A stretch of 64,000 nucleotides of DNA from an uncultured Alphaproteobacteria bacterium (GTDB taxonomy: Bacteria > Pseudomonadota > Alphaproteobacteria > SP197), in NCBI GenBank assembly GCA_958295695.1, contig OY282363.1, positions 2,980,225 to 3,044,224 on the forward strand, in the 5' to 3' direction. A program made the translations under genes and the position numbers. This document shows, piece after piece, positions 1 to 64,000 of this stretch. The notes beneath the pieces were generated by a model, which saw nothing but the letters and a program-made list of their open reading frames with translations, was not told the origin of the DNA and searched no databases. Positions within the stretch are counted from its first letter, which is position 1. Every line of letters starts with the position of its first letter.

Positions 1-1835
1 CCCGGCGCGCCCGCGAGAAGCTGCGCCAGCAGCAGGCCGGCCAGCAGGCATCGAGCGGCCCCGCCAAGAAGATCGTGCGCGAGGTGATCCTGCCCGAGGC
101 GATCTCGGTCGGCGAGCTCGCCAACCGCATGGCCGTGCGCGGCGGCGAGGTGGTCAAGAAGCTGATGCAGATGGGCCAGATGGTCACCGTCAACCAGACG
201 ATCGACGCCGACGACGCCGAGCTCCTGGTCGAGGAATTCGGCCACAGGGTCCGCCGCGTCTCCGCGGCCGACGTCGAGGTCGGCCTCAAGCAGGACGACG
301 ACCCCGACGAGCTGAAGCAGCCGCGTCCGCCCGTGGTCACGATCATGGGCCATGTGGACCACGGCAAAACCTCCCTGCTCGACGCCCTGCGCAAGACCGA
401 CGTGGTCTCGGGCGAGGCCGGGGGCATCACCCAGCACATCGGCGCCTACCAGGTGCGGCTCGCGGGCGGCGGGCGCATCACGTTCCTGGACACGCCGGGC
501 CACGCGGCCTTCACGGCCATGCGCGCCCGCGGCGCGGGCGTCACGGACATCGTCGTGCTGGTCGTGGCCGCCGACGATTCGGTCATGCCCCAGACCCGCG
601 AGGCCATCGACCACGCGCGGGCCGCCGGCGCGCCGATCATCGTGGCGATCAACAAGTCGGATCTGCCCGGCGCCGACCCCGGCAAGGTGCGTCAGGACCT
701 CCTGCGGCACGACCTGGTCGTCGAGAGCATGGGCGGCGAAGTCCTCGACATCGAGGTCTCGGCCCTCAAGGGCGCCGGCCTCGAAAGGCTGGAGGAGGCG
801 ATCCTGCTGCAGGCCGAGATCCTGGAGCTCGGAGCCAATCCCGAGCGCGACGCGCAGGGCGTCGTCGTCGAGGCCAAGCTCGAGAAGGGCCGCGGCGCCG
901 TCTCGACCGTCCTGGTCCAGCGCGGCACGCTCAATGTCGGCGACACGGTCGTCGCCGGCAAGGAGTGGGGCCGCATCCGCGCGCTCGTCGACGACCGCGG
1001 CGGGACCGTGAAGGCGGCGCGGCCGTCCGCGCCGGTCGAGGTTCTGGGCCTTTCGGGCGCACCGGTCGCGGGCGACGAGTTCTTCGTCGTCGAGGGCGAG
1101 AAACGCGCCCGCGAGATCGCGGCCTACCGCGGGGGGCAGGAGCGCCAGGAGAAGATCGCGTCGGCCGGCCGCAGCTCGGTCGAGCAGCTCTTCGCCAACA
1201 TCGCGGCCGGCGAGGCCAGGGACCTGCCGGTCGTCGTCAAGGCCGACGTGCACGGCTCCGCCGAGGCGATCGCCCACAGCCTGGAGCAGCTCGGCACCGA
1301 GGAGGTCAAACCGCGCGTCCTGGTTTCGGCCGTGGGCGGCGTCAGCGAAAGCGACGTCACGCTCGCCAAGGCGTCCAACGCCGTCGTCCTCGGCTTCAAC
1401 ATCCGCGCCAACAGCCAAGCGCGCCAGCTGGCCGAGAGGGAAGGCGTCGAGATCCGCTACTACCGGATCATCTACGAGCTTCTGGACGACGTGAAGGCCA
1501 TGCTTTCGGGCCTCCTGACGCCGGAGTCGGAAGAGAAGGTGCTGGGCGCCGCCCAGGTGCTGGAGACCTTCGAGATTTCCAGGATCGGACGCATCGCGGG
1601 CTGCCGCGTGATGGACGGTCTGGTGCACCGGGGCGCGAAGGTCAGGCTCCTGCGCGACGGCCGCGTCCTGTTCGACGGCGCGATCAAGGCGCTCCGCCAC
1701 CACAAGGACGAGGTGCGGGAGATCAAGCGGGGCGCCGAGTGCGGCATCCAGCTCGACGGCCACCGGGACATCGAGGTCGGCGACGAGATCGAGGCCTACG
1801 AGATCGTGGAGGTCGCGCGCACGCTCGATGCCTAG
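1..1835 (+). CDS. infB: Translation initiation factor IF-2 (5' end outside window)
   Basis: IF-2 is the GTPase that brings initiator fMet-tRNA to the 30S subunit and promotes 70S assembly in the cytoplasm. The reading frame is already open at base 3 (basic Arg/Gln/Lys-rich linker), so the N-terminal part lies upstream; the first internal start codon, GTG at 75, is not the real start. Visible in order: the IF2-N-like segment ([10 protein letters not shown]), the G domain with GHVDHGKT (G1), DTPGH (G3) and NKSD (G4), the beta-barrel domain, and the C-terminal fMet-tRNA-binding half ([15 protein letters not shown]). The stop at 1833-1835 overlaps rbfA by 8 nt. This is the usual infB-rbfA-truB-rpsO-pnp order, with nusA expected upstream. 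Confidence 0.97.
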
Positions 1836-2202
1836 GCGAAAGAGGGCCGGAGGGCCCGGCCAGCGTCAGCTCAGGGTCGGCGAGGAGATCCGCCACGTTC
1901 TCGCCGACATGTTCGCCCGGGGCGATGTGCGCGACGCCGCCTTGGCGGGCCGCGCGATCACGGTCTCGGAGGTCCGCATGAGCCCGGATCTGCGCCACGC
2001 CACCTGCTTCGTGATGCCGCTGGGCGGCGAAGGCGTCGACGAGGCGCTCGCGGGGCTGAAACGCGCCGCGCCCTACCTGCGCGGCGAGATCGCCCGCAGG
2101 GTGCGGCTGCGGATCGCGCCCGAGTTCGCCTTCAGGACCGACCGCGGCTTCGACCGCGCCGAGCGCATCCGCGCGTTGCTCGGCGGGGCCGATGGCGCGT
2201 AG
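1828..2202 (+). CDS. rbfA: Ribosome-binding factor A
   Basis: RbfA is a small KH-fold protein that binds the 30S subunit during late 16S rRNA maturation and is needed for cold adaptation. The 124-aa product starts with a basic tail (MPRRKRAGG), then shows the family pattern [13 protein letters not shown] and [22 protein letters not shown], and ends with [20 protein letters not shown]. Length fits the family. The ATG at 1828 lies inside the infB stop region (8-nt overlap) and the 3' end overlaps truB by 11 nt, so translation is probably coupled through the operon. Confidence 0.95.
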
Positions 2203-3097
2203 GCGGAAGGGTCTCGGGGTCGACGGCTGGATCGTCGTCGACAAGCCGCGCGGCATGACCTCGGCGCAGGCGGTCGGCAAGGTCCGGCGCGCCGCCCGGG
2301 CCGGCAAGCTGGGCCACGGCGGCACGCTCGATCCCGCCGCGACGGGCGTGCTTCCCGTCGCGTTGGGGGAGGCGACCAAGACGGTGCCCTTCTGCCAGAA
2401 CGCCGGCAAGGACTATGCGTTCACGGTGCGCTGGGGCGAAGCCACGGCGACCGACGACGCCGAGGGCGAGGTGACCGAAACCAGCGCCCGGCGCCCGACG
2501 CGGAACGCAGTCCTGGAGGCGTTGCCCGCCTTCACCGGGACGATTCTCCAGACGCCGCCGGCCTTCTCCGCGCTCAAGGTCGACGGCAGGCGCGCCTACG
2601 AGCTCGCGCGCAAGGGCGAGACGCCCGCGCTCGGGCCGCGCCGCGTCACGATCGAACGCTTCGTCCTCGCCGCCGTGCCGGACCGGGACCGCGCGACGTT
2701 CGAGGTGACGTGCGGCAAGGGAACCTATGTCCGCGCCCTCGCCCGCGACCTCGCGCGCCGCCTGGACACGGTCGGACATGTCGCCGCCCTGCGTCGCACG
2801 CGGGTCGGCCCCTTCCTCGAACGCATGGCGATTTCGGTGGATAAGCTCGCCCGATGTGCTATAAGCGCGCCGCCTTCCGGGGCGCTTCTGCCCGTGGAGA
2901 CGGCGCTGGACGACATCCCGGCGCTCGCCTTGACGGAGACCGAGGCAAGCCTGCTCAGGCAGGGGCGAGCGGTCGACGCGCCCGGAGCCCGCGACGGCGC
3001 CTGTCTGGTCCGCTCCGGCCGGCGCCTCGTCGCCATCGGCGAGGTCGAGGCCGGGACCCTGCGGCCGTCGCGAGTCTTCAACCTGCACGAGGAATGA
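2192..3097 (+). CDS. truB: tRNA pseudouridine(55) synthase
   Basis: TruB isomerises U55 in the T-loop of nearly all tRNAs to pseudouridine. The 301-aa protein has the family opening [17 protein letters not shown] and the catalytic motif [15 protein letters not shown], whose Asp (about residue 47) is the nucleophile. The [20 protein letters not shown] segment and the [12 protein letters not shown] motif follow. The C-terminal ~80 residues form the PUA-like RNA-binding part. It overlaps rbfA by 11 nt and ends 7 nt before rpsO. Confidence 0.96.
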
Positions 3098-3104
3098 CAC
3101 CCCG

Positions 3105-3374
3105 ATGTCGATCACGGCCGAACGCAAGGCCGAACTCATCAAGGAGTACGGCCGCGTCGAGGGCGACACCGGTTCGCCCGAGGTCCAGGTTGCGATCCTG
3201 ACCGAACGCATCGCCAACCTGACCGAACACTTCAAGACCCACCGCAAGGACAAGCATTCCCGGCGCGGCCTGCTCATGCTGGTCAGCCGCCGGCGCTCGA
3301 TGCTCGACTATCTGCGGGGCAAGAGCGAAGAGCGTTATCGCGCGCTCATCAAAAGCCTCGGTCTGCGGCGTTGA
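3105..3374 (+). CDS. rpsO: 30S ribosomal protein S15
   Basis: S15 is a primary 16S-binding protein of the 30S platform and forms an intersubunit bridge. The 89-aa protein has the full-length family size and hallmarks: an N-terminal [20 protein letters not shown], a central [20 protein letters not shown] and a C-terminal [11 protein letters not shown]. It is followed by a 241-nt gap before pnp that contains a stable hairpin. Confidence 0.98.
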
Positions 3375-3417
3375 TCCGGACCGCGCGGGGATGCGGCCTC
3401 CGTGTCCCCGTCGTCAT

Positions 3418-3443
3418 GTCCGGCGACCGGCGACACGCCGGAC
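3418..3443 (+). promoter_or_regulatory. Stable hairpin in the rpsO-pnp spacer
   Basis: A perfect 8-bp stem (GTCCGGCG/CGCCGGAC) with a 10-nt loop lies in the 241-nt spacer between rpsO and pnp. There is no T-run, so it is not a simple terminator. In enterobacteria the equivalent spacer carries an RNase III processing hairpin used in pnp autoregulation. A similar role here is inference from position only. Confidence 0.35.
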
Positions 3444-3615
3444 CGAGCGCCACGGCGCGACCGCTGGGCGCCCAGAAGGGACGCCATGAACCCGCCCTCC
3501 ATGGGGGAGAGCGGCGTCACGGGCCGCGCGGCTCCATGCGGGGAGCCGCCTTGGACGGAAAACCGGGCCCGGGCGACGCGCCGTCCGATCCGTAGGAAGA
3601 GGAAGAGAGAGGACC

Positions 3616-5847
3616 ATGTTCACCATTCACAAGAAGGAAATCGTGTGGGGCGGGCGCAAGCTCACGCTCGAGACCGGGCGGATCGCCCGCCAGGCCGACG
3701 GCGCCGTGCTGGCGAGCTACGGCGACACCGCGGTGCTCTGCACGGCCGTCGCCCAGAGACAGCCCAGGGAGGGCGTCGACTTTTTCCCGCTCACCGTCAA
3801 CTACCAGGAGAAGGCGTTCGCGGCGGGCAAGATCCCCGGCGGCTTCTTCAAGCGGGAGGGCCGCCCGACCGAGAAGGAGACCCTGTCGTCGCGGATCATC
3901 GACCGGTCGATCCGGCCGCTCTTCGCGCCGGGCTTCCGCAACGAGACTCAGGTCATCTGCACGGTGCTCAGCCACGACCTCGAGAACGACCCCGACATCG
4001 TCGCGCTGGTCGGCGCCTCGGCGGCGCTGACGATCTCGGGCATTCCCTTCATGGGCCCGATCGGCGGCGCGCGCGTCGGCGCGATCGACGGCGACTACGT
4101 CCTCAACCCGACGCTCGACCGGATGGACGCCAGCGATCTCGATCTCGTGGTCGCCGGCCGATCGGACGCGGTGATGATGGTCGAATCCGAGGCGAACGAG
4201 CTTTCGGAAGAGACCATGCTGGGCGCGGTCATGTTCGCCCACCGCGAGTTCCAGCCGATCGTCCAGGCGATCATCGAGCTCGCCGAGGCCAGCGCCAAGG
4301 AACCGTGGGACCTGCCGGAGCCGGAGGACCGCGGCGCGCTCGAGGCCGAGGCGAGGGCGCTGTGCGGCGAGGCGCTGGCCGAAGCCTTCAGGGAACCCGA
4401 CAAGCTGGCGCGCCAGGCCAAGGTGGCCGCGGCCAAGCAGATCGCCAGGGACCGCCTCGCCGAGGACGGGACGGCCGACGGCGACGCGGTCGACGGCGTC
4501 CTGAAGGATCTCGAGAAGAACACCCTGCGCGAGGCGACGCTCTCGACCGGCGTCCGCGTCGACGGCCGCGACACCTCGACGGTGCGCCCGATCGTCGCCG
4601 AAGTCGGCGTGCTCTCCCGCTCGCACGGCTCGGCGCTCTTCACCCGCGGCGAGACCCAGGCGCTGGCGACCGCCACGCTCGGCACCGGCCAGGACGAGCA
4701 GATCATGGACGTGCTCGAGGGCGAGTACCGCGAGCGCTTCATGTTGCACTACAACTTCCCGCCCTACTCGGTCGGCGAGGCGCGCTTCCTGCGCTCGCCC
4801 GGTCGCCGCGAGATCGGCCACGGCAAGCTCGCCTGGCGGGCGATCCGGCCGCTGCTGCCGTCGAAGGAGGAGTTCCCCTACACGATCCGCGTGGTCTCCG
4901 AGATCACCGAATCGAACGGCTCGTCGTCGATGGCGACGGTCTGCGGCAGTTCGCTCTCGCTGATGGACGCCGGCGTGCCGCTCAGGCGGCCCTGCGCCGG
5001 CATCGCCATGGGCCTCATCAAGGAGGACGACCGCTTCGCCGTGCTCTCGGACATCCTCGGCGACGAGGACCACCTGGGCGACATGGACTTCAAGGTCGCG
5101 GGCACGGAACGGGGCGTCACCAGCCTGCAGATGGACATCAAGATCGCGGGCATCACCGAGGAGATCATGCGGGTCGCGCTGGACCAGGCCCGGGACGGCC
5201 GCATGCACATTCTGGGCGAGATGGCGAAGGCCATCTCCGCGGGCCGCGAGGCCCTGTCGGATTTCGCCCCGCGCATCACCACGATGACGATCCCGACCGA
5301 CAAGATCCGCGACATCATCGGCCCGGGCGGCAAGACGATCCGCGAGATCACCGAGCAGTCGGGCACGAAGATCGACATCGAGGACGACGGCTCGATCAAG
5401 ATCGCGTCGTCCGACAACGCCGCCACCGAGGCGGCGATCAAGCTCATCAAGGACATCGTGGCCGAGCCCGAGATCGGCGCGATCTACGACGGAACCGCGG
5501 TCAAGATCATGGAGTTCGGCGCCTTCGTGAACTTCATCGGCAAGCGCGACGGCCTCGTCCACATCTCCGAGCTCGCCGAGGGCCGGGTCGCGACGGTGAA
5601 CGACGTCGTGAGCGAGGGCGACGTCGTGAAGGTCAAGGTGCTGGGCATCGACGACCGCGGCAAGGTCAAGCTCTCCATGCGCGCGGTCGACCAGGAGACC
5701 GGCGCTGACATCTCCGAGACCATCGCCCAGCGCGACGCCCAGCGCCGCGCCGAACGGGAGGCGCGGAGGGCCGGGCGCGGCGCGGACGACGGCGAAGGCA
5801 GGAGGGACGGCGGACCGCGGCGGCGGACCGGCGCCGACGGAGACTGA
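3616..5847 (+). CDS. pnp: Polyribonucleotide nucleotidyltransferase (PNPase)
   Basis: PNPase is a trimeric phosphorolytic 3'-5' exoribonuclease that can also add 3' tails. The 743-aa product has two RNase PH domains (about residues 10-230 and 310-540, the second opening with [17 protein letters not shown]) joined by an alpha-helical linker. A KH domain follows ([15 protein letters not shown], near 560), then an S1 domain ([11 protein letters not shown], near 630), then a basic, charged tail typical of alphaproteobacteria. The ATG at 3616 follows an AGAGGACC ribosome-binding site. It is the last gene of the infB operon. Confidence 0.97.
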
Positions 5848-5923
5848 GCGCGGCCGCCCGGGCGGCGCGCTTTCGCCGCCCGGGCGGCGGCGTTATGGTG
5901 TGGCGGAGGGAACGGGTGAGCCT

Positions 5924-7321
5924 GTGAAGCCGCTCAACGCGATACGCATTTCCGGGCGCGAGGTCCTGCCGCTGGTGGAGGGCGGCAAGGGCATTTCCGT
6001 CTCCAACGGCGAAAGCTCCGGAGCCTGGTCGGCCCGCGGCGGGGTCGGCACGTTCTCCGGGGTCAACGCCGACTTCCGCGACGAGGACGGGGAGCTCATC
6101 CCGCAGGTCTACCGGGGCAGGAGCCGGCGCGACCGCCACGAGGAGCTGGTCGAGTTCGGCGTCAGGGGCGGCATCCATCAGGCCCGGATGGCCCATGAGC
6201 TGTCGGGCGGCGAGGGCGCCATCCACATGAACGTCCTGTGGGAGATGGGAGGGTGCGAGCGCGTCCTTCACGGCGTGCTCGAAGGGGCCAAGGGCCTGGT
6301 CCACGGCGTCACCTGCGGCGCCGGAATGCCATACAGGATGGCGCAGATCTGCTCCGAATACGGCGTCCACTACTATCCGATCGTGTCGTCGGCGCGCGCC
6401 TTCCAGATCCTCTGGAAACGCGCCTACCACCGCTTCCCGGACCTGCTCGGCGGGGTGGTCTACGAGGACCCCTGGCGCGCCGGCGGCCACAACGGCCTGT
6501 CCAACGTCGAGAATCCCAACGAGCCGGAAGACCCCTATCCGCGGGTCGCCGCGCTGCGCAAGGCCATGATCGCGTGCGGCCTCGACGAGACGCCGGTCTT
6601 CATGGCGGGCGGCGTCTGGCGCATCGACGAGTGGGAGGACTGGCTCGACAATCCCGAACTCGGCCCCATCGCCTTCCAGTTCGGCACCCGCCCGCTGCTC
6701 ACCCGGGAAAGCCCGATCTCCGACACTTGGAAGCGGCGCCTGCCGACCCTGCGCGAGGGCGAGATCTATCTCAACCGCTTCAGCCCGACCGGCTTCTATT
6801 CCTCGGCTGTCGAGAACAGCTTCCTGCTCGAATTGAAGGCCCGCAACGAGCGCCAGGTCGCCTATTCGACCGAGCCCGTGGGCGACCATGTGATCGAATA
6901 CGCCTTCGGTCCGCGCGGGCGCGCCGTCTATCTCACCGGGCACGACCTCGAGCAGGTCGAGGCCTGGGTCGAGGCGGGTTTCACCGAGCCGCTCAAGACG
7001 CCGGATTCGACCCTGGTCTTCGTCACACCCGAAAAGTCGCGCCAGATCCGCACCGATCAGGTCGAGTGCATGGGCTGCCTCTCCCAGTGCCGATTCTCGA
7101 ACTGGAAGTGCGACGAGAGCGGCACGACGGGCCGCAAGCCCGATCCCCGCAGCTACTGCATCCAGAAGACGCTGCAGACCATCAGCCACTCCGACGACAT
7201 CGAGACGCAACTCATGTTCGCCGGCCACAACGCCTACCGTTTCGCGAGCGATCCATGGTACGCCGACGGCTTCATCCCGACCGTCGCCCAGCTCATGGAC
7301 CGGCTGCGGACGGGCCGGTAG
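5924..7321 (+). CDS. NAD(P)H-dependent flavin oxidoreductase of the nitronate monooxygenase fold
   Basis: The product (about 465 aa) looks like an FMN-dependent TIM-barrel enzyme related to nitronate monooxygenase / 2-nitropropane dioxygenase. Evidence is LVEGGKGISVSNGESSGAWS near the N-terminus, a central GVTCGAGMP, HNGLSNVENP, VFMAGGVWR and AFQFGTRPL. It is longer than classic NMOs (~330-370 aa). The extra C-terminal part carries a Cys cluster, CMGCLSQCRFSNWKC, plus a later Cys, which could bind a metal or Fe-S cluster. Start choice: GTG at 5924 follows a GGAGGG; a GTG at 5900 in the same frame is possible. Substrate unknown. It sits alone between pnp and the hydrolase gene. Confidence 0.75.
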   Translation: MKPLNAIRISGREVLPLVEGGKGISVSNGESSGAWSARGGVGTFSGVNADFRDEDGELIPQVYRGRSRRDRHEELVEFGVRGGIHQARMAHELSGGEGAIHMNVLWEMGGCERVLHGVLEGAKGLVHGVTCGAGMPYRMAQICSEYGVHYYPIVSSARAFQILWKRAYHRFPDLLGGVVYEDPWRAGGHNGLSNVENPNEPEDPYPRVAALRKAMIACGLDETPVFMAGGVWRIDEWEDWLDNPELGPIAFQFGTRPLLTRESPISDTWKRRLPTLREGEIYLNRFSPTGFYSSAVENSFLLELKARNERQVAYSTEPVGDHVIEYAFGPRGRAVYLTGHDLEQVEAWVEAGFTEPLKTPDSTLVFVTPEKSRQIRTDQVECMGCLSQCRFSNWKCDESGTTGRKPDPRSYCIQKTLQTISHSDDIETQLMFAGHNAYRFASDPWYADGFIPTVAQLMDRLRTGR

Positions 7322-7375
7322 GGACCGCGCCGGCGCGGCCCGGAGCGGTTCCGGCAAGGCCGGAGGGGAGGGAAT

Positions 7376-8221
7376 ATGGACCTGACGGTCGAACGGAACG
7401 GCCCCGCGCTGCGCGTCCGCGTCGAGGGCGACGGGCCCGATCTGGCGCTCGTGCACGGCGTGGGCGGCGGCCTCGAGGCCTGGGACGGCGTGGTCGCCGC
7501 GCTCGGCGGACGCTTCCGGACGATCCGCATGGACCTGCGCGGCCACGGAGAGTCCGGCAAGCCGGACGGTCCCTACGCGCTCGACGACTTCGTGTCCGAT
7601 GTCATCCGCGTCCTCGACCGCCTGGGCGTCGGGCGCTGCCACCTCGCGGGACATTCCCTGGGCGGCCTCGTGGCCCAGGGGTTCGCGCTCGACCATCCCG
7701 ACCGGCTGGACCGCCTCGTCCTGCTGTCGACGGTGGCCGGCCGCAACGGGGAGGAGCGCGCCCGCGTCGAGGAGCGTCTCGCCGTCGTCGCCCACGGGAT
7801 CCCCGGCGAGCATTTCGAGAACTCCGTCGGGCGCTGGTTCACCGACGCCTTCCGCCGCGACAATCCCGGTTCGATGGCCCGCTACGCGGCTTGGAACCGC
7901 CGGAACGATCCGGCCGCCTACGCCGCCTCCTACCGAGTGCTGGCCCGCACCGATTTGGCCGGCCGGCTGCGGGAGATCGCCGCGCCGACCCTGGTGGCGA
8001 CCGGCGACGGCGACATCGGCTCCAACACCCGCATGGCGCGGCTGATGCACGAGCGGATCGCCGGATCGTCCCTTCACATCCTCGAGGGCCTGCGCCACGC
8101 GATCCTGGCCGAGGCGCCCGGCGCGGTCGCCGCCCTGATCGAGGGGTTCCTCGATCAGAACCGGTCGATCGGCAGCCGCGGCGCGGCGGCGGGTTCGGGC
8201 GCCGCTCCCAGGGCGACGTAG
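7376..8221 (+). CDS. Alpha/beta hydrolase
   Basis: This 281-aa protein is an alpha/beta-hydrolase-fold enzyme. HGVGGGLEAWDG carries the oxyanion HG, DLRGHGESGKP is typical, the nucleophile elbow AGHSLGG puts Ser near residue 94, and RHAILAEAP near the C-terminus supplies the likely catalytic His. It resembles 3-oxoadipate enol-lactonase-type hydrolases, but no pathway partners are adjacent, so the substrate is unknown. The ATG at 7376 follows a strong GGAGGGGAGGG. Its last 67 nt overlap the 3' end of the convergent tsaD; the final ~20 residues (NRSIGSRG...) are low-complexity read-through over tsaD. Confidence 0.85.
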   Translation: MDLTVERNGPALRVRVEGDGPDLALVHGVGGGLEAWDGVVAALGGRFRTIRMDLRGHGESGKPDGPYALDDFVSDVIRVLDRLGVGRCHLAGHSLGGLVAQGFALDHPDRLDRLVLLSTVAGRNGEERARVEERLAVVAHGIPGEHFENSVGRWFTDAFRRDNPGSMARYAAWNRRNDPAAYAASYRVLARTDLAGRLREIAAPTLVATGDGDIGSNTRMARLMHERIAGSSLHILEGLRHAILAEAPGAVAALIEGFLDQNRSIGSRGAAAGSGAAPRAT

Positions 8222-9150
8222 TCCCAGCCGGCCAAGGCGATCATGGCGGCGTTGTCGGTCGACCACTCGAGCGGCGGCAAGCACAGCGCCACGCCCATCT
8301 CGTCGGTCAGCGCCCCGGCGCCGTCCCGGAGCTGGGGGCTCGCCGCCACGCCGCCGACCACGACGAGCGCGCGGGACGGCGCGGCGGCGAGGGCGCGGCG
8401 GCACTTGGCCAGCAGGACATCCATGCAGCAGGCGACGAAGGAGGCCGCCATGTCGGCCTTGTCGAGGCCGGGGTCGCGCTCCAGCCAGCGGGCGACGGCC
8501 GACTTGAGGCCGGAGAACGAGAAGTCCAGGCCCTCGCGGATCATGGGCCGGGGCAGGTCGATCGTGGCCGAACCCTCCCGGGCCAGCCGGTCGATCGCGG
8601 GACCGCCGGGATAGCCCAGCCCCATCATGCGCGCGACCTTGTCGTAGGCCTCGCCGACGGAGTCGTCCCGGGTCGAGCCGAGCACGCGGATCGAAACCGC
8701 GTCGGCCATGTGCGCGACGATCGTGTGGCCGCCCGAGACCAGCAGGACCGTCGCGGGGAAGCCGACGCGCCGCTCCTCGAGGTCGGCGCTGCGCAGATGG
8801 CCCCTGAGGTGGTTGACCCCGATGACGGGCAGGTCCCAGGCCGTTCCCAGGCCCGAGGCCGCGTTGAGACCGACCAGCAGGGAGCCGATCAGGCCGGGGC
8901 CGCGCGTGACCGCGATGGCCTCGAGGTCGCCGGGCGAGACGGCCGCCGCCCGCATCGCGCGGTCGATCGCGGGCACGATCGCCCGGACATGGGCGCGCGA
9001 GGCGAACTCCGGGTAGACGCCGCCCCATTCGGCATGGATGTCGCTCTGGGAGACCGTCTCGGCGGCGTGGATCCCCCCGTCGCGGTCGACGACGGCCACG
9101 GCGGTGTCGTCGCAGGACGACTCGATCCCCAGGATCGCGCGGCCGGTCAC
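8155..9150 (-). CDS. tsaD: tRNA N6-adenosine threonylcarbamoyltransferase TsaD
   Basis: TsaD, working with TsaB and TsaE, transfers the threonylcarbamoyl group from TC-AMP to A37 of tRNAs that read ANN codons. The 331-aa protein begins TGRAILGIESSCDD, has the Fe/Zn-binding HLRGH motif (His about 114 and 118), LLVSGGHT, and a C-terminal STDNAAMIALAG, all family hallmarks of the ASKHA fold. The GTG start at 9150 overlaps the tsaC stop (GTGA); upstream in-frame sequence belongs to tsaC in another frame. It is last in the tsaE-B-C-D operon. In many alphaproteobacteria tsaD sits beside gpsA and hemC; here it does not. Confidence 0.96.
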   Translation of the reverse strand: MTGRAILGIESSCDDTAVAVVDRDGGIHAAETVSQSDIHAEWGGVYPEFASRAHVRAIVPAIDRAMRAAAVSPGDLEAIAVTRGPGLIGSLLVGLNAASGLGTAWDLPVIGVNHLRGHLRSADLEERRVGFPATVLLVSGGHTIVAHMADAVSIRVLGSTRDDSVGEAYDKVARMMGLGYPGGPAIDRLAREGSATIDLPRPMIREGLDFSFSGLKSAVARWLERDPGLDKADMAASFVACCMDVLLAKCRRALAAAPSRALVVVGGVAASPQLRDGAGALTDEMGVALCLPPLEWSTDNAAMIALAGWDYVALGAAPEPAAAPRLPIDRF

Positions 9151-9764
9151 GCCAGAAGAGCCTCGACCGCCGCCCGCGGCGCGGCGCCCTCGCGTTCGAC
9201 CAGCGGCGGGTCGACAGCGCAGTTCACCAGGGTCGAGGGGACCGTTTCGCGGGCGCCGCCATCGACCGCCAGATCGGGCGCGAACGCGAGCCGCGGCACG
9301 ATCTCGTCCACGGTCTGGCGCGTCCGTTGGCCGTGTATGTTGGCGCTCGTCACGAACAGGGGGCCGATCCTGGCCAGCAGGGCGAGCATGAAGGGGTCGT
9401 CGGGTATGCGAAAGGCCATCTCCCCGCGCCCGTCGAGCCACTCGGGACGGCCCCCGCCGCTGAAACCCAGCGCGATGGTGAGCGGTCCGGGCACGAAGGC
9501 CGACGCGATCAGCCGTTCGGCCGCCGCCGTCACGACGACGCCCAGGCCGGAGAGCTGGCCGCGCCGGGCGACCATGACCGGCAGGGTCCGGACGACGGGC
9601 CGCCGCTTGATGGCGAAGAGCCTGTCCACCGCCCGTCCGTCGTCCGGCGCGACCGCCAGCCCGTAGACGGTGTCGGTCGGCGCCAGGACGACGCCGCCGG
9701 CGCCGAGCGCGGCGGCGGCGCGGTCCACGGCGGCGGCCGATCCGGCCGGGACGGTCTCAACCAT
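9147..9764 (-). CDS. tsaC: L-threonylcarbamoyladenylate synthase (TsaC/YrdC family)
   Basis: The enzyme makes threonylcarbamoyl-AMP from Thr, bicarbonate and ATP, the first step of t6A synthesis. The 205-aa product is one YrdC domain: GGVVLAPTDTVYGLA, then FAIKRRPVVRTLPVMV (the KRRP-type basic motif that binds substrate), PGPLTIALG, and FVTSANIHGQ. There is no Sua5 C-terminal domain, so it is the short TsaC type. It overlaps tsaB by 8 nt and tsaD by 4 nt, placing it squarely within the t6A operon. Confidence 0.93.
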   Translation of the reverse strand: MVETVPAGSAAAVDRAAAALGAGGVVLAPTDTVYGLAVAPDDGRAVDRLFAIKRRPVVRTLPVMVARRGQLSGLGVVVTAAAERLIASAFVPGPLTIALGFSGGGRPEWLDGRGEMAFRIPDDPFMLALLARIGPLFVTSANIHGQRTRQTVDEIVPRLAFAPDLAVDGGARETVPSTLVNCAVDPPLVEREGAAPRAAVEALLA

Positions 9765-10431
9765 CTTCCCGGTCCACCCCCGTCCCGATGCGCGTGACGG
9801 CGGGCGACGCGCTCGTCAGCGGCTCGAGCGGATCGGCCGCGCCAGCGCCAGCGCCGACGAGGGCGAGGGCGCGGTCGACCAGCGCCCGCGCCGACGGAAC
9901 GCTCGCGCCGGCCGGCCTCCGGCCGAACAGCGCGGCGACCGCCGGGGTCACGACGCCCGCCGCCGCGACGTCGGCGCGCTCCGCCTTCGCCATGGCCGCC
10001 AGCGTCCCCAGGTCGCCGAACCATAGAGGCCCCAGGCCGTCCGCGCCGAAGAGCGCGAGGAACGCCTCGCCCGCGGTCGTCGGCCGGACGCAGGCGACCG
10101 GCGGTCCCGTCCCGTCCCACGACTGCCGCCCGACGAGGTCGAAGTAGCCGAGCGCCACGAGCGGCCTTCCCAGACCGTAGGCCAGCGCGTTGGCGAAGGT
10201 CACGCCGCCGCGGGTCGCGGTCAGCCCGCCGGGCCCCCGGTCCACGGCCACCGCGTCGATTTCGCCGAGGGCGAGCCCGCGCCCGGCCACCGCCTCGCGG
10301 ACCGCCCGGCGCAGCCAGACCGGTCCCTCGACACAACCCCGGGGCGCATCCTCGAACAGCACGCCGCTCTCGTCCCCGAGAGCCACCACCGGCGCCGGCG
10401 CCGCCGTTTCGATGGCGAGGACCAGGGTCAT
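9757..10431 (-). CDS. tsaB: tRNA t6A biosynthesis protein TsaB
   Basis: TsaB is the inactive TsaD paralogue that scaffolds the TsaD-TsaB-TsaE complex. The 224-aa product starts MTLVLAIETAAPAPVVAL and contains the typical DAVAVDRGPGGLTATRGGVTFANALAYGLGRPL, with a shortened C-terminal half that lacks the metal-binding His pair. The ATG at 10431 overlaps the tsaE stop by 4 nt (ATGA). The rimI acetyltransferase gene that often follows tsaB is absent; tsaC and tsaD follow instead. Confidence 0.92.
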   Translation of the reverse strand: MTLVLAIETAAPAPVVALGDESGVLFEDAPRGCVEGPVWLRRAVREAVAGRGLALGEIDAVAVDRGPGGLTATRGGVTFANALAYGLGRPLVALGYFDLVGRQSWDGTGPPVACVRPTTAGEAFLALFGADGLGPLWFGDLGTLAAMAKAERADVAAAGVVTPAVAALFGRRPAGASVPSARALVDRALALVGAGAGAADPLEPLTSASPAVTRIGTGVDREDG

Positions 10432-10901
10432 CCCGGCGCCGCCAGGTCGGCGACCACGCCGTCCCATCGCGGACCGGCGCCCGCGAGGACCAGGGTCCGC
10501 GCCGTCTCGCTCTCCGGGATGTGGGTCAGCCGGATCAGCAGGTGCTCGGGATGGGCCGCGGCGACGCGGTCGCCCCATTCGACCAGGGTGACGGCTTCGG
10601 GCGCGAGGTCCTCGACGCCGAGGTCGCGGTACTCGTCGACGCCGGAGAGCCGGTAGGCGTCGAGGTGCAGCAGGCGGCCCGCCGGCGTCTCGTAGACGTG
10701 CATCAGCGTGTAGGTCGGGCTGGTCACCCGGTCGCCGGACCCCATGGCGCCGGCGAGAGCCGCGACGAAGCGGGTCTTGCCCGAACCGATCGCGCCCGCC
10801 AGCAGCACGGCGTCGCCCGGCCGCAGGCGCGCGGCCAGACGCGCCGCCACGGCGTCGACCGCGGCCATGTCGCCGCATGCGAGCCTCCCGGACGCCGCCA
10901 T
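10428..10901 (-). CDS. tsaE: tRNA t6A biosynthesis ATPase TsaE
   Basis: TsaE is the small ATPase that regulates or resets the TsaBD complex. The 157-aa product has a Walker A P-loop GAIGSGKT (about 36-43), the TSPTYTLMHVYE segment and LHLDAYRL, followed by VTLVEWGDRV; these are family signatures. The start used is ATG 10901 (MAASGRLACG). It is the first gene of the four-gene operon, about 100 nt downstream of a tRNA gene on the same strand. Confidence 0.93.
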   Translation of the reverse strand: MAASGRLACGDMAAVDAVAARLAARLRPGDAVLLAGAIGSGKTRFVAALAGAMGSGDRVTSPTYTLMHVYETPAGRLLHLDAYRLSGVDEYRDLGVEDLAPEAVTLVEWGDRVAAAHPEHLLIRLTHIPESETARTLVLAGAGPRWDGVVADLAAPG

Positions 10902-11000
10902 GGACCCGATCCCGGATGGTGAAGGACGACGTTGGATGTGGTCCGAATCGCGGCGGAAAGCAAGACGAAGCGGATGCGCCGGTCCGGGCGCGCGGCAAGA

Positions 11001-11077
11001 TGGTGGGCCCGGCAGGATTCGAACCTGCAACCAGACCGTTATGAGCGGCCGGCTCTGACCGGTTGAGCTACGGGCCC
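11001..11077 (-). tRNA. tRNA with CAU anticodon, probably tRNA-Ile2 (lysidine type)
   Basis: A complete 77-nt cloverleaf including encoded CCA: acceptor GGGCCCG/CGGGCCC, D-stem GCTC/GAGC, anticodon stem GGCCG/CGGTC with loop CTCATAA, and T-arm GCAGG-TTCGAAT-CCTGC. The anticodon is CAU, so it is either tRNA-Ile2 (C34 converted to lysidine by TilS) or elongator tRNA-Met. Pairs C4-G69 and C5-G68 match known TilS determinants and the overall sequence resembles ileX, which favours Ile2. U36-A37 make it a t6A substrate. It lies just upstream of tsaE on the same strand. Confidence 0.9.
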
Positions 11078-11172
11078 CATCCGGGCCGTGTTTAGGCCCC
11101 CGGCCGTCCGGCCGCAAGACGGCCGCGCCGCCGGAGGGCGGGATAGACCCGCCAGCGGCGGCTCGAGCGCCG

Positions 11173-11290
11173 GACAGCCGCGAGGGCGTGTGGAGCTTGT
11201 CGGTGGCGAGGAATCGGCGCATCGCGTTCCGGATCGGCCCGGACCGCGAGGATCGCCATCGGGAGGAGGCGGTAGGCCGCGACGCACGGC
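11173..11290 (+). pseudogene. HigB-type toxin remnant
   Basis: One frame reads DSREGVWSLSVARNRRIAFRI, which matches the conserved C-terminal core of HigB/RelE-like mRNA interferases (typically G-DREG-WSLSV-NWR-FRF). The expected N-terminal half and the downstream DYEDYH-type end are missing from this frame. It lies directly upstream of a HigA-like remnant in the normal toxin-antitoxin order. I read it as a decayed toxin gene; the short match limits certainty. Confidence 0.55.
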
Positions 11291-11296
11291 ATCGGG

Positions 11297-11545
11297 ATGA
11301 AGAACCCCGCGCATCCGGACGGGTTCGCGAGGAGCCGGATCGTGGAGGTCCCGGGCCTGTCGGCGACCGCCGCCGCGCGGGCGCTGGGCGTCGCGCGGCC
11401 GGCGCTGTCCGCGCCGCTCGACGAACGCGCGATTCTCTCGCCCGAGAAGGCGTTCGGCGCGTTCCATGGATATGCCGATGAGGATGCGAACCGACCACGA
11501 CATCGCCCGGACCCGCGCGCGGGCCCATGTTCACGAACAGGCGTC
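11297..11545 (+). pseudogene. HigA-type antitoxin remnant (frameshifted)
   Basis: From ATG 11297 the frame reads a HigA-family XRE helix-turn-helix: MKNPAHPDGFARSRIVE, then GLSATAAARALGVARPALSA and ERAILSPEKAFG. About six codons (the usual MALRIE between SPE and KAFG) are missing. The reading then continues in the +1 frame from about 11466 as MDMPMRMRTDHDIARTRARA, the normal HigA C-terminus. A one-base insertion near 11461-11465 explains the shift. With the HigB remnant it marks a dead higBA module beside a tRNA gene. Confidence 0.65.
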
Positions 11546-11579
11546 CGAACGCCTCGTCGGCGAAGCTGCCGGAGACGGC

Positions 11580-11690
11580 GCTCCCTTCGATACGTGGCTT
11601 CGCCGCATCCCAGGGTAAGGGAAAGGTTGGACACGGAACGAGACCCCCCGTCCCGAGTAGGTCCCGAAGAGACCGTATCGAGGGACCGGC
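11580..11690. repeat. Dispersed intergenic repeat, copy 1
   Basis: Contains cccttcgatacgtggcttcg, a degenerate pyrimidine/purine middle, and then cgtcccgagtaggtcccgaa followed by gaccgtatcgaggga. The same modules recur near 22.3, 24.8, 41.9, 43.6, 47.7, 50.9, 58.9 and 60.3 kb. The copy overlaps the degraded 3' end of the neighbouring pseudogene region. Confidence 0.6.
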
Positions 11691-11729
11691 TCCCGGGAGC
11701 CGGCCCGCTCCCGGAGGGACGGGGCGGTC

Positions 11730-12259
11730 AGGGGCCGGGGGGGCGAGGACCAGCGGCGCGTGGTCGCCGAGGCTCGGGCCGTTCGGTCCGCGGGCGATCC
11801 ACTCGTCGAAGGAGCCGACGCGCAGGTCGAAACCTTTCTCCGTCCAGGCGCGGGGCATGAAGATGTGGTCGATGCGGTAGGTGGGCCGCCCTTCCCGCGG
11901 TCGCGCCAGTAGAGGGTCGGAACCCGCTCCTTTCCCTGGGCCTCGCCGGTCTTCGCGCGGCAGGCGCTGACCGGTCCAAGACCGCCGAGGATCTCGACCG
12001 GGACCGCCCGGCGCAGACCGGTGTCGAAACGGCCGTGGAGGCGGCCCGCCGCGCCGTTGAAGAAGAAGACCGCCAGTCCCCGGTTCAGGTCGTCCCCGGC
12101 CCAGACCGGCGGAGCGGAGAACGCCGGAAGGCCGCCCTTGCGTTCCAGCACCCCCGGCTCGGCGCATTCGGACACGACGGCGATGTCCGGCTTGAGTTTC
12201 AGGAGCGGACCGAGCTTCCGGTGGAGCCCTCCGGCGCGGTTCCAAGCCACGATGCGCAT
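11730..12259 (-). pseudogene. Endonuclease/exonuclease/phosphatase-family gene, broken
   Basis: The frame opens with [20 protein letters not shown] and [13 protein letters not shown], the start of an EEP-fold (exonuclease III / DNase I-like) protein. It then runs through GLAVFFFNG directly into [20 protein letters not shown] and [12 protein letters not shown]. The central catalytic third seen in homologues is missing, an in-frame deletion. A one-base deletion near 11883-11885 shifts the rest, PTYRIDHIFMPRAW to SLGDHAPLVL, into another frame. Two independent lesions make this a pseudogene; it lies between the higBA remnant and rpoD. Confidence 0.75.
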
Positions 12260-12295
12260 GGAGGACGTCCGGTGGTTCGTCCGCGGCGCCGGTCC

Positions 12296-14248
<1,953 letters not shown>

Positions 14249-14300
14249 GCGGAGCCTCTCCCGTTCCCCCGGTCCCGGCTTCGAAACGCCGGGCGGGCCG

Positions 14301-16154
14301 TCACACGTCCAGCGACTGGATGTCTTTCTCCGAAGCCTGGCGCGCTTCCTGCTTGGCCTGCAGGCGCCGCCAGTCCCGGCCGCTCTCGTTTTCCGCCCAT
14401 GCCGCCGCGTCGGCCTCGATCTCCTCGTTCAGCAGCCGGAGCTGGAGAAGCCGGAAGGCATGGAGCCAGAGACGTTCCGCCTCCCCGGTCGTCTCGACAC
14501 GCAACGACGGATCGGCCGGGCCCGCGCCGGGTCCCCGCGCGAGATCCTCCAACAGGCCGGACAATCCGTTCGCTGTGAGGTGGCGTCGCAGGGCCTCCGT
14601 GTCAAGGGCTTCCTCGGTCTCGAGCGCGGCCAGGAGACAGTCCCGCGCCCTGGCTTGGTCCGGATCCGCGAAGTCGATCTCGTCCAAGCGTTCCGCGACC
14701 CGCTCCAGAAGGCCGGGGCACAGCATGGGAAGGGCGAGCAGCAGGTTCTGCGCCCGCTGACGGTCGCCCGCGGGGCCGACGCCGGGAGCGCGGCTGGGCT
14801 TGCGTTCGGCCTCGCCCCGGTAGGACCCGAGCCCGCGGCCCGGACGGGACCGGGCGCCGAGCCGGCGCTCGGGCGGCGCCGCGCGCGCGGATCCGAAACA
14901 CTCGCGCAACTTCCGCCGGACCGCCTCGCGGTAGTGATGCCGGACCGTGCCGTGGCCGATCCGCGCGACGCAATCGTGCAGCTCCTTGTCGAGCGCGGCG
15001 AGGCGCTCGGGCGTGTCGAAGCGCCCGTTCTCCACCCGGCCGCGCCACAGCATCCCGAGCAGGGGCAGGGGGCGGTCCAGCACGGCTCGCATGCCCTGGG
15101 GCCCGTCCGCGCGGAGCAGGTCGTCGGGGTCGACGCCGGCGGGCAGCATGGCGAAGTTGAGGGACTTGCCGGGCTCCAGGGCCGGCAACGCCCGCTCGAC
15201 GGCGCGCACGGCCGCCCGCCGGCCCGCCTCGTCGCCATCGAAGCACAGCACGGGCTCGTCGGCGATGCGCCAGAGCAGGGCGAGTTGCCCCTCGGTCAGC
15301 GCCGTCCCCAGCGGCGCGACGGCGTTGCGGAAGCCGGCCTGGGCGAGCGCGATCACGTCCATGTAGCCTTCGGCCACGATCACCGTGCCCGCCTCGTGGG
15401 CCGGCTTGCGCGCCTGGGCGTAGCCGTAGAGCACGCGACCCTTGTGGAAGACCGGCGTCTCGGGCGAGTTCAGATACTTGGCCGGGTGGCCGCCCATGGC
15501 GCGCCCGCCGAAGGCGATGACGCGCCCGCCGCGGTCGGCGATGGGAAAGACCAGCCGGTGGCGGAACCGGTCGACCGGCTCTCGTCCGTCGTCGCCGCCC
15601 GCCGAGAGACCCGCCGCCGCGACGAGATCGGGCGCCGCGCCCCGCGCGGCGAGATGCCGGACGAGCCGGTCGCGCCCATCGGGCGCGTAGCCCAGGCGGA
15701 ACCGTTCGGCCGTGGCGCGCGTCACGCCGCGCCGCTTCAGATAGTCCCGGGCGTCGCGGCCGTCGGGGGCCGCGAGCCGCCGCTCGAACCAACGGCAGGC
15801 TTCCTCCAGGACATCGTGAAGCGTCGCGGCCCGGCGCTCCCGCTCCCGCTCTTCCCGCGACTGGCGCGGCATCTCGAGGCCGGCGAGCCCCGCGAGCCGC
15901 TCGACGGCTTCCGGGAAGCTCAGGTTCTCGGTGCGCATGACGAAACCGATGACGTCGCCATGGGCGCCGCAGCCGAAGCAGTGGAAGAAGCCCTTCCGCT
16001 CGGAGACCGTGAAGGATGGGGTCTTCTCACGATGGAACGGGCACAGGCCTTTGTATTCGTGGCCGTGGCGCCGCAGCCGGACTTGCTTGCCCACGATGTC
16101 GGAGAGCGGAACCCGCGTCCTGATCTCGTCCAGAAAGGCGGGAGAGAACGCCAT
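14301..16154 (-). CDS. dnaG: DNA primase
   Basis: DnaG makes the RNA primers for chromosomal replication. The 617-aa protein has the N-terminal CHC2 zinc finger ([11 protein letters not shown] ... [11 protein letters not shown]), the catalytic core with the YAPDGRD region, a TOPRIM domain ([13 protein letters not shown] with downstream [12 protein letters not shown]), and a C-terminal helicase-binding region with the short [15 protein letters not shown]-type tail. It starts at ATG 16154, 23 nt after yqeY, and is followed by rpoD. Confidence 0.97.
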
Positions 16155-16177
16155 GGCTCAGGCGCGCGCCACGGCGT

Positions 16178-16636
16178 TCAGCCCAGACGCCGCTTGACCA
16201 AGGCGCTTGCCGCCGCTCCGTCGATCCGGCCGGGATAACCCTGCTTGATGGCCGCCATGACGCGGCCCATGTCCTTGAGGCCGGTCGCCTCGACCTCGGC
16301 GATCGCGCGGTCGACGACGGCTTCGACCTCGTCGGCCGACATCCGGCGCGGCATGAAGCGCCGGATGACCTCGATCTCGGCCTCCTCCCTCTCGGCGAGC
16401 TCCGGCCGCCCGCCCGCGCGGTACTGCCCCGCGGCCTCCTCGCGCTGGCGCGCCATCCTAGCCAGCAGGTCGAGGATCCGTTCGTCGGGGATCGGCCGGC
16501 CCGCGCCCCCCGAGCGCGCCGCGATGTCGCGGTCCTTCAGGGCCGCGCTCACCAGCCTCAACGTCGCCGTGGTGCAACGGTCCCGGGACTTCTGCGCTTG
16601 CCTGAGGGCGTCGGCGATCTGCTGCCGGATCGACAT
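16178..16636 (-). CDS. GatB/YqeY domain protein
   Basis: A 152-aa protein of the YqeY family, related to the C-terminal tRNA-binding tail of GatB. It starts MSIRQQIADALRQAQKSRD, has LRLVSAALKDRDIAARSGG, EIEVIRRFMPRRMS and the closing MGRVMAAIKQGYPGRIDGA pattern. Its cellular role is not settled. Position before dnaG and rpoD is conserved in alphaproteobacteria, which supports co-transcription. It is divergent from carA; the 205-nt gap holds the carA promoter. Confidence 0.9.
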   Translation of the reverse strand: MSIRQQIADALRQAQKSRDRCTTATLRLVSAALKDRDIAARSGGAGRPIPDERILDLLARMARQREEAAGQYRAGGRPELAEREEAEIEVIRRFMPRRMSADEVEAVVDRAIAEVEATGLKDMGRVMAAIKQGYPGRIDGAAASALVKRRLG

Positions 16637-16782
16637 GCCATGTCCTGTCTGGTCCGCCGGGGATCGACTATACCAGATCGGCGGGCGTGACGAGTCCGAA
16701 AGACCCGGCCCCTCGCCGCCGGCGGATCGGTGGATAGAATCTAACGTCTTGAATCTCCTTGGATTTCCCGCGCCGGCCCCGC

Positions 16783-16811
16783 TTGACCCTCCAAGCCGGA
16801 TTGCCTATATC
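16783..16811 (+). promoter_or_regulatory. Sigma-70-type promoter of carAB
   Basis: TTGACC (16783-16788) and TATATC (16806-16811) are separated by 17 bp and lie about 30 nt upstream of the carA ATG. The short predicted leader leaves no room for a large attenuator. Confidence 0.5.
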
Positions 16812-16841
16812 CCGCCGGACTCACTCCACCGGCGGATCCGC

Positions 16842-17996
16842 ATGCCCCCAACCGTCCCCCCGCCGGCGCCTTGGGCCACGGCGAGTCTCGCTCTGGCGGA
16901 CGGAACGGTGTTTTGGGGACGCGGCCTGGGCGCCGAGGGGCGCGCCATCGGCGAGATCTGCTTCAACACGTCGATGACCGGCTACCAGGAGATCCTCACC
17001 GATCCCTCCTATGCCGGACAGATCGTCACCTTCACCTTTCCGCACATCGGCAATGTCGGCGCCAACGCCGAGGACATCGAGTCCGACGCGCCCGCCGCCC
17101 GCGGGCTGGTCCTGCGCGCCGACGTCACCGAGCCTTCGAGCTTCCGCGCGATCCAGCATCTCGATTCGTGGCTCGGGTCGAACGGCCTCGTCGGCATCGC
17201 CGGCGTCGACACCCGCCGGCTGACCCGCCTGATCCGCGACCGCGGCTTCCAGACCGCGGGCATCGACCACGGCGCGGTCGAACTCGACGGCCTCGCCTCC
17301 GAGGTCGCCGCGTGGCCGGGCCTCGAGGGCATGGACCTCGCGAAGGAGGTGACCTGCCGCCAGACCTACCGCTGGGACCAGACCGCGTGGCGCCTCGGCG
17401 AGGGCTACGGACGGCTGACCGCGGCGAAGCACCGGGTCGTCGCGGTCGACTACGGCGTCAAGAAGAACATCCTGCGCTGCTTGGCCTCGCTCGGCTGCGA
17501 CGTCACCGTGACGCCCGCGACGGCCTCGGCCGGGGACATCCTGCGCCACGAGCCCGACGGCGTCTTCCTGTCGAACGGTCCCGGCGACCCCGCCGCCACG
17601 GGCGACTACGCCGTGCCCGTGATCCGCGAGCTCGTGGCGAGCGGCAAGCCGGTCTTCGGCGTCTGCCTGGGCCACCAGATGCTCGCGCTGGCGCTGGGCG
17701 CGAGGACCGTCAAGATGGCCAACGGCCACCGCGGCGCCAACCACCCGGTCAAGAACCTGGAGACGGGCCGGGTCGAGATCACGAGCCAGAACCACGGGTT
17801 CGTCGTCCACGCCGAGAGCCTGCCCGCGGGCGTCCGGGCGACCCATGTCAGCCTCTTCGACGGCACGCTCGCCGGGCTCAGGGTCGAGGGAAAGCCGGTC
17901 TTCTCCGTCCAGTACCACCCCGAGGCCAGCCCCGGCCCCCAGGACAGCCGCTACCTCTTCGAGGACTTCGTCGCGGCGATGGCGGCCCATGCCTAG
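16842..17996 (+). CDS. carA: Carbamoyl-phosphate synthase small subunit
   Basis: CarA is the glutaminase subunit that feeds ammonia to CarB for carbamoyl phosphate used in arginine and pyrimidine synthesis. The 384-aa protein shows the N-terminal CPSase_sm domain ([29 protein letters not shown]) and a C-terminal class I amidotransferase domain with [16 protein letters not shown] (catalytic Cys) and [12 protein letters not shown] (His/Glu). ATG 16842 is used; upstream in-frame sequence is antisense to yqeY. The last 8 nt overlap carB. Confidence 0.96.
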
Positions 17997-20900
17997 ACGC
18001 ACCGACATCTCCTCGATCCTGATCGTCGGGGCGGGCCCCATCGTCATCGGCCAAGCCTGCGAGTTCGACTATTCGGGCACCCAGGCCGTCAAGGCGCTGA
18101 AGGAGGAGGGCTACCGGGTCATCCTGGTGAACTCCAACCCGGCGACGATCATGACCGATCCGGACATGGCGGACGCGACCTATGTCGAGCCGGTCACGCC
18201 GGAGATGGTCGCCAGGGTGATCGAGAAGGAGCGGCCCGACGCCCTGCTGCCGACCATGGGCGGACAGACCGGGCTCAACACGGCGCTGACGCTGGCGCGG
18301 ACGGGCGTGCTGGAGGCTCACGGCACGGAGCTGATCGGCGCCAGCCGCGAGGCGATCGACAAGGCCGAGGACCGGGAGCTCTTCCGCGACGCCATGGCGC
18401 GCATCGGTCTCGAATGCGCCAGAAGCGTCCTGGCCCGCGCGCCGGCCGACGCCCGGGACGCGCTCGAGACCGTCGGGCTTCCGGCGATCGTCCGGCCGAG
18501 CTTCACCCTGGGCGGCGCCGGCGGCGGCGTCGCCTACAACAGGGAGCAGTTCGGGGACATCGTCCGCCGCGGCCTCGACGCCAGCCCCACCGGCGAGGTT
18601 CTGATCGAGGAGTCGGTGCTGGGCTGGAAGGAGTACGAGATGGAGGTCGTGCGCGACCGCGCCGACAACTGCATCGTCGTCTGCTCCATCGAGAACATCG
18701 ACCCGATGGGAGTCCACACGGGCGATTCCGTCACCGTGGCGCCCGCGCTGACGCTGACCGACAAGGAATACCAGATCATGCGCAACGCCTCGGTCGCGGT
18801 GCTGCGCGAGATCGGCGTCGACACCGGCGGGTCGAACGTGCAGTTCGCGGTCGATCCGGACGACGGGCGCATGATCGTGATCGAGATGAACCCGCGCGTC
18901 TCCCGCTCCTCGGCGCTGGCCTCGAAGGCGACCGGCTTCCCGATCGCCAAGGTCGCCGCCAGGCTCGCCGTCGGCTACACGCTCGACGAGATCCGCAACG
19001 ACATCACGCGGGTCACGCCGGCGAGCTTCGAGCCCGCCATCGACTATGTCGTCACGAAGATGCCGCGCTTCACCTTCGAGAAGTTTCCCGGCGCCGAGCC
19101 TCTGCTCACCACGTCGATGAAATCGGTGGGCGAGGTCATGTCGATCGGCCGGACCTTCGCCGAATCGCTGCAGAAGGCGCTGCGCTCGCTGGAGACCGGG
19201 CTTTCGGGCCTCGACCCGGTGAGGTTCGACGACGTCTCCGCCGACGGCATCACCGCCCGTCTCGCCAAGCCGGCGCCGGACCGCATCCTCGCCATCGCCC
19301 AGGCCATGCGCCACGGCCTGGGCGACGCCGACATCCACGCGATCACGCGCTACGACCCCTGGTTCCTGGCGCAGATCAGGACGATCGTGGAAGCCGAGGA
19401 CGAGGTCCGCGAGAACGGCCTGCCGGGCGAGCGCCACGCCCTCCTCCGGCTGAAGAAACTCGGCTTTTCCGACCGCCGCCTGGCCCGGATCGCCGGCGTC
19501 TCCGAGGAGGCGGCGCGCACCGCGCGCCGGGGGCTCGGCGTCACGCCGGTCTTCAAGCGCATCGACACCTGCGCGGCCGAGTTCCCGTCGGGCACGTCCT
19601 ACATGTACGGCTGCTACGAAGGCGACGGCGTCGCCGAACCCGAGGACGAGGCCGGCGTGTCGGACCGGCGCAAGGTCATCATCCTGGGCGGCGGGCCCAA
19701 CCGGATCGGCCAGGGGATCGAGTTCGACTACTGCTGCGTCCACGCCTGCTTCGGGCTGGAGGACGCCGGCGTCGAGACCATCATGGTCAACTGCAATCCC
19801 GAGACCGTCTCGACCGACTACGACATCTCCGACCGGCTCTACTTCGAGCCGCTCACCGCCGAGGACGTCATCGCCGTCGCGCGGGCCGAGATGGACAAGG
19901 GCAGGCTCGAGGGCGTCATCGTGCAGTTCGGCGGACAGACCCCGCTCAAGCTCGCCCGCGCCCTGGAACGGGAAGGCCTTCCGATCATCGGCACCGCGCC
20001 CGACGCCATCGACCGCGCCGAGGACCGCAAGCGCTTCCAGGAGCTGCTCCACCAGCTCGGCCTGCGCCAGCCGGAGAACGGCGCCTGCCGTTCCCCGGAG
20101 GAGGCGCGCGCGGTCGCCGAGCGCGTCGGCTATCCGGCGGTCGTCCGGCCGAGCTACGTGCTCGGCGGCCGGGCCATGGAGATCGTCCACGGCGACGAGG
20201 AGCTGGAAACCTATCTGGAACGGTCGTTCGAGGCGTCGGAAGGCAACCCGATCCTGATCGACCGCTTCCTGCGGGACGCCGTCGAGGTCGATGTCGACGC
20301 CCTGGCCGACGGCGCGGAGGTCTTCGTGGCCGGCATCATGGAGCACATCGAGGAGGCCGGCGTCCACTCCGGCGATTCGGCCTGCTCGCTGCCGCCCCAT
20401 TCGCTCTCGCCCGGCGTCGTCGCCGAGCTGCGCCGCCAGACCGAGGCCATGGCGCGGGAGCTCGGCGTGGTCGGGCTGATGAACGTCCAGTTCGCCGTGA
20501 GGGACGACGACATCTACGTCCTGGAGGTCAACCCGCGCGCGAGCCGCACCGTGCCCTTCGTCGCCAAGACCATCGGCGTCCCGATCGCCAAGATCGCCGC
20601 GCGCGTCATGGCGGGCGAGACGCTCGCGAGCTTCCGCCTCGACGAGCCGGACTACGGCCATATCGCGGTGAAGGAGGCGGTCTTCCCCTTCGCCCGCTTC
20701 CCCAACGTCGACATCATCCTGGGGCCGGAGATGAAGTCGACCGGAGAGGTGATGGGTCTCGACCGCGACTTCGGCCACGCCTTCGCCAAGGCGCAGCTCG
20801 CCACGGGCGGCTCGTTGCCGCAGTCGGGCCGGGTCTTCATTTCCGTGCGCGACCGCGACAAGCCGAACGCCGTCGCGCTGGGCCGCGAGCTGGCCGGACT

Positions 20901-21228
20901 CGGTTTCACGCTGGCGGCGACGCGGGGCACGGCGCGCGACATGCGCGCCGCCGGGCTGGAGGTCGAGACGGTCAACAAGGTGCTGGAGGGATCGCCCCAT
21001 ATCGTCGATGCGCTCACGGACGACCGCATCGACCTCGTGATCAACACCACCGAGGGCGCCAAGTCGATCGCCGACAGCTTCAGTTTGCGCCGCACGGCGC
21101 TGCTGAAGAAGGTGCCCTACGCGACCACCGTCGCCGGCGCCCGGGCGACGATCGCGGCGATCGCGGCGATGCGCGACGGCGGGCTCGACGTCGCTCCGCT
21201 GCAGTCCTACGCCGCGGCGGCGTCTTGA
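17989..21228 (+). CDS. carB: Carbamoyl-phosphate synthase large subunit
   Basis: CarB (1079 aa) makes carbamoyl phosphate from bicarbonate, ammonia and two ATP. Two homologous ATP-grasp halves are visible: the first begins [20 protein letters not shown] and includes [10 protein letters not shown] and [19 protein letters not shown]; the second begins [20 protein letters not shown] with GGQTPLKLA and [19 protein letters not shown]. An MGS-like allosteric domain ends the protein (about 940-1079). The ATG at 17989 overlaps the carA stop by 8 nt. Confidence 0.97.
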
Positions 21229-21259
21229 CGGCCGCGCTCCCGCGGCGCAGGAGCGGTCC

Positions 21260-22243
21260 ATGGCGGGTTCGATCCCACCGGGCGGCGTGACGGCCTGGGC
21301 GGTCACCGATGGCGCGGCGGGCGCGGTCAACCAGTGCGTCGGCCTGGCCCGGCGGCTCGGCGTCGAACCGGCCGTCAAGACCGTCGCCATCCGCCGACCC
21401 TGGCGCCTCCTGCCGCCGGCGCTCTGGTTCAACGCGCTCGCGGGCCTCTCGGCGGACGGCGACCGTCTCGACCCGCCCTGGCCCGACCTCCTGATCGCGA
21501 GCGGCCGGAAATCGGTCGCGCCGGCCGCGGCGGTCCGCCGCGCGTCGGGCGGGAGGACGGTCTCGGTGCAGATCCAGGATCCCGGCATCGCCCCGCGCCA
21601 TTTCGACCTCGTCGTCGCGCCGGCCCACGACGGGCTCGACGGGCCCAACGTCATCGCGACCAAGGGATCGGTCCACGGCCTGACCCGCGAGAGCCTCGAC
21701 GCGGCGGCCCGGGCCTCGACGCCGGACGTGTCCGGCCTGCCGCGGCCTCTCGTCTTCGCCGCCATCGGCGGACCGAACCGCGCCTACCGGTTCGACGAGG
21801 CGGACGCGCGGCGGCTGGGCCGCGGACTGGCCGCGGTCGGGGGCGGCCTCCTCGTCGCGCTGTCGCGCCGGACGACGGCGCGCGCCGCCGCGGCGCTCAA
21901 GGCCGAGCTCGACCCCGGGCGGACGCGGTTGTGGAACGGCGCCGGGGAGAACCCCTACCGCGGCTGGCTGGGGCTCGCCCAGGCGATCGTGGTCACTTCC
22001 GACTCGGTCGGCATGACGACCGAGGCCTGCGCCACCGGGCGGCCGGTCTACGTCGCCCGGCTCTGCGGCGGGTCGGCCAAGTTCGAGCGCTTCCACGGCC
22101 TCATGGAGCGGGACGGCCACACGCGGCGGTTCGAGGGCGCGATCGACTTCGGCTGGCGCCCGGCCGCGCTCGACGACACCGGCCGCGTCGCCGACCGCGT
22201 CCGGGAGCTGCTGGAAAGCAGGGCCACCGCATCGGGGACTTAG
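21260..22243 (+). CDS. ELM1/GtrOC1 family protein (mitochondrial fission ELM1-like)
   Basis: This 327-aa protein matches the ELM1 family shared by alphaproteobacteria and plants. Hallmarks are AWAVTDGAAGAVNQCVGLA at the N-terminus, LLIASGRKSVAPAAAVRR, VQIQDPG, NVIATKGSVHGLT, IGGPNRAYRF, and a glycosyltransferase-like end with NPYRGWLGLAQAIVVTSDSV and CATGRPVYVARL. The two-domain layout resembles GT-B glycosyltransferases; the bacterial role is unclear, possibly envelope glycan synthesis. It follows carB by 31 nt and may be co-transcribed. Confidence 0.8.
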   Translation: MAGSIPPGGVTAWAVTDGAAGAVNQCVGLARRLGVEPAVKTVAIRRPWRLLPPALWFNALAGLSADGDRLDPPWPDLLIASGRKSVAPAAAVRRASGGRTVSVQIQDPGIAPRHFDLVVAPAHDGLDGPNVIATKGSVHGLTRESLDAAARASTPDVSGLPRPLVFAAIGGPNRAYRFDEADARRLGRGLAAVGGGLLVALSRRTTARAAAALKAELDPGRTRLWNGAGENPYRGWLGLAQAIVVTSDSVGMTTEACATGRPVYVARLCGGSAKFERFHGLMERDGHTRRFEGAIDFGWRPAALDDTGRVADRVRELLESRATASGT

Positions 22244-22251
22244 CGGCCCGC

Positions 22252-22325
22252 CCAACCTCTCCCTCACCCCGAGGCGCGGCGAAGCCGCGTATCGGGGTGG
22301 CCGCTCGGGATGGGTAAGGATGGGA
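22252..22325. repeat. Dispersed intergenic repeat, copy 2
   Basis: Contains caacctctccctcaccccga, ggcgcggcgaagccgcgtat and ctcgggatgggtaaggatgg. It lies between the convergent ELM1-family gene and hspQ. The cggcgaagccgcg core can form a small hairpin. Confidence 0.6.
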
Positions 22326-22363
22326 CCTCGGCCGAACGCGAGGGCCCCGGCTGGAAAGGCGGA

Positions 22364-22720
22364 TCAGTTCGCCTGGATCGCGATCGGAACGTAGCGGCCG
22401 TTCTCGATTCCGGCGAACAGCGCGGGGACCTGGGGGTGCGAGACCGGATCGCCGGTCTCGTCGAGCAGGAGGTTCTGCTCCGACACGTAGGCGATGTAGG
22501 TCGTCCGCTCGTTCTCAGCCAGCAGGTGGTAGTAGGGCTGGTCCTTCGACGGGCGCGTGTCTTCCGGGATCGAGAGCCACCACTCCTCGGTGTTGGCGAA
22601 CACCGGGTCGACGTCGAAGATCACGCCGCGGAAGGGGTAGCGGCGGTGGCGCACGACGTCGCCGATGCGGAATCTGGCGGTCCGCATGTCCGGCGGGCCG
22701 CGATGCGGCGGCTGGTCCAT
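22364..22720 (-). CDS. hspQ: Heat shock protein HspQ (hemimethylated-DNA-binding-fold)
   Basis: HspQ/YccV-family protein; in enterobacteria it acts as a Lon specificity-enhancing factor and binds DnaA or hemimethylated DNA weakly. The ~107-residue core is typical: FRIGDVVRHRRYPFRGVIFD, VDPVFANTEEWWLSIPED, KDQPYYHLLAENE and YVSEQNLLLDETGDP. Start choice: tandem ATGs at 22720 and 22723 follow AAGGGGAG; an internal ATG (22687) would give the E. coli-like length. The in-frame extension further upstream is not supported. Confidence 0.88.
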   Translation of the reverse strand: MDQPPHRGPPDMRTARFRIGDVVRHRRYPFRGVIFDVDPVFANTEEWWLSIPEDTRPSKDQPYYHLLAENERTTYIAYVSEQNLLLDETGDPVSHPQVPALFAGIENGRYVPIAIQAN

Positions 22721-22886
22721 CATGCTCCCCTTTACCAGAGCCATGGGGCGAGACCAAGGCGCGGCGGCGGCCTGTCCACCCCTTTCTCCGGCGCGCCCTT
22801 TCCCGCGGGGGCGGCCGTCGCTACATTCGAATCCCGGCGGCCGCGCAGAGTCGTCCCGTCCGTCCGACATCCGGAGCCCCCGCGCC

Positions 22887-23855
22887 ATGCCCGAAACCCG
22901 TCACAGCCGCGTTCTCGTCATGGGGTCCGGCCCGGCAGGGCTGACGGCCGCCGTCTACGCGGCGCGCGCGGGCCTCGATCCGGTGCTGGCGCACGGCATC
23001 CAGCCGGGCGGACAGATGACCATCACCACGGACGTGGAGAACTATCCGGGTTTCGCCGACGTCGTCCAGGGCCCCTGGCTCATGGAGCAGATGACCGAGC
23101 AGGCCGGGAAGGTCGGCGCCGAGATGGTCCACGACATCATCGCGGCCGTCGACTTCTCCGTCCGGCCGTTCCGCGCCACCGGCGACTCGGGCGCCCTCTA
23201 CACCGCCGACGCCGTCATCGTCTCGACCGGCGCCCAGGCGAAGTGGCTGGGCCTGGAGAGCGAACGGAGGTTCCGGGGGTTCGGCGTGTCGGCCTGCGCC
23301 ACCTGCGACGGCTTCTTCTTCCGCGGCAAGGAGGTCTGCGTCGTGGGCGGAGGCAACACGGCCGTCGAGGAGGCGCTCTATCTCACCAACCACGCCGCCA
23401 GGGTGACGCTGATCCACCGCCGCGACGCGCTGCGCGCCGAGAAGATCCTGCGGGAACGCCTGTTCCGCCATCCCAAAATCGACATTCTCTGGGACACGGT
23501 GCTCGACGAGGTGCTCGGCGCGCCCGAGCCGCCGTCGGTCGCCGGCGTCCGCGTCCGCGACGTGAAGACCGGCATGGAGAGAGAACTCGCGCTCGACGGC
23601 GTCTTCATCGCCATCGGCCACCGGCCGAACACGGAGATCTTCAGGGGCGTGCTGGACATGGACGACGAGGGCTACATCGTCACCGCGCCCGACAGCACGG
23701 CGACCGGCATTCCCGGCGTGTTCGCGGCCGGCGACGTGCGGGACAAGGTCTACCGCCAGGCCGTGACCGCCGCGGGCGCCGGCTGCATGGCGGCGCTCGA
23801 GGCCGAGAAATACCTCGCCGTCCTGGAGAGCGGGGACCGCGTCGCGGCCGAATAG
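22887..23855 (+). CDS. trxB: Thioredoxin-disulfide reductase
   Basis: TrxB is the NADPH-FAD enzyme that reduces thioredoxin. The 322-aa product has the FAD-binding GSGPAGLTAAVYAARAGL, GGQMTITTDVENYPGF, the redox-active CATC (about 137-140) followed by DGFFFRGKEV, the NADPH-binding GGGNTAVEEALYL, and the terminal GVFAAGDVRDKVYRQAVTAA. ATG 22887 is the family start. A LysR gene follows after 20 nt, an arrangement also seen in other alphaproteobacteria. Confidence 0.96.
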   Translation: MPETRHSRVLVMGSGPAGLTAAVYAARAGLDPVLAHGIQPGGQMTITTDVENYPGFADVVQGPWLMEQMTEQAGKVGAEMVHDIIAAVDFSVRPFRATGDSGALYTADAVIVSTGAQAKWLGLESERRFRGFGVSACATCDGFFFRGKEVCVVGGGNTAVEEALYLTNHAARVTLIHRRDALRAEKILRERLFRHPKIDILWDTVLDEVLGAPEPPSVAGVRVRDVKTGMERELALDGVFIAIGHRPNTEIFRGVLDMDDEGYIVTAPDSTATGIPGVFAAGDVRDKVYRQAVTAAGAGCMAALEAEKYLAVLESGDRVAAE

Positions 23856-23875
23856 GCCGCCCGCGCGACCACGCC

Positions 23876-24766
23876 ATGGACTGGGACCGTCTGCGCGTCT
23901 TCTACCATGTCGCCGAAGCCGGCAGTTTCACCAAGGCCGGCGACCTCCTGAACCTGAGCCAGTCGGCGGTCAGCCGCCAGATCGGCGCGCTCGAGGAGAG
24001 CCTCGGGGTCAGCCTCTTCCACCGCCACGCCCGCGGACTCCTGATCACCGAGCAGGGCGACCTGCTCTACCGCACGGCGCGCGAGGTCTACGGCAAGGTC
24101 GCCATGGCCGAGGCCAAGCTGACCGACAGCAAGCAGCGGCCGAGCGGCCATCTCACGGTGACGGCCACCACCGGCTTCTCGATCATCTGGCTGATGCCGC
24201 GCATCGTCGACTTCATGGACCGCTATCCGGAGATCTCGATCGGCCTGAGGATCGAGGACGGCGAGCTCGACCTGTCGATGCGCGAGGCGGACGTGGGCAT
24301 CAGGCTGAACCGCCCGACCCAGCCGGACCTGATCCAGCGCCGCCTCATGACCATCCACTTCCACTTCTTCGCCTCGCCCCATTACCTCAAGGCCTGGGGT
24401 ACGCCGAGGACGCTGGAGGATCTCGAGAAGCACCGGATGATCCTGTACGACCACGGCCCCCTGAAGAGCGTGGTCAGTCCCGAATGGCTGCCGCGCGCCT
24501 TCGGCGAGGACCGCCCCCAGCGGCGGCCCGCGCTGACCGTCAACTCCATGCTCGGCATGCGCCGCGCCGTCGAGAGCGGCCTGGGGATCGCGATCCTGCC
24601 CGACTACGTCCTCGAAGGGTCCGACAAGAAGGTCCGGCTCGACATCGAAGCCCCGCTGCCGACCGCCGAGGCCTATTTCGTCTATCCCGAGGAACAGCGG
24701 AACTCCGCCCGGATCACGGCGTTCAGGGACTTCCTGCTCGACAAGGTCGCCGGCACACGGTTCTAA
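23876..24766 (+). CDS. LysR-family transcriptional regulator
   Basis: A 296-aa LysR-type regulator: N-terminal winged helix (MDWDRLRVFYHVAEAGSFTK, LNLSQSAVSRQIGALEESLG, LFHRHARGLLITEQG) and a periplasmic-binding-like effector domain from about residue 90. It is probably in one transcript with trxB, so a role in redox control is possible but not shown. Most LysR genes are divergent from their target; this one is not. No operator was identified. Confidence 0.9.
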   Translation: MDWDRLRVFYHVAEAGSFTKAGDLLNLSQSAVSRQIGALEESLGVSLFHRHARGLLITEQGDLLYRTAREVYGKVAMAEAKLTDSKQRPSGHLTVTATTGFSIIWLMPRIVDFMDRYPEISIGLRIEDGELDLSMREADVGIRLNRPTQPDLIQRRLMTIHFHFFASPHYLKAWGTPRTLEDLEKHRMILYDHGPLKSVVSPEWLPRAFGEDRPQRRPALTVNSMLGMRRAVESGLGIAILPDYVLEGSDKKVRLDIEAPLPTAEAYFVYPEEQRNSARITAFRDFLLDKVAGTRF

Positions 24767-24775
24767 AGCATTTCC

Positions 24776-24890
24776 GTCCCTCGATACGGTCCTTCGGACC
24801 CATTCGGGACGGGGGTTTCCCGTTCCCCGCCCAACCTCTCCCCCGCCCCGGGTAGCGCCCCCGCGGGGGCGCGTATCGAAAGGGCCGCCG
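24776..24890. repeat. Dispersed intergenic repeat, copy 3
   Basis: Carries ccctcgatacggtccttcgg, acccattcgggacgggggtt, ccgcccaacctctcccccgc and a cccccgcgggggcgcgtatc hairpin. It occupies the space just after the LysR gene and before a candidate small RNA. Confidence 0.65.
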
Positions 24891-24936
24891 CGCCGCGGCG
24901 ATTTGTCATGACATGTTACGAGTCATGCGCGCCACG

Positions 24937-25116
24937 CATGTCTGGGTTGCCGAACCGTGCATGGCGGCCGTCCGGGCGAGGCATTATCTTTCCTCAACGG
25001 CACGGACGAACCGCAGCATCGCGCGGTTGTCCTTCGACGGATGCCCCCCGATCGATGCGTGCCGTCCAGGTTCGACCTGGAACGGGACCTTCGGGTCCCG
25101 ACGTCTCCCAGACGTG
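24937..25116 (+). ncRNA. Candidate structured small RNA (about 180 nt core)
   Basis: No protein gene fits this stretch, but it folds strongly by eye. The ends pair as CATGTCTGGG (24937-24946) with CCCAGACGTG (25107-25116). Inside are GGACGAACCGC/GCGGTTGTCC (25004-25032, one bulge), a GACGG/CCGTC helix, CCAGG-TTCGA-CCTGG (25066-25080) and GGGACC-TTCG-GGTCCC (25084-25099). A textbook terminator follows at 25136-25168 on the same strand, 370 nt past the LysR gene. The closed ~180-nt shape recalls 6S RNA, but I do not recognise the sequence, and tmRNA, RNase P and SRP RNA signatures are absent. Confidence 0.55.
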
Positions 25117-25135
25117 AAGCCTCCCTTATGACTTC

Positions 25136-25168
25136 GAGGCCGGGCCGCAAGGACCCGGCCTCTTTTTT
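25136..25168 (+). terminator. Rho-independent terminator of the candidate small RNA
   Basis: A perfect 9-bp stem GAGGCCGGG/CCCGGCCTC with a 9-nt loop is followed by six T on the plus strand. On the minus strand no T-run follows, so it does not serve msrP. Confidence 0.85.
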
Positions 25169-25189
25169 GCGCCGCGGGGCCGGCCGTCG

Positions 25190-26194
25190 TCACATGAAGA
25201 GGCTCTCGTCCTCCATGCCGGCGTAGAGCGCGGCGACCTGCTCGCCGTAGCCGTTGTAGATCTGCGTCGCGATCCTGTCCTGGGTCCCCAGCACGCGCTC
25301 CTCGGCCTGGCTCCAGCGCGGGTGGGGAACGTCCGGGTTCACGTTGGCCCAGAAGCCGTATTCGGAGGGCACGAGCTCCTCCCAGAACGTCGTCGGGCGC
25401 TCCTCGGCGAGCGAGACGCGCACGATCGACTTGACCGACTTGAAGCCGTACTTCCACGGCAGGTGGAGGCGCAGCGGAGCGCCGAACTGGTTGGCCATCG
25501 GCTTGCCGTAGGCGCCGGTCACGACGAAGGCCAGATCGTTGCCGGCCTCCTCGACCGTCACGCCTTCGGTGTAGGGCCACGGATACCAGAACTGGCCCAG
25601 CCCCGGCGCCCAGTCGACGTCGTCGAAGGTCTGCATCACGACATACCTCGCCGAGCCGAGCGGTCTGGCGAAGGCGACCAGGTCCTTCAGCGGAAAGCCC
25701 GTCCAGGGCACGACCATCGACCAGGCCTCGACGCAACGGTGGCGGTAGACGCGCTCCTCAAGGTCCATCGCGCGGATGAGCGTGTCGATGTCGACCGTCT
25801 TCTCCTCCTCGACGAGACCGTCGAACGCGACCGCCCACGGCCGGCGCGGCAGATCCCCGGCGCGCCTCCAGATCTGCTTGTGGCTGCCGAACTCGTAGAA
25901 GTTGTTGTAGGTCAGGTTGTCCGCTTCCGGCGTCACCACGCGGCCGGCGTCGGCATGGGCGCCGTTGAGCGGCGCGGGATAGAGATCGAGGGTGGGGTCG
26001 GCCTCGGCCTGGGCGTTGGCGGCCTCGACGACTTCCTCGGCGGCGTCGGCCGGACCGAACGGCGCGGCGACGGCCGCCGCCGCGATGGGGCCGGCCGCGA
26101 TCGCCTTCACGAGCTGGCGGCGGTTCAGGTAAACGGATTCCGGCGTCGCGAGCCGCTCGGGAAGCTCCCAGCCCCGCGGTGACTTGATCAGCAT
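25190..26194 (-). CDS. msrP: Protein-methionine-sulfoxide reductase catalytic subunit MsrP (YedY)
   Basis: MsrP is a periplasmic molybdopterin enzyme that repairs oxidised methionine in envelope proteins. The 334-aa product has a Tat signal (twin Arg at about 25-26 in NRRQLVKA, then an Ala-rich hydrophobic stretch), NNFYEFGSHKQIWRRAG, the Mo-ligand Cys (about 154) in RHRCVEAWSMVVPW, and the C-terminal LHLPWKYGFKSVKSIVRV. The membrane partner gene msrQ, usually adjacent, is not in this window. The next gene upstream starts its own transcript 60 nt away. Confidence 0.94.
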   Translation of the reverse strand: MLIKSPRGWELPERLATPESVYLNRRQLVKAIAAGPIAAAAVAAPFGPADAAEEVVEAANAQAEADPTLDLYPAPLNGAHADAGRVVTPEADNLTYNNFYEFGSHKQIWRRAGDLPRRPWAVAFDGLVEEEKTVDIDTLIRAMDLEERVYRHRCVEAWSMVVPWTGFPLKDLVAFARPLGSARYVVMQTFDDVDWAPGLGQFWYPWPYTEGVTVEEAGNDLAFVVTGAYGKPMANQFGAPLRLHLPWKYGFKSVKSIVRVSLAEERPTTFWEELVPSEYGFWANVNPDVPHPRWSQAEERVLGTQDRIATQIYNGYGEQVAALYAGMEDESLFM

Positions 26195-26254
26195 GCGGCC
26201 CTCCCGTCCGACGGATGCTCCACGCGGCCAGATTCGGCCTCCCCGCCGCCGATC

Positions 26255-27505
<1,251 letters not shown>

Positions 27506-28297
27506 TCAGCGGCCCTTCCAGACCGGCTCGCGGCCCTCGGCGAAGCTCGCGGGGCCTTCCCTGGCGTCCTCGGACTCCAGGCAGGCGCGGTACTGCGGGA
27601 TTTGTCCCGAGCGCATGAGGCCGTAGGCCTCCTCGACCGACAGGCCCTCGGTCCGGTCGACGACCGCCTTCACGGCCCTGAGCGAGAGCGGGGCGCTCCT
27701 CGACACGGCCCGCGCCACCTCGCGCGCCGCCTCCATCAGCCCGGCCCGCGGCGCCACGCGGCTGACCAGCCCCCAGCGCACGGCTTCGTCGGGCGTCATG
27801 CGCCGCCCGGTCATCATCATCTCGACCGCCACCGCCCTGGGGATGCGCCGCTGCAGGCGGATCACGCCGCCACCGTCGGGCAGGATGCCGAGCTGCGCCT
27901 CGGGCAGCCAGAACTGGGCGTGCTCGGCCGCGACGATGATGTCGGCGGCCAGCGCGAGCTCGAAGCCACCGCCCGCCGCGTAGCCGTTGACCGCGGCGAT
28001 CACCGGCTTGTCCAGGCTCCACAGCTCCGTGAGCCCGGCGAAACCGCCCTCGGTCCCGGCCGAGGCGCCCGTCTCCTCCTCGCCCGCCGCCGCAGCCTTC
28101 AGGTCCCAGCCCGCCGAGAAGAACTTCTCGCCGCCGCCGGTGACGATCGCGACCGAGGCCGCCGGCTCGTCGCGAAAGACGCGGAACGCGTCCGACAGCG
28201 CCCGGCTCGCGGCCGCGTCGATCGCGTTGGCCTTGGGCCGGTCGAACACGATCTCCCAGACGGGGCCGTCCCTCGTGATCGTCACCGTGTCGCTCAT
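27506..28297 (-). CDS. Enoyl-CoA hydratase / carnitinyl-CoA dehydratase-like (crotonase family)
   Basis: A 263-aa crotonase-fold protein. It shows [17 protein letters not shown], the oxyanion-hole segments [13 protein letters not shown] and [17 protein letters not shown], and [20 protein letters not shown]. The AGWDLK segment and its pairing with the acyl-CoA dehydrogenase downstream resemble CaiD of carnitine metabolism, but other 2-enoyl-CoA substrates are possible. It is 12 nt from the dehydrogenase gene and 21 nt from the aminotransferase. Confidence 0.8.
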
Positions 28298-28309
28298 GGG
28301 TCTCTCTCC

Positions 28310-29470
28310 CTAGTCTTCGTGCGGCCGCAGCACCGACCGCGAGATGATGTGGCGCTGGATCTCGCTGGTGCCGTCCCAGATACGCTCGACGCGGGCGTCG
28401 CGCCAGAAGCGTTCGATGGGCAGGTCCTTCACGAGCCCCATGCCGCCGTAGATCTGCAGAGCGTCGTCGGTCACCCGCGCGAGCATCTCGGTGGCGTAGA
28501 GCTTGGCCATGGCGAAGTCCCGGTCCCGGCCCTCGCCGCGCGCCTCCCTGTCGGCGGCGCGCAGCACGAGGAGCTCGGCCGCCTCGATCCCGGTCGCCAT
28601 GTCGGCCAGCTTGAAGGACGTGCCCTGGAACTTGCCGATCGCCTGGCCGAACTGCTTGCGCGTCGCGGCCCACTCCGCGGCCATGTCGAGCGCGCGGCGG
28701 GCGCGACCGACGCATTGGGCGGCGACCGTCAGCCGCGTGGCGCCGAGCCAGGCGTTGGCGACGTCGAACCCCTTGTGCTCCTCGCCCAGGATCCGGTCCT
28801 CGTGGACGCGGCAATCGGTGAAGACCAGCTCGCAGTGGTGGAACCCCCGGTGCGAGACGCTTTCGGGACCCATCACGACGTCGAAGCCGGGCGTGTCCTT
28901 GTCGACCAGGAAGCTCGTGATCCGGCTCCGCGGCCCCCGCGGCGTGTCCTCCACGCCCGAGGCGGCGAAGAGGATCGCGTAGTCGGCGACGTCGGCGTAG
29001 CTGACGAAGTGCTTGGCGCCGTTGATGACGTAACGGTCGCCGTCGCGCTCGGCCCTGGTCTTCATGGCGCGCAGGTCCGACCCGGCCTGCGGCTCGGTCA
29101 TCGCCAGGCATTCGACCCGTTCGCCGCGGACGGTCGGCAGCAGGTAGCGCTCCACCTGCTCGCCCTTGCAGGCCCGCAGAATGTTCGAGGGCCGCGCCAC
29201 GGCGTACTGCAGGGCGAAGGACGTCCGCCCCAGTTCGATCTCCATCAGCGCGACGGTCAGCGCGTCGAGCCCGCCGCCGCCGAGATCCTCGGGCATGTTG
29301 GCGGCGTAGAGCCCCCGCTCGATCGCGCGCTCGCGGACCTGCCGGATCAGCTCGGGCCGGACGCGGTTGTCGCGCTCCACCTCGTCCTCGTAGGGCGCGA
29401 GCTCCTCCTCGACGAACCGGCGGACGGTCTCGACGATGAGCGTCTGTTCCTCGGAAAGGGAGAACTGCAT
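28310..29470 (-). CDS. Acyl-CoA dehydrogenase (CaiA-like)
   Basis: A 386-aa FAD acyl-CoA dehydrogenase. The helical N-terminus (LSEEQTLIVETVRRFVEEEL), the CLAMTEPQAGSDLRAMKTRA segment, KHFVSYADVADYAI, RKQFGQAIGKFQ and the terminal QIYGGMGLVKDLPIERFWRD then RIWDGTSEIQR pattern are clear. With the following crotonase it resembles the CaiA/CaiD pair (crotonobetainyl-CoA handling). A short-chain beta-oxidation role is the alternative. It is the first gene of a three-gene minus-strand operon. Confidence 0.85.
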   Translation of the reverse strand: MQFSLSEEQTLIVETVRRFVEEELAPYEDEVERDNRVRPELIRQVRERAIERGLYAANMPEDLGGGGLDALTVALMEIELGRTSFALQYAVARPSNILRACKGEQVERYLLPTVRGERVECLAMTEPQAGSDLRAMKTRAERDGDRYVINGAKHFVSYADVADYAILFAASGVEDTPRGPRSRITSFLVDKDTPGFDVVMGPESVSHRGFHHCELVFTDCRVHEDRILGEEHKGFDVANAWLGATRLTVAAQCVGRARRALDMAAEWAATRKQFGQAIGKFQGTSFKLADMATGIEAAELLVLRAADREARGEGRDRDFAMAKLYATEMLARVTDDALQIYGGMGLVKDLPIERFWRDARVERIWDGTSEIQRHIISRSVLRPHED

Positions 29471-29495
29471 GGCGCGACCTTCGGGGCAGACGCGC

Positions 29496-29524
29496 TAGAT
29501 AGAGGCTCGCGGTCCCGCCCGCAA
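29496..29524 (-). promoter_or_regulatory. Candidate promoter for the acyl-CoA dehydrogenase operon
   Basis: On the minus strand TTGCGG (29519-29524) and TATCTA (29496-29501) are spaced by 17 bp, about 25 nt upstream of the ATG at 29470. Confidence 0.45.
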
Positions 29525-29789
29525 GAAGACCGGCCGCGTTGGGGTGGGACCTTCGCAGCTTGTGGGGACGAGAAGAGCGGTCATGCAGACCGCCGAAGCT
29601 CTCGGGGAGGAAACGGGCCGGACGCCAAGCAATCAATCCGAGCCAAGTCTGGTTTTGCTGTATAACATTCTTGTACGTTGAATGATCGACTCGAAAAGTC
29701 CGGGAAGCATTTGTGTCGCCAGTATGTCGGGAACAATCCCGAACGCCTGTCGGACAAGAATCTTTTGAAGTGTGCTCAGTCGTTTACGT

Positions 29790-30480
29790 TATGTAAAGAC
29801 AAAAATCCAAGAATTGAGGAGTTGCATAGAAGTTCTGTCGGATTCTTCATGTGCTATATACCAATCTGGAATAGGCTCCAAGCCCAACATTCCTCCATGA
29901 TCGCGATACCATTCCCAAGATGGCGCATTCCACCGGTTATTGTCTTTTCCCACTCGCCAAGTATATTCCAGTTATGGTCAAGAGTGTAAGTGCGATGTCC
30001 CCAAAAAGGTGGGTTGGTGATGAGAAAATCCACAGACTTGTTGTCGATGTCTTCAATCAACTCAAAGGCATCGCCCTTGCGAATGTTGAGCATGGTTGCT
30101 GGGTCGACGGTATCGAGTTCTTGGTTTCCTGAAGTGCTAGTGGATTTAGCCGCGCTTATAGACAGATCGGACTGAATTGGTCTTGTTGGAAAATAGTAGC
30201 CATCATCGTCGGGGGGTCACCCACTCATCATTACCGGAGAGTGAGTACGTCCATTTCGGACAAAGCTTCGGAGCTTGCCGTCCGGTGTGTGGAAGATGGG
30301 TTTGTATGTCATTGGCCATGAACACGATTCTGACGACTCTCGGCGGATCCCGAGTGGGATCGGGGTGGGGGATATACTTTCGTGGTTTCTCATCCAGAGC
30401 AAGGGCGAAGATGGCTCCCACGCCAGAAACCTTTATCGCCTTTCGGCGTCGCACTGCTCCATCCAGATCGTGCGCCACGA
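29790..30480 (-). pseudogene. DNA methyltransferase (N6/N4 type) gene, frameshifted
   Basis: From ATG 30093 the frame reads MLNIRKGDAFELIEDIDNKS, then VDFLITNPPFWGHRTY, with the NPPF catalytic motif of amino-group DNA methyltransferases, then IMEECWAWSLFQIGI and stop; a different frame continues past that point to about 29790. Upstream, the sequence KWTYSLSGNDEWVTP lies in one frame and DDDGYYFPTRPIQSDLS in another. They join if a run of six C (30211-30216 on the minus strand) had five. At least two lesions make it inactive. AT-rich codon use differs sharply from its neighbours. Confidence 0.7.
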
Positions 30481-30627
30481 GAATCCAGACACGGGGATTT
30501 CCCGTTCGACGGGCCGGTGCGCGCGGTTCGGCAGGCTGAGCGGAGGCGGCCCGTCGGGATTCTCGGCATTCCGCCCGCGGCTCCCGGTCCTCTGGATAAG
30601 CGCGCCGCCCGGGCCTAGATTGGCCGC

Positions 30628-32733
<2,106 letters not shown>

Positions 32734-32738
32734 ACGGG

Positions 32739-33503
32739 ATGGCCGCGGCGCTCGTCACGGGCGCGGGCCAGCGCCTCGGCCTGGCGATCGCCCGCGCGCT
32801 CGCGGCCGACGGTTGGGCCGTCGCGCTGCACGCCCGCGCGTCCCTCACCGCCGCCGAGGACGAGGCCGCGGCGATCCGCGAGGCCGGCGGAGCGGCCGCG
32901 GCCCTGCGGGCCGACCTCGCCGATCCGTCCGCCTGCCGCGGTCTCGTCGACCGCGCCGCCGAGGCGCTCGGGCCGCCGACGCTGCTCGTCAACAACGCCG
33001 CCGTCTTCGTGCGCGACGGCCTCCGGGACGCGACGCCCGAGAGCATCGGCGAGAACCTCGGCGTCAACCTCGTCGCACCCGTCCTGCTCACCCAGGCCTT
33101 CGCCGAGCGCCTGCCCGAGGGCGCGCGGGGCAACGTGGTCAACATCCTGGACCAGAGGGTCGTCAACCCCACGCCGAACTTCATGAGCTACACGGCGGCC
33201 AAGGGCGCGCTCGCCGTGCTCACCCGCACCTGGGCGCTGGAGCTCGCGCCCGCCATCCGGGTCAACGCCATCGGGCCGGGCATGGCGCTGCCCGACCAGG
33301 GCGACGACGAGGCCGGCATGAGGCGCTGGACCGGCGGCTTTCCCCTGCGCCGCGGCACGTCGCCCGGCGAAATCTGCGACGCCATCCGTTTCCTGCTCCG
33401 GGCCCCGGCCGTCACGGGCCAGACCCTTTGCCTCGACGGCGGCCAGCACCTGGGCTGGCTGCACCCCGGGGGCGGCTACCCCCTGAAACCGGGAACGCCG
33501 TGA
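32739..33503 (+). CDS. Pteridine-reductase-type short-chain dehydrogenase (FolM-like)
   Basis: A 254-aa SDR. The nucleotide motif is TGAGQRLG (residues 7-14), the TGxxxRxG form found in pteridine reductases and FolM rather than the usual TGxxxGxG. The active site is Asp138, Tyr151, Lys155 (NILDQRVVNP ... YTAAK); Asp in place of the usual Ser is also a pteridine-reductase feature. Known family members reduce dihydromonapterin, biopterin or dihydrofolate. It starts 5 nt after uvrB and overlaps folB by 4 nt (GTGA), which supports a pterin or folate role. Confidence 0.8.
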   Translation: MAAALVTGAGQRLGLAIARALAADGWAVALHARASLTAAEDEAAAIREAGGAAAALRADLADPSACRGLVDRAAEALGPPTLLVNNAAVFVRDGLRDATPESIGENLGVNLVAPVLLTQAFAERLPEGARGNVVNILDQRVVNPTPNFMSYTAAKGALAVLTRTWALELAPAIRVNAIGPGMALPDQGDDEAGMRRWTGGFPLRRGTSPGEICDAIRFLLRAPAVTGQTLCLDGGQHLGWLHPGGGYPLKPGTP

Positions 33504-33862
33504 CCCGCGACAGGGTGTTCGTCGAGGGCCTCGCGCTCGACGCCTCGGTCGGCGTGCTCGACAGCGAGCGGGACGCGCGCCAGCCGCTCGTCGTCGACAT
33601 CGAGATGGAGGTCGACGCCGGCGCGCCCGTCGAGGGCGGCCTCGCGTCGGTCGTCGACTACCGCGTCGCGGCCGGCCACGCCCGCCGGATCGTCGATGCG
33701 GGCCACATCGAGCTGGTCGAGACCTTCGCCGAACGGCTCGCCGGCGCCTGCCTGGGCGACCCCCGCGTGACGGCGGTCCGCGTGCGGGCCCGCAAGCCCG
33801 GCGCGGTCGCCGGCGCCGAGGCCGCCGGCGTGGAGATCGTGCGCCGCCGCGACGGCGCCTGA
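33500..33862 (+). CDS. folB: Dihydroneopterin aldolase
   Basis: FolB splits 7,8-dihydroneopterin to 6-hydroxymethyldihydropterin in folate synthesis. The 120-aa product is of family length, with VFVEGLALDASVGVLDSERD (normally IGV-hinged), LVVDIEMEVD, VVDYRVAA, the conserved HIELVETFAERLA with its Glu, and RVRARKPGAVAGAEAAGVEI near the end. GTG start at 33500 overlaps the SDR stop, so the two are coupled. Confidence 0.88.
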   Translation: MTRDRVFVEGLALDASVGVLDSERDARQPLVVDIEMEVDAGAPVEGGLASVVDYRVAAGHARRIVDAGHIELVETFAERLAGACLGDPRVTAVRVRARKPGAVAGAEAAGVEIVRRRDGA

Positions 33863-34074
33863 CGAATCGCGGCCGGCGACGGCCCGCGGCAAGGGCGTCG
33901 ACATACGGCGAAAGCGCCGGGAACCGCGGCCCGGCGCGGCGATTCCGGGCCGATTGCGCACAGTCGTTTGCGCCCTCTCCACCGTCCCGCATGTCAAGGT
34001 TTCATTCGAGGAGCCGTCGTTCGGGCGTCACGAACGGAAAAGGGAAAAGTGAGAAGAATCAACAAGTTGTAAGG

Positions 34075-34095
34075 ATTGCCCAAATCTTGGGCAAT
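34075..34095. repeat. Perfect palindrome, 9-bp arms
   Basis: Arms ATTGCCCAA and TTGGGCAAT flank a 3-nt centre (ATC). It could be a protein-binding dyad or a hairpin at the end of the convergent transcripts; nothing nearby decides between these. Confidence 0.7.
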
Positions 34096-34144
34096 TCTCG
34101 GCCGGATGGCGGATTCCCGCGGCCGGGGCCGGGTTGCACCGATC

Positions 34145-34179
34145 TTGTCGACAGCTTTGTCCACAGTTTCTGTCGATAG
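34145..34179. repeat. Three direct repeats resembling DnaA boxes
   Basis: On the minus strand CTATCGACAG, CTGTGGACAA and CTGTCGACAA occur in a row with a 12-13 bp period. The middle one, TTGTCCACA on the plus strand, differs from the DnaA box TTATCCACA at one base. They lie 27 nt beyond the stop of the FadR-type gene. Confidence 0.5.
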
Positions 34180-34205
34180 CGTCCCCGCCGCGGCGGCCGG
34201 CGGGA

Positions 34206-34946
34206 TCAGGCCGCGGAAAGCTGCCGGCGGGCGGCGTCGAGATGGCGCAGCGCGATCTCGACCGCCCGGTCCGCGTCGCGCGCGCGCAGAGCCTCGTAGA
34301 GCGCCCGGTGCTCCCGGTTGTAGGCCGCCATGGACTCGGGCGTCAGCACCTTGTCCTTCATGGCGTTCCACTGGCGGTGGCCGCGCACGTGGTTGATCCG
34401 GCGGTAGAGCGAGGCCATCAGCGGGTTGCCGGTGGCGTCCGCGATCGCCTGGTGGAACGTCCGGTCGTGGCGCGTGAACCCTTCGGCGTCCAGCCCGTCG
34501 ACCTCGAGGGTCCCGAGCGCCCCGGCCAGCCGGTCGAGGTCGCGCAGGGTGGCGTGCAGCGTCGCCAGACGCACCATGCGCGGCTCGACCGCGATGCGCA
34601 CGTCCACCAGCTCCAGCGGGCTCGTGACCTCGGCGACATCGTCCTCCCGGTCCCCGGGACGGAAGGTCACGAAGGTCCCGCTGCCGACGCGGCGGCTGAC
34701 GAGCCGGCCGTGCTCGAGGATGCGCAGGGCCTCGCGCACGGTGGTGCGCGAACTCGACAACGCGGTCGCGAGCCGCCGTTCGGCGGGCAGGCGCTCGCCG
34801 TCGACGTAGACCCCGTCGAGGATCGCCTGGCGCAGCCGCGTGGCGATCGCCGCCGCGCTCCCCGCGGTGGGCGGCGGCAGGTTCCGCAAGGCGTCGTTCC
34901 GACCCGCCGCCTCGGCCATGGCCTGTTCCACGCTTTCGCTTGACAT
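34206..34946 (-). CDS. FadR-family (GntR) transcriptional regulator
   Basis: A 246-aa regulator with an N-terminal GntR winged helix (AIATRLRQAILDGVYVDGER, LPAERRLATALSSSRTTVRE, RVGSGTFV) and a C-terminal all-helical FCD ligand domain (DVRIAVEPRMVRLA, the HDRTFHQAIADATGN metal-binding Asp/His set, REHRALYEALRARDADRA with a further His). Such FCD proteins bind small acids as effectors. It is divergent from the FAD oxidoreductase gene, so it most likely controls that cluster and itself. Confidence 0.92.
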   Translation of the reverse strand: MSSESVEQAMAEAAGRNDALRNLPPPTAGSAAAIATRLRQAILDGVYVDGERLPAERRLATALSSSRTTVREALRILEHGRLVSRRVGSGTFVTFRPGDREDDVAEVTSPLELVDVRIAVEPRMVRLATLHATLRDLDRLAGALGTLEVDGLDAEGFTRHDRTFHQAIADATGNPLMASLYRRINHVRGHRQWNAMKDKVLTPESMAAYNREHRALYEALRARDADRAVEIALRHLDAARRQLSAA

Positions 34947-34974
34947 CGCCGTCGCGCGGGATTTAGTTGTCCCG

Positions 34975-35012
34975 CGATTGGTTCGATTGGGCCACGATTG
35001 GCACAGTATATG
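34975..35012. promoter_or_regulatory. Candidate operator/promoter between the FadR-type gene and the amine cluster
   Basis: CGATTGG occurs three times in direct order (34975, 34984, 34995; spacing 9 and 11 bp). Next to it, AGTATATGG gives a TATACT -10-like element on the minus strand (35005-35010), and TGGTCGAGCCA at 35011 is a small dyad of the kind bound by GntR proteins. This is the only space between the divergent genes, so it should hold both promoters. Confidence 0.45.
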
Positions 35013-35129
35013 GTCGAGCCAAACAGCGGCCACGTCAAGCGCGGCGAGAAACCGGGCCGTTCGACTGAGTCCAACCGGTCCGGGCCGCGCGCGGTCCGGC
35101 CGCGCGTTCGAGGAGAGACGGGACACGCC

Positions 35130-36467
35130 ATGGCCTTCCCCACCCATTCCAGGTTCGTGATCGTCGGCGCCGGCATCCACGGCCTTTCGACCGCCTATCA
35201 CCTGGCGCTCGAGCTCAAGGCGCGCGGCAAGGGGTCGGGCGACGATATCCTGGTGCTCGACAAGACAGGCATCGCGGCGGGCGCCAGCGGCATCGCCTGC
35301 GGCGTCGTGCGCAACAACTACTACCAGCCGGCCATGCGCGAGCTCATGGCGCAGTGCGTCGAGGTCTGGGAGAGCGACGCCGAAGCCTACAGCTACCACC
35401 CGGTCGGCTACATGCAGATTTCCTGCGAGTCGATGCGCGAGGACGTCGCCTCGATCCACGAGCAGCAGAAGGCGATCGGCTACGCTTCGGACTTCATCGA
35501 GGGGACCGACGCCTGCGCCGCCTACATGAAGGGGTTGTTCGACGACTGGCGCGCCCAGGGCGTCACGTCGGTGCTGCACGAGAAGAAGGGGGGCTACGCC
35601 AACAACACCGCCTCGATCTACGGCCTCGCCGGCAAGGCCGAGGGCGAGGGCGTCCGCATCGTCACGGGCTGCGAGGTGATCGGCTTCGAGAAGTCGGGCG
35701 GGGCGGTCTCGAAGGTGCTGACCGACAAGGGCGACATCGAGACCGGCATGGTTGTGGTCGCCGTCGGCCCGTGGGTGAGCCGGCTCTGGTCCATGCTCGA
35801 CCTTCCCAAGACCGTGTCGATCCGGGGCGGCGACGGCGCCCTTCACGAGGGCGTCGACACCTGGCGCTACTGGTGTCTGGAGGAGGGCACGCTGGGCGTC
35901 GACCCGAACCTCCAGAAGACGAACGACGGCGCCATGCCGCCCGTGATCCACGTCGACACCGACGCGCCGCTCTACTCGGACGTCGACGGCTCGCTCATCA
36001 CCGACGAGATGTGGGGCATCTACTACAAGCCCGACTTCAACTTCGCCGGCGTCCAGGGCGGCGCCATGCCCTACGAGGTGAAGACCCCGGTCGAGGAGGT
36101 CGCGCTCGACCCCTACGGCCCGGACTCGCCCGACTTCATCGTCGGCGACGACTTCGCGCACATGTGGTGCTCGGCGCTGGCCCACTGCCAGGAGCGCTTC
36201 TCGGGCCAGATCGGCAAGTGGAAGAAGGAGCCGTCCGGCGGGCTGGGCTGCTTCACGCCCGACAGCTTCCCGGTGTTCGACACCTTCTGCGAGAACGTCC
36301 AGATCGTCGCGGACTCGAACCACGGCTACAAGATGATCGGCGTCGGCAAGCTGGTCGCCTCCGAGTGCGTCGGCGACAGGAGCGCGCTGCTCGAGCCGTT
36401 CCGTTTCTCGCGGTACGAGGAAGGCAGGCTCCATCCCGTATCGCACAGCCCGTTTCCGTGGAGCTGA
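35130..36467 (+). CDS. FAD-dependent oxidoreductase of the sarcosine oxidase beta / N-methylglutamate dehydrogenase type
   Basis: A 445-aa DAO-fold flavoprotein: dinucleotide motif FVIVGAGIHGLSTAYHLA, DKTGIAAGASGIACGVVRNN (family-typical second FAD contact), VVVAVGPWVSRL, and the C-terminal TPDSFPVFDTF and NHGYKMIGVGKLVASECVGD. Relatives oxidise N-methylated amino acids, releasing formaldehyde or passing it to tetrahydrofolate. The small gamma and delta and the large alpha subunits of heterotetrameric enzymes are not encoded here. ATG 35130 follows GAGGAGAG. First gene of the cluster divergent from the FadR-type regulator. Confidence 0.82.
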   Translation: MAFPTHSRFVIVGAGIHGLSTAYHLALELKARGKGSGDDILVLDKTGIAAGASGIACGVVRNNYYQPAMRELMAQCVEVWESDAEAYSYHPVGYMQISCESMREDVASIHEQQKAIGYASDFIEGTDACAAYMKGLFDDWRAQGVTSVLHEKKGGYANNTASIYGLAGKAEGEGVRIVTGCEVIGFEKSGGAVSKVLTDKGDIETGMVVVAVGPWVSRLWSMLDLPKTVSIRGGDGALHEGVDTWRYWCLEEGTLGVDPNLQKTNDGAMPPVIHVDTDAPLYSDVDGSLITDEMWGIYYKPDFNFAGVQGGAMPYEVKTPVEEVALDPYGPDSPDFIVGDDFAHMWCSALAHCQERFSGQIGKWKKEPSGGLGCFTPDSFPVFDTFCENVQIVADSNHGYKMIGVGKLVASECVGDRSALLEPFRFSRYEEGRLHPVSHSPFPWS

Positions 36468-36595
36468 GCCGCGGGAGCGCGCGTTGACGAGGCGGGGAGG
36501 CGCGCGCCACTCTCAGCACAGGGCCGGAGACCGGCGGCGAGGACCGGCGGCCGGAGGCCGAAACCGATTGGGAAGCTCCGAAGGGGACACGATCC

Positions 36596-38065
36596 ATGGC
36601 GATGGACATCGAAGGCTACGTTGAACGGGACGGACGCGCGCAGCTCGTCAGGGAGGTCCGCGAGAAGATCGACGCGCTGAAGATCGACTACATCTACTAC
36701 CAGTTCATCTCGGTCACCGGCCGCATCGTCGGCAAGGGCGTGCCGGCCGACCACTGGGAGACCATGGCCGAACGCGGCTTCCAGCTCGTCTACGGCTCGG
36801 TCGCCAACCTCTATGTCGACCGCTACGGCGACTACATCGGCTACGGGCCGGAGTCCTCGGAGCTGGTCGGCATTCCCGACCCGGAGACCTTCGTGCAGCT
36901 CCCTTGGGACAAGCGCGTCGCCCGCGTCTACTGCACCTGCTTCCGCAACCGCGAGGAGCCGCAAAACCCCGGCGGGTTCTTCACCGGCGACTGCCGCGGC
37001 AACCTGCGCCGGGCGCACGACGCGTTCCGGGAGAAGCACGCCGGCCTCCATCTGCGCCACGGCACGGAGCCGGAGATGATGTGGCTGAAGAAGGGCGACG
37101 ACGGCAAGCCGGCGGGCGGCTTCTCGAAGCCGAACTGCTACCACATCGACCAGTTCGAGAGCCTGCGCCCGGTCTTCATGAAGGCGATCGAGTACAGCCG
37201 CGCGATGGGCCTCGACATGATCCAGGGCGACCACGAGGACGCGCCGGGCCAGCTGGAGCTCAACTTCCAGTTCGACGACGCGCTCAGGACCTGCGACCGC
37301 CTGACCACCTACCGCCAAGTCTGCGCCCAGGTCGCGCGCGAGAACAACCTGGTCGCCTGTTTCATGTCCAAGCCGTTCATGGGCGTGTCGGCCTCGGGCT
37401 GCCACCACAACGTCTCGCTCTGGACGGGTGGGAAGGACGAGCTCAACGACCTCGGCCAGGACATGGCCGGCATGTCGCAGAACTTCATGTACCGGAAGGG
37501 CGGCGAGAACACGTTCATGCCGGACACCGGGGATCCCCGCAAGCCGGGCAAGGTCGGCCTGAAGGCGATCGGCGGCGTGATGGCGCACCTGGGCGCGCTG
37601 ACCGCCATCGGCTGCTCGACCGTCAACTCCTACCGCCGCCTGTGGGACACGGGCTTCTGGGCGCCGGTGTTCGCCGACTGGGGCTACCAGAACCGCACCA
37701 CCGGCATGCGCGTCTCGGCGCCCGGCCGCTTCGAATACCGCGCCGTCGACTCCATGGTGAACCCCTACCTGATGGCCAACGCGCTGCTGCAGGCGTTCGA
37801 CGACGGCATCGCGAACGACCTCGATCCCGGCGAGCCCGAGGAGCGCAACATCTACCGGGCCATGGAAGAGGGCAAGCTGGTCAAGAAGCTGCCGATGTCG
37901 CTCGGCGACGCGCTGGAGCGGCTGAGGAACGACGAGGTCATCAAGGCCGCCATGCCCGGCGACATGTACCGCGTCTTCATGCACTACAAGAACGACGAGT
38001 GGGAGAAGTTCATGTCCACCGTCACCGAGTGGGACATGGAGAGCTACTGGGATTGCCTGCCGTAG
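36596..38065 (+). CDS. Glutamine synthetase family ligase (type III / gamma-glutamylmethylamide synthetase-like)
   Basis: A 489-aa member of the glutamine synthetase superfamily. N-terminal beta-grasp part: KIDYIYYQFISVTGRIVGKG. Catalytic part: EPEMMWLKKG, GLDMIQGDHEDAPGQLELNF (metal-binding Glu residues), SASGCHHNVSLW (ATP/ammonia site), and STVNSYRRLWD. It lacks the adenylylation-loop Tyr region of GlnA and is closer to the type III/GlnT/GmaS group. GmaS joins methylamine to glutamate; the neighbouring glutamate-synthase-like trio suggests this role, but amide formation with ammonia or another amine cannot be excluded. Confidence 0.8.
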   Translation: MAMDIEGYVERDGRAQLVREVREKIDALKIDYIYYQFISVTGRIVGKGVPADHWETMAERGFQLVYGSVANLYVDRYGDYIGYGPESSELVGIPDPETFVQLPWDKRVARVYCTCFRNREEPQNPGGFFTGDCRGNLRRAHDAFREKHAGLHLRHGTEPEMMWLKKGDDGKPAGGFSKPNCYHIDQFESLRPVFMKAIEYSRAMGLDMIQGDHEDAPGQLELNFQFDDALRTCDRLTTYRQVCAQVARENNLVACFMSKPFMGVSASGCHHNVSLWTGGKDELNDLGQDMAGMSQNFMYRKGGENTFMPDTGDPRKPGKVGLKAIGGVMAHLGALTAIGCSTVNSYRRLWDTGFWAPVFADWGYQNRTTGMRVSAPGRFEYRAVDSMVNPYLMANALLQAFDDGIANDLDPGEPEERNIYRAMEEGKLVKKLPMSLGDALERLRNDEVIKAAMPGDMYRVFMHYKNDEWEKFMSTVTEWDMESYWDCLP

Positions 38066-38146
38066 GCGGGGCGTCCGTCACGCGGCGGCGGCCGGGGACG
38101 GCCGGCCGCCGCTCCTGTCTTCGAAACCCGGGGAGAGACAACCGCT

Positions 38147-39082
38147 ATGTGTGGCATCGCAGGCATCATTCACCGCGGGGGGGCGGCGGACGTCGGGTCG
38201 GAGATGACCGCGATGTTGCAGTCGCTCAAGCACCGCGGACCGGACTCGACCGGGTTCGCGGTCTACGGCGAGCCGAACGAGGACGAATACATCCTGCGCT
38301 TCAAGGTCGCGGAACAGGAGGATGTGGCCAGGGGCTACGACATCCGCCGCCAGGTCGGGGAGCGCCGCGCCGAGGTCGACCGCCGCCTGGACGAGCTCGG
38401 CGTGAAGGTGGTCGAGGCCGAGGACGCCACCGAATACGCCTACCGCTACCGCATCGCCTACGAGGGCGACATGCGCAAGCTGGCGGATTATGTCGAGGAC
38501 GTCGCCTCCACGGAAATCCTGTCGCTGGGCGCGGGCCTGGAGCTCGTCAAGGACCTGGGCGACGCCACGACCGTCTCGGACCGGTATTCGCTCAAGGGCT
38601 TCGAGGGCACGCACGCCATCGGCCACACTCGCATGGCGACCGAGTCGGATGTCGACATCCGTTCGGCGCACCCCTACTGGGCCTACCCCTACCACGACAT
38701 CTCGGTGGTCCATAACGGCCAGCTCACGAACTACTGGATCATGCGCCGCGAGCTGGAGCGCAAGGATTTCCGCTTCATGTCGAACTGCGACAGCGAACTG
38801 ATCGCGGTCTACGTCGCGGACAAGCTGCAGGCCGGCATGGCGCTCGAGGACGCCATGCGCCGGTCGGTCGACGAGCTCGACGGCGTCTTCACCTATCTGG
38901 TGGCGACGTCCGACAGCCTCGGCATGGCTAAGGACGACATGGCCGCCAAGCCGATGGTCCTCTACGAAAGCGACGACCTTGTCGCGATGGCCTCCGAGGA
39001 GGTCGCCATCCGCCAGATCGTGCCGCAGGAGATCGACACGATCGACCCCTACGACCGGGAGGTTCGGGTATGGCGCAGCTGA
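38147..39082 (+). CDS. Class II glutamine amidotransferase-like subunit (MgsA/GlxB-like)
   Basis: A 311-aa Ntn-type amidotransferase domain protein. MCGIAGIIH places the nucleophile Cys second, exposed after Met removal; LKHRGPDSTGFAVYG, IGHTRMATESDVDIRSAHPY, VVHNGQLTNYWIMRREL and SNCDSELIAVYVAD are class II hallmarks. Freestanding proteins of this kind form the first subunit of N-methylglutamate synthase (MgsA) and of the rhizobial Glx system. It overlaps the next gene by 13 nt. Confidence 0.87.
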   Translation: MCGIAGIIHRGGAADVGSEMTAMLQSLKHRGPDSTGFAVYGEPNEDEYILRFKVAEQEDVARGYDIRRQVGERRAEVDRRLDELGVKVVEAEDATEYAYRYRIAYEGDMRKLADYVEDVASTEILSLGAGLELVKDLGDATTVSDRYSLKGFEGTHAIGHTRMATESDVDIRSAHPYWAYPYHDISVVHNGQLTNYWIMRRELERKDFRFMSNCDSELIAVYVADKLQAGMALEDAMRRSVDELDGVFTYLVATSDSLGMAKDDMAAKPMVLYESDDLVAMASEEVAIRQIVPQEIDTIDPYDREVRVWRS

Positions 39083-39915
39083 GGGACGAGCACCGTTCGC
39101 ACGACATGGGGCTGCACACCGAGCAGCTCGCCGGCCGGACGCAGCAGCGCTTCTTCGACGTCACGGAGGAGGAGAACTTCCTCTATCCGGAAGCCTTCGA
39201 CGTCGATTTCAACAGGCGCGAGACGTTCGACGCGGCCGACATGAGCGCGACCGAGGTGAACCTGAAGATCCGCGACCTGATGTCGCAAGGCTGCGGCTCC
39301 ATAGCGGTCAGGAACCCGATGGCGCGCCACTCGATGGGCGTCGGCATCCTACAGCGGCTGAACCTCACCTTCGAGGGCAGCCTGGGCTACTTCGGCGTCG
39401 GCCTGATCGACGGTCCGAACGTCCGCGTCACCGGCCGCGTCGGCTGGTCCTGCGCCGAGAACATGATGGCGGGTACCGTCGTCGTCGAGAAGAACGCCGG
39501 CTCGACCTTCGGCGCGGCGATCCGCGGCGGCGACCTCGTGTGCAAGGGCGATGTCGGCTCGCGCACGGGCATCGACCAGAAGGGCGGCACGATCGTCGTG
39601 GGAGGCCGCACGGGCGCCTTCTCCGGCTTCATGATGCAGCGCGGCCGCATGGTCGTGCTGGGCGGCGCGGGCAAGAACCTGGGCGATTCGATGTACGACG
39701 GCACGATCTATGTCGGCGGCGCGATCGAGAGCCTGGGCGTCGACGCCGTGCCGGCCGAGATGACCGAGCTCGATTGCGCCTGGCTCGAGCGCAAGCTCGG
39801 GCAGTACGGCTTGGAGGCGCCCGACGGCGTCGGGAACATGACCAAGATCGTCGCGGGCAAGCAACTCTGGAACTACGACAACCTCGAACCCTCCGAGAAG
39901 AAGATCGTCCTGTAG
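39070..39915 (+). CDS. GXGXG-domain subunit (MgsB/GlxC-like)
   Basis: A 281-aa protein equal to the C-terminal beta-helix of glutamate synthase large subunits. It has many glycine repeats: GSLGYFGVGLIDGPNVRVTG, NMMAGTVVVEKNAG, GGTIVVGGRTGAFSGFMMQR, GGAGKNLGDSMYDGTIYVGG. In split enzymes this part is the middle subunit between amidotransferase and FMN subunits. The ATG at 39070 follows GGGAGG inside the previous gene. Confidence 0.87.
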   Translation: MAQLRDEHRSHDMGLHTEQLAGRTQQRFFDVTEEENFLYPEAFDVDFNRRETFDAADMSATEVNLKIRDLMSQGCGSIAVRNPMARHSMGVGILQRLNLTFEGSLGYFGVGLIDGPNVRVTGRVGWSCAENMMAGTVVVEKNAGSTFGAAIRGGDLVCKGDVGSRTGIDQKGGTIVVGGRTGAFSGFMMQRGRMVVLGGAGKNLGDSMYDGTIYVGGAIESLGVDAVPAEMTELDCAWLERKLGQYGLEAPDGVGNMTKIVAGKQLWNYDNLEPSEKKIVL

Positions 39916-39943
39916 GGCGCGGACGCGAAGGAGAGACAGCGAC

Positions 39944-41317
39944 ATGGCCACCCCCTTGAAGCAAGACGCGGCCGGCCGCGCGCCGAACGGCCGCAACCGG
40001 GACGTCCTGGGCGAGAACTTCATGTTCCCGCCGCGGGTGATCGACGACATCCACATCAAGGCGGAGCTGGGCCGTTACCGCATGCGCGGCATGGCGCTGT
40101 TCAAGACGATCCCGACCTGGGACGACCTGACCTTCCTGCCGGGCACGCTGACCCGTTTCGTCATCGAGGGCTACCGCGAGAAGTGCGAGACCCGGACGGT
40201 GATCGGCCCCCGCGCCAAGCGCCCGATCACGCTCGACATCCCCGTCTACATCACCGGCATGAGCTTCGGCGCGCTCAGCTTCGAGGCCAAGACCGCGCTC
40301 GCGCGCGGCGCCACCATGGCGGGCACGGCGACCTGCTCGGGCGAGGGCGGGATGATCCCCGACGAGCGGCGCTACTCGGAGAAGTGGTTCTACCAGTGCA
40401 TCCAGTCGCGCTACGGCTTCAACCCGCACCACCTGCGTTTGGCCGACGGCTGCGAGTTCTTCATCGGCCAGGGCTGCAAGGTCGGCCTGGGCGGCCACCT
40501 CATGGGCCAGAAGGTGACCGACCAGGTGGCCGAGATGCGTTCGCTGCCCGCGGGCATCGACCAGCGCTCGCCGGCCCGCCACCCCGACTGGCTCGGCCCG
40601 GACGATCTGGCGCTCAAGATCCAGGAGATCCGCGAGGCGACCGACTACCAGATCCCGATCCAGCTCAAGCTGGGCGCGGCGCGCGTCTACGACGACGTCC
40701 GCATGGCGGTGAAGTGCGATCCGGACTCGATCTACATCGACGGCATGGAAGGCTCGACCGGCGCCGGCCCGCACCTCGCGACCGAGGAGACGGGCATTCC
40801 GGGCATCGCGGCGATCCGCCAGGCGCGCCGGGCGATCGACGACCTCGGCAAGCGCGGCGATATCACGCTGATCTACGCCGGCGCCGTGCGCAACGGTGGC
40901 GACCTCGCCAAGGCGCTGGCGCTGGGCGCCGACGCGGTCGCCATCGGCACCACCGCCATGGTGGCGCTCAACTGCAACAAGGACATCCCCGAGGCCGACT
41001 TCGAGGGGAGCGTCGGGGTCCCGGCCGGCTACTGCTACCACTGCCACACGGGCCGCTGCCCGGTGGGCGTGGCGACGCAGGACCCGGAGCTCAGGAAGCG
41101 GCTCAATCCGGACGACGCCGCCGAGCGCGTTTACAACATCCTCCACACCCTCGCGATCGAGTGCCAGATGATGGCGCGAGCCTGCGGCAAGACCAACGTG
41201 CACAGCCTGGAGCCCGAGGACCTCGCGGCCCTCACCATGGAGGCGTCCGCCATGGCGGGCGTACCGCTGGCCGGCACCAACCACACGGTCGGCGTCGCCG
41301 ACTACCACCACCTCTGA
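39944..41317 (+). CDS. FMN-binding glutamate-synthase-like subunit (MgsC/GlxD-like)
   Basis: A 457-aa protein equal to the FMN/Fe-S synthase domain of glutamate synthase. VYITGMSFGALSFEAKTALA opens the TIM barrel, TCSGEGGMIPDE and QLKLGAARVYDDVRM follow, DGMEGSTGAGPH and IYAGAVRNGGDLAKALALGA bind FMN, and CYHCHTGRCPVGVATQ carries the 3Fe-4S cysteines. It would transfer the amino (or methylamino) group to 2-oxoglutarate. With the two preceding genes it rebuilds a three-part synthase. Confidence 0.88.
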   Translation: MATPLKQDAAGRAPNGRNRDVLGENFMFPPRVIDDIHIKAELGRYRMRGMALFKTIPTWDDLTFLPGTLTRFVIEGYREKCETRTVIGPRAKRPITLDIPVYITGMSFGALSFEAKTALARGATMAGTATCSGEGGMIPDERRYSEKWFYQCIQSRYGFNPHHLRLADGCEFFIGQGCKVGLGGHLMGQKVTDQVAEMRSLPAGIDQRSPARHPDWLGPDDLALKIQEIREATDYQIPIQLKLGAARVYDDVRMAVKCDPDSIYIDGMEGSTGAGPHLATEETGIPGIAAIRQARRAIDDLGKRGDITLIYAGAVRNGGDLAKALALGADAVAIGTTAMVALNCNKDIPEADFEGSVGVPAGYCYHCHTGRCPVGVATQDPELRKRLNPDDAAERVYNILHTLAIECQMMARACGKTNVHSLEPEDLAALTMEASAMAGVPLAGTNHTVGVADYHHL

Positions 41318-41334
41318 CCGGGAGCCTCGAAAAG

Positions 41335-41757
41335 ATGGCGCGCGAAACCGGGAAGGCGCCCGCCGGGAAGCCGAAGGCGGGCGACGTCGACTACTTCCTC
41401 GAATCCGACGGCCTCGACACGTCGCGCGAGAAGGAGATCGGCCAGCACATCGGCTACCGCTACGACGTCAACCTCGTCCCCGACTACGACCGGCTGACGC
41501 CTTTCCTGGCGAGGTACATGGAGACGATGGGCTGGGACGACCTCAACTGGCTCGAGGACGTCCACATGGGCTACGAGGAAGGCCACGCGGCCGTGTTCGA
41601 CCGCAACGCCAACGGCTGGATCCGCGTCCCCAGGTCCATGACGCTGCCGGACAACCAGCAGGACCGCGACATGATCGCCCGCGAGCTGCTGGTCAAGTTC
41701 CAGATGTCGGACCGCCACCCCATGCGGGATCTCCACAGGGCCTACCGCAAGTTCTGA
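41335..41757 (+). CDS. Hypothetical protein, 140 aa, last gene of the amine/glutamate cluster
   Basis: I do not recognise this protein. It has a basic, Pro/Lys-rich start (ARETGKAPAGKPKAG), then an acidic, aromatic-rich soluble body (IGYRYDVNLVPDYDRLTPFL, MGWDDLNWLEDVHMGYEEGH, VFDRNANGWIRVPRSMTL) and a basic C-terminal helix (RHPMRDLHRAYRKF). No signal peptide or membrane segment is seen. It starts 17 nt after the FMN subunit with GGGAGC upstream, so it is probably co-expressed and may be an accessory subunit. Codon use matches the cluster. Confidence 0.8.
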   Translation: MARETGKAPAGKPKAGDVDYFLESDGLDTSREKEIGQHIGYRYDVNLVPDYDRLTPFLARYMETMGWDDLNWLEDVHMGYEEGHAAVFDRNANGWIRVPRSMTLPDNQQDRDMIARELLVKFQMSDRHPMRDLHRAYRKF

Positions 41758-41807
41758 CCGGGACCGCGTATCCGGAGCGTCGTCCCGTCGGATTGGGCCG
41801 GGAGGCC

Positions 41808-41935
41808 TCGATACGGTCCTTCGGACCCACTCGGGATGAGAGGCGTTCGTTCGCGCTCCCCGCCCAAAATCCCCTTCACCCCGAGGCGCCTGTCGAAGGG
41901 GGCGGCCCTTCGACAGGCTCGGGGACCGCCGCAGC
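41808..41935. repeat. Dispersed intergenic repeat, copy 4
   Basis: Carries cctcgatacggtccttcgga, cccactcgggatgagaggcg, ccttcaccccgaggcgcctg and an inner ccttcgacaggctcggggac arm facing cctgtcgaaggg. It separates the amine cluster from the convergent EVE-domain gene. Confidence 0.7.
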
Positions 41936-41963
41936 TCCCGGTTCCAAACGCCGGGCCGATGCT

Positions 41964-42380
41964 CTAGGGCTCCACGCCGGCCATCTCGCAGAGCATGGCC
42001 CAGTGGCGGTCGCCGACGGGCGCGACGGACAGGCGCGACTGGCGCACCAGCGCGAGATCGGCGAAACGGCCGTCGGCCTTGATCTCCCCGAGCGTCACGG
42101 GCCGCGCGACGGCCGCGACGGGCTTGACGTCGACCGCGACCCAGGGGCCGCCGGGTTCGGCCGTGGGGTCCGGGTAGGCCTCGCGCGTGACCTCCATGAC
42201 GCCGACGATGCGTTTCTCGTCGACCGAGTGGTAGAAGAAGGCCCTGTCGCCCTTCTTCATCCCGCGCAGGTTGGCGGCGGCCTGATGGTTGCGCACACCG
42301 TCCCATTCGCTCTCGCCCTCCTCGACCAGGTCGCTCCAGCCCCATTCGCTGGGCTCCTGCTTCATCAGCCAGAAGGCCAT
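41964..42380 (-). CDS. EVE domain protein (thymocyte nuclear protein 1 family)
   Basis: A 138-aa single EVE (PUA-like) domain: MAFWLMKQEPSEWGWSDLVE, WDGVRNHQAAANLRGMKKGD, AFFYHSVDEKRIVGVMEVTR and RQSRLSVAPVGDRHWAML. EVE domains bind modified bases in DNA or RNA; the role in alphaproteobacteria is unknown. It follows gpsA on the same strand, an arrangement common in this class. Confidence 0.92.
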   Translation of the reverse strand: MAFWLMKQEPSEWGWSDLVEEGESEWDGVRNHQAAANLRGMKKGDRAFFYHSVDEKRIVGVMEVTREAYPDPTAEPGGPWVAVDVKPVAAVARPVTLGEIKADGRFADLALVRQSRLSVAPVGDRHWAMLCEMAGVEP

Positions 42381-42452
42381 GGCGTTCTCCCCGTCGTCGC
42401 GGGGAGGAGCATACCGGAGAAGCGGCGGGCGGTCTCGCGGCCCCGGACGGAA

Positions 42453-43451
42453 TCAGGCGAACTCGTCGCCGACCGGGCGCGCGAGCAGGCGCGCGATGGC
42501 GTCATCGACCGGGAGCCTGCCCGCGAGCACGTCCGACACCGCCGACGAGATGGGCGTCTCGACGCCGAGACGTTCGGCGAGGCGGACGACGGCGGGCGCG
42601 GTGACGGCGCCCTCGACCACGCCGGCGCGGCCCGCCACCGGTTCGCCGGCGGCGCGGCCGGACCCGAGCCTCCGGCCGAAGGCGTGGTTGCGCGACCGTT
42701 CGCCCGTGCAGGTCAGCACCAGGTCGCCGAGGCCCGAGAGCCCCATGAGGGTCTCGCGCCGGGCGCCCAGCGCGCCGCCCAGCCGGGCCATCTCGGCGAA
42801 TCCGCGGCCGATCGCCGCGGCCCGCGCGTTGTCGCCGAGCCCGCGGCCGACGGCGATTCCCGAGGCGATCGCGATCACGTTCTTGACCGCGCCGCCGACC
42901 GCGACGCCGGTCGCGTCGGAACCGCGGTAGACGCGGAACATGGGGTCCGCCAGGCAGGCGACGACGCGGTCGAGCGTCTCGCCGTCGCCGGCCGCCGCGA
43001 CGGCCGTCGGCAGGCCGCGCGCGACCTCGTCCGCGAAGGAGGGGCCGGAGAGCACGGCGATCCGGCCGCGCCCGAGCGCCTCGCGCGCGACATCCGTCAT
43101 CAGCTTCCCGCTGCCGGCCTCGATGCCCTTGGCGCAGACGCATGCGGCGGCCTCGGACCGCAGATGCGGCGCGAGCGCGGCGCAGACGGCCCGCAGGTGC
43201 GCGGAGGGCGCGGCCAGGAGGACCGCGTCGCAGGGGGCCAGCCGCGCCATGTCCGTTGTCGCGCCGATCCCGGATTCGAGCGCGACGCCCGGCAGGAAGA
43301 CCGGGTTGGCGCGGCGGGCGCCGATCGCCTCGGCCGTCTCGGCCTCATGGGCCCAGATCGTGACCCGCGCGCCGGCGCGCCGGCCGGCGCAGGCCAGCGC
43401 CGTGCCCCAGGCGCCGGCGCCGACGACGCCGAGATGCATGGAAACGCCCAT
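42453..43451 (-). CDS. gpsA: Glycerol-3-phosphate dehydrogenase [NAD(P)+]
   Basis: GpsA makes sn-glycerol 3-phosphate from dihydroxyacetone phosphate for phospholipids. The 332-aa product has the Rossmann motif GVVGAGAWGTALA, VLSGPSFADEVARGLPTAV, the catalytic Lys in GGAVKNVIAIASGIAVGRGL, and LSGLGDLVLTCTGERSRN. In many alphaproteobacteria tsaD precedes gpsA and hemC is divergent from it; here neither is next to it. Confidence 0.95.
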   Translation of the reverse strand: MGVSMHLGVVGAGAWGTALACAGRRAGARVTIWAHEAETAEAIGARRANPVFLPGVALESGIGATTDMARLAPCDAVLLAAPSAHLRAVCAALAPHLRSEAAACVCAKGIEAGSGKLMTDVAREALGRGRIAVLSGPSFADEVARGLPTAVAAAGDGETLDRVVACLADPMFRVYRGSDATGVAVGGAVKNVIAIASGIAVGRGLGDNARAAAIGRGFAEMARLGGALGARRETLMGLSGLGDLVLTCTGERSRNHAFGRRLGSGRAAGEPVAGRAGVVEGAVTAPAVVRLAERLGVETPISSAVSDVLAGRLPVDDAIARLLARPVGDEFA

Positions 43452-43542
43452 GGCCTCCGCTTACAGGAGCGCCCCGGCCGATGCAAAGCCGGCGCTTTCC
43501 TCGCCGCTCCGGAACGTCATCCCGTCGGATTGGATCGGGGCC

Positions 43543-43694
43543 GTCCCTCGATACGGTCCCTTCGGGACCCGCTCGGGATGAGGGATGAGACGAGGGAAGA
43601 ATCGCGACCTCCCCCGTCCCGAGGCGCGGTCCGCGGAGGGCGCTTGCCGCGAGCGACAAGCAAGCCATGGCGTTTCCGTCGAAGACGGAAACGC
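43543..43694. repeat. Dispersed intergenic repeat, copy 5, with an 11-bp hairpin
   Basis: Starts gtccctcgatacggtccctt, continues gggacccgctcgggatgagg, and ends with gacaagcaagccatggcg and a perfect hairpin GCGTTTCCGTC-GAA-GACGGAAACGC (43670-43694). The caagcaagccatggcg part recurs inverted in copy 9 near 60.2 kb. It fills the space between gpsA and hemD. Confidence 0.7.
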
Positions 43695-43738
43695 TGTAAC
43701 TGCCGTAAAGCGCGCCCGGCGCCCGGCGGAAATCTCCC

Positions 43739-44458
43739 ATGAACCTGCTGCTCACCCGTCCGCTCGAAGACTCCCGACGGTTCGCCCGCCGTCTCTCCGC
43801 CTGCGGCGTGGCGACGGAGATCGCGCCGCTTCTCGCCATTCGACGGACGGGTCGGGGGGAGGTGGCGGCCGGGCGGTTCCAGGCGGTGCTGCTGACCAGC
43901 GCCAACGGCGCCCGGGCCTTCGCCGAGGCGACGGAGGAGCGCGCTTGCCCGGTCCTCGCCGTCGGCGACGCCACCGCCCGCGCCGCGCGCGGCGCGGGAT
44001 TCGCCGATGTCGCGTCGGCCTCCGGCGATGTCGGCGCGCTCGCGGCGCTGGCCCGCGCGAGCCTGAAGCCGGAGGGAGGACCGCTGCTGCATGTGGCCGG
44101 AAGCGTCGTGGCGGGCGACCTCGGCCGCCTGCTCGGCGAGGCCGGCTTCACGGTCGAGCGTCTGGCCGCCTACCGCGCCGAAGCCGCGACCGCCCTGCCG
44201 GCCGTGGCCGCCGACGGGCTTCGCGCCGGGCGGTTCGACGGCGCGGTCTTTTTCTCGCCTCGCACCGCGGCGACCTTTGCTAGACTGTCCGCCGGGACGG
44301 GCCTCGCATCCTCGACCGCCGGACTCGAGGCCTTCTGTCTGAGCCAGCCGGTCGCGGACGCCCTGGCCGCGGCCGATTGGCGGGCGCGCCGCGTCCCGCC
44401 CCGGCCCGAGAGCGAGGCGCTGGCGCGGCTCATCTGCGATTCGGCGGAGCGGCCATGA
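43739..44458 (+). CDS. hemD: Uroporphyrinogen-III synthase
   Basis: HemD closes and inverts ring D of hydroxymethylbilane to give uroporphyrinogen III. The 239-aa protein is of normal length and has weakly conserved but recognisable features: LLTRPLEDSRRFARRLSACG, AVLLTSANGARAFAEA, VLAVGDATARAARGAGF, ERLAAYRAEA and FFSPRTAATFARL. It overlaps the mitofilin-like gene by 4 nt (ATGA). The partner gene hemC, usually just upstream in this class, is missing here. Confidence 0.85.
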   Translation: MNLLLTRPLEDSRRFARRLSACGVATEIAPLLAIRRTGRGEVAAGRFQAVLLTSANGARAFAEATEERACPVLAVGDATARAARGAGFADVASASGDVGALAALARASLKPEGGPLLHVAGSVVAGDLGRLLGEAGFTVERLAAYRAEAATALPAVAADGLRAGRFDGAVFFSPRTAATFARLSAGTGLASSTAGLEAFCLSQPVADALAAADWRARRVPPRPESEALARLICDSAERP

Positions 44459-45579
44459 GCACTGACACGACCTCCTCGCGGCCGGACGGCCTCCCGTCCG
44501 AACCGGGTCCGGCGGACGCCGCCGAGCCGTCGACCGGCAAGCGGAAGCACGCCCTCGCGGCGGCCGTCCGGTCCGGCTGGATCGCCGCCGCCGCTCTCGT
44601 GCTGGCGGTCGCCGCGGGCGGCGCGGCCGGCTTCCTCGCCGTGTCGTTCACCGGCGACGCCCGCTCCCGGACCGCCGCCCTGGAGAACAGGGTCGCCGAC
44701 CTCGACGCCCGCGTCGCCGCGTTCGCCGAAGAAGTCGGCGCGGCCGGCGCGCTGGCCGGCCCCGTCGACGATCTCGAACGCCGCATCGGCGGGGCCGAGG
44801 ACATGCTGGCCGCGCTCGAGGCGCGGACGGGTTCCGCCGTCGAGTCCGCCGTGGCCGGGATCGAGGACGAAGTCGCGGAGCTTCGCGGGCTGGTCGACGG
44901 CCTCCAACAGTCGTCGGCGGACGGCGCCGCGGCCGATCCGGCGATCGTCGCGCGCCTGTCGGACTTGGACCGGGCGATCGGGGACCGGGACGACCGGATC
45001 GAGGCCCTGTCCGCCGCCCTGGCCGCGGTCGAGGCGCGCGCGGCCGATCCGCTGGCCGGCTTCGTGCTGGCCGTGGGCCAGCTTCGCGCCGTCGCGGACT
45101 CCGGCGCGCCCTTCGCGGAACCGCTGGCGGTCGCGCGCCGCCTGGCGCCCGACGACGACGTCCTCGCCGGCGCTTTCGGCGTCCTGGAACGGCACGCCGA
45201 GGCCGGGGTCGCCACCGCCGGCGCCCTCGAGGCGGAGATGGCGGCGGCCTTCGCGGACGCCGTCGCGGCCGAAGCGGTCGACAAGGCCGACGGCTGGTTC
45301 GACAAGACGCTGGCCCGGCTCGAAGGTCTGGTCAGCGTGCGACGGACGGACGGGGCGCCGGAAGGCGTCGCGGCGCCGGCCGTCACCGGACGCGCCCGCG
45401 CCCATGTCGAGGCCGGGGACGTCGCCGCCGCCCTGGCCGAGCTCGAGGCGCTCGCGGCGCCGGCCGCGGCGGAGGTCGCGGGCTGGCGCGCGAGGGCGGA
45501 GGCCCATGCCGCCGTGCGCTCGGCCCTGCGCGCGCTCGCGGCGCGCGCCGCGACGCTGGTGGGCGGCGCCGGCGGCTGA
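44455..45579 (+). CDS. Mitofilin (Mic60)-like inner-membrane protein
   Basis: A 374-aa protein with a charged cytoplasmic N-terminus, one transmembrane segment (about 37-62, WIAAAALVLAVAAGGAAGFL), a long periplasmic coiled coil (about 70-180) and a C-terminal helical region with EPLAVARRLAPDDD resembling the mitofilin signature. The hemD-mitofilin-HemY order is characteristic of alphaproteobacteria. Homologues are linked to membrane curvature and crista-like folds; that function is inferred. Confidence 0.75.
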   Translation: MSTDTTSSRPDGLPSEPGPADAAEPSTGKRKHALAAAVRSGWIAAAALVLAVAAGGAAGFLAVSFTGDARSRTAALENRVADLDARVAAFAEEVGAAGALAGPVDDLERRIGGAEDMLAALEARTGSAVESAVAGIEDEVAELRGLVDGLQQSSADGAAADPAIVARLSDLDRAIGDRDDRIEALSAALAAVEARAADPLAGFVLAVGQLRAVADSGAPFAEPLAVARRLAPDDDVLAGAFGVLERHAEAGVATAGALEAEMAAAFADAVAAEAVDKADGWFDKTLARLEGLVSVRRTDGAPEGVAAPAVTGRARAHVEAGDVAAALAELEALAAPAAAEVAGWRARAEAHAAVRSALRALAARAATLVGGAGG

Positions 45580-45582
45580 AGG

Positions 45583-46926
45583 ATGCGCGCGCTCCTGTTC
45601 TACATCGCGCTGGTCGCCGCGGCCGTCCTCGCCGTCCTGTGGCTGGCCGAAGCCGGCGGCGAGGTCACGATGGTCTGGGGCGTCTACGAGGTCGCCACGA
45701 CCGTGCCCGTGCTCGCGTTCGGCGTTCTCGCCGTCGCGCTCGCCGCGGTGTTTCTCACGGGCGTCGCCGGCTGGCTTTGGCGCGGACCGCGTCGCGTGCG
45801 GTCGGCCCTCGGCCGGCGTCGGCGCGCGAGGGGCTACGAGGCGCTGACCAGGGGGCTCGTCGCCGTCGCGGCCGGCGACGCCTCGGAAGCCAGACGCCAC
45901 GCCCGCAAGGCCGACGGCCTTCTGGGGCATCCGCCCCTCACCCTGCTGCTGGCCGCCCAGGCCGCGCAGCTCGACGGCGACGACGGGGCCGCGGACGACC
46001 GGTTCCGCGCGATGCTGGAACGGCCCGAGACGGAGTTTCTCGGGCTGCGCGGGCTGATGTCCGCCGCCTTGCGCCGGGACGACCGGGACGCGGCGCGGGA
46101 CTTCGCGACGCGCGCCCATGCGCTGCGGCCCGACGCGCGTTGGGCCGCCGAGGCCGTCTTCGAGCTTCAGACCCGCGACGGCGACTGGGGCGCGGCGCAA
46201 CGCACCCTGGAGACGGCGCTGGACCGCAAGGCGCTGCCGGCCCGGACGGGCCGCCGGCGCCGCGCCGCGCTGCTGCTCGAGGAGGGCCGCCTCGCGCTCG
46301 GGAGCCTCGACCGCGCCCGGGCCCTCGGTCGCGCCAGGGAGGCCCATGCGGAGGCGCCCGACCTCGCGCCCGCGACGGCGCTCTACGCGCGCCTCCTGAT
46401 CGACGACCAGAAGCTGCGCGCGGCCGCCAGGGCGATCGAGCGGGGCTGGGCCGAGGCCGCCCACCCCGATCTCGCGGCGCTCTACGCCGAGGCCGGACGC
46501 GACAGCGGCGTCGCCCGCTACAAGCGCGTCGGCAGGCTGATCGGCATCGCGCCGGAGGCGCGCGAATCGCATCTCGCCGCGGCGCGCGCGGCGCTCGACG
46601 CCAGGCTGAGCGGCGAGGCCCGCCGCCATCTCCGCGACCTTGGCGACGAGCCGGCCACGAAGAGGGTGGCGCGCCTGTGGGTCGAGCTCGAGGAGATGGA
46701 GGGCGACGCCGGGGAGGCGTCGCGCTGGCGCGACATCGCGGCCGACGCTGGCCCGGAGGCGTCGTGGCGGTGCGCGGGCTGCGGCCACGCCGGTCCCGAA
46801 TGGCGCGCGGTCTGCGCCGGCTGCGGCGCCTTCGACGCCGCGACATGGCGCGGGCCGGATCGCCACGGACCGGCCGAACGCGGCGACGTCCCGGCCCCGG
46901 CCGGCCCGGCGGCCCAGGGGGTCTAG
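45583..46926 (+). CDS. HemY-like TPR membrane protein
   Basis: A 447-aa protein with two N-terminal membrane segments (about 3-22 and 38-64) around VTMVWGVYEVATTVPVL, then TPR-like helical repeats rich in Ala/Arg. A C-terminal zinc-ribbon-like CAGCGHAGPEWRAVCAGCG is followed by AFDAATW. The name HemY comes from its place in hem operons; this is not the protoporphyrinogen oxidase called HemY in Bacillus. It starts 3 nt after the mitofilin-like gene. Confidence 0.82.
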   Translation: MRALLFYIALVAAAVLAVLWLAEAGGEVTMVWGVYEVATTVPVLAFGVLAVALAAVFLTGVAGWLWRGPRRVRSALGRRRRARGYEALTRGLVAVAAGDASEARRHARKADGLLGHPPLTLLLAAQAAQLDGDDGAADDRFRAMLERPETEFLGLRGLMSAALRRDDRDAARDFATRAHALRPDARWAAEAVFELQTRDGDWGAAQRTLETALDRKALPARTGRRRRAALLLEEGRLALGSLDRARALGRAREAHAEAPDLAPATALYARLLIDDQKLRAAARAIERGWAEAAHPDLAALYAEAGRDSGVARYKRVGRLIGIAPEARESHLAAARAALDARLSGEARRHLRDLGDEPATKRVARLWVELEEMEGDAGEASRWRDIAADAGPEASWRCAGCGHAGPEWRAVCAGCGAFDAATWRGPDRHGPAERGDVPAPAGPAAQGV

Positions 46927-46950
46927 CGCGGCATTCGCGCACGCTGGCGG

Positions 46951-47571
46951 TCAGGGGGATGTCCGGACCGCGAGGTAGCGGAACAGCCGGCGCTTCCCCT
47001 CTCCCAAGTCGGCATAGTTCCGCCAGCGAAGGCGGTAGGAACCCGCGAGACGGATCGGGTCCTTCCGGCCCTTGGTCGTCCCGGGGCCGGCCCGTTCGGA
47101 CCAGGCCATGTTTCCGGCGATCGCCCGGCCGTCGTGGAGGCGGAAGGCCGCATCGTTGGTGTCGTGACGCTGGGGGCGTTTCCAGTAGCCGGAATCGTTC
47201 GTCAACAGCACCGCGATACCGGCCCGGACGCACGGGAGCGCGCCGCACCGTTCCAGCCGTTGGACATCCTTCAGGAAATCGTATCGGCCTTGATCCCGCG
47301 CCTCCTGGTCGGTCAGCGCGAAGGATTCGTCGCCATGTTCGAACGCGAGCTTTCGGGTGAGGTACTTCAACTCCAGGGCGACGCCGATGTCGGGAAGCCA
47401 GAGGTCCAGGTACATCCGTTCGTCCGGAAAGGGTTTGTGCTCCAGACGGATCTTGCAATCGGGCGCGGCTTCGCGGATGCGCCACGCGAGGGCGTGCTGG
47501 AAGTCCGCTTCGGAATGGAACGCCGGCCGTCCGCGGGCAAGCTCTTTCATGAGGCGGTCGATATCGAGCAT
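46951..47571 (-). CDS. PD-(D/E)XK nuclease-like protein of unknown role
   Basis: A 206-aa soluble protein from ATG 47571. The segment MYLDLWLPDIGVALELKYLT has the D-x(n)-ExK spacing of PD-(D/E)XK nucleases, preceded by a helical part (FHSEADFQHALAWRIREAAP). DQGRYDFLKDVQRLE with Arg/Asp and a C-terminal LRWRNYADLGEGKRRLFRYL follow. It resembles uncharacterised proteins that sit near tRNA genes or islands. It is convergent with the HemY-like gene (24-nt gap) and faces away from tRNA-Thr. Alternatives: nuclease-fold regulator or solitary restriction-like enzyme. Confidence 0.65.
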   Translation of the reverse strand: MLDIDRLMKELARGRPAFHSEADFQHALAWRIREAAPDCKIRLEHKPFPDERMYLDLWLPDIGVALELKYLTRKLAFEHGDESFALTDQEARDQGRYDFLKDVQRLERCGALPCVRAGIAVLLTNDSGYWKRPQRHDTNDAAFRLHDGRAIAGNMAWSERAGPGTTKGRKDPIRLAGSYRLRWRNYADLGEGKRRLFRYLAVRTSP

Positions 47572-47948
47572 GACCGTCGCTCTCCCCGGCTGCCGCGCGA
47601 TCGTACCGCGATCGAACCGGCGGCGGTATATGGCATTGGGTCGTGTCTCGGTTTGAAGTCCGGCGCTTCCCGCAAGCGGCGTCCCCTTCGGCGGGCTCGG
47701 GGCCGTCCCTCGACACGGCGCCCACGAGAGCGGGCGACCCGACCGCGATCTCGCGTTGCCCGGCCGCATCGCGTTCGAGATCGCGCCGCTCGCCGCCGAG
47801 GGCGCGCGCGGCGGGTCCCGCCCGCGAGGACTGGGCCGATCCCGGCGGCGGAGTCCGGCCGGCTCCGGCCCGCGATTCGTTTGACCGGCCGGTGGCGCGC
47901 CGATAGGGTCCGGCGCTCCCGCGTCCGAGGCGCGGGAGGCGATGGCGG
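47572..47948. other. Intergenic stretch before tRNA-Thr
   Basis: 377 nt of GC-rich sequence with no convincing gene. It holds a short repeat of the dispersed family (ccccttcggcgggctcgggg then ccctcgacacgg at about 47688-47720) and the tRNA promoter. Confidence 0.5.
47881..47909 (+). promoter_or_regulatory. Promoter of tRNA-Thr
   Basis: TTGACC (47881-47886) and TAGGGT (47904-47909) are 17 bp apart, about 40 nt upstream of the mature tRNA 5' end. Confidence 0.45.
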
Positions 47949-48020
47949 GCCGAAGTAGCTCAGCGGCAGAGCAACTGATTCGTAATCAGTAGGCCGGGAG
48001 TTCGAATCTCCCCTTCGGCA
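47949..48020 (+). tRNA. tRNA-Thr (CGT)
   Basis: A full 72-nt cloverleaf: acceptor GCCGAAG/CTTCGGC with A73, D-stem GCTC/GAGC, anticodon stem ACTGA/TCAGT with loop TTCGTAA (anticodon CGT, reading ACG), T-arm GGGAG-TTCGAAT-CTCCC. The 3' CCA is not encoded (CCG follows). U36-A37 make it a t6A substrate. Confidence 0.95.
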
Positions 48021-48098
48021 CCGCGCCCTTCCCGGCGAGACCGGTCCGGTCGCGATCGGCGCTTGACGGTCCGCGCCCTTTGTCCCCATGGTCCCGCC

Positions 48099-48701
48099 AT
48101 GGCCGCTTTCGACACCCTGTCCGCCTCGCGCGACCTCGAAGACGCCGGCATGGAGCGCAGGCAGGCGGAAGCCGTCGCCCACGCCGTCGCGTCCGCCGGC
48201 GCCGCCGGGCGCGACGATCTGGCGACCAAGGCCGACCTGGAGCAATTGAGGACGGCGACCAAGGCCGATCTCGATAAGTTGGAAACGGCGACCAAGGCCG
48301 ACCTGGAGCAATTGGGGGCGGCGACCAAGGCCGACCTGGAGCAATTGGGGGCGGCGACCAAGGCCGACCTGGCTGACCTGAAGGCGGAGACCAAGGCCGA
48401 CCTGGCTGACCTGAAGGCGGAGACCAAGGCCGACCTGGCTGACCTGAAGGCGGAGACCAAGGCCGACCTGGCTGACCTGAAGGCGGAGACCAAGACCGGT
48501 CTGGAGCAATTGAGAGCGGAAACCAGGGCCGGTCTGGCGGACCTGAAGGCGACGACCAAGGCCGGTCTGGAGCAATTGAGGACGGCGACCGAGGCCGACC
48601 TGAAAGCCGGTCTGGCGGCGCTGGAAGCCCGCATGACGTGGCGTCTCGTGCTTCTGGCCGGCGTCATCGTCGCGGCCGTCAAGCTCATTCCCGGCCCGTA
48701 G
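48099..48701 (+). CDS. Repetitive coiled-coil protein with C-terminal membrane anchor (DUF1640/CCDC90-like)
   Basis: A 200-aa protein: N-terminal helix (AAFDTLSASRDLEDAGMERR with QAEAVAHAVA), then eleven 11-residue units of the type ATKADLEQLRT / ETKADLADLKA (about residues 42-162), and a C-terminal transmembrane segment (about 179-198, WRLVLLAGVIVAAVKLIPG). The layout matches small coiled-coil membrane proteins related to the CCDC90/MCUR1 family. The 11-residue period forms a hendecad coiled coil. Function unknown; lies just after tRNA-Thr. Confidence 0.75.
   Translation: MAAFDTLSASRDLEDAGMERRQAEAVAHAVASAGAAGRDDLATKADLEQLRTATKADLDKLETATKADLEQLGAATKADLEQLGAATKADLADLKAETKADLADLKAETKADLADLKAETKADLADLKAETKTGLEQLRAETRAGLADLKATTKAGLEQLRTATEADLKAGLAALEARMTWRLVLLAGVIVAAVKLIPGP
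48222..48584 (+). repeat. In-frame 33-bp tandem repeat array
   Basis: Eleven 33-bp units in frame. Four central units (about 48363-48494) are identical (gccgacctggctgacctgaa ggcggagaccaag), two before them are also identical to each other, and the outer ones diverge. Being in multiples of three bases, gain or loss of units changes coil length but not frame. Confidence 0.9.
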
Positions 48702-48763
48702 GCCCCGCCCCGCGGTATCGCCGACGCTCGAAACCGCCCGTGCGCGCGTTTCCGACCCCCGAA

Positions 48764-48798
48764 GAAAAAAGGCCCGCCGGGATCCCCCGGCGGGCCTT
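48764..48798 (-). terminator. Rho-independent terminator of the lipoprotein gene
   Basis: On the minus strand a long GC stem (AAGGCCCGCCGGG facing CCCGGCGGGCCTT) is followed by TTTTTTC, 28 nt beyond the lipoprotein stop. The plus strand lacks a T-run after the stem, so it is weaker for the coiled-coil gene. Confidence 0.85.
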
Positions 48799-48825
48799 GC
48801 CGCGCGCGTCCGCGCGCGTCGGGGA

Positions 48826-50658
48826 CTACGGCGCCGGCGGCGGGTCGCTCACGGCGCCGAAGCTGCCGAGGAGGGTGCCCGCGCTCGTCGCAGGAGTACC
48901 CACGGCCGCCACCGGCAGCCGCCAGTAGCCGGCGGCCTCGAGCTCGCCGAGGGTCTTGGGGCCGTAGAAGGCGCCCCCATAGGCGCCGTCGGCGAAGTTG
49001 TGGGTGCGTGCGCCCGGGCCCATCGGACCGCCGGGGCCGTCAGGGTCGTGCGCGGAGTGGGCCGCCGCGTAGGCGACGCCGCTGAAGGAGCCGTCGGCCC
49101 CGACGTCGGCCGATTCGAGAATCACCGCGTTTCCGGGGCGTGGGTCGCCGGCGACCGGGTAGTCCGTCGCATCGGCATTCAGGAGAATGCGGTCGTAGAC
49201 GTCGTTCCCCCATACGCCGTTGTGCAGGAACTCGAAGTCGCGCATGGCCCCGGAAACCGTGCCGTGTCCGCCGCCGCCCGCGTTGAAGGTGGCGGTCAGC
49301 TCGACATCGCCCCGCAGCCGGACGATCCGCGAGATCGCGCCACCGTGGGGAGACTGGAGGAGCCAGCCCGTGGTCTTGCCGTTGAACGTGGCCACGATAC
49401 GGTTGTCGGCCGTGCCCCAGTCCGCCGGCCTGTCGCCGTCCGCGTCGCTGAAGGCGTCGTAGCCGAAGTGGAACGCCTGCAAGCGGCCGTAGCGGACCTG
49501 CGTGGTCGAGTAGTCCAGGAAGTTGAACAGGCCGTAGGACGCGTATTGGAGGTAGCGGTGCTCGTCGTCGCTCTCGTCCGCCGTGCCCTTGTCGTCCACG
49601 CCGGCGTAGTTCGAGAGCCAGAGGTTGTAGACGCCCAGCTCGTCGGCGGGCCGTCCGCGCTGGATGCGCAATGCACGCCGGAACTCCAGCGGCTTCCAGT
49701 CGGCTCTCTCCGGGTCTGCGGCAAGCGTGGTGGCGAGGTCGGTGACGATGGGCGTTCTTTCGACCCTGTATCTGCCGTCCTTGTCCTCGTAGGGGCCGTC
49801 CTCATCGGGCACCCGGAACAGCGTGTTGCCCGTGGCCTCACCATTGTCCGTAAATCTGGCCCACCCCGACGGAAGGCTGGTGTAGGGGGTGCGCGTCTCC
49901 ACGGTCGGGGTGGCGGGGTTCACCGAAACCCGCATCTTGAAGTGCCAGGCGGCTTCGCCGTCCGGGTCCGCCACCGGAGTCCCGAAGGTGGCGGTCACGT
50001 CGCTTGTCGTCGGGTCGTCGCACTTCGCGTCGTCCACGTTGGCGCAGGCGCCGTTGCCGGGCTGGTTCGTGAAGGCGCCGGGGCCGAGCGCGATAAGTCT
50101 CTCCATGTCGTAGAAGATGACGCCGTCGCCGCCCATCTTGAGGGTGACGCCGCCGCCGTCCGCCTTCATCCGGATCGAGCTCTCGTACGTCGCGTCGTAG
50201 TTCTTCCAGTTGCCGACGCCGGCGCCGCTGCCCATGACCGCCGGGTTGATGGTGCCGTCATTGGAGCCGTCCGGCTGCTGTCCCAGCTGATCGCCGCGTA
50301 CGACGATCCCGCGCATCTGGAACTCGTCCGTCGCGACCTCCCCGCCCCCGGTCCCCGGGAACAGCCTGTTACCGGCCGCGTGAGGGACGGCCTCGTCCTT
50401 GATGGCGAGCTTGTCGGGATTGGCGTCGGCGGAGTCGGTCATGGTGCGGGGCGTCCACATGACACTAGCCGGGTCCGCCATGCCCGCGGGGAAGTCGATT
50501 CTCGTTCCCCGCAGCGGCGTGAGCCTGTCGGTCAGCGAAAGAGACGGCTCCGGGTCCGGGGCTGGCGGCGGATCGCGATACCTCGTCGTGCTCGACGAGC
50601 ACGCCGTAAAGATCAGCGCGGCGGCGCACATTAGCGCCGCGGGCTTGAGCGGAATCAT
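48826..50658 (-). CDS. Outer-membrane-type lipoprotein, TbpB-like beta-barrel
   Basis: A 610-aa exported protein. The N-terminus is a lipoprotein signal with lipobox FTAC (Cys about 20) followed by [19 protein letters not shown], a flexible linker. The body is Gly/Asp/Asn/Thr-rich beta structure. Near the C-terminus [32 protein letters not shown] and [10 protein letters not shown] resemble the barrel ending (G-FYGP-A-E-GG-F) of TbpB-like surface lipoproteins. It could capture a host or environmental ligand; ligand unknown. A 12-base C tract lies about 100 nt upstream on its strand. Confidence 0.7.
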
Positions 50659-50757
50659 GTCGAGGCTCCCGTTGTTGAGATCGTCGCCAAACAGAGCGGC
50701 CCCCCGCGACGGTCGCTTCTGGAACCGTCGGTGGGGCCGGCGCGGAGCGGCTAACAC

Positions 50758-50775
50758 GGGGGGGGGGGGTGACAA
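50758..50775 (-). promoter_or_regulatory. Homopolymer tract next to a -35-like element upstream of the lipoprotein gene
   Basis: On the minus strand TTGTCA (50770-50775) is followed directly by twelve C (50758-50769), then GTGTTAGCC, a poor -10-like stretch. The start codon is 100 nt further on. If this is the promoter, tract length would set the -35/-10 spacing, as in phase-variable promoters. The true promoter is not proven. Confidence 0.4.
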
Positions 50776-50847
50776 GCCAAAATGGCGCGGGCCGGCCGGA
50801 AACCGGAAACGGGCGACGGTCTGGATGAGCGCGCGAACCCTCTCAAC

Positions 50848-50945
50848 CCTCATCCCCGGCAGGCCCGAAGGGGCCCTGTCGAGGGACGGGGCCGGGCCCG
50901 CCGAAGGCGGCGCCCCTTCGACGGGCGCCCCCGCTCGCCGGTGGA
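50848..50945. repeat. Dispersed intergenic repeat, copy 7
   Basis: Contains accctcatccccggcaggcc, gaaggggccctgtcgaggga and cggcgccccttcgacgggcg; related to the other copies through the cctcatcc and gtcgaggga modules (a short sixth copy is near 47.7 kb). Confidence 0.55.
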
Positions 50946-51010
50946 CACCGCGCGGCAATCCGGCTAGGGCGGCGCGTCCGCTCTCCATCCAGGCGCCCGC
51001 CCGGCCCGCG

Positions 51011-51922
51011 ATGCCCGACACGCCCCACCCGACCCATCTCGACCGGCTCGAGGCGGAGTCGATCCACATCATGCGCGAGGCGGCGGCCGAGTGCCGCCGC
51101 CCGGCGATGCTCTACTCGGTGGGCAAGGATTCGTCGGTCATGCTGCATCTGGCGAGGAAGGCCTTCCACCCGTCGCCGCCGCCGTTCCCGCTGGTGCACA
51201 TCGACACGACCTGGAAGTTCCCGGAGATGTACGCCTTCCGCGACCGGACGGCCGCGGAGACCGGCATGGAGCTCATCGTCCACGTCAACCGGGACGGTCT
51301 CGCGCGGGAGATCGGGCCCTTCACCCACGGCCCGGCGCTCCATACCGACGTGATGAAGACCCAGGCGCTCAGGCAGGCGCTCGACCTCCACGGCTTCGAC
51401 GCGGCCTTCGGCGGCGCGCGCCGCGACGAGGAGGCGTCGCGCGCCAAGGAGCGCGTCTTCTCCTTCCGCACCGCCGCCCACGGATGGGACCCCAGGAACC
51501 AGCGCCCCGAGCTCTGGCGCGTCTACAACACGCGGGTGAACGAGGGCGAGTCGATCCGCGTCTTCCCGCTCTCGAACTGGACCGAACTCGACGTCTGGCA
51601 GTACATCCAGCTTGAGGACATCCCGGTCGCGCCGCTCTACTTCGCGGCCAGGCGGCCGGTCGTGGAGCGCGGCGGCGCGCTCATCGTGAGGGCCGACGAC
51701 CGCATGCCGCTGCGCGATGGCGAGGAGCCGACCATGCGCATGGTGCGCTTCCGCACGCTGGGGTGCTATCCGCTCACCGGCGCGGTGGAATCGGAGGCCG
51801 ACACCCTGCCCGCGATCGTCCGGGAGACGCTTCTGGCCAGGACCTCGGAGCGCCGGGGCCGCGCGATCGACCGCGGCGAGGCCGGCGCCATGGAGAGAAA
51901 GAAGCGGGAGGGCTACTTCTGA
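51011..51922 (+). CDS. cysD: Sulfate adenylyltransferase subunit 2
   Basis: CysD, with the GTPase CysN, makes adenosine 5'-phosphosulfate from sulfate and ATP. The 303-aa product has the PP-loop [54 protein letters not shown], and [20 protein letters not shown], with the C-terminal [14 protein letters not shown] 51011 is the family-consistent start. Its stop overlaps the next start (TGATG). Confidence 0.96.
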
Positions 51923-53784
51923 TGGCCCGCGGGCCCGGCCCGGAGGGGCAGGACCTCCTGCGCTTCATCACCTGCGGCGGCGTGGACGACGGCAAGTCGA
52001 CCCTGATCGGCCGCCTGCTGTTCGATTCCCGGCAGATCTTCGAGGACCAGCTCGCCGCCGTCGACGCCGACAGCAAGACGGCCGGCTCCCGGGACGGCGC
52101 GAGGGACCTCGCGCTCCTCGTGGACGGTCTCCAGGCCGAGCGCGAGCAGGGCATCACGATCGACGTCGCCTACCGTTTCTTCTCGACCGGCGGGCGCAGG
52201 TTCATCGTCGCAGACACGCCCGGCCACGAGCAGTACACCCGCAACATGGCGACCGGCGCCTCGACCGCCGACCTCGCGGTCATCCTGGTCGACGCCAGGA
52301 AGGGCGTCCTGACCCAGACCCGCCGCCACAGTTTCATCGCCGCCCTGCTGGGCGTCCGCCGCATGGTGCTGGCGGTCAACAAGATGGACCTCGCCGGCTG
52401 GGACGAGACGGTTTTCAAGACCGCCGCCGCCGCCTATCGCGACTTCGCCGGCGGCCTCGGCGTCGACGACGTGACCTGCATCCCGGTCTCGGCGCTCACC
52501 GGCGCCAACGTCTTCGAGGCGGGCGCGGAGACGCCGTGGTACCGGGGCCCGACGCTGATCGACGCGCTCGAGACGGCCGATGTCTCCACCGACATCGCGC
52601 GACGCCCGTTCCGCATGCCGGTGCAGTGGGTCAACCGGCCCGGTCCCGATTTCCGCGGCTACTCGGGCGCCATCGCCACGGGCGTCCTGCGTCCCGGCGA
52701 CGCGGTCGTGGCCTGCCCGTCGGGACGGCGGACGACGGTCGCGCGCATCGTCACGTTCGACGGCGACCTCCCCGCCGCCGTCGCGGGCCAGTCGGTGACG
52801 GTCGTCCTGGCCGACGAGATCGACATCGCCCGCGGCGACATCCTGGCCGACGCCCGGAACCCGCCCGACAGCACCGACCAGTTCGCCGGCCATCTGCTGT
52901 GGATGCACGACGAGCCGCTGCTGCCCGAACGCCAGTACCTTCTCAAGATCGGCGCCGCGCGGGCGACCGCCCAGGTCACGGACCTGCGCTACAAGATCAA
53001 CGTCAACACCATGGAGCATATCGCCAGCCGGACGCTGGAGCTCAACGAGGTCGCCTGCTGCAACTTCGCGCTCGACCGGCCGATCGCCTTCGACCCTTAC
53101 GCCGAGGCGCGCGAGACCGGCGGCTTCATCCTGATCGACCGCTTCACCAACGCCACGGTCGGGGCCGGGACGATCGACTTCGGCCTGCGCCGGGCCGCCA
53201 ACCTCGCCCGGCACGAGATGGCGCTGGACAAGGCGCTGCGCGCCCGCCAGAAGAGCCAGCGGCCCTGCGTCCTCTGGTTCACCGGGCTGTCGGGCTCGGG
53301 CAAGTCGGCCACGGCCAACCTGGTCGAGGGGAAGCTCGCCGCGCTGGGCCGCCACAGCTACCTGCTGGACGGCGACAACGTGCGCCACGGCCTCAACCGC
53401 GACCTCGGCTTCAAGGATGTCGACCGGGTCGAGAACATCCGCCGCGTGGCCGAGGTCTCCAGGCTCTTCGTCGACGCCGGCCTGATCGTGCTGGCGTCCT
53501 TCATCTCGCCCTTCCGCGACGAACGGCGCATGGCGCGCGAGCTGGTCGAGGACGGCGAGTTCATCGAGATCTTCGTCGATGCGCCGCTCGAGGTCTGCGA
53601 GCGGCGCGATCCCAAGGGCCTCTACAGGAAGGCGCGGGCCGGCGAGATCGAGAACTTTACCGGCATCGATTCCGACTACGAACCGCCCGAGAACGCCGAG
53701 ATCGTGCTGAAGACCGCCGAGCACTCCGCCGAGGCGCTGGCCGACCGGGTGATCGCCCACCTGAAGGACGGCGGATACCTGTGA
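51922..53784 (+). CDS. cysNC: Bifunctional sulfate adenylyltransferase subunit 1 / adenylylsulfate kinase
   Basis: A 620-aa CysN-CysC fusion. The N-terminal ~430 residues are an EF-Tu-like GTPase (CGGVDDGKSTLIGRLLFDSR, ADTPGHEQYTRNMATGAS, VNKMD), followed by barrel domains. From about 450 on comes APS kinase (VLWFTGLSGSGKSATANLVE, LLDGDNVRHGLNRDLGF, NIRRVAEVSRLFVDAGLIVL). The product is PAPS, as with rhizobial NodQ. No cysH or cysG is nearby. It overlaps the next gene by 4 nt. Confidence 0.96.
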   Translation: MARGPGPEGQDLLRFITCGGVDDGKSTLIGRLLFDSRQIFEDQLAAVDADSKTAGSRDGARDLALLVDGLQAEREQGITIDVAYRFFSTGGRRFIVADTPGHEQYTRNMATGASTADLAVILVDARKGVLTQTRRHSFIAALLGVRRMVLAVNKMDLAGWDETVFKTAAAAYRDFAGGLGVDDVTCIPVSALTGANVFEAGAETPWYRGPTLIDALETADVSTDIARRPFRMPVQWVNRPGPDFRGYSGAIATGVLRPGDAVVACPSGRRTTVARIVTFDGDLPAAVAGQSVTVVLADEIDIARGDILADARNPPDSTDQFAGHLLWMHDEPLLPERQYLLKIGAARATAQVTDLRYKINVNTMEHIASRTLELNEVACCNFALDRPIAFDPYAEARETGGFILIDRFTNATVGAGTIDFGLRRAANLARHEMALDKALRARQKSQRPCVLWFTGLSGSGKSATANLVEGKLAALGRHSYLLDGDNVRHGLNRDLGFKDVDRVENIRRVAEVSRLFVDAGLIVLASFISPFRDERRMARELVEDGEFIEIFVDAPLEVCERRDPKGLYRKARAGEIENFTGIDSDYEPPENAEIVLKTAEHSAEALADRVIAHLKDGGYL

Positions 53785-54878
53785 GCGTCCGCGGTCCCTC
53801 GGTCGTCGTCGTCGGGGCCGGGATCGTCGGGGCTTCGCTGGCCTACCATCTCGCCGCCGCCGGCGCGGCGGTGACGCTGGTCGACAAGGCGTTTCCGGCC
53901 TCGGGCGCGACGGGCCGGTCGTTCGCATGGATCAACGTCGCGCACGGCGTCGCGGCCGACCGCGCACGGCCGCGCAACCTCGCGATCGGCGATTACCGCC
54001 GGCTGGAGAGGGAGCTCGGCGGCGCGCTGCCGATCGACTGGCGCGGCGCGCTCACATGGTCGGCCGACCCCGCGGCCTCGGAGCGGGCGGTCGCCGAGCA
54101 CGCCGCGTGGGGCTACGACGTCAGGCTCGTCGAGGCCCGAAACATCGCCGTCCTCGAGCCGAACCTCGTCGCTCCGCCTCCGGTGGCCGTCTACGCGCCG
54201 TCCGAGGGCGCGCTCGATCCGGTGGCGGCGACCGGGGCTCTCGTCGCCGCGGCCGGGGAGAAGGGCGCGCGCCTGATCGCCCATGATGGCGTCGCGGGGC
54301 TCGATCGCGACGACGGCGGACGGATCGCGGGCGTCCGTCTGGGGACCGGCGCGGTCGCCGCGGACGTCGTCGTGCTCGCGGCCGGCGCCGGTTCGGCCGC
54401 GCTCTGCGCCGGGATCGGCGTCGACCTCCCGGTCTCGCGGTCGCCCGCCACCCTGCTGCGTTTCCGCGCGCCCTCCGGCCTCGTGACGCGGATCGTCGGC
54501 AACGACGAAATCGAGGTCCGCGAGGGCCGCGGAGGCCGGCTGCTCGCGGCCGCGGACCACGCCGAAGGCGAGGCGCGCGACGCCCTCGGCGGACGTGTCC
54601 TCGCGGCGCTGCGCCGGCGGTTCCGCGGCGCCGGGGATGTCGCGCTCCTGGGCGTCGAGACCGGCTGGCGTCCGATGCCGGCCGACGGCGCGCCGATCGT
54701 GGGGTTCGCGCCGTCGGCGCCGAACCTCTATCTTGCCGTCATGCACGCGGGCATCGTCATGGCGCCGGTCGTCGGCAGGCTGGCCGCCGGAGAGATCGTC
54801 GGCGGACGCGAGGCCGAGGCGCTCGCGTCCTGCCGCCTCTCCCGCTTCGGCGGTCCGGCGGCGGCGCGCCCTCCATGA
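53781..54878 (+). CDS. FAD-dependent oxidoreductase (DAO fold)
   Basis: A 365-aa flavoprotein: VVVVGAGIVGASLAYHLAAA, DKAFPASGATGRSFAWINVA, EGALDPVAATGALVAAAGEK, VVVLAAGAGSAALCAGIGVD and the terminal GWRPMPADGAPIVGFAPSAP with HAGIVMAPVVGRL. It belongs with glycine/D-amino-acid oxidase-like enzymes; substrate unknown. GTG start at 53781 overlaps the cysNC stop (GTGA), and the 3' end overlaps the phosphatase gene by 4 nt, so it is tied into the operon although its link to sulfate or heptose is unclear. Confidence 0.85.
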   Translation: MSVRGPSVVVVGAGIVGASLAYHLAAAGAAVTLVDKAFPASGATGRSFAWINVAHGVAADRARPRNLAIGDYRRLERELGGALPIDWRGALTWSADPAASERAVAEHAAWGYDVRLVEARNIAVLEPNLVAPPPVAVYAPSEGALDPVAATGALVAAAGEKGARLIAHDGVAGLDRDDGGRIAGVRLGTGAVAADVVVLAAGAGSAALCAGIGVDLPVSRSPATLLRFRAPSGLVTRIVGNDEIEVREGRGGRLLAAADHAEGEARDALGGRVLAALRRRFRGAGDVALLGVETGWRPMPADGAPIVGFAPSAPNLYLAVMHAGIVMAPVVGRLAAGEIVGGREAEALASCRLSRFGGPAAARPP

Positions 54879-55627
54879 CTCCCGTCCGGGAAGGCCGCGC
54901 GCCGCCCCGCGGCGTCGAGGCCGGAAGCGTCGTCTACGCGGTGGGCGACATCCACGGCCGGGCGGATCTCCTCGACCGTCTGGTCGACAAGATCGGCGCC
55001 GACGCCCGGACGCGGCCCGAGCCGCGGAAGGTCCTGGTCTATCTGGGCGACTATGTCGACCGGGGCCCCGATTCGCGCCGGACGATCGACCGTCTGATCG
55101 CCCAGGGCGGCGACGGGTTCGAGCGGGTCTTCCTGAAGGGCAACCACGAGGACGCGATGCTGCGCTTCCTGGACGACGCGGCGGCCGGGCCGTCGTGGAT
55201 GGGTTTCGGCGGCGCGGCGACGCTGTCCTCCTACGGCGTGGATGCGTTCGCCGCGCCCCCGGACGGGACCGGGCGGCTCGAGCATATCCGCGCCCGGCTG
55301 CGCGACAACCTGCCCGGGGAGCACCGGGCCTTTCTCGAGGGGCTGGCGCCGCACCACACCGAGGGCGGCTACTTCTTCGCGCACGCCGGCGTGCGCCCCG
55401 GCGTCGCGCTGGACCGGCAGGACCCCATGGACCTGATGTGGATCCGCGACGAGTTCCTCGACTCGCGCGAGGACTTCGGCAAGATCGTGGTCCACGGCCA
55501 CTCGATCCGTCCGTGGCCGGAGGTCCGGCCCAACCGCATCGGCATCGACACCGGCGCCTTCGCCAGCGGCGTCCTGACGAGCGTCGTGCTGAGCCGCGCC
55601 GGCCGCGGCTTCATCCAGACCCCGTGA
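54875..55627 (+). CDS. PPP-family metallophosphatase (ApaH/PrpE-like)
   Basis: A 250-aa calcineurin-fold phosphatase with the signature set YAVGDIHGRADLLDRL, VYLGDYVDRGPDSRRTI, LKGNHEDAMLRFLDD, and the C-terminal His motifs FAHAGVRPGV and VVHGHSI. Relatives dephosphorylate proteins or diadenosine tetraphosphate. Some sulfate operons carry a phosphatase for 3'-phosphoadenosine phosphate, but those are of other families. Substrate unknown. Overlaps both neighbours by 4 nt. Confidence 0.88.
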   Translation: MTPVREGRAPPRGVEAGSVVYAVGDIHGRADLLDRLVDKIGADARTRPEPRKVLVYLGDYVDRGPDSRRTIDRLIAQGGDGFERVFLKGNHEDAMLRFLDDAAAGPSWMGFGGAATLSSYGVDAFAAPPDGTGRLEHIRARLRDNLPGEHRAFLEGLAPHHTEGGYFFAHAGVRPGVALDRQDPMDLMWIRDEFLDSREDFGKIVVHGHSIRPWPEVRPNRIGIDTGAFASGVLTSVVLSRAGRGFIQTP

Positions 55628-56259
55628 CGGCCGGGCCTTTCCCCCTGGACCCCGACGGCGTGTGGCGCGAGGGTCCCGGCCGGACCTTCCCGCCGGGCTC
55701 GCCGGGCCTGTTCCTCGACCGCGACGGCGTGATCGTCGAGGAGGTGGGCTGGCTCCACAAGGTCGAGGACGTCCGGCTGACGCCGGGGATCGCCGGGCTG
55801 ATCCGCGCCGCGAACCGGGCGGGGGCGCCGGTGGCGGTGGTGACGAACCAGTCCGGCGTCGGGCGCGGCCTCTACGGCTGGGCCGACTTCGACGCCGTCC
55901 AGCGCGCCATCGCGGCGCGGCTCGCCCGCCTCGGCGCGACCTGGGACGCGGTCTTCGCCTCGCCCTTTCCGCCGGGGGACTGGCCCATGCGCAAGCCGCG
56001 GCCCGGCATGTTGCTCGCCGCCTCGAAGGCCATCGGCCTCGACCTCGCCGCCTCCTGGATCGTCGGCGACCGCGCGACCGACATCGAGGCCGGGCTCGGG
56101 GCGGGGCTCCAGGGCGGCCTGTTCGTCGGCGAGGGCTACTTCGACGGCGAGCCGGAAAGGGCCCTGGCCCACGCGCGGGCCGGCGGCGGTTTCTCGGTCC
56201 GCCGCATCGCGGGACCCGGCGAGGCCGCCCCGCATCTTCCCTTCCTGGACCGCGCTTGA
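55624..56259 (+). CDS. gmhB: D-glycero-beta-D-manno-heptose-1,7-bisphosphate 7-phosphatase-like HAD enzyme
   Basis: A 211-aa HAD subclass III phosphatase. LFLDRDGVIVEEVGWLHKVE holds the nucleophile and general acid Asp pair; VVTNQSGVGRGLYGWADFDA, RKPRPGMLLAASKAI and WIVGDRATDIEAGLGAGL complete the motifs. The usual GmhB zinc-loop cysteines are not evident, so a histidinol-phosphatase-like role is possible, but gmhA and hldD follow at once. GTG start at 55624 overlaps the previous stop. Confidence 0.82.
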   Translation: MTAGPFPLDPDGVWREGPGRTFPPGSPGLFLDRDGVIVEEVGWLHKVEDVRLTPGIAGLIRAANRAGAPVAVVTNQSGVGRGLYGWADFDAVQRAIAARLARLGATWDAVFASPFPPGDWPMRKPRPGMLLAASKAIGLDLAASWIVGDRATDIEAGLGAGLQGGLFVGEGYFDGEPERALAHARAGGGFSVRRIAGPGEAAPHLPFLDRA

Positions 56260-56303
56260 ACCGGCCCGGTCCAGGCGCTATGCCGGACCCCGGCGGAGCG
56301 ACC

Positions 56304-56897
56304 ATGGATCTCGCGCGGTTCTTCGATTCGGAATTCGGCCGGCACGAGGCGGTGGCCGCGGCGACCCGCGCCGCGCTCGCCGAGCCGTTCCGCCGGCTGG
56401 CCGCCGCCTGCGCCGGGAGCCTGCGGGAGGGCGGGACGCTCCTCTTCTTCGGCAACGGCGGCAGCGCAGGCGACGCCCAGCACCTGGCGACGGAACTCGC
56501 GGTGCGCTACGCCGGGGACCGGCCCGCGCTGGCCGCGCTCGCGTTGACGACCGACACGTCGCTGCTCACCGCCGCCGGCAACGATCTCGGCTTCGACCGG
56601 ATCTTCGCCCGCCAGATCGAGGCGCTGGGCCGGCCCGGCGACGTCGCCATCGGGATCACCACGTCGGGCCGGAGCGCCAATGTCCTGCGCGGGCTGGAGC
56701 AGGCCCGCTCCCAGGGCCTCGTGGCCGCGGCGCTGTCGGGCCGTGACGGGGGCGGACTTCCCGGACTCGCCGATCCGCTCCTGGTCGTGCCGAGCCGCGA
56801 CACGGCGCGCATCCAGGAGATGCACATCACCCTCGGCCACGCGCTGTGCGCCGCCGTCGAGATCGCGCTGGGCCACGCGGCGGAGCCCGCCCCTTGA
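56304..56897 (+). CDS. gmhA: Phosphoheptose isomerase
   Basis: GmhA turns sedoheptulose 7-phosphate into D-glycero-D-manno-heptose 7-phosphate, the first step of ADP-heptose synthesis for LPS core. The 197-aa SIS-domain protein has LLFFGNGGSAGDAQHLATEL, VRYAGDRPALAALALTTDTS, AIGITTSGRSANVLRGLEQA and RIQEMHITLGHALC. ATG 56304 is preferred because GGAG sits 5 nt before it; ATG 56280 is in frame but lacks one. It overlaps hldD by 4 nt. Confidence 0.93.
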   Translation: MDLARFFDSEFGRHEAVAAATRAALAEPFRRLAAACAGSLREGGTLLFFGNGGSAGDAQHLATELAVRYAGDRPALAALALTTDTSLLTAAGNDLGFDRIFARQIEALGRPGDVAIGITTSGRSANVLRGLEQARSQGLVAAALSGRDGGGLPGLADPLLVVPSRDTARIQEMHITLGHALCAAVEIALGHAAEPAP

Positions 56898-57871
56898 TCC
56901 TGGTGACCGGCGGAACCGGCTTCATCGGCTCGAACATCGTCGCGGCGCTGGCCGCGCGGGGCCGCGAGGTCGCCGTCTGCGACCGGCATCTCGACGGCCC
57001 GCGCGCCGGGAATATCGAAGGCTGCGGCGTGGTCCACCGGGTCCACGCCGACGACCTGGGGGCCTGGCTGGACGGGCGCGACGACATCGAGGCGGTGGTC
57101 CACATGGGCGCCGTCTCGGCCACGACCGAGACCGACGCCGACCTCATCTTCCGCACCAACGTCTGGCTCTCGCTCGACCTCTGGGACCGGTGCGCCCGTC
57201 GCGGCGCGCCGCTGATCTACGCGTCGTCGGCCCAGGTCTATGGCGACGGGGCGCAAGGGTTCGACGACGACCCCGCGCAGGCCGCGATGGCCCGGCTGCG
57301 CGCGATCACGGCCTACGGCGCCAGCAAGCTGCTGTTCGACCGCCTCGTGGCGCGCGAGCGGGACGCGGGCCGCCCCGCGCCGCCGCAATGGGTCGGCCTG
57401 CGCTTCTTCAACGTCTACGGCCCGCGCGAGGGCCACAAGGGCGACATGAGGAGCCCGATCGCCAAGGCCGTCCCCGCGCTCCGGGCGGGCGGTCCCATGC
57501 GGCTCTTCCGCTCCGACCGGCCCGAATACGGCGACGGCGGCCAGATGCGCGACTTCATCCATGTCAAGGACTGCGCCGACGTGGCGTGCTGGCTGCTCGA
57601 CAACCGGCGGGTGAGCGGCATCTTCAACCTGGGGACCGGCGAGGCCCGCACCTGGCTCGACCTCGCGCGCGCCATGTTCGCGGCGCTGGGGCGCGAGCCG
57701 GAGATCGAGTTCATCGACATGCCCGACGCCCTCAGGGGACGCTACCAGTATTTCACGCGGGCCCGCATGGCGCGCCTGCGCGAGGCCGGCTACGACCGGC
57801 CCTTCACCACGCTCGAGGACGGCGTGGCGGACTACATCGGGAACCATCCCGACAAGGGGAGGACACCATGA
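56894..57871 (+). CDS. hldD: ADP-L-glycero-D-manno-heptose 6-epimerase
   Basis: HldD epimerises ADP-D-glycero- to ADP-L-glycero-D-manno-heptose. The 325-aa extended-SDR protein has VTGGTGFIGSNIVAALAARG, VVHMGAVSATTETDADLI, the Ser/Tyr/Lys active site in IYASSAQVYGDGAQGF and TAYGASK, and the diagnostic FFNVYGPREGHKGDMRSPIA. The start is TTG at 56894, overlapping the gmhA stop (TTGA); no better ATG exists. The bifunctional kinase/adenylyltransferase gene hldE is not in the window. Confidence 0.93.
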   Translation: MILVTGGTGFIGSNIVAALAARGREVAVCDRHLDGPRAGNIEGCGVVHRVHADDLGAWLDGRDDIEAVVHMGAVSATTETDADLIFRTNVWLSLDLWDRCARRGAPLIYASSAQVYGDGAQGFDDDPAQAAMARLRAITAYGASKLLFDRLVARERDAGRPAPPQWVGLRFFNVYGPREGHKGDMRSPIAKAVPALRAGGPMRLFRSDRPEYGDGGQMRDFIHVKDCADVACWLLDNRRVSGIFNLGTGEARTWLDLARAMFAALGREPEIEFIDMPDALRGRYQYFTRARMARLREAGYDRPFTTLEDGVADYIGNHPDKGRTP

Positions 57872-58785
57872 CGAGACCGGCGCCGGACGAGATCCGGACC
57901 GTCGCCTGCGTGGGCGGCGGAACCATCGGCGCGGGCTGGGCGGCGGTCTTCCTCGCCGCGGGCAAGGACGTGGCGATGAGCGACCCGGGGCCCGACGCCG
58001 AGGCCAGGGCGCGGGGCCTCGTCGACCAGGCGTGGCCCTACCTGGAGCGCCTGGGCCTGGCCGAAGGCGCGAGCCGGGAGCGGTTCCGTTTCGCCGCCTC
58101 GGTGGAGGAGGCCGTGGACGGCGCGGAGTTCGTGCAGGAAAGCGCGCCCGACCGCGAGGACCTGAAGATCGGGCTGTTCGCGCGGATGGACGCCGCCGCC
58201 CCCGCCGACACCGTGCTGGCGAGCTCGTCCTCGGCCTTCCTGCCGACCGGCCTGCAATCCGAATGCCGCCGTCCCGGGCGCGTCGTCATCGGCCACCCCT
58301 TCGCGCCGAGCTACCTCATGCCGCTGGTCGAGGTGGTGGGCGGCGAACGGACCGACCCCGAGGTCCTCGCCTGGGCGCATGCGTTCTACGAGGCGGTGGG
58401 CAAGAAGGCCCTGACGCTCCGGAACGAGATCGAGGCCTATGTCGCCAACCGGCTGCAGCACGCCGTCTTCGAGGAAGCCGCCAGTCTCGTGGCCGCCGGC
58501 GTGTGCGGCTACGGGGACATCGACACCGCCATGGCCCACGGCCCGGGCCTGCGCTGGGCCTTCGCCGGGCCGGTCGCGTGCTACCACCTGGGCGGCGGCA
58601 AGGGCGGCGTCCGCCACATGATCGACCACTTCGGCTGGAAACGCGACGAGTCCGCGAAGGACCGCCTCGTCGCCGAGGTCGACGCCATGTACGGCCACCT
58701 CCCGATGGACGCGCTGGAACGCTGGCGCGACGAGAACCTGATGACGATGCTGGAAGGCCTCGAGCCCGCGCCCAGAAGGGACTGA
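57868..58785 (+). CDS. 3-hydroxyacyl-CoA dehydrogenase family, L-carnitine dehydrogenase-like
   Basis: A 305-aa NAD enzyme: CVGGGTIGAGWAAVFLAAGK, FVQESAPDREDLKIGLFARM, SSSSAFLPTGLQSECRRPGR, VIGHPFAPSYLMPLVEVVGG and EIEAYVANRLQHAVFEEAAS with AHGPGLRWAFAGP. The HPFAPSYLMPLVE form is closer to L-carnitine 3-dehydrogenase than to 3-hydroxybutyryl-CoA dehydrogenase. ATG 57868 overlaps the hldD stop (ATGA) after AGGGGAGGA. It ends the operon; its link to heptose genes is unclear. Confidence 0.82.
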   Translation: MTRPAPDEIRTVACVGGGTIGAGWAAVFLAAGKDVAMSDPGPDAEARARGLVDQAWPYLERLGLAEGASRERFRFAASVEEAVDGAEFVQESAPDREDLKIGLFARMDAAAPADTVLASSSSAFLPTGLQSECRRPGRVVIGHPFAPSYLMPLVEVVGGERTDPEVLAWAHAFYEAVGKKALTLRNEIEAYVANRLQHAVFEEAASLVAAGVCGYGDIDTAMAHGPGLRWAFAGPVACYHLGGGKGGVRHMIDHFGWKRDESAKDRLVAEVDAMYGHLPMDALERWRDENLMTMLEGLEPAPRRD

Positions 58786-58817
58786 GCGGGAAGCGGCGGC
58801 CAGCGGCAAGCTCGGGG

Positions 58818-58950
58818 CCGCCCCCTTCGATAAGCGGCTTCGCCGCTACCCGGGGTGGGGAGAAATTCGGGCGGGGAACGGGAAACCCTCATCCCGAGGT
58901 GGCGCGCCGGCGCCGTATCGAGGGCCTGTCGAAGGGGACCGGCCACAATC
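58818..58950. repeat. Dispersed intergenic repeat, copy 8
   Basis: Contains ccccttcgataagcggcttc, gccgctacccggggtgggga, aaaccctcatcccgaggtgg and cgtatcgagggcctgtcgaa. Most similar to copy 9. Confidence 0.75.
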
Positions 58951-58998
58951 CGACGGGATCGCGCCCTGGAAGGGGCCGAGCGCGGGGCGGCGGACGGC

Positions 58999-60111
58999 TC
59001 AGAGCAGACCGGCGGGATCGTGGAAGTCGTAGCCCAAGGCGTCCGCGACCGCCTTGTAGGCGATCTTGCCGTCATGGACATTGAGGCCCTGGAGCAGGTG
59101 TCGGTCGTCCCCGCAGGCCCGTTTCCAGCCCTTGTCGGCGAGCCGGAGGACGAACGGCAGCGTCGCGTTGTTGAGCGCGAAGGTCGAGGTGCGCGCCACG
59201 CCGCCGGGCATGTTGGCGACGCAGTAGTGCACGACGCCGTGGACCCGGTAGGTCGGCCTGGCGTGGGTGGTGGCGCGGCTGGTCTCGAAACAGCCGCCCT
59301 GGTCGATGGCGACATCGACCGCGACGGAGCCCCGCCGCATCTTCGCGATCTGCGCCTCGGTCACGAGCTTCGGCGCGGCGGCGCCCGGAATGAGCACCGC
59401 GCCGATCACCGCGTCGGCGTCGAGCACGTGCTCCTCGAGGGCGTCGGTCGTGGAGTAGAGGACGCGGGCGCGGCCCTGGAAGAGCTCGTCGAGCTGGCGC
59501 AGGCGGGCGATGGAGCGCTCGAAGACGGCGACCTCGGCGCCCAGGCCCACGGCCATGCGCGCGGCGTGGGTCCCGACCACGCCGCCGCCGATCACGACCA
59601 CCTTGCCCGGCGCCACGCCGGGCGCGCCGCCCAGGAGCACGCCCGATCCGCGCTGGGCCTTCTCCAGGCAGTGCGCGGCGGCCTGGATCGACATGCGGCC
59701 GGCGACCTCGCTCATCGGCGCGAGCAGCGGCAGGCCGCCGCGGTCGTCGGTCACCGTCTCGTAGGCGATGGCCGTGCAGCCCGACTCCACCAGCAGGCGC
59801 GTCTGTTCTGGATCGGGCGCCAGATGGAGATAGGTGAAGAGGATCTGGCCCGGCCGCAGCATCCGGCACTCGTCGGGCCGCGGCTCCTTGACCTTCACGA
59901 TCATGTCGGCGGCGGCGAAGATCTCCTCGGGCCCGTCGGCGATCCCGGCCCCGGCCTTGACGTACATCCCGTCGCCGAGGCCGATCTCGCGGCCCGCGCC
60001 CTTCTGAACGACGACCTCGTGGCCCTGGCGGCGGACTTCCCGGACCGAGGCGGGCGTCATGCCCACCCGGTACTCGTGGTTCTTGATCTCCTTCGGCACG
60101 CCCAGAAGCAT
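58999..60111 (-). CDS. ald: Alanine dehydrogenase
   Basis: Ald interconverts L-alanine and pyruvate with NAD and ammonium. The 370-aa product has the N-terminal [34 protein letters not shown] and [12 protein letters not shown] (substrate-binding Lys and His), the Rossmann [20 protein letters not shown], and the C-terminal [20 protein letters not shown]. Full family length from ATG 60111. It is flanked by repeat copies on both sides and appears to be monocistronic. Confidence 0.96.
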
Positions 60112-60204
60112 CGCCGCCTCCGTGTCTGTTCGATCCGGGCCCGGGTGGGACGGACTTTCCGGTCCGGGACTCCCGGCGCCGGCGGCAGGCTATGGCGCAT
60201 CCGT

Positions 60205-60365
60205 CCCCGATGGAAGCGCCATGGCTTGCTTGCCGCCCGCGGCGACCCTTCGATACGCGGCTTCGCCGCTACCCGGGGCGGGGGAGAGGTTGAGCGGGGA
60301 ACAAGCGAGAAACCCTCATTCCGGGGCGCGCGTCGACATCGTATCGGGGGACCGCCGCGAACGGA
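60205..60365. repeat. Dispersed intergenic repeat, copy 9
   Basis: Contains gcgccatggcttgcttgccg (inverted match to copy 5), cccttcgatacgcggcttcg, ccgctacccggggcggggga and aaaccctcattccggggcgc. It lies between the flavin-reductase gene and ald. Confidence 0.75.
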
Positions 60366-60384
60366 CCCGCTCCAGGGCGTCCGC

Positions 60385-60996
60385 TCAGTCCCGGAGCCCC
60401 GGCCGCGGCATGCGGAAGGCGCCGGCGACGACCGCGTAGTCGGCGTAGCCCAGGCGCGCGACGACCTCGAGGGCCTCGGGATCGAACCGGCCGCCGACGA
60501 GGCAGTCGTCCCCGATGTGGACGCCGACGACCTCGCCGAACACCACGAGGTTCGGGCCGTCGCCGCCGTTCTGGGGGATCTCGACGGTGCGCATGTACCG
60601 GCATTCGAGCGAGACCGGGCTGGCGGCCACGCGCGGCGGCTCGACGAGCTCGCAGGGCGCGAGGTCGAGGCCCGCGAGCCTCGCCTCGTCGATCCCCGGC
60701 CCGACCTCCTCGGACGTGGCGTTCATCTGCTCGCGCAGGTCCCAGGTCACGAGGTTATGCACGAATTCGCCGCGTTCCGCCGCGTTGCGCGCGGAATCCT
60801 TCACGCGCCCCGGCCCGCCCGCGGAGAAGCAGACCACGGGCGGATCGTCGGCCATGGCGTTGAAGTAGCTGTAGGGCGCCAGGTTCACGCCGCCGTCGGC
60901 GTTCAGCGTCGTGAACCATCCGATCGGGCGCGGCGCGACCAGCGCCTTGAACGGATCGCGCGGCAGGCCGTGGCCGCGTCCCGGCTCGTAGAACAT
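60385..60996 (-). CDS. Flavin reductase-like domain protein (flavoredoxin type)
   Basis: A 203-aa FMN-binding split-barrel protein: VAPRPIGWFTTLNADGGVNL, APYSYFNAMADDPPVVCFSA, FVHNLVTWDLREQMNATSEE and VVFGEVVGVHIGDDCLVGGR. Such proteins reduce flavin for partner oxygenases or act on unknown substrates. It ends 14 nt from the GST gene on the same strand and may be co-transcribed with it. Confidence 0.87.
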   Translation of the reverse strand: MFYEPGRGHGLPRDPFKALVAPRPIGWFTTLNADGGVNLAPYSYFNAMADDPPVVCFSAGGPGRVKDSARNAAERGEFVHNLVTWDLREQMNATSEEVGPGIDEARLAGLDLAPCELVEPPRVAASPVSLECRYMRTVEIPQNGGDGPNLVVFGEVVGVHIGDDCLVGGRFDPEALEVVARLGYADYAVVAGAFRMPRPGLRD

Positions 60997-61010
60997 CGAC
61001 CGCCCCTTCG

Positions 61011-61667
61011 TCAGGCGGCGTCGGCGAGTTTGGCGTACCGCTCGATGTAGTAGGCGTCGCCGTTCATCGTGGCCCCGGTCGATTCGCGTTCCGCCATCAG
61101 GGCGAGCCAGGCGCGGATCCGCGCGCAGTCGTCCGGGATCTCCACGCCGCGGTAATGCCTGAGCGCGGCCATGCGCTCGAAGAAGGGGTAGTAGGCGAGA
61201 TCAACCAGCGACAGGGCCTCGCCGAGCCAGTAGGGGCCGTCCGACAGCTTCGCCATGCCTTCGGTCTCGATGTAGCGCAGGTTGGCCGCGACCCTGGCGC
61301 GCAACTCGTCCCGACGGGCCTGGTCCTTCTCGAACAGCAGGTCGTGGTTGTCGCCGACGAAGCGGGCGTCGCAATGGTCGATCCATATCCGCGCCAAGGC
61401 CCGGCGGAAGGGGGCCCGCGGCATCAGCGGGGGCTCGGGGAACCTCTCGTCCAGGAACTCGTTGACGATCGCCGATTCCCAGACGACCTCGTCGCCGATC
61501 TTCACGACCGGCACCTTGGAGCGCGGCGAGATTTCCTCGAACCACGCCGGTTTGTCGGCGAGATCGACCTCCCGGCGCTCGAAGTCGAGCCCCTTCTCGA
61601 TCAGCGTCATGTGGGTGCGCTGGGCGTAGGGGCAGACAGCGGCGGTGATCAGTTCGATGGCGGCCAA
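61011..61667 (-). CDS. Glutathione S-transferase family protein
   Basis: A 218-aa two-domain GST. The thioredoxin-like N-terminal half has TAAVCPYAQRTHMTLIEKGL (CPYAQR at the active-site position, Cys type as in Omega/Lambda), KVPVVKIGDEVVWESAIVNE for glutathione binding; the C-terminal half is helical (PYWLGEALSLVDLAYYPFFE). It may act in thiol transfer or dehalogenation rather than detoxification; substrate unknown. Confidence 0.88.
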   Translation of the reverse strand: MAAIELITAAVCPYAQRTHMTLIEKGLDFERREVDLADKPAWFEEISPRSKVPVVKIGDEVVWESAIVNEFLDERFPEPPLMPRAPFRRALARIWIDHCDARFVGDNHDLLFEKDQARRDELRARVAANLRYIETEGMAKLSDGPYWLGEALSLVDLAYYPFFERMAALRHYRGVEIPDDCARIRAWLALMAERESTGATMNGDAYYIERYAKLADAA

Positions 61668-61697
61668 GGAAGTCCTCCCGAATCAGCGTGGGCGAGC

Positions 61698-62687
61698 CTA
61701 CCCCAGATTCTTCGCGACGAGGGCGCGCAGGTCGGCGCGCGGACGGGCGCCCAGGTGGCCGATGACCTCGGCGGCGCAGAGGCCGCCGATGCGCGCGGCG
61801 CGGCCGAGGCCGGCGCCCTGGGTGTAACCGTGGAGGAATCCCGCAGCGTAGAGGTCGCCCGCGCCGGTGGTGTCCACGACGTCGGCGGCCGCGGCCTCGA
61901 CGGTCCGGCGTTCGCCGCCGGAGACGATGACGGAGCCCTTCTCGCCGCGCGTGAGCGCCGCCAGCGCCACGTCCTCCGCCATGGCGCCGGCCGCGGCCGC
62001 GAAGTCCCCGGTCTCGTAGAGCGACATCGCCTCGGTCTCGTTGGCGAAGACGAGATCGACATGAGCGCGGATGAAGGCGAGGAAGTCCGCGCGGTGGCGG
62101 TCGACGCAGAACGGGTCCGAAAGCGTCATGGCGACCTCGCGGCCCGCGGCGGCGGCGGCCTCCGCGGCGGCGGCGAAGAGCGCCGGTCCCTCGGGCGCGT
62201 CCCAGAGATAGCCTTCCAGATAGACGACCTTCGAGGACGCCACGGCCGCGCGGTCGAGATCGTCTACGCCCAGTCCGGCCGCCGCGCCGAGAAAGGTGCT
62301 CATGGTCCGCTGCGCGTCGGGCGTAACGAGCACCATGGACCGCGCGGTGAGCGGCCCCGACGCCGCCGGCGGCGTGGCGAAGGTCACGCCCTGGGCGCGG
62401 ATGTCGTGGGCGAAGGTCGCGCCGAGCGCGTCGTCGCGCACCTTGCCGACGAAACAACCCCTGCCGCCCAGCGCGGCGAGCCCGGCGACGGCGTTCGCGG
62501 CCGAGCCGCCCGAGACCTCGATGGCCGGCCCCATGCCGCCGTGGAGGCGGGTCGCCTCGTCCTCGCCGACCAGCCGCATCGAACCCTTCGCGAGCCCGCG
62601 CGACTCGAGAAAGTCGTCGCCGGTCTCGGCGATGATGTCGACGACGGCGTTGCCGACGCCGAGCACATCGAAGCGGGTTTCGCCCAT
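61698..62687 (-). CDS. PfkB-family kinase (adenosine kinase-like)
   Basis: A 329-aa ribokinase-fold protein: VLGVGNAVVDIIAETGDDFL, EVSGGSAANAVAGLAALGGR, FVGKVRDDALGATFAHD, FANETEAMSLYETG, TRGEKGSVIVSGG and DTTGAGDLYAAGFLHGYT (catalytic Asp and anion hole). The start motif GNAVVDI and overall layout match the alphaproteobacterial adenosine kinase group. No cytidylyltransferase domain is present, so it is not HldE. Start ATG 62687. Confidence 0.88.
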   Translation of the reverse strand: MGETRFDVLGVGNAVVDIIAETGDDFLESRGLAKGSMRLVGEDEATRLHGGMGPAIEVSGGSAANAVAGLAALGGRGCFVGKVRDDALGATFAHDIRAQGVTFATPPAASGPLTARSMVLVTPDAQRTMSTFLGAAAGLGVDDLDRAAVASSKVVYLEGYLWDAPEGPALFAAAAEAAAAAGREVAMTLSDPFCVDRHRADFLAFIRAHVDLVFANETEAMSLYETGDFAAAAGAMAEDVALAALTRGEKGSVIVSGGERRTVEAAAADVVDTTGAGDLYAAGFLHGYTQGAGLGRAARIGGLCAAEVIGHLGARPRADLRALVAKNLG

Positions 62688-62847
62688 GACGATGCCGCAG
62701 CCGTGAATGGAAAGGTCCGGCGCCGCCCGCGCGGCGTGTCCGGCCGCCGCGAGTATAGGGAGCGCCGCGGGCCGGGCAAGCCTTGCCGTCCCGTCGCCCG
62801 CCGCGCTATACTCGCCCGTCCCCGAAGCGCCGCGAAAGGCCCCGCGC

Positions 62848-64000
62848 ATGCCGGATCTCTGGACCCTGACGGCGCGCGAAGCCGTCGATCTCCTGAAGGC
62901 GGGCGAGATTTCGCCGCTCGACATGGTCGAGGCCTCGGCCGCGCGGATCGAGGCGACCGACGAGGGTCTCAACGTCATGCCCACGCACTGTTTCGACCGG
63001 GCGCGAGACCACGCCCGCCGCATCATGCGGGGCGCCGCGCCGGTCCACGACGGACCGGGCGCGCTCCATGGCCTGCCCGTCGCGGTCAAGGAGCTCGAGG
63101 ATGTCGCGGGCGTGCGCACGACCTACGGCTCGCCCTTCTTCGCCGACCACGTGCCGGACCGTTCGGACATCATGGTCGAGCGGCTCGAGGCGCGGGGCGG
63201 GATCGTCATGGGCAAGTCCAATGTCCCGGAGTACGGCGCCGGCGGCAACAGCTTCAACGAGGTCCTGGGCGTCGCCCGCAATCCGTGGGATCGCGGACGC
63301 TCGCCCGGCGGCTCGTCGGGCGGTTCGGCGGGCGCCCTGGCCGCGGGCCAGGTGCCGCTCGCGACCGGCTCGGACCTCGGCGGCAGCCTGCGCATCCCCG
63401 CGAGCTTCTGCGGCGTCGTCGGCTTCCGCCCGACCCCCGGCGTGGTCGCCAAGGGCCCCGATCCCGGCTGCTTCGGCGACATGCCGGTCGCCGGTCCCAT
63501 GGCGCGCAACGTCCCGGACGCCGCGCTGATGCTGGACGCGATGGCGGGCGTGGACCACCGCGACCCGTTGTCGCGCGCCGCGCCGGCCGTCCCCTTCCTC
63601 GACCGGGTCCTGCGCGGCCTCGAGGCCGGCGCCACGCCGGCGCGGATCGGCTATTCTCCCGATCTCGGCGTCACGCCGGTCGACCGCGAGGTCGACGCCG
63701 TCTGCCGGGCCGCGGTCGAGCGCCTCGCCGGGCTGGGCGGCGAGATCGTCGAGACCGGGCTCGACCTCTCGGACGGGGCCGAGGCCTTCCACACCTTCCG
63801 CGCCCTGGGCTTCGCCGTCTCCCACCGGCACGAGCTCGAGACCGAGCCGGAGAAACTGAAGCCGGAGAACCGGTGGAACATCCGCAAGGGCCTCGAGCTG
63901 ACCATCGACGACATCCTGCGCGCCCACCGGGTGCGCGGCGCGCTCTACCACCGCGTCGTCGACTTCTTCGCCCGTCACGACCTCCTGGCTCTGCCGTCCA
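62848..64000 (+). CDS. Amidase (3' end outside window)
   Basis: An amidase-signature enzyme running off the window after about 384 codons. The Ser-cisSer-Lys triad is visible: Lys81 in HGLPVAVKELEDVAGVRT, Ser156 in the Gly/Ser motif RSPGGSSGGSAGALAAG, and Ser180 in GSDLGGSLRIPASFCGVVGF. The N-terminal WTLTAREAVDLLKAGEISPL is typical. GatA is unlikely because gatC/gatB are absent; an amide or carbamoyl hydrolase of unknown substrate is likely. ATG 62848 is 160 nt from the divergent kinase gene. Confidence 0.92.
   Translation, partial: MPDLWTLTAREAVDLLKAGEISPLDMVEASAARIEATDEGLNVMPTHCFDRARDHARRIMRGAAPVHDGPGALHGLPVAVKELEDVAGVRTTYGSPFFADHVPDRSDIMVERLEARGGIVMGKSNVPEYGAGGNSFNEVLGVARNPWDRGRSPGGSSGGSAGALAAGQVPLATGSDLGGSLRIPASFCGVVGFRPTPGVVAKGPDPGCFGDMPVAGPMARNVPDAALMLDAMAGVDHRDPLSRAAPAVPFLDRVLRGLEAGATPARIGYSPDLGVTPVDREVDAVCRAAVERLAGLGGEIVETGLDLSDGAEAFHTFRALGFAVSHRHELETEPEKLKPENRWNIRKGLELTIDDILRAHRVRGALYHRVVDFFARHDLLALPS

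Follow-up and report, generated by a model that had tools for sequence, protein, structure and literature searches.

A folded element between a LysR gene and msrP

The window, the 64,000-nucleotide stretch of alphaproteobacterial DNA analysed here, contains a strongly folded segment that raises a simple question: is it an RNA gene and, if so, of which kind? The segment is bounded by the stop codon of a LysR-type regulator gene (24766) and by the stop side of the convergent gene msrP, which lies outside it (25190-26194, minus strand; NCBIfam NF003767 MsrP, 393.8 bits). The original prediction placed an RNA gene of no recognised family at 24937-25168, and saw in it either a divergent known housekeeping RNA, resembling 6S RNA in size and closed shape, or a new small RNA (sRNA), to be checked by Rfam searches and covariation analysis. 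Much of this description is borne out by the sequence: a gap of 170 nt follows the LysR stop, the space holds no credible open reading frame, and a T6-terminated element with several hairpins is present. The span 24937-25168 folds at -114.4 kcal/mol, against -91.0 +/- 4.9 kcal/mol in 200 dinucleotide shuffles, none of which was as good (z -4.8).

The 5' boundary and the closed shape of that prediction, by contrast, are wrong. The 10-bp closing helix (CATGTCTGGG/CCCAGACGTG, 24937-24946 with 25107-25116) is there as letters but not as a conserved structure: one to three mismatches interrupt it in each of the other eight copies from the window's bacterial family. Its 5' arm precedes the inferred transcription start and coincides with a putative LsrB site, and its pairing is in competition with that of a hairpin at 25101-25115 that every copy keeps. 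The helix appears because the LsrB site happens to complement an arm of this hairpin. The fold is relatively stronger from the inferred start, with z -5.9 and no equally good shuffle for 24996-25168, and these positions delimit the sRNA gene of about 173 nt on the plus strand.

The gene opens with a 5' domain (24998-25064) that occurs in close relatives, consisting of a closing helix, CGGCAC/GUGCCG, around inner hairpins; all nine copies keep the six pairs of this helix, and at two of these pairs both sides have changed. One inner hairpin (25034-25055, UCGACGGAUGCCCCCCGAUCGA) presents a C6 loop, a third C-rich loop of the RNA; 97% of cells are paired and the C6 run is invariant in nine copies from the window's bacterial family, and this hairpin is possibly a third pairing site. 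The hairpins P1 (25083-25100, CGGGACC-UUCG-GGUCCCG) and P2 (25101-25115, ACGUCU-CCC-AGACGU) follow, then a linker that is single-stranded in the predicted fold (25116-25126, GAAGCCUCCCU), and finally an intrinsic terminator, formed by a GC-rich hairpin and T6 (25136-25168). CUCCCA in P2 (aSD1) and GCCUCCCU in the linker (aSD2) are both complementary to Shine-Dalgarno sequences.

Homologues and covariation across the class

In a DNA search of 60 relatives, the 3' part of the element was conserved far outside the bacterial family, and a longer stretch in close kin only. The near-invariant core of the homologues, ACGUCUCCCAGACGUGAAGCCUCCCU, comprises the hairpin that exposes CUCCCA and the linker with its second anti-Shine-Dalgarno motif, and is followed by the terminator. 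P2 is near-invariant, and AGCCTCCC in the linker invariant, in 70 aligned homologues; behind the shared core ACGUCUCCCAGACGUGAAGCCUCCCUGUUnAACUU, the letters of the terminator hairpin vary while its pairing stays constant. A pattern scan of named genomes recovered at least 118 such stretches, with Azospirillum, Roseomonas, Reyranella, Kiloniella, Thalassospira, Nisaea, Belnapia and others among the matches listed.

An alignment of 70 sequences (MAFFT/RNAalifold) mis-registered the terminator and yielded five pairs only, and we therefore built our own covariance model, R1, on 20 well-registered sequences. Changes on both sides were found, in at least one sequence, at 12 of the 20 pairs of the model. 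Both-side-changed cells numbered 45, compared with 14.5 expected from shuffles; none of 500 shuffles reached the observed count, and sliding the partners destroyed the signal, although these figures lean towards structure because the 20 sequences were picked partly for having been registered by MAFFT. The weight is carried by P1 (four of six pairs changed on both sides across the class) and by the terminator (seven of eight stem pairs), since the nearly invariant P2 contributes little covariation of its own.

In the window R1 matches at 25070-25166 with 59.7 bits (E 7e-14), the one clear place in the genome. Across the class it matches 170 of 385 sampled genomes at E<=1e-3, placing the RNA in 121 of the 277 genera sampled. 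That the segment is merely the terminator region of lysR, or a folded spacer that is never transcribed, is on this evidence highly improbable: the core has kept the same letters in many families, the stems covary, and the helix of the 5' domain is conserved too.

Known RNA families

No Rfam family reached its gathering threshold in the stretch that holds the element, and the covarying homologues extend class-wide, in keeping with the earlier view that no recognised family is represented here. Our search for the core sequence in the open-licence literature found no paper, and by these two sources the RNA family is uncatalogued and undescribed. It is therefore new to the database but not new in kind, as the anti-Shine-Dalgarno type is that of AbcR, mmgR and SorX, and the locus that of AbcR. 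Other weak Rfam matches in the window, including CRISPR-DR9, BjrC1505, CC0196 and SorY, were all far below cut-off and were discarded.

The housekeeping reading, which drew on the size and closed fold of the span first proposed, carries a negligible probability. The closed shape leans on the unconserved helix, no housekeeping family of Rfam matches the element, and the 6S model (RF00013) matches elsewhere in the genome and not here, which already refutes a 6S identity at this level. That other match is itself a probable 6S RNA gene (locus L031, C1:1495261-1495407, minus strand); at 39.5 bits, with a cut-off of 46.4, it would be missed by standard annotation.

The best relaxed Rfam match, at 25096-25175, was to suhB/mmgR (alpha-r8, RF00519; 35.5 bits, cut-off 41), a family that shares the Rfam clan CL00108 with ar15. 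The score, together with the shared succession of a hairpin, a CCUCCCU linker and a terminator, might suggest a divergent member of the suhB/mmgR/SisA group. We consider this very unlikely: the score stays under the cut-off, the 10-mer UUUCCUCCCU is absent and UGAAGCCUCCCU stands in its place, and the neighbouring gene encodes a LysR regulator rather than the N-formylglutamate amidohydrolase (PMC12559287). Typical alpha-r8 genes moreover have loci of their own in genomes that also carry the window RNA's relatives, and the two families are thus distinct. A second weak suhB/mmgR match in the window's own genome (C1:1664460-1664536, minus strand, 29.4 bits) is a candidate alpha-r8 RNA.

The ar15 model of the AbcR RNAs (RF02345) has no match in the window's genome at E<=1, and by score the window RNA falls outside Rfam ar15. 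A class-wide ar15 search returned no match anywhere, controls included, and is uninformative on absence.

The trxB-LysR-sRNA locus

The sRNA is the last element of a conserved locus. Its first gene is trxB, encoding thioredoxin reductase (22887-23855, plus strand; NCBIfam TIGR01292, 392.7 bits, above cut-off, and synteny). The second encodes a LysR regulator (23876-24766, plus strand; Pfam HTH_1 and LysR_substrate) that we identify as an LsrB/VtlR orthologue: it is 44-45% identical both to S. meliloti LsrB and to a Rhizobium protein annotated as VtlR, and 65-66% identical in the DNA-binding domain. A search with this protein at E<=1e-55 gave a single hit in 103 of 106 matching genomes and two in the other three.

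The LysR gene is present at 106 of 139 loci of the RNA family, several of the loci that lack it being ones where the sequence ends near the RNA; most of the 106 keep the trxB-LysR-sRNA order. It usually lies 135-470 nt upstream of the RNA on the same strand, and at 1-2 kb in a few cases. Starting from the regulator instead, R1 scores at least 30 bits at 59 of 100 LsrB loci, always on the LysR strand (59/59), with a median start 184 nt past the LysR stop.

The pair trxB-vtlR/lsrB is also the neighbour of abcR1 and abcR2 in Agrobacterium and Sinorhizobium (PMC7486931, PMC8844928). In named LsrB orthologue loci, taken from a plasmid collection, genuine AbcR genes scoring 97-127 bits with the ar15 model occupy the same place in S. 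meliloti, in Shinella, in a Sinorhizobium sp. and in R. leguminosarum, whose protein is annotated as VtlR. The window LysR contains no cysteine, compared with three in S. meliloti LsrB, and redox sensing through cysteines or disulfides cannot therefore be assumed for it; judging by the protein sequence, its signal may differ from that of S. meliloti LsrB.

A putative operator and promoter

A putative LsrB-type operator lies between the LysR gene and the RNA (24922-24948, plus strand). It combines the dyad ATGCG-N5-CGCAT (24925-24939) with GCATGTCTGGGTT at 24936-24948, which fits the published LsrB consensus, and the aligned operator motif is shared by S. meliloti and R. leguminosarum. Dyads of the form ATGC-N5..8-GCAT occur at 42 of the 59 sRNA-bearing LsrB loci, against 4.8% of shuffles. 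A predicted -10 hexamer, TTATCT (24984-24989, plus strand), has a position conserved in relatives, and relatives in the bacterial family keep both the operator element and a -10-like hexamer. Transcription would accordingly begin near 24996 (+/-3), which puts the operator between about -60 and -48 and agrees with the abcR1 promoter, where the LsrB site GCAT-N3-TG-N3-T lies at -61 to -49 (PMC8844928).

These upstream elements bear on a further possibility, namely that the RNA is SorX-like, with a 5' end made by processing. SorX is processed by RNase E from the 3' UTR of ompR (PMC8625941, PMC6238624). Members of our family score 25-43 bits against SorX (RF02784, cut-off 46.6), a homologue with the same core (L191) passes at 47.0, and Rhodobacterales LsrB loci carry SorX-family RNAs, a match in genome G168 and one of 52.6 bits at the LsrB locus of Paracoccus denitrificans among them. 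Against such an origin, an operator and a -10 element are conserved between lysR and the RNA, the window locus has no SorX match, and tandem second copies of the RNA (L008, L009) retain a similar upstream element; we judge it unlikely. The RNA that follows LsrB in Rhodobacterales is of the SorX type (L341, L345, L373), and L341 and L345 have the LsrB dyad upstream of it as well; SorX and the LsrB-linked RNA may be paralogues.

Proposed function

We favour, with good though not complete confidence, the explanation that the element is a genuine sRNA gene whose product is of the AbcR type, activated by LsrB and acting in trans to block ribosome-binding sites. The gene would have its own promoter and correspond to AbcR1, though in a lineage that does not belong to the Rhizobiaceae. 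The LysR protein encoded upstream, of the LsrB/VtlR type, would bind ATGCG-N5-CGCAT and activate a weak sigma-70 promoter, giving a transcript of about 173 nt. P2, through CUCCCA, and the linker, through its own motif, would present two anti-Shine-Dalgarno sequences for pairing with ribosome-binding sites in target mRNAs. Hfq would probably assist, and pairing would lower translation and stability. AbcR RNAs bind Hfq and repress the mRNAs of ABC transporters; by analogy, the targets here are probably nutrient-uptake genes under repression. Perfect 9-nt complements (GGGAGGCTT) occur at 10 sites in the window's genome besides the gene, none of which clearly lies at the start codon of a gene that could be recognised.

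With R1 there is now a covariance model that captures an RNA currently missed by annotation based on Rfam.

Comparison with known systems

AbcR and its activator LsrB/VtlR have been studied as host-interaction circuits. We lean, by a modest degree, towards a single LsrB-controlled anti-Shine-Dalgarno RNA as the ancestor of AbcR in the Rhizobiaceae, of the SorX-family RNAs in the Rhodobacterales and of the uncatalogued window family elsewhere, with the trxB-LsrB-sRNA module ancestral to much of the Alphaproteobacteria. If so, a circuit deemed special to host-associated rhizobia and brucellae would be a general one. A matching RNA at the same locus, with the same operator, in more than 100 genera opens the origin of the circuit to tests in free-living groups, Azospirillum and Kiloniella for example. 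As the ar15 model misses the window's genome and R1 gives no match to rhizobial AbcR genes, the case for common descent is built on position, operator and architecture rather than on sequence.

The mmgR/suhB/SisA RNAs share with the window RNA the hairpin, the CCUCCCU linker, ACUU and the terminator, and AbcR has been reported to be partially homologous to SuhB (PMC7143759). They differ in seed and neighbourhood, and co-occur as a separate gene. SorX shares the linker CCUCCCUGUUNNACUUG and the terminator, and is linked to the family by the bridging homologue and the Rhodobacterales loci described above; its 5' hairpin is unrelated in sequence, the SorX that has been studied derives from the ompR 3' UTR, and the window copy falls below detection by its model.

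AbcR1/AbcR2 (alpha-r15) differ from the window RNA in several respects. Their middle hairpin, SL2, is absent from the longer window RNA, where the linker passes directly into the terminator, and the aSD1 hairpin, first in AbcR, is here second to last, behind the extra upstream hairpins of P1 and the 5' domain. The window family is mostly single-copy, and its range extends well beyond Rhizobiaceae and Brucellaceae, the two families to which alpha-r15 is described as confined (PMC3712013). In both cases, the RNA gene follows trxB-lsrB/vtlR on the strand of those genes, and an LsrB consensus lies equally far from the start (inferred for the window). Both present a CUCCCA hairpin, this sequence being motif M1 of Brucella AbcR (PMC5461406), with a second anti-Shine-Dalgarno motif in the following linker, so that the two single-stranded motifs of AbcR are each matched, and both end in a terminator. 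Tandem copies occasionally occur in the window family as well, two each in L008 and L009 and three behind one LsrB gene in L287 (genome G181), resembling the tandem arrangement of AbcR1 and AbcR2.

Follow-up and report, generated by a model that had tools for sequence, protein, structure and literature searches.

What kind of protein is encoded by an array of near-identical 33-bp units that lies directly behind a tRNA gene, how freely does the number of units change, and does the position beside the tRNA mean anything? These questions are raised by an ORF of an uncultured alphaproteobacterium, found in a window of 64,000 nucleotides (the whole stretch of DNA that was analyzed). An earlier note on this DNA had described the ORF as a membrane-anchored coiled coil of recently expanded units, and had mentioned the tRNA in passing. 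We think it fairly probable that the protein is a membrane rod of the CCDC90-like type, that its stalk is a loosely selected spacer, and that it belongs to a multi-copy accessory family that has spread into the 3' flanks of tRNA genes. What is new here is the lineage-specific and length-variable expansion of a CCDC90-like family into these flanks; the anatomy of the protein itself is known.

A bacterial member of the CCDC90-like family

The ORF runs from an ATG to its stop (Table 1), and the ORF list gives the same frame from an upstream TTG. The encoded protein consists of a helical-hairpin head, an ATKAD neck, eleven units of 11 residues (33 bp each, of the type xTKADLxxLxx) and a C-terminal hydrophobic end. 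Tandem Repeats Finder delimits the array at 48221-48602, with a period of 33, 11.6 copies, 83% matches and a score of 358, while the next-best array anywhere else in the window scores 69; the near-identity of the units, as first remarked, is thereby borne out. The four identical central units that had been counted are also real: the longest run in which base i equals base i+33 is 106, which amounts to 139 nt, or 4.2 units, of perfect periodicity. Read in the register that starts at ATK, units 6, 7 and 8 of the eleven do not differ from one another, nor does unit 3 from unit 4. The hydropathy of the stalk has its best period at 3.675 residues, near 11/3, which indicates that the stalk is made of hendecads.

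Table 1. The ORF, its parts and its immediate flanks, in window coordinates
Feature	Coordinates	Strand	Basis
tRNA-Thr(cgt), 76 nt upstream of the ORF	47949..48022	+	ARAGORN; Rfam tRNA match
47-nt upstream stretch common to the copy after tRNA-Cys (from 48060 also the Ser copy)	48052..48098	+	blastn, alignment; promoter-like by eye only
ORF of the CCDC90-like (DUF1640) protein, 200 aa	48099..48701	+	PF07798, 49.8 bits (cut-off 33.5)
Head, residues 1-37, helical hairpin	48099..48209	+	alignment of 38 homologues, AlphaFold2
Neck motif LATKAD, residues 41-46, matching the published beta-layer consensus	48219..48236	+	consensus comparison, homologue alignment
Stalk, eleven 33-bp hendecad units, residues 42-162	48222..48584	+	Tandem Repeats Finder, unit alignment, hydropathy period
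Perfectly 33-periodic tract, 139 nt, 4.2 units	48356..48494	+	base i versus base i+33
Partial last unit plus four extra residues, residues 163-181	48585..48641	+	unit alignment
Hydrophobic C-terminal end, probable membrane anchor, residues 182-200	48642..48698	+	sequence; model helix to residue 195
Terminator-like hairpin downstream of the ORF	48771..48796	.	by eye

The PF07798 match (CCDC90-like, DUF1640) extends over residues 4-189; the Apolipoprotein and FBF1 models of Pfam match the protein below their cut-offs, and no NCBIfam model exceeds its cut-off. Among PDB sequences the best match is 6h9l, an uncharacterised protein with 11-residue units of the ATKEDIEALRK type (E 1.5e-7, over the stalk), and a search with the profile of 38 homologues gave 6h9m, human CCDC90B, at 2.8e-7, 6h9l at 4.7e-7 and 5apz at E 0.44. 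The scores of repetitive coiled coils are partly compositional, and the 6h9l match lies over the stalk; yet head and anchor align in family members. Across the 38 homologues A23 is invariant and D5, T6, L13 and G17 are nearly invariant in the helical head with its conserved FDT... motif, and A42, T43 and D46 are invariant in the neck, with K44 and A45 nearly so. Judged by its sequence, the ORF belongs, as a bacterial representative, to the CCDC90-like (DUF1640, MCUR1/CCDC90B) family, whose architecture is already known and which the earlier note had not recognised. With the other members, which include 6h9l, 6h9m, MCUR1 and yeast Put6/Put7, it has in common the head, the ATK neck motif, the coiled-coil stalk and the C-terminal hydrophobic segment, and with 6h9l also the kind of hendecad unit. 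Its genome differs from what is known of the family in the long array of near-identical units, in the strong length variation on similar heads, and in the number of head-bearing places, 12 in one genome with half of them beside tRNA genes. Eukaryotic members have roles in calcium uniporter assembly or proline use; for the bacterial ones we are aware of no function that has been established. Prokaryotic relatives of MCUR1 and CCDC90B were reportedly the subject of a 2019 paper in Structure.

AlphaFold2 (38 sequences, mean pLDDT 91.4) predicts helices at residues 6-15 and 20-37, a break at the ATK neck and one helix from residue 44 to 195, which takes in the hydrophobic segment that is plain on reading the sequence. 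DUF1640 proteins are described as membrane proteins of prokaryotes and mitochondria whose stalk starts with a beta-layer motif, [aliphatic]-A-T-K-[polar]-[DE] (PMC4786415). The neck fits this consensus by sequence, as in the alpha/beta coiled coils exemplified by Tcar0761 (PDB 5apz); the model has no strand there. Beta-layers in every unit, as in a true alpha/beta coiled coil, were considered and are not supported, since the published beta-layers come in nonads or hexads (PMC4786415), with which a spacing of 11 does not agree, and since the stalk is modelled as a continuous helix. Foldseek found no match to the model at E <= 0.001. In VIA-align, where a Z under 8 may reflect only a common arrangement, the first six rows are pyrroline-5-carboxylate reductases, aligned on the head (Z up to 6.3, 41 residues, rmsd 2.3), and human CCDC90B reaches Z 5.3 over 90 residues but with an rmsd of 18.4. 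The part of the enzyme to which the head (48099-48224, residues 1-42) aligns is its helical hairpin, perhaps just a common arrangement; the yeast family members Put6/Put7 are described as acting in proline use (PMC7519068).

The protein would thus consist of a small helical head, a short neck, a slightly right-handed hendecad coiled-coil stalk and a C-terminal membrane anchor. Its most likely place would be the inner membrane, head and stalk lying in the cytoplasm, because no signal peptide was seen and the single hydrophobic segment is C-terminal. The stalk of CCDC90-like relatives is trimeric, and by analogy the protein is probably a trimer. A very different placement is conceivable, namely a surface-displayed stalk of variable length of the kind formed by Periscope Proteins, in which nearly identical tandem repeats likewise lengthen a rod (PMC9704523). 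We regard it as highly improbable: Periscope Proteins are described as lying on the cell surface and varying at the population level, whereas the present protein, with no signal peptide by eye and its anchor at the C-terminus, is probably on the cytoplasmic side, is built of helical hendecads, and varies, as far as seen, between paralogues and species. The yeast members of the family, described as matrix-facing proteins of the inner mitochondrial membrane (PMC7519068), also speak against surface display.

Stalk length among paralogues and homologues

Each 33-bp unit would add three helical turns, or about 1.6 nm at 0.15 nm per residue, and leave the hydrophobic seam unshifted, so that slippage or unequal crossing-over could change the length of the rod without breaking the frame or the fold. 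Copies within the same genome permit a direct comparison. Twelve places bear a head, several of them decayed, and other searches yielded similar sets. Eight of the twelve encode intact proteins, of which seven exceed the PF07798 cut-off and one, the short C1:1433532, does not, and the remaining four are head-only, stopped or running into unrelated sequence.

The most informative copy is C1:2067076. Its DNA is 95% identical to that of the focal ORF over the head (41 codons) and 98.8% over the anchor (27 codons); the 64 codons that specify the same residue contain three silent differences, and the head has four residue changes. The arrays between these near-identical ends differ in unit number and order: eleven units in the focal ORF, nine in the paralogue plus a tenth that joins the anchor. 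A third copy, C1:2008773, has five units and a different anchor, and a fourth, C1:457876, combines a homologous head with a 14-residue repeat of period 3.505, that is, with heptads. After the nine-unit paralogue lies a stretch that resembles, by eye, a second and decayed head (L009:3602-3948).

Outside this genome the closest relative found, 76% identical to the focal protein, is a protein of 76 residues from a member of the genus (L124, which is also encoded, as L087, on the named MAG contig JAJEBJ010000248.1). Its head and anchor are similar and it has no extra unit; its span from neck to anchor is shorter than that of C1:2067076 by exactly 99 residues (9 x 11), and shorter than that of the focal protein by 125. 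More widely, the length from neck to end ranges from 34 to 150 residues (median 68) in 39 of the 44 named homologues, and from 34 to 119 residues at nine loci of viral contigs, which encode six distinct proteins. From this comparison 11 of 64 loci were omitted: they had a stop, were atypical, lacked a clear start or had been read on the wrong strand. There is overlap between the named and unnamed sets, L216 and L085 being the same protein, as are L087 and L124. In the 33-row list obtained with a motif filter, a 453-aa row of L246 and the apparently frame-shifted L244 were read as non-family stalks; L019 is not a family member, and L018 and L020 are heads only.

The identical units had been taken as a sign of recent expansion, and a recent change of the array is indeed supported by the comparison with C1:2067076. 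Repeat number is not constant among relatives, with 11, 9 and 5 units in close paralogues and none in the homologue of the sister species. As to role, the earlier note had offered a length-variable spacer or a molecular ruler. The ruler was rejected, since a ruler would be expected to have a constant length wherever head and anchor are alike, and length is not kept between close homologues; a length that is free to vary supports the other half of the proposal. On these comparisons the stalk is better described as an expandable spacer than as a fixed ruler, and we suggest that the rod is a loosely selected spacer which would set the distance of the conserved head from the membrane. One genome thus offers a natural length series of 5, 9 and 11 units on similar heads, to which the sister species adds a form with none. 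Two of these proteins have nearly the same anchor, and the effect of stalk length in the MCUR1/CCDC90 family becomes directly testable. Elsewhere in this genome, four tandem and very similar genes for N-anchored coiled coils of 82-111 aa appear by eye to differ mainly in stalk length (L065:81-1388, C1:1181480-1182787).

Copies downstream of tRNA genes

That the ORF follows a tRNA gene had been noted correctly, the gene being tRNA-Thr(cgt) on the same strand. This remark proved to be more important than was then stated, as six of the 12 head places lie downstream of a tRNA gene and co-oriented with it, at distances of 76, 94, 108, 108, 152 and 338 nt. The six tRNAs are all different (Thr-cgt, Cys-gca, Lys-ttt, Leu-taa, Gly-ccc and Ser-tga), the Lys copy being the one at 338 nt, with a small gene in between. 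Four of these six places exceed the Pfam cut-off and two are decayed: the Leu site runs into unrelated sequence and the Ser site has a stop in the head. ARAGORN found no tRNA near the other paralogues that were fetched. The tRNA set of this genome comprises 45 genes over the Rfam cut-off and 46 by ARAGORN, the extra one being Ser-act; in the 900 nt after each of the 46, tblastn (E 0.01) revealed no co-oriented head beyond the six, and two weak matches on the opposite strand, after Arg-ccg and Ser-gct. An encoded CCA is absent from three of the six tRNA genes that have a family copy behind them and from three of the 39 others (Fisher P 0.024).

Placement of six of 12 copies in this way has a probability of about 1e-13 if positions are random, and of 6e-9 to 1.5e-8 if each tRNA precedes one of 2800-3300 genes; restricted to proteins over the Pfam cut-off, four of seven lie downstream of a tRNA (P 1e-6 to 2e-6). 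We propose that the position immediately behind a tRNA gene either received the six copies or has retained them, and that they may be expressed there from the tRNA transcript or from the shared upstream stretch. By blastn, the Thr and Cys copies are homologous over no more than the ORF and about 47 nt upstream of it, which also speaks against mobility. The promoter reading of this stretch stays an impression, as the promoter-like spacing differs, by eye, between copies; a pattern with a fixed spacer matched three times in the window against 1.32 expected, and not at the focal site.

Are these slots occupied in related genomes? At the Thr, Cys and Ser sites that were compared with their sister loci, no copy was present. 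No head was found within about 1.5 kb downstream of the tRNA at six sister tRNA-Thr loci; in four of them the upstream neighbour is conserved and a different ORF follows the tRNA at 24-25 nt, and at L153 a cysD-like gene begins about 920 nt after the tRNA, versus about 3010 here. Nor was a head present at eight sister tRNA-Cys loci, three of which (L184-L186) hold just 144-326 nt after the tRNA. At three others (L181-L183) the homology of the next gene begins about 40-80 nt after the tRNA, versus about 1000 nt here, so that on alignment these loci show a nearly closed site. Seven of 17 sister tRNA-Ser loci, one per genome, were analyzed (G001 and G002 not being among them), and none has a head; their orthology is doubtful, and upstream sequence in common with the Ser site here is found at four of the seven, one of which (L195) has only about 360 nt downstream. 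Short contigs and the doubtful Ser orthologues weaken the comparison with sister loci; the three nearly closed Cys sites and the Thr loci continue to hold.

In the class as a whole the family is patchy: 22 of 385 genomes have a match at 1e-6, the highest number of rows being that of this genome (12, some of them pieces of one gene), and G355 has 11. At 58 class loci in other genomes (28 + 30), three copies are co-oriented with and downstream of a tRNA: L231, 286 nt after tRNA-Leu, and, both in the copy-rich G355, L247, about 280 nt after tRNA-Arg, and L243, about 510 nt after tRNA-Ser. This compares with about 0.19 expected (P ~0.001). We consider these loci as suggestive only of a tRNA association outside this genome.

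The same counts bear on a plainer explanation, that the protein is an ordinary DUF1640 member whose copies have been kept after tRNAs since transcribed intergenic places tolerate insertions and give expression, with no special link to tRNAs. Many tRNAs here do precede ordinary co-oriented genes. Moreover, a co-oriented upstream tRNA was found at none of 13 genus loci, some ending at contig edges, and at none of 44 named loci, several cut by contig ends (one of the latter, L084, has a doubtful tRNA on the opposite strand); and the 58 class loci have three tRNAs nearby in all, roughly the number that we estimate from genome density. However, all three of these tRNAs are upstream and co-oriented (P 0.016), against 0.19 loci expected in that position, and even if just an assumed 10% intergenic fraction were open to insertion, six of 12 would be reached with a probability of about 1e-7. 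We therefore hold this explanation to be unlikely, if still worth serious consideration. Titles and the opening lines of abstracts, in a non-exhaustive survey, contain no report of DUF1640 genes multiplied beside tRNAs.

Possible traces of mobility

A small gene that recurs in tRNA 3' flanks, where neither an integrase nor an att site was recognised, raises the question of how such genes move and are expressed. In the 900 nt examined at each of the six sites, no exact duplication of the tRNA 3' end of at least 10 nt was found, except for one 11-mer at the Ser site, and blastn-short over about 2-3 kb gave at best 11 exact positions or 12 of 13. A model with an att site and an integrase was rejected, as no duplication of a tRNA end was found. 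By eye, no integrase was recognised among the ORFs of five of the paralogue loci (L009, L010, L013, L015 and L016) or of window positions 43000-53500.

These results weigh against the idea that the copies are relics of phages or integrative elements, in which case the gene would be a moron left beside tRNAs by integrated elements, and might act in superinfection exclusion at the inner membrane. Other traces are consistent with it. Homologues occur at nine IMG/VR loci (six distinct proteins), and two PHROGs without assigned function match the focal protein, phrog_9415 over residues 3-196; but none of 50,697 named phage records matches the family, PADLOC yields weak matches only (best E 0.0011), and the single plasmid match, from Methylocapsa polymorpha, is partial. 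At two of six viral loci inspected (L157 and L160), the family gene lies on the strand opposite to neighbours that match head-tail adaptor, minor tail or tape-measure PHROGs, at L160 just after a small co-oriented ORF. In two members of the genus (G008 and G004), copies are found near ORFs that look transposase-like, resolvase-like or toxin-antitoxin-like by eye, and a Liberibacter DUF1640 gene is described as part of a phage remnant flanked by tRNA-Ser. The neighbourhoods of the copies here are nevertheless ordinary, and on balance we judge a phage or element origin of this kind improbable.

A more elaborate possibility, to which we assign a small chance, combines several of these elements: a non-autonomous cassette of tRNA flanks, derived from phage accessory genes and accompanied at one tRNA-Lys by a second, N-anchored coiled-coil gene, would supply rods of adjustable length and different reach on the cytoplasmic side, which would protect the inner membrane, for instance from incoming phage DNA. 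The accumulation of accessory copies of a membrane spacer in tRNA flanks is the reading that we retain.

Several minor observations concern the surroundings of these copies. Both tRNA-Lys genes are followed by a gene for a protein of 57-60 aa that has a hydrophobic segment at its N-terminus and a short coiled coil (L010:3271-3453, minus strand; C1:1246933-1247103, plus strand). Neither of these proteins has a Pfam match, and the 57-aa one has no PHROG match. After tRNA-Lys(ttt) this gene overlaps the CCDC90-like gene by 4 nt, and after tRNA-Lys(ctt) the ORF next to it looks degenerate. Beyond the focal ORF, a convergent ORF (window 48826-50550, minus strand) starts like a lipoprotein (LIFTACSSS); neither Pfam nor NCBIfam gave it a match up to E 1. 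Upstream of the tRNA, an ORF at window positions 46951-47640 (minus strand) gives a sub-threshold match to a DpnII/MboI-type nuclease (13.2 bits, cut-off 27). Finally, next to the paralogue that follows tRNA-Gly(ccc) is a CRISPR-like array with ORFs that resemble Cas1 and Cas2 by eye (L015:10-3076).
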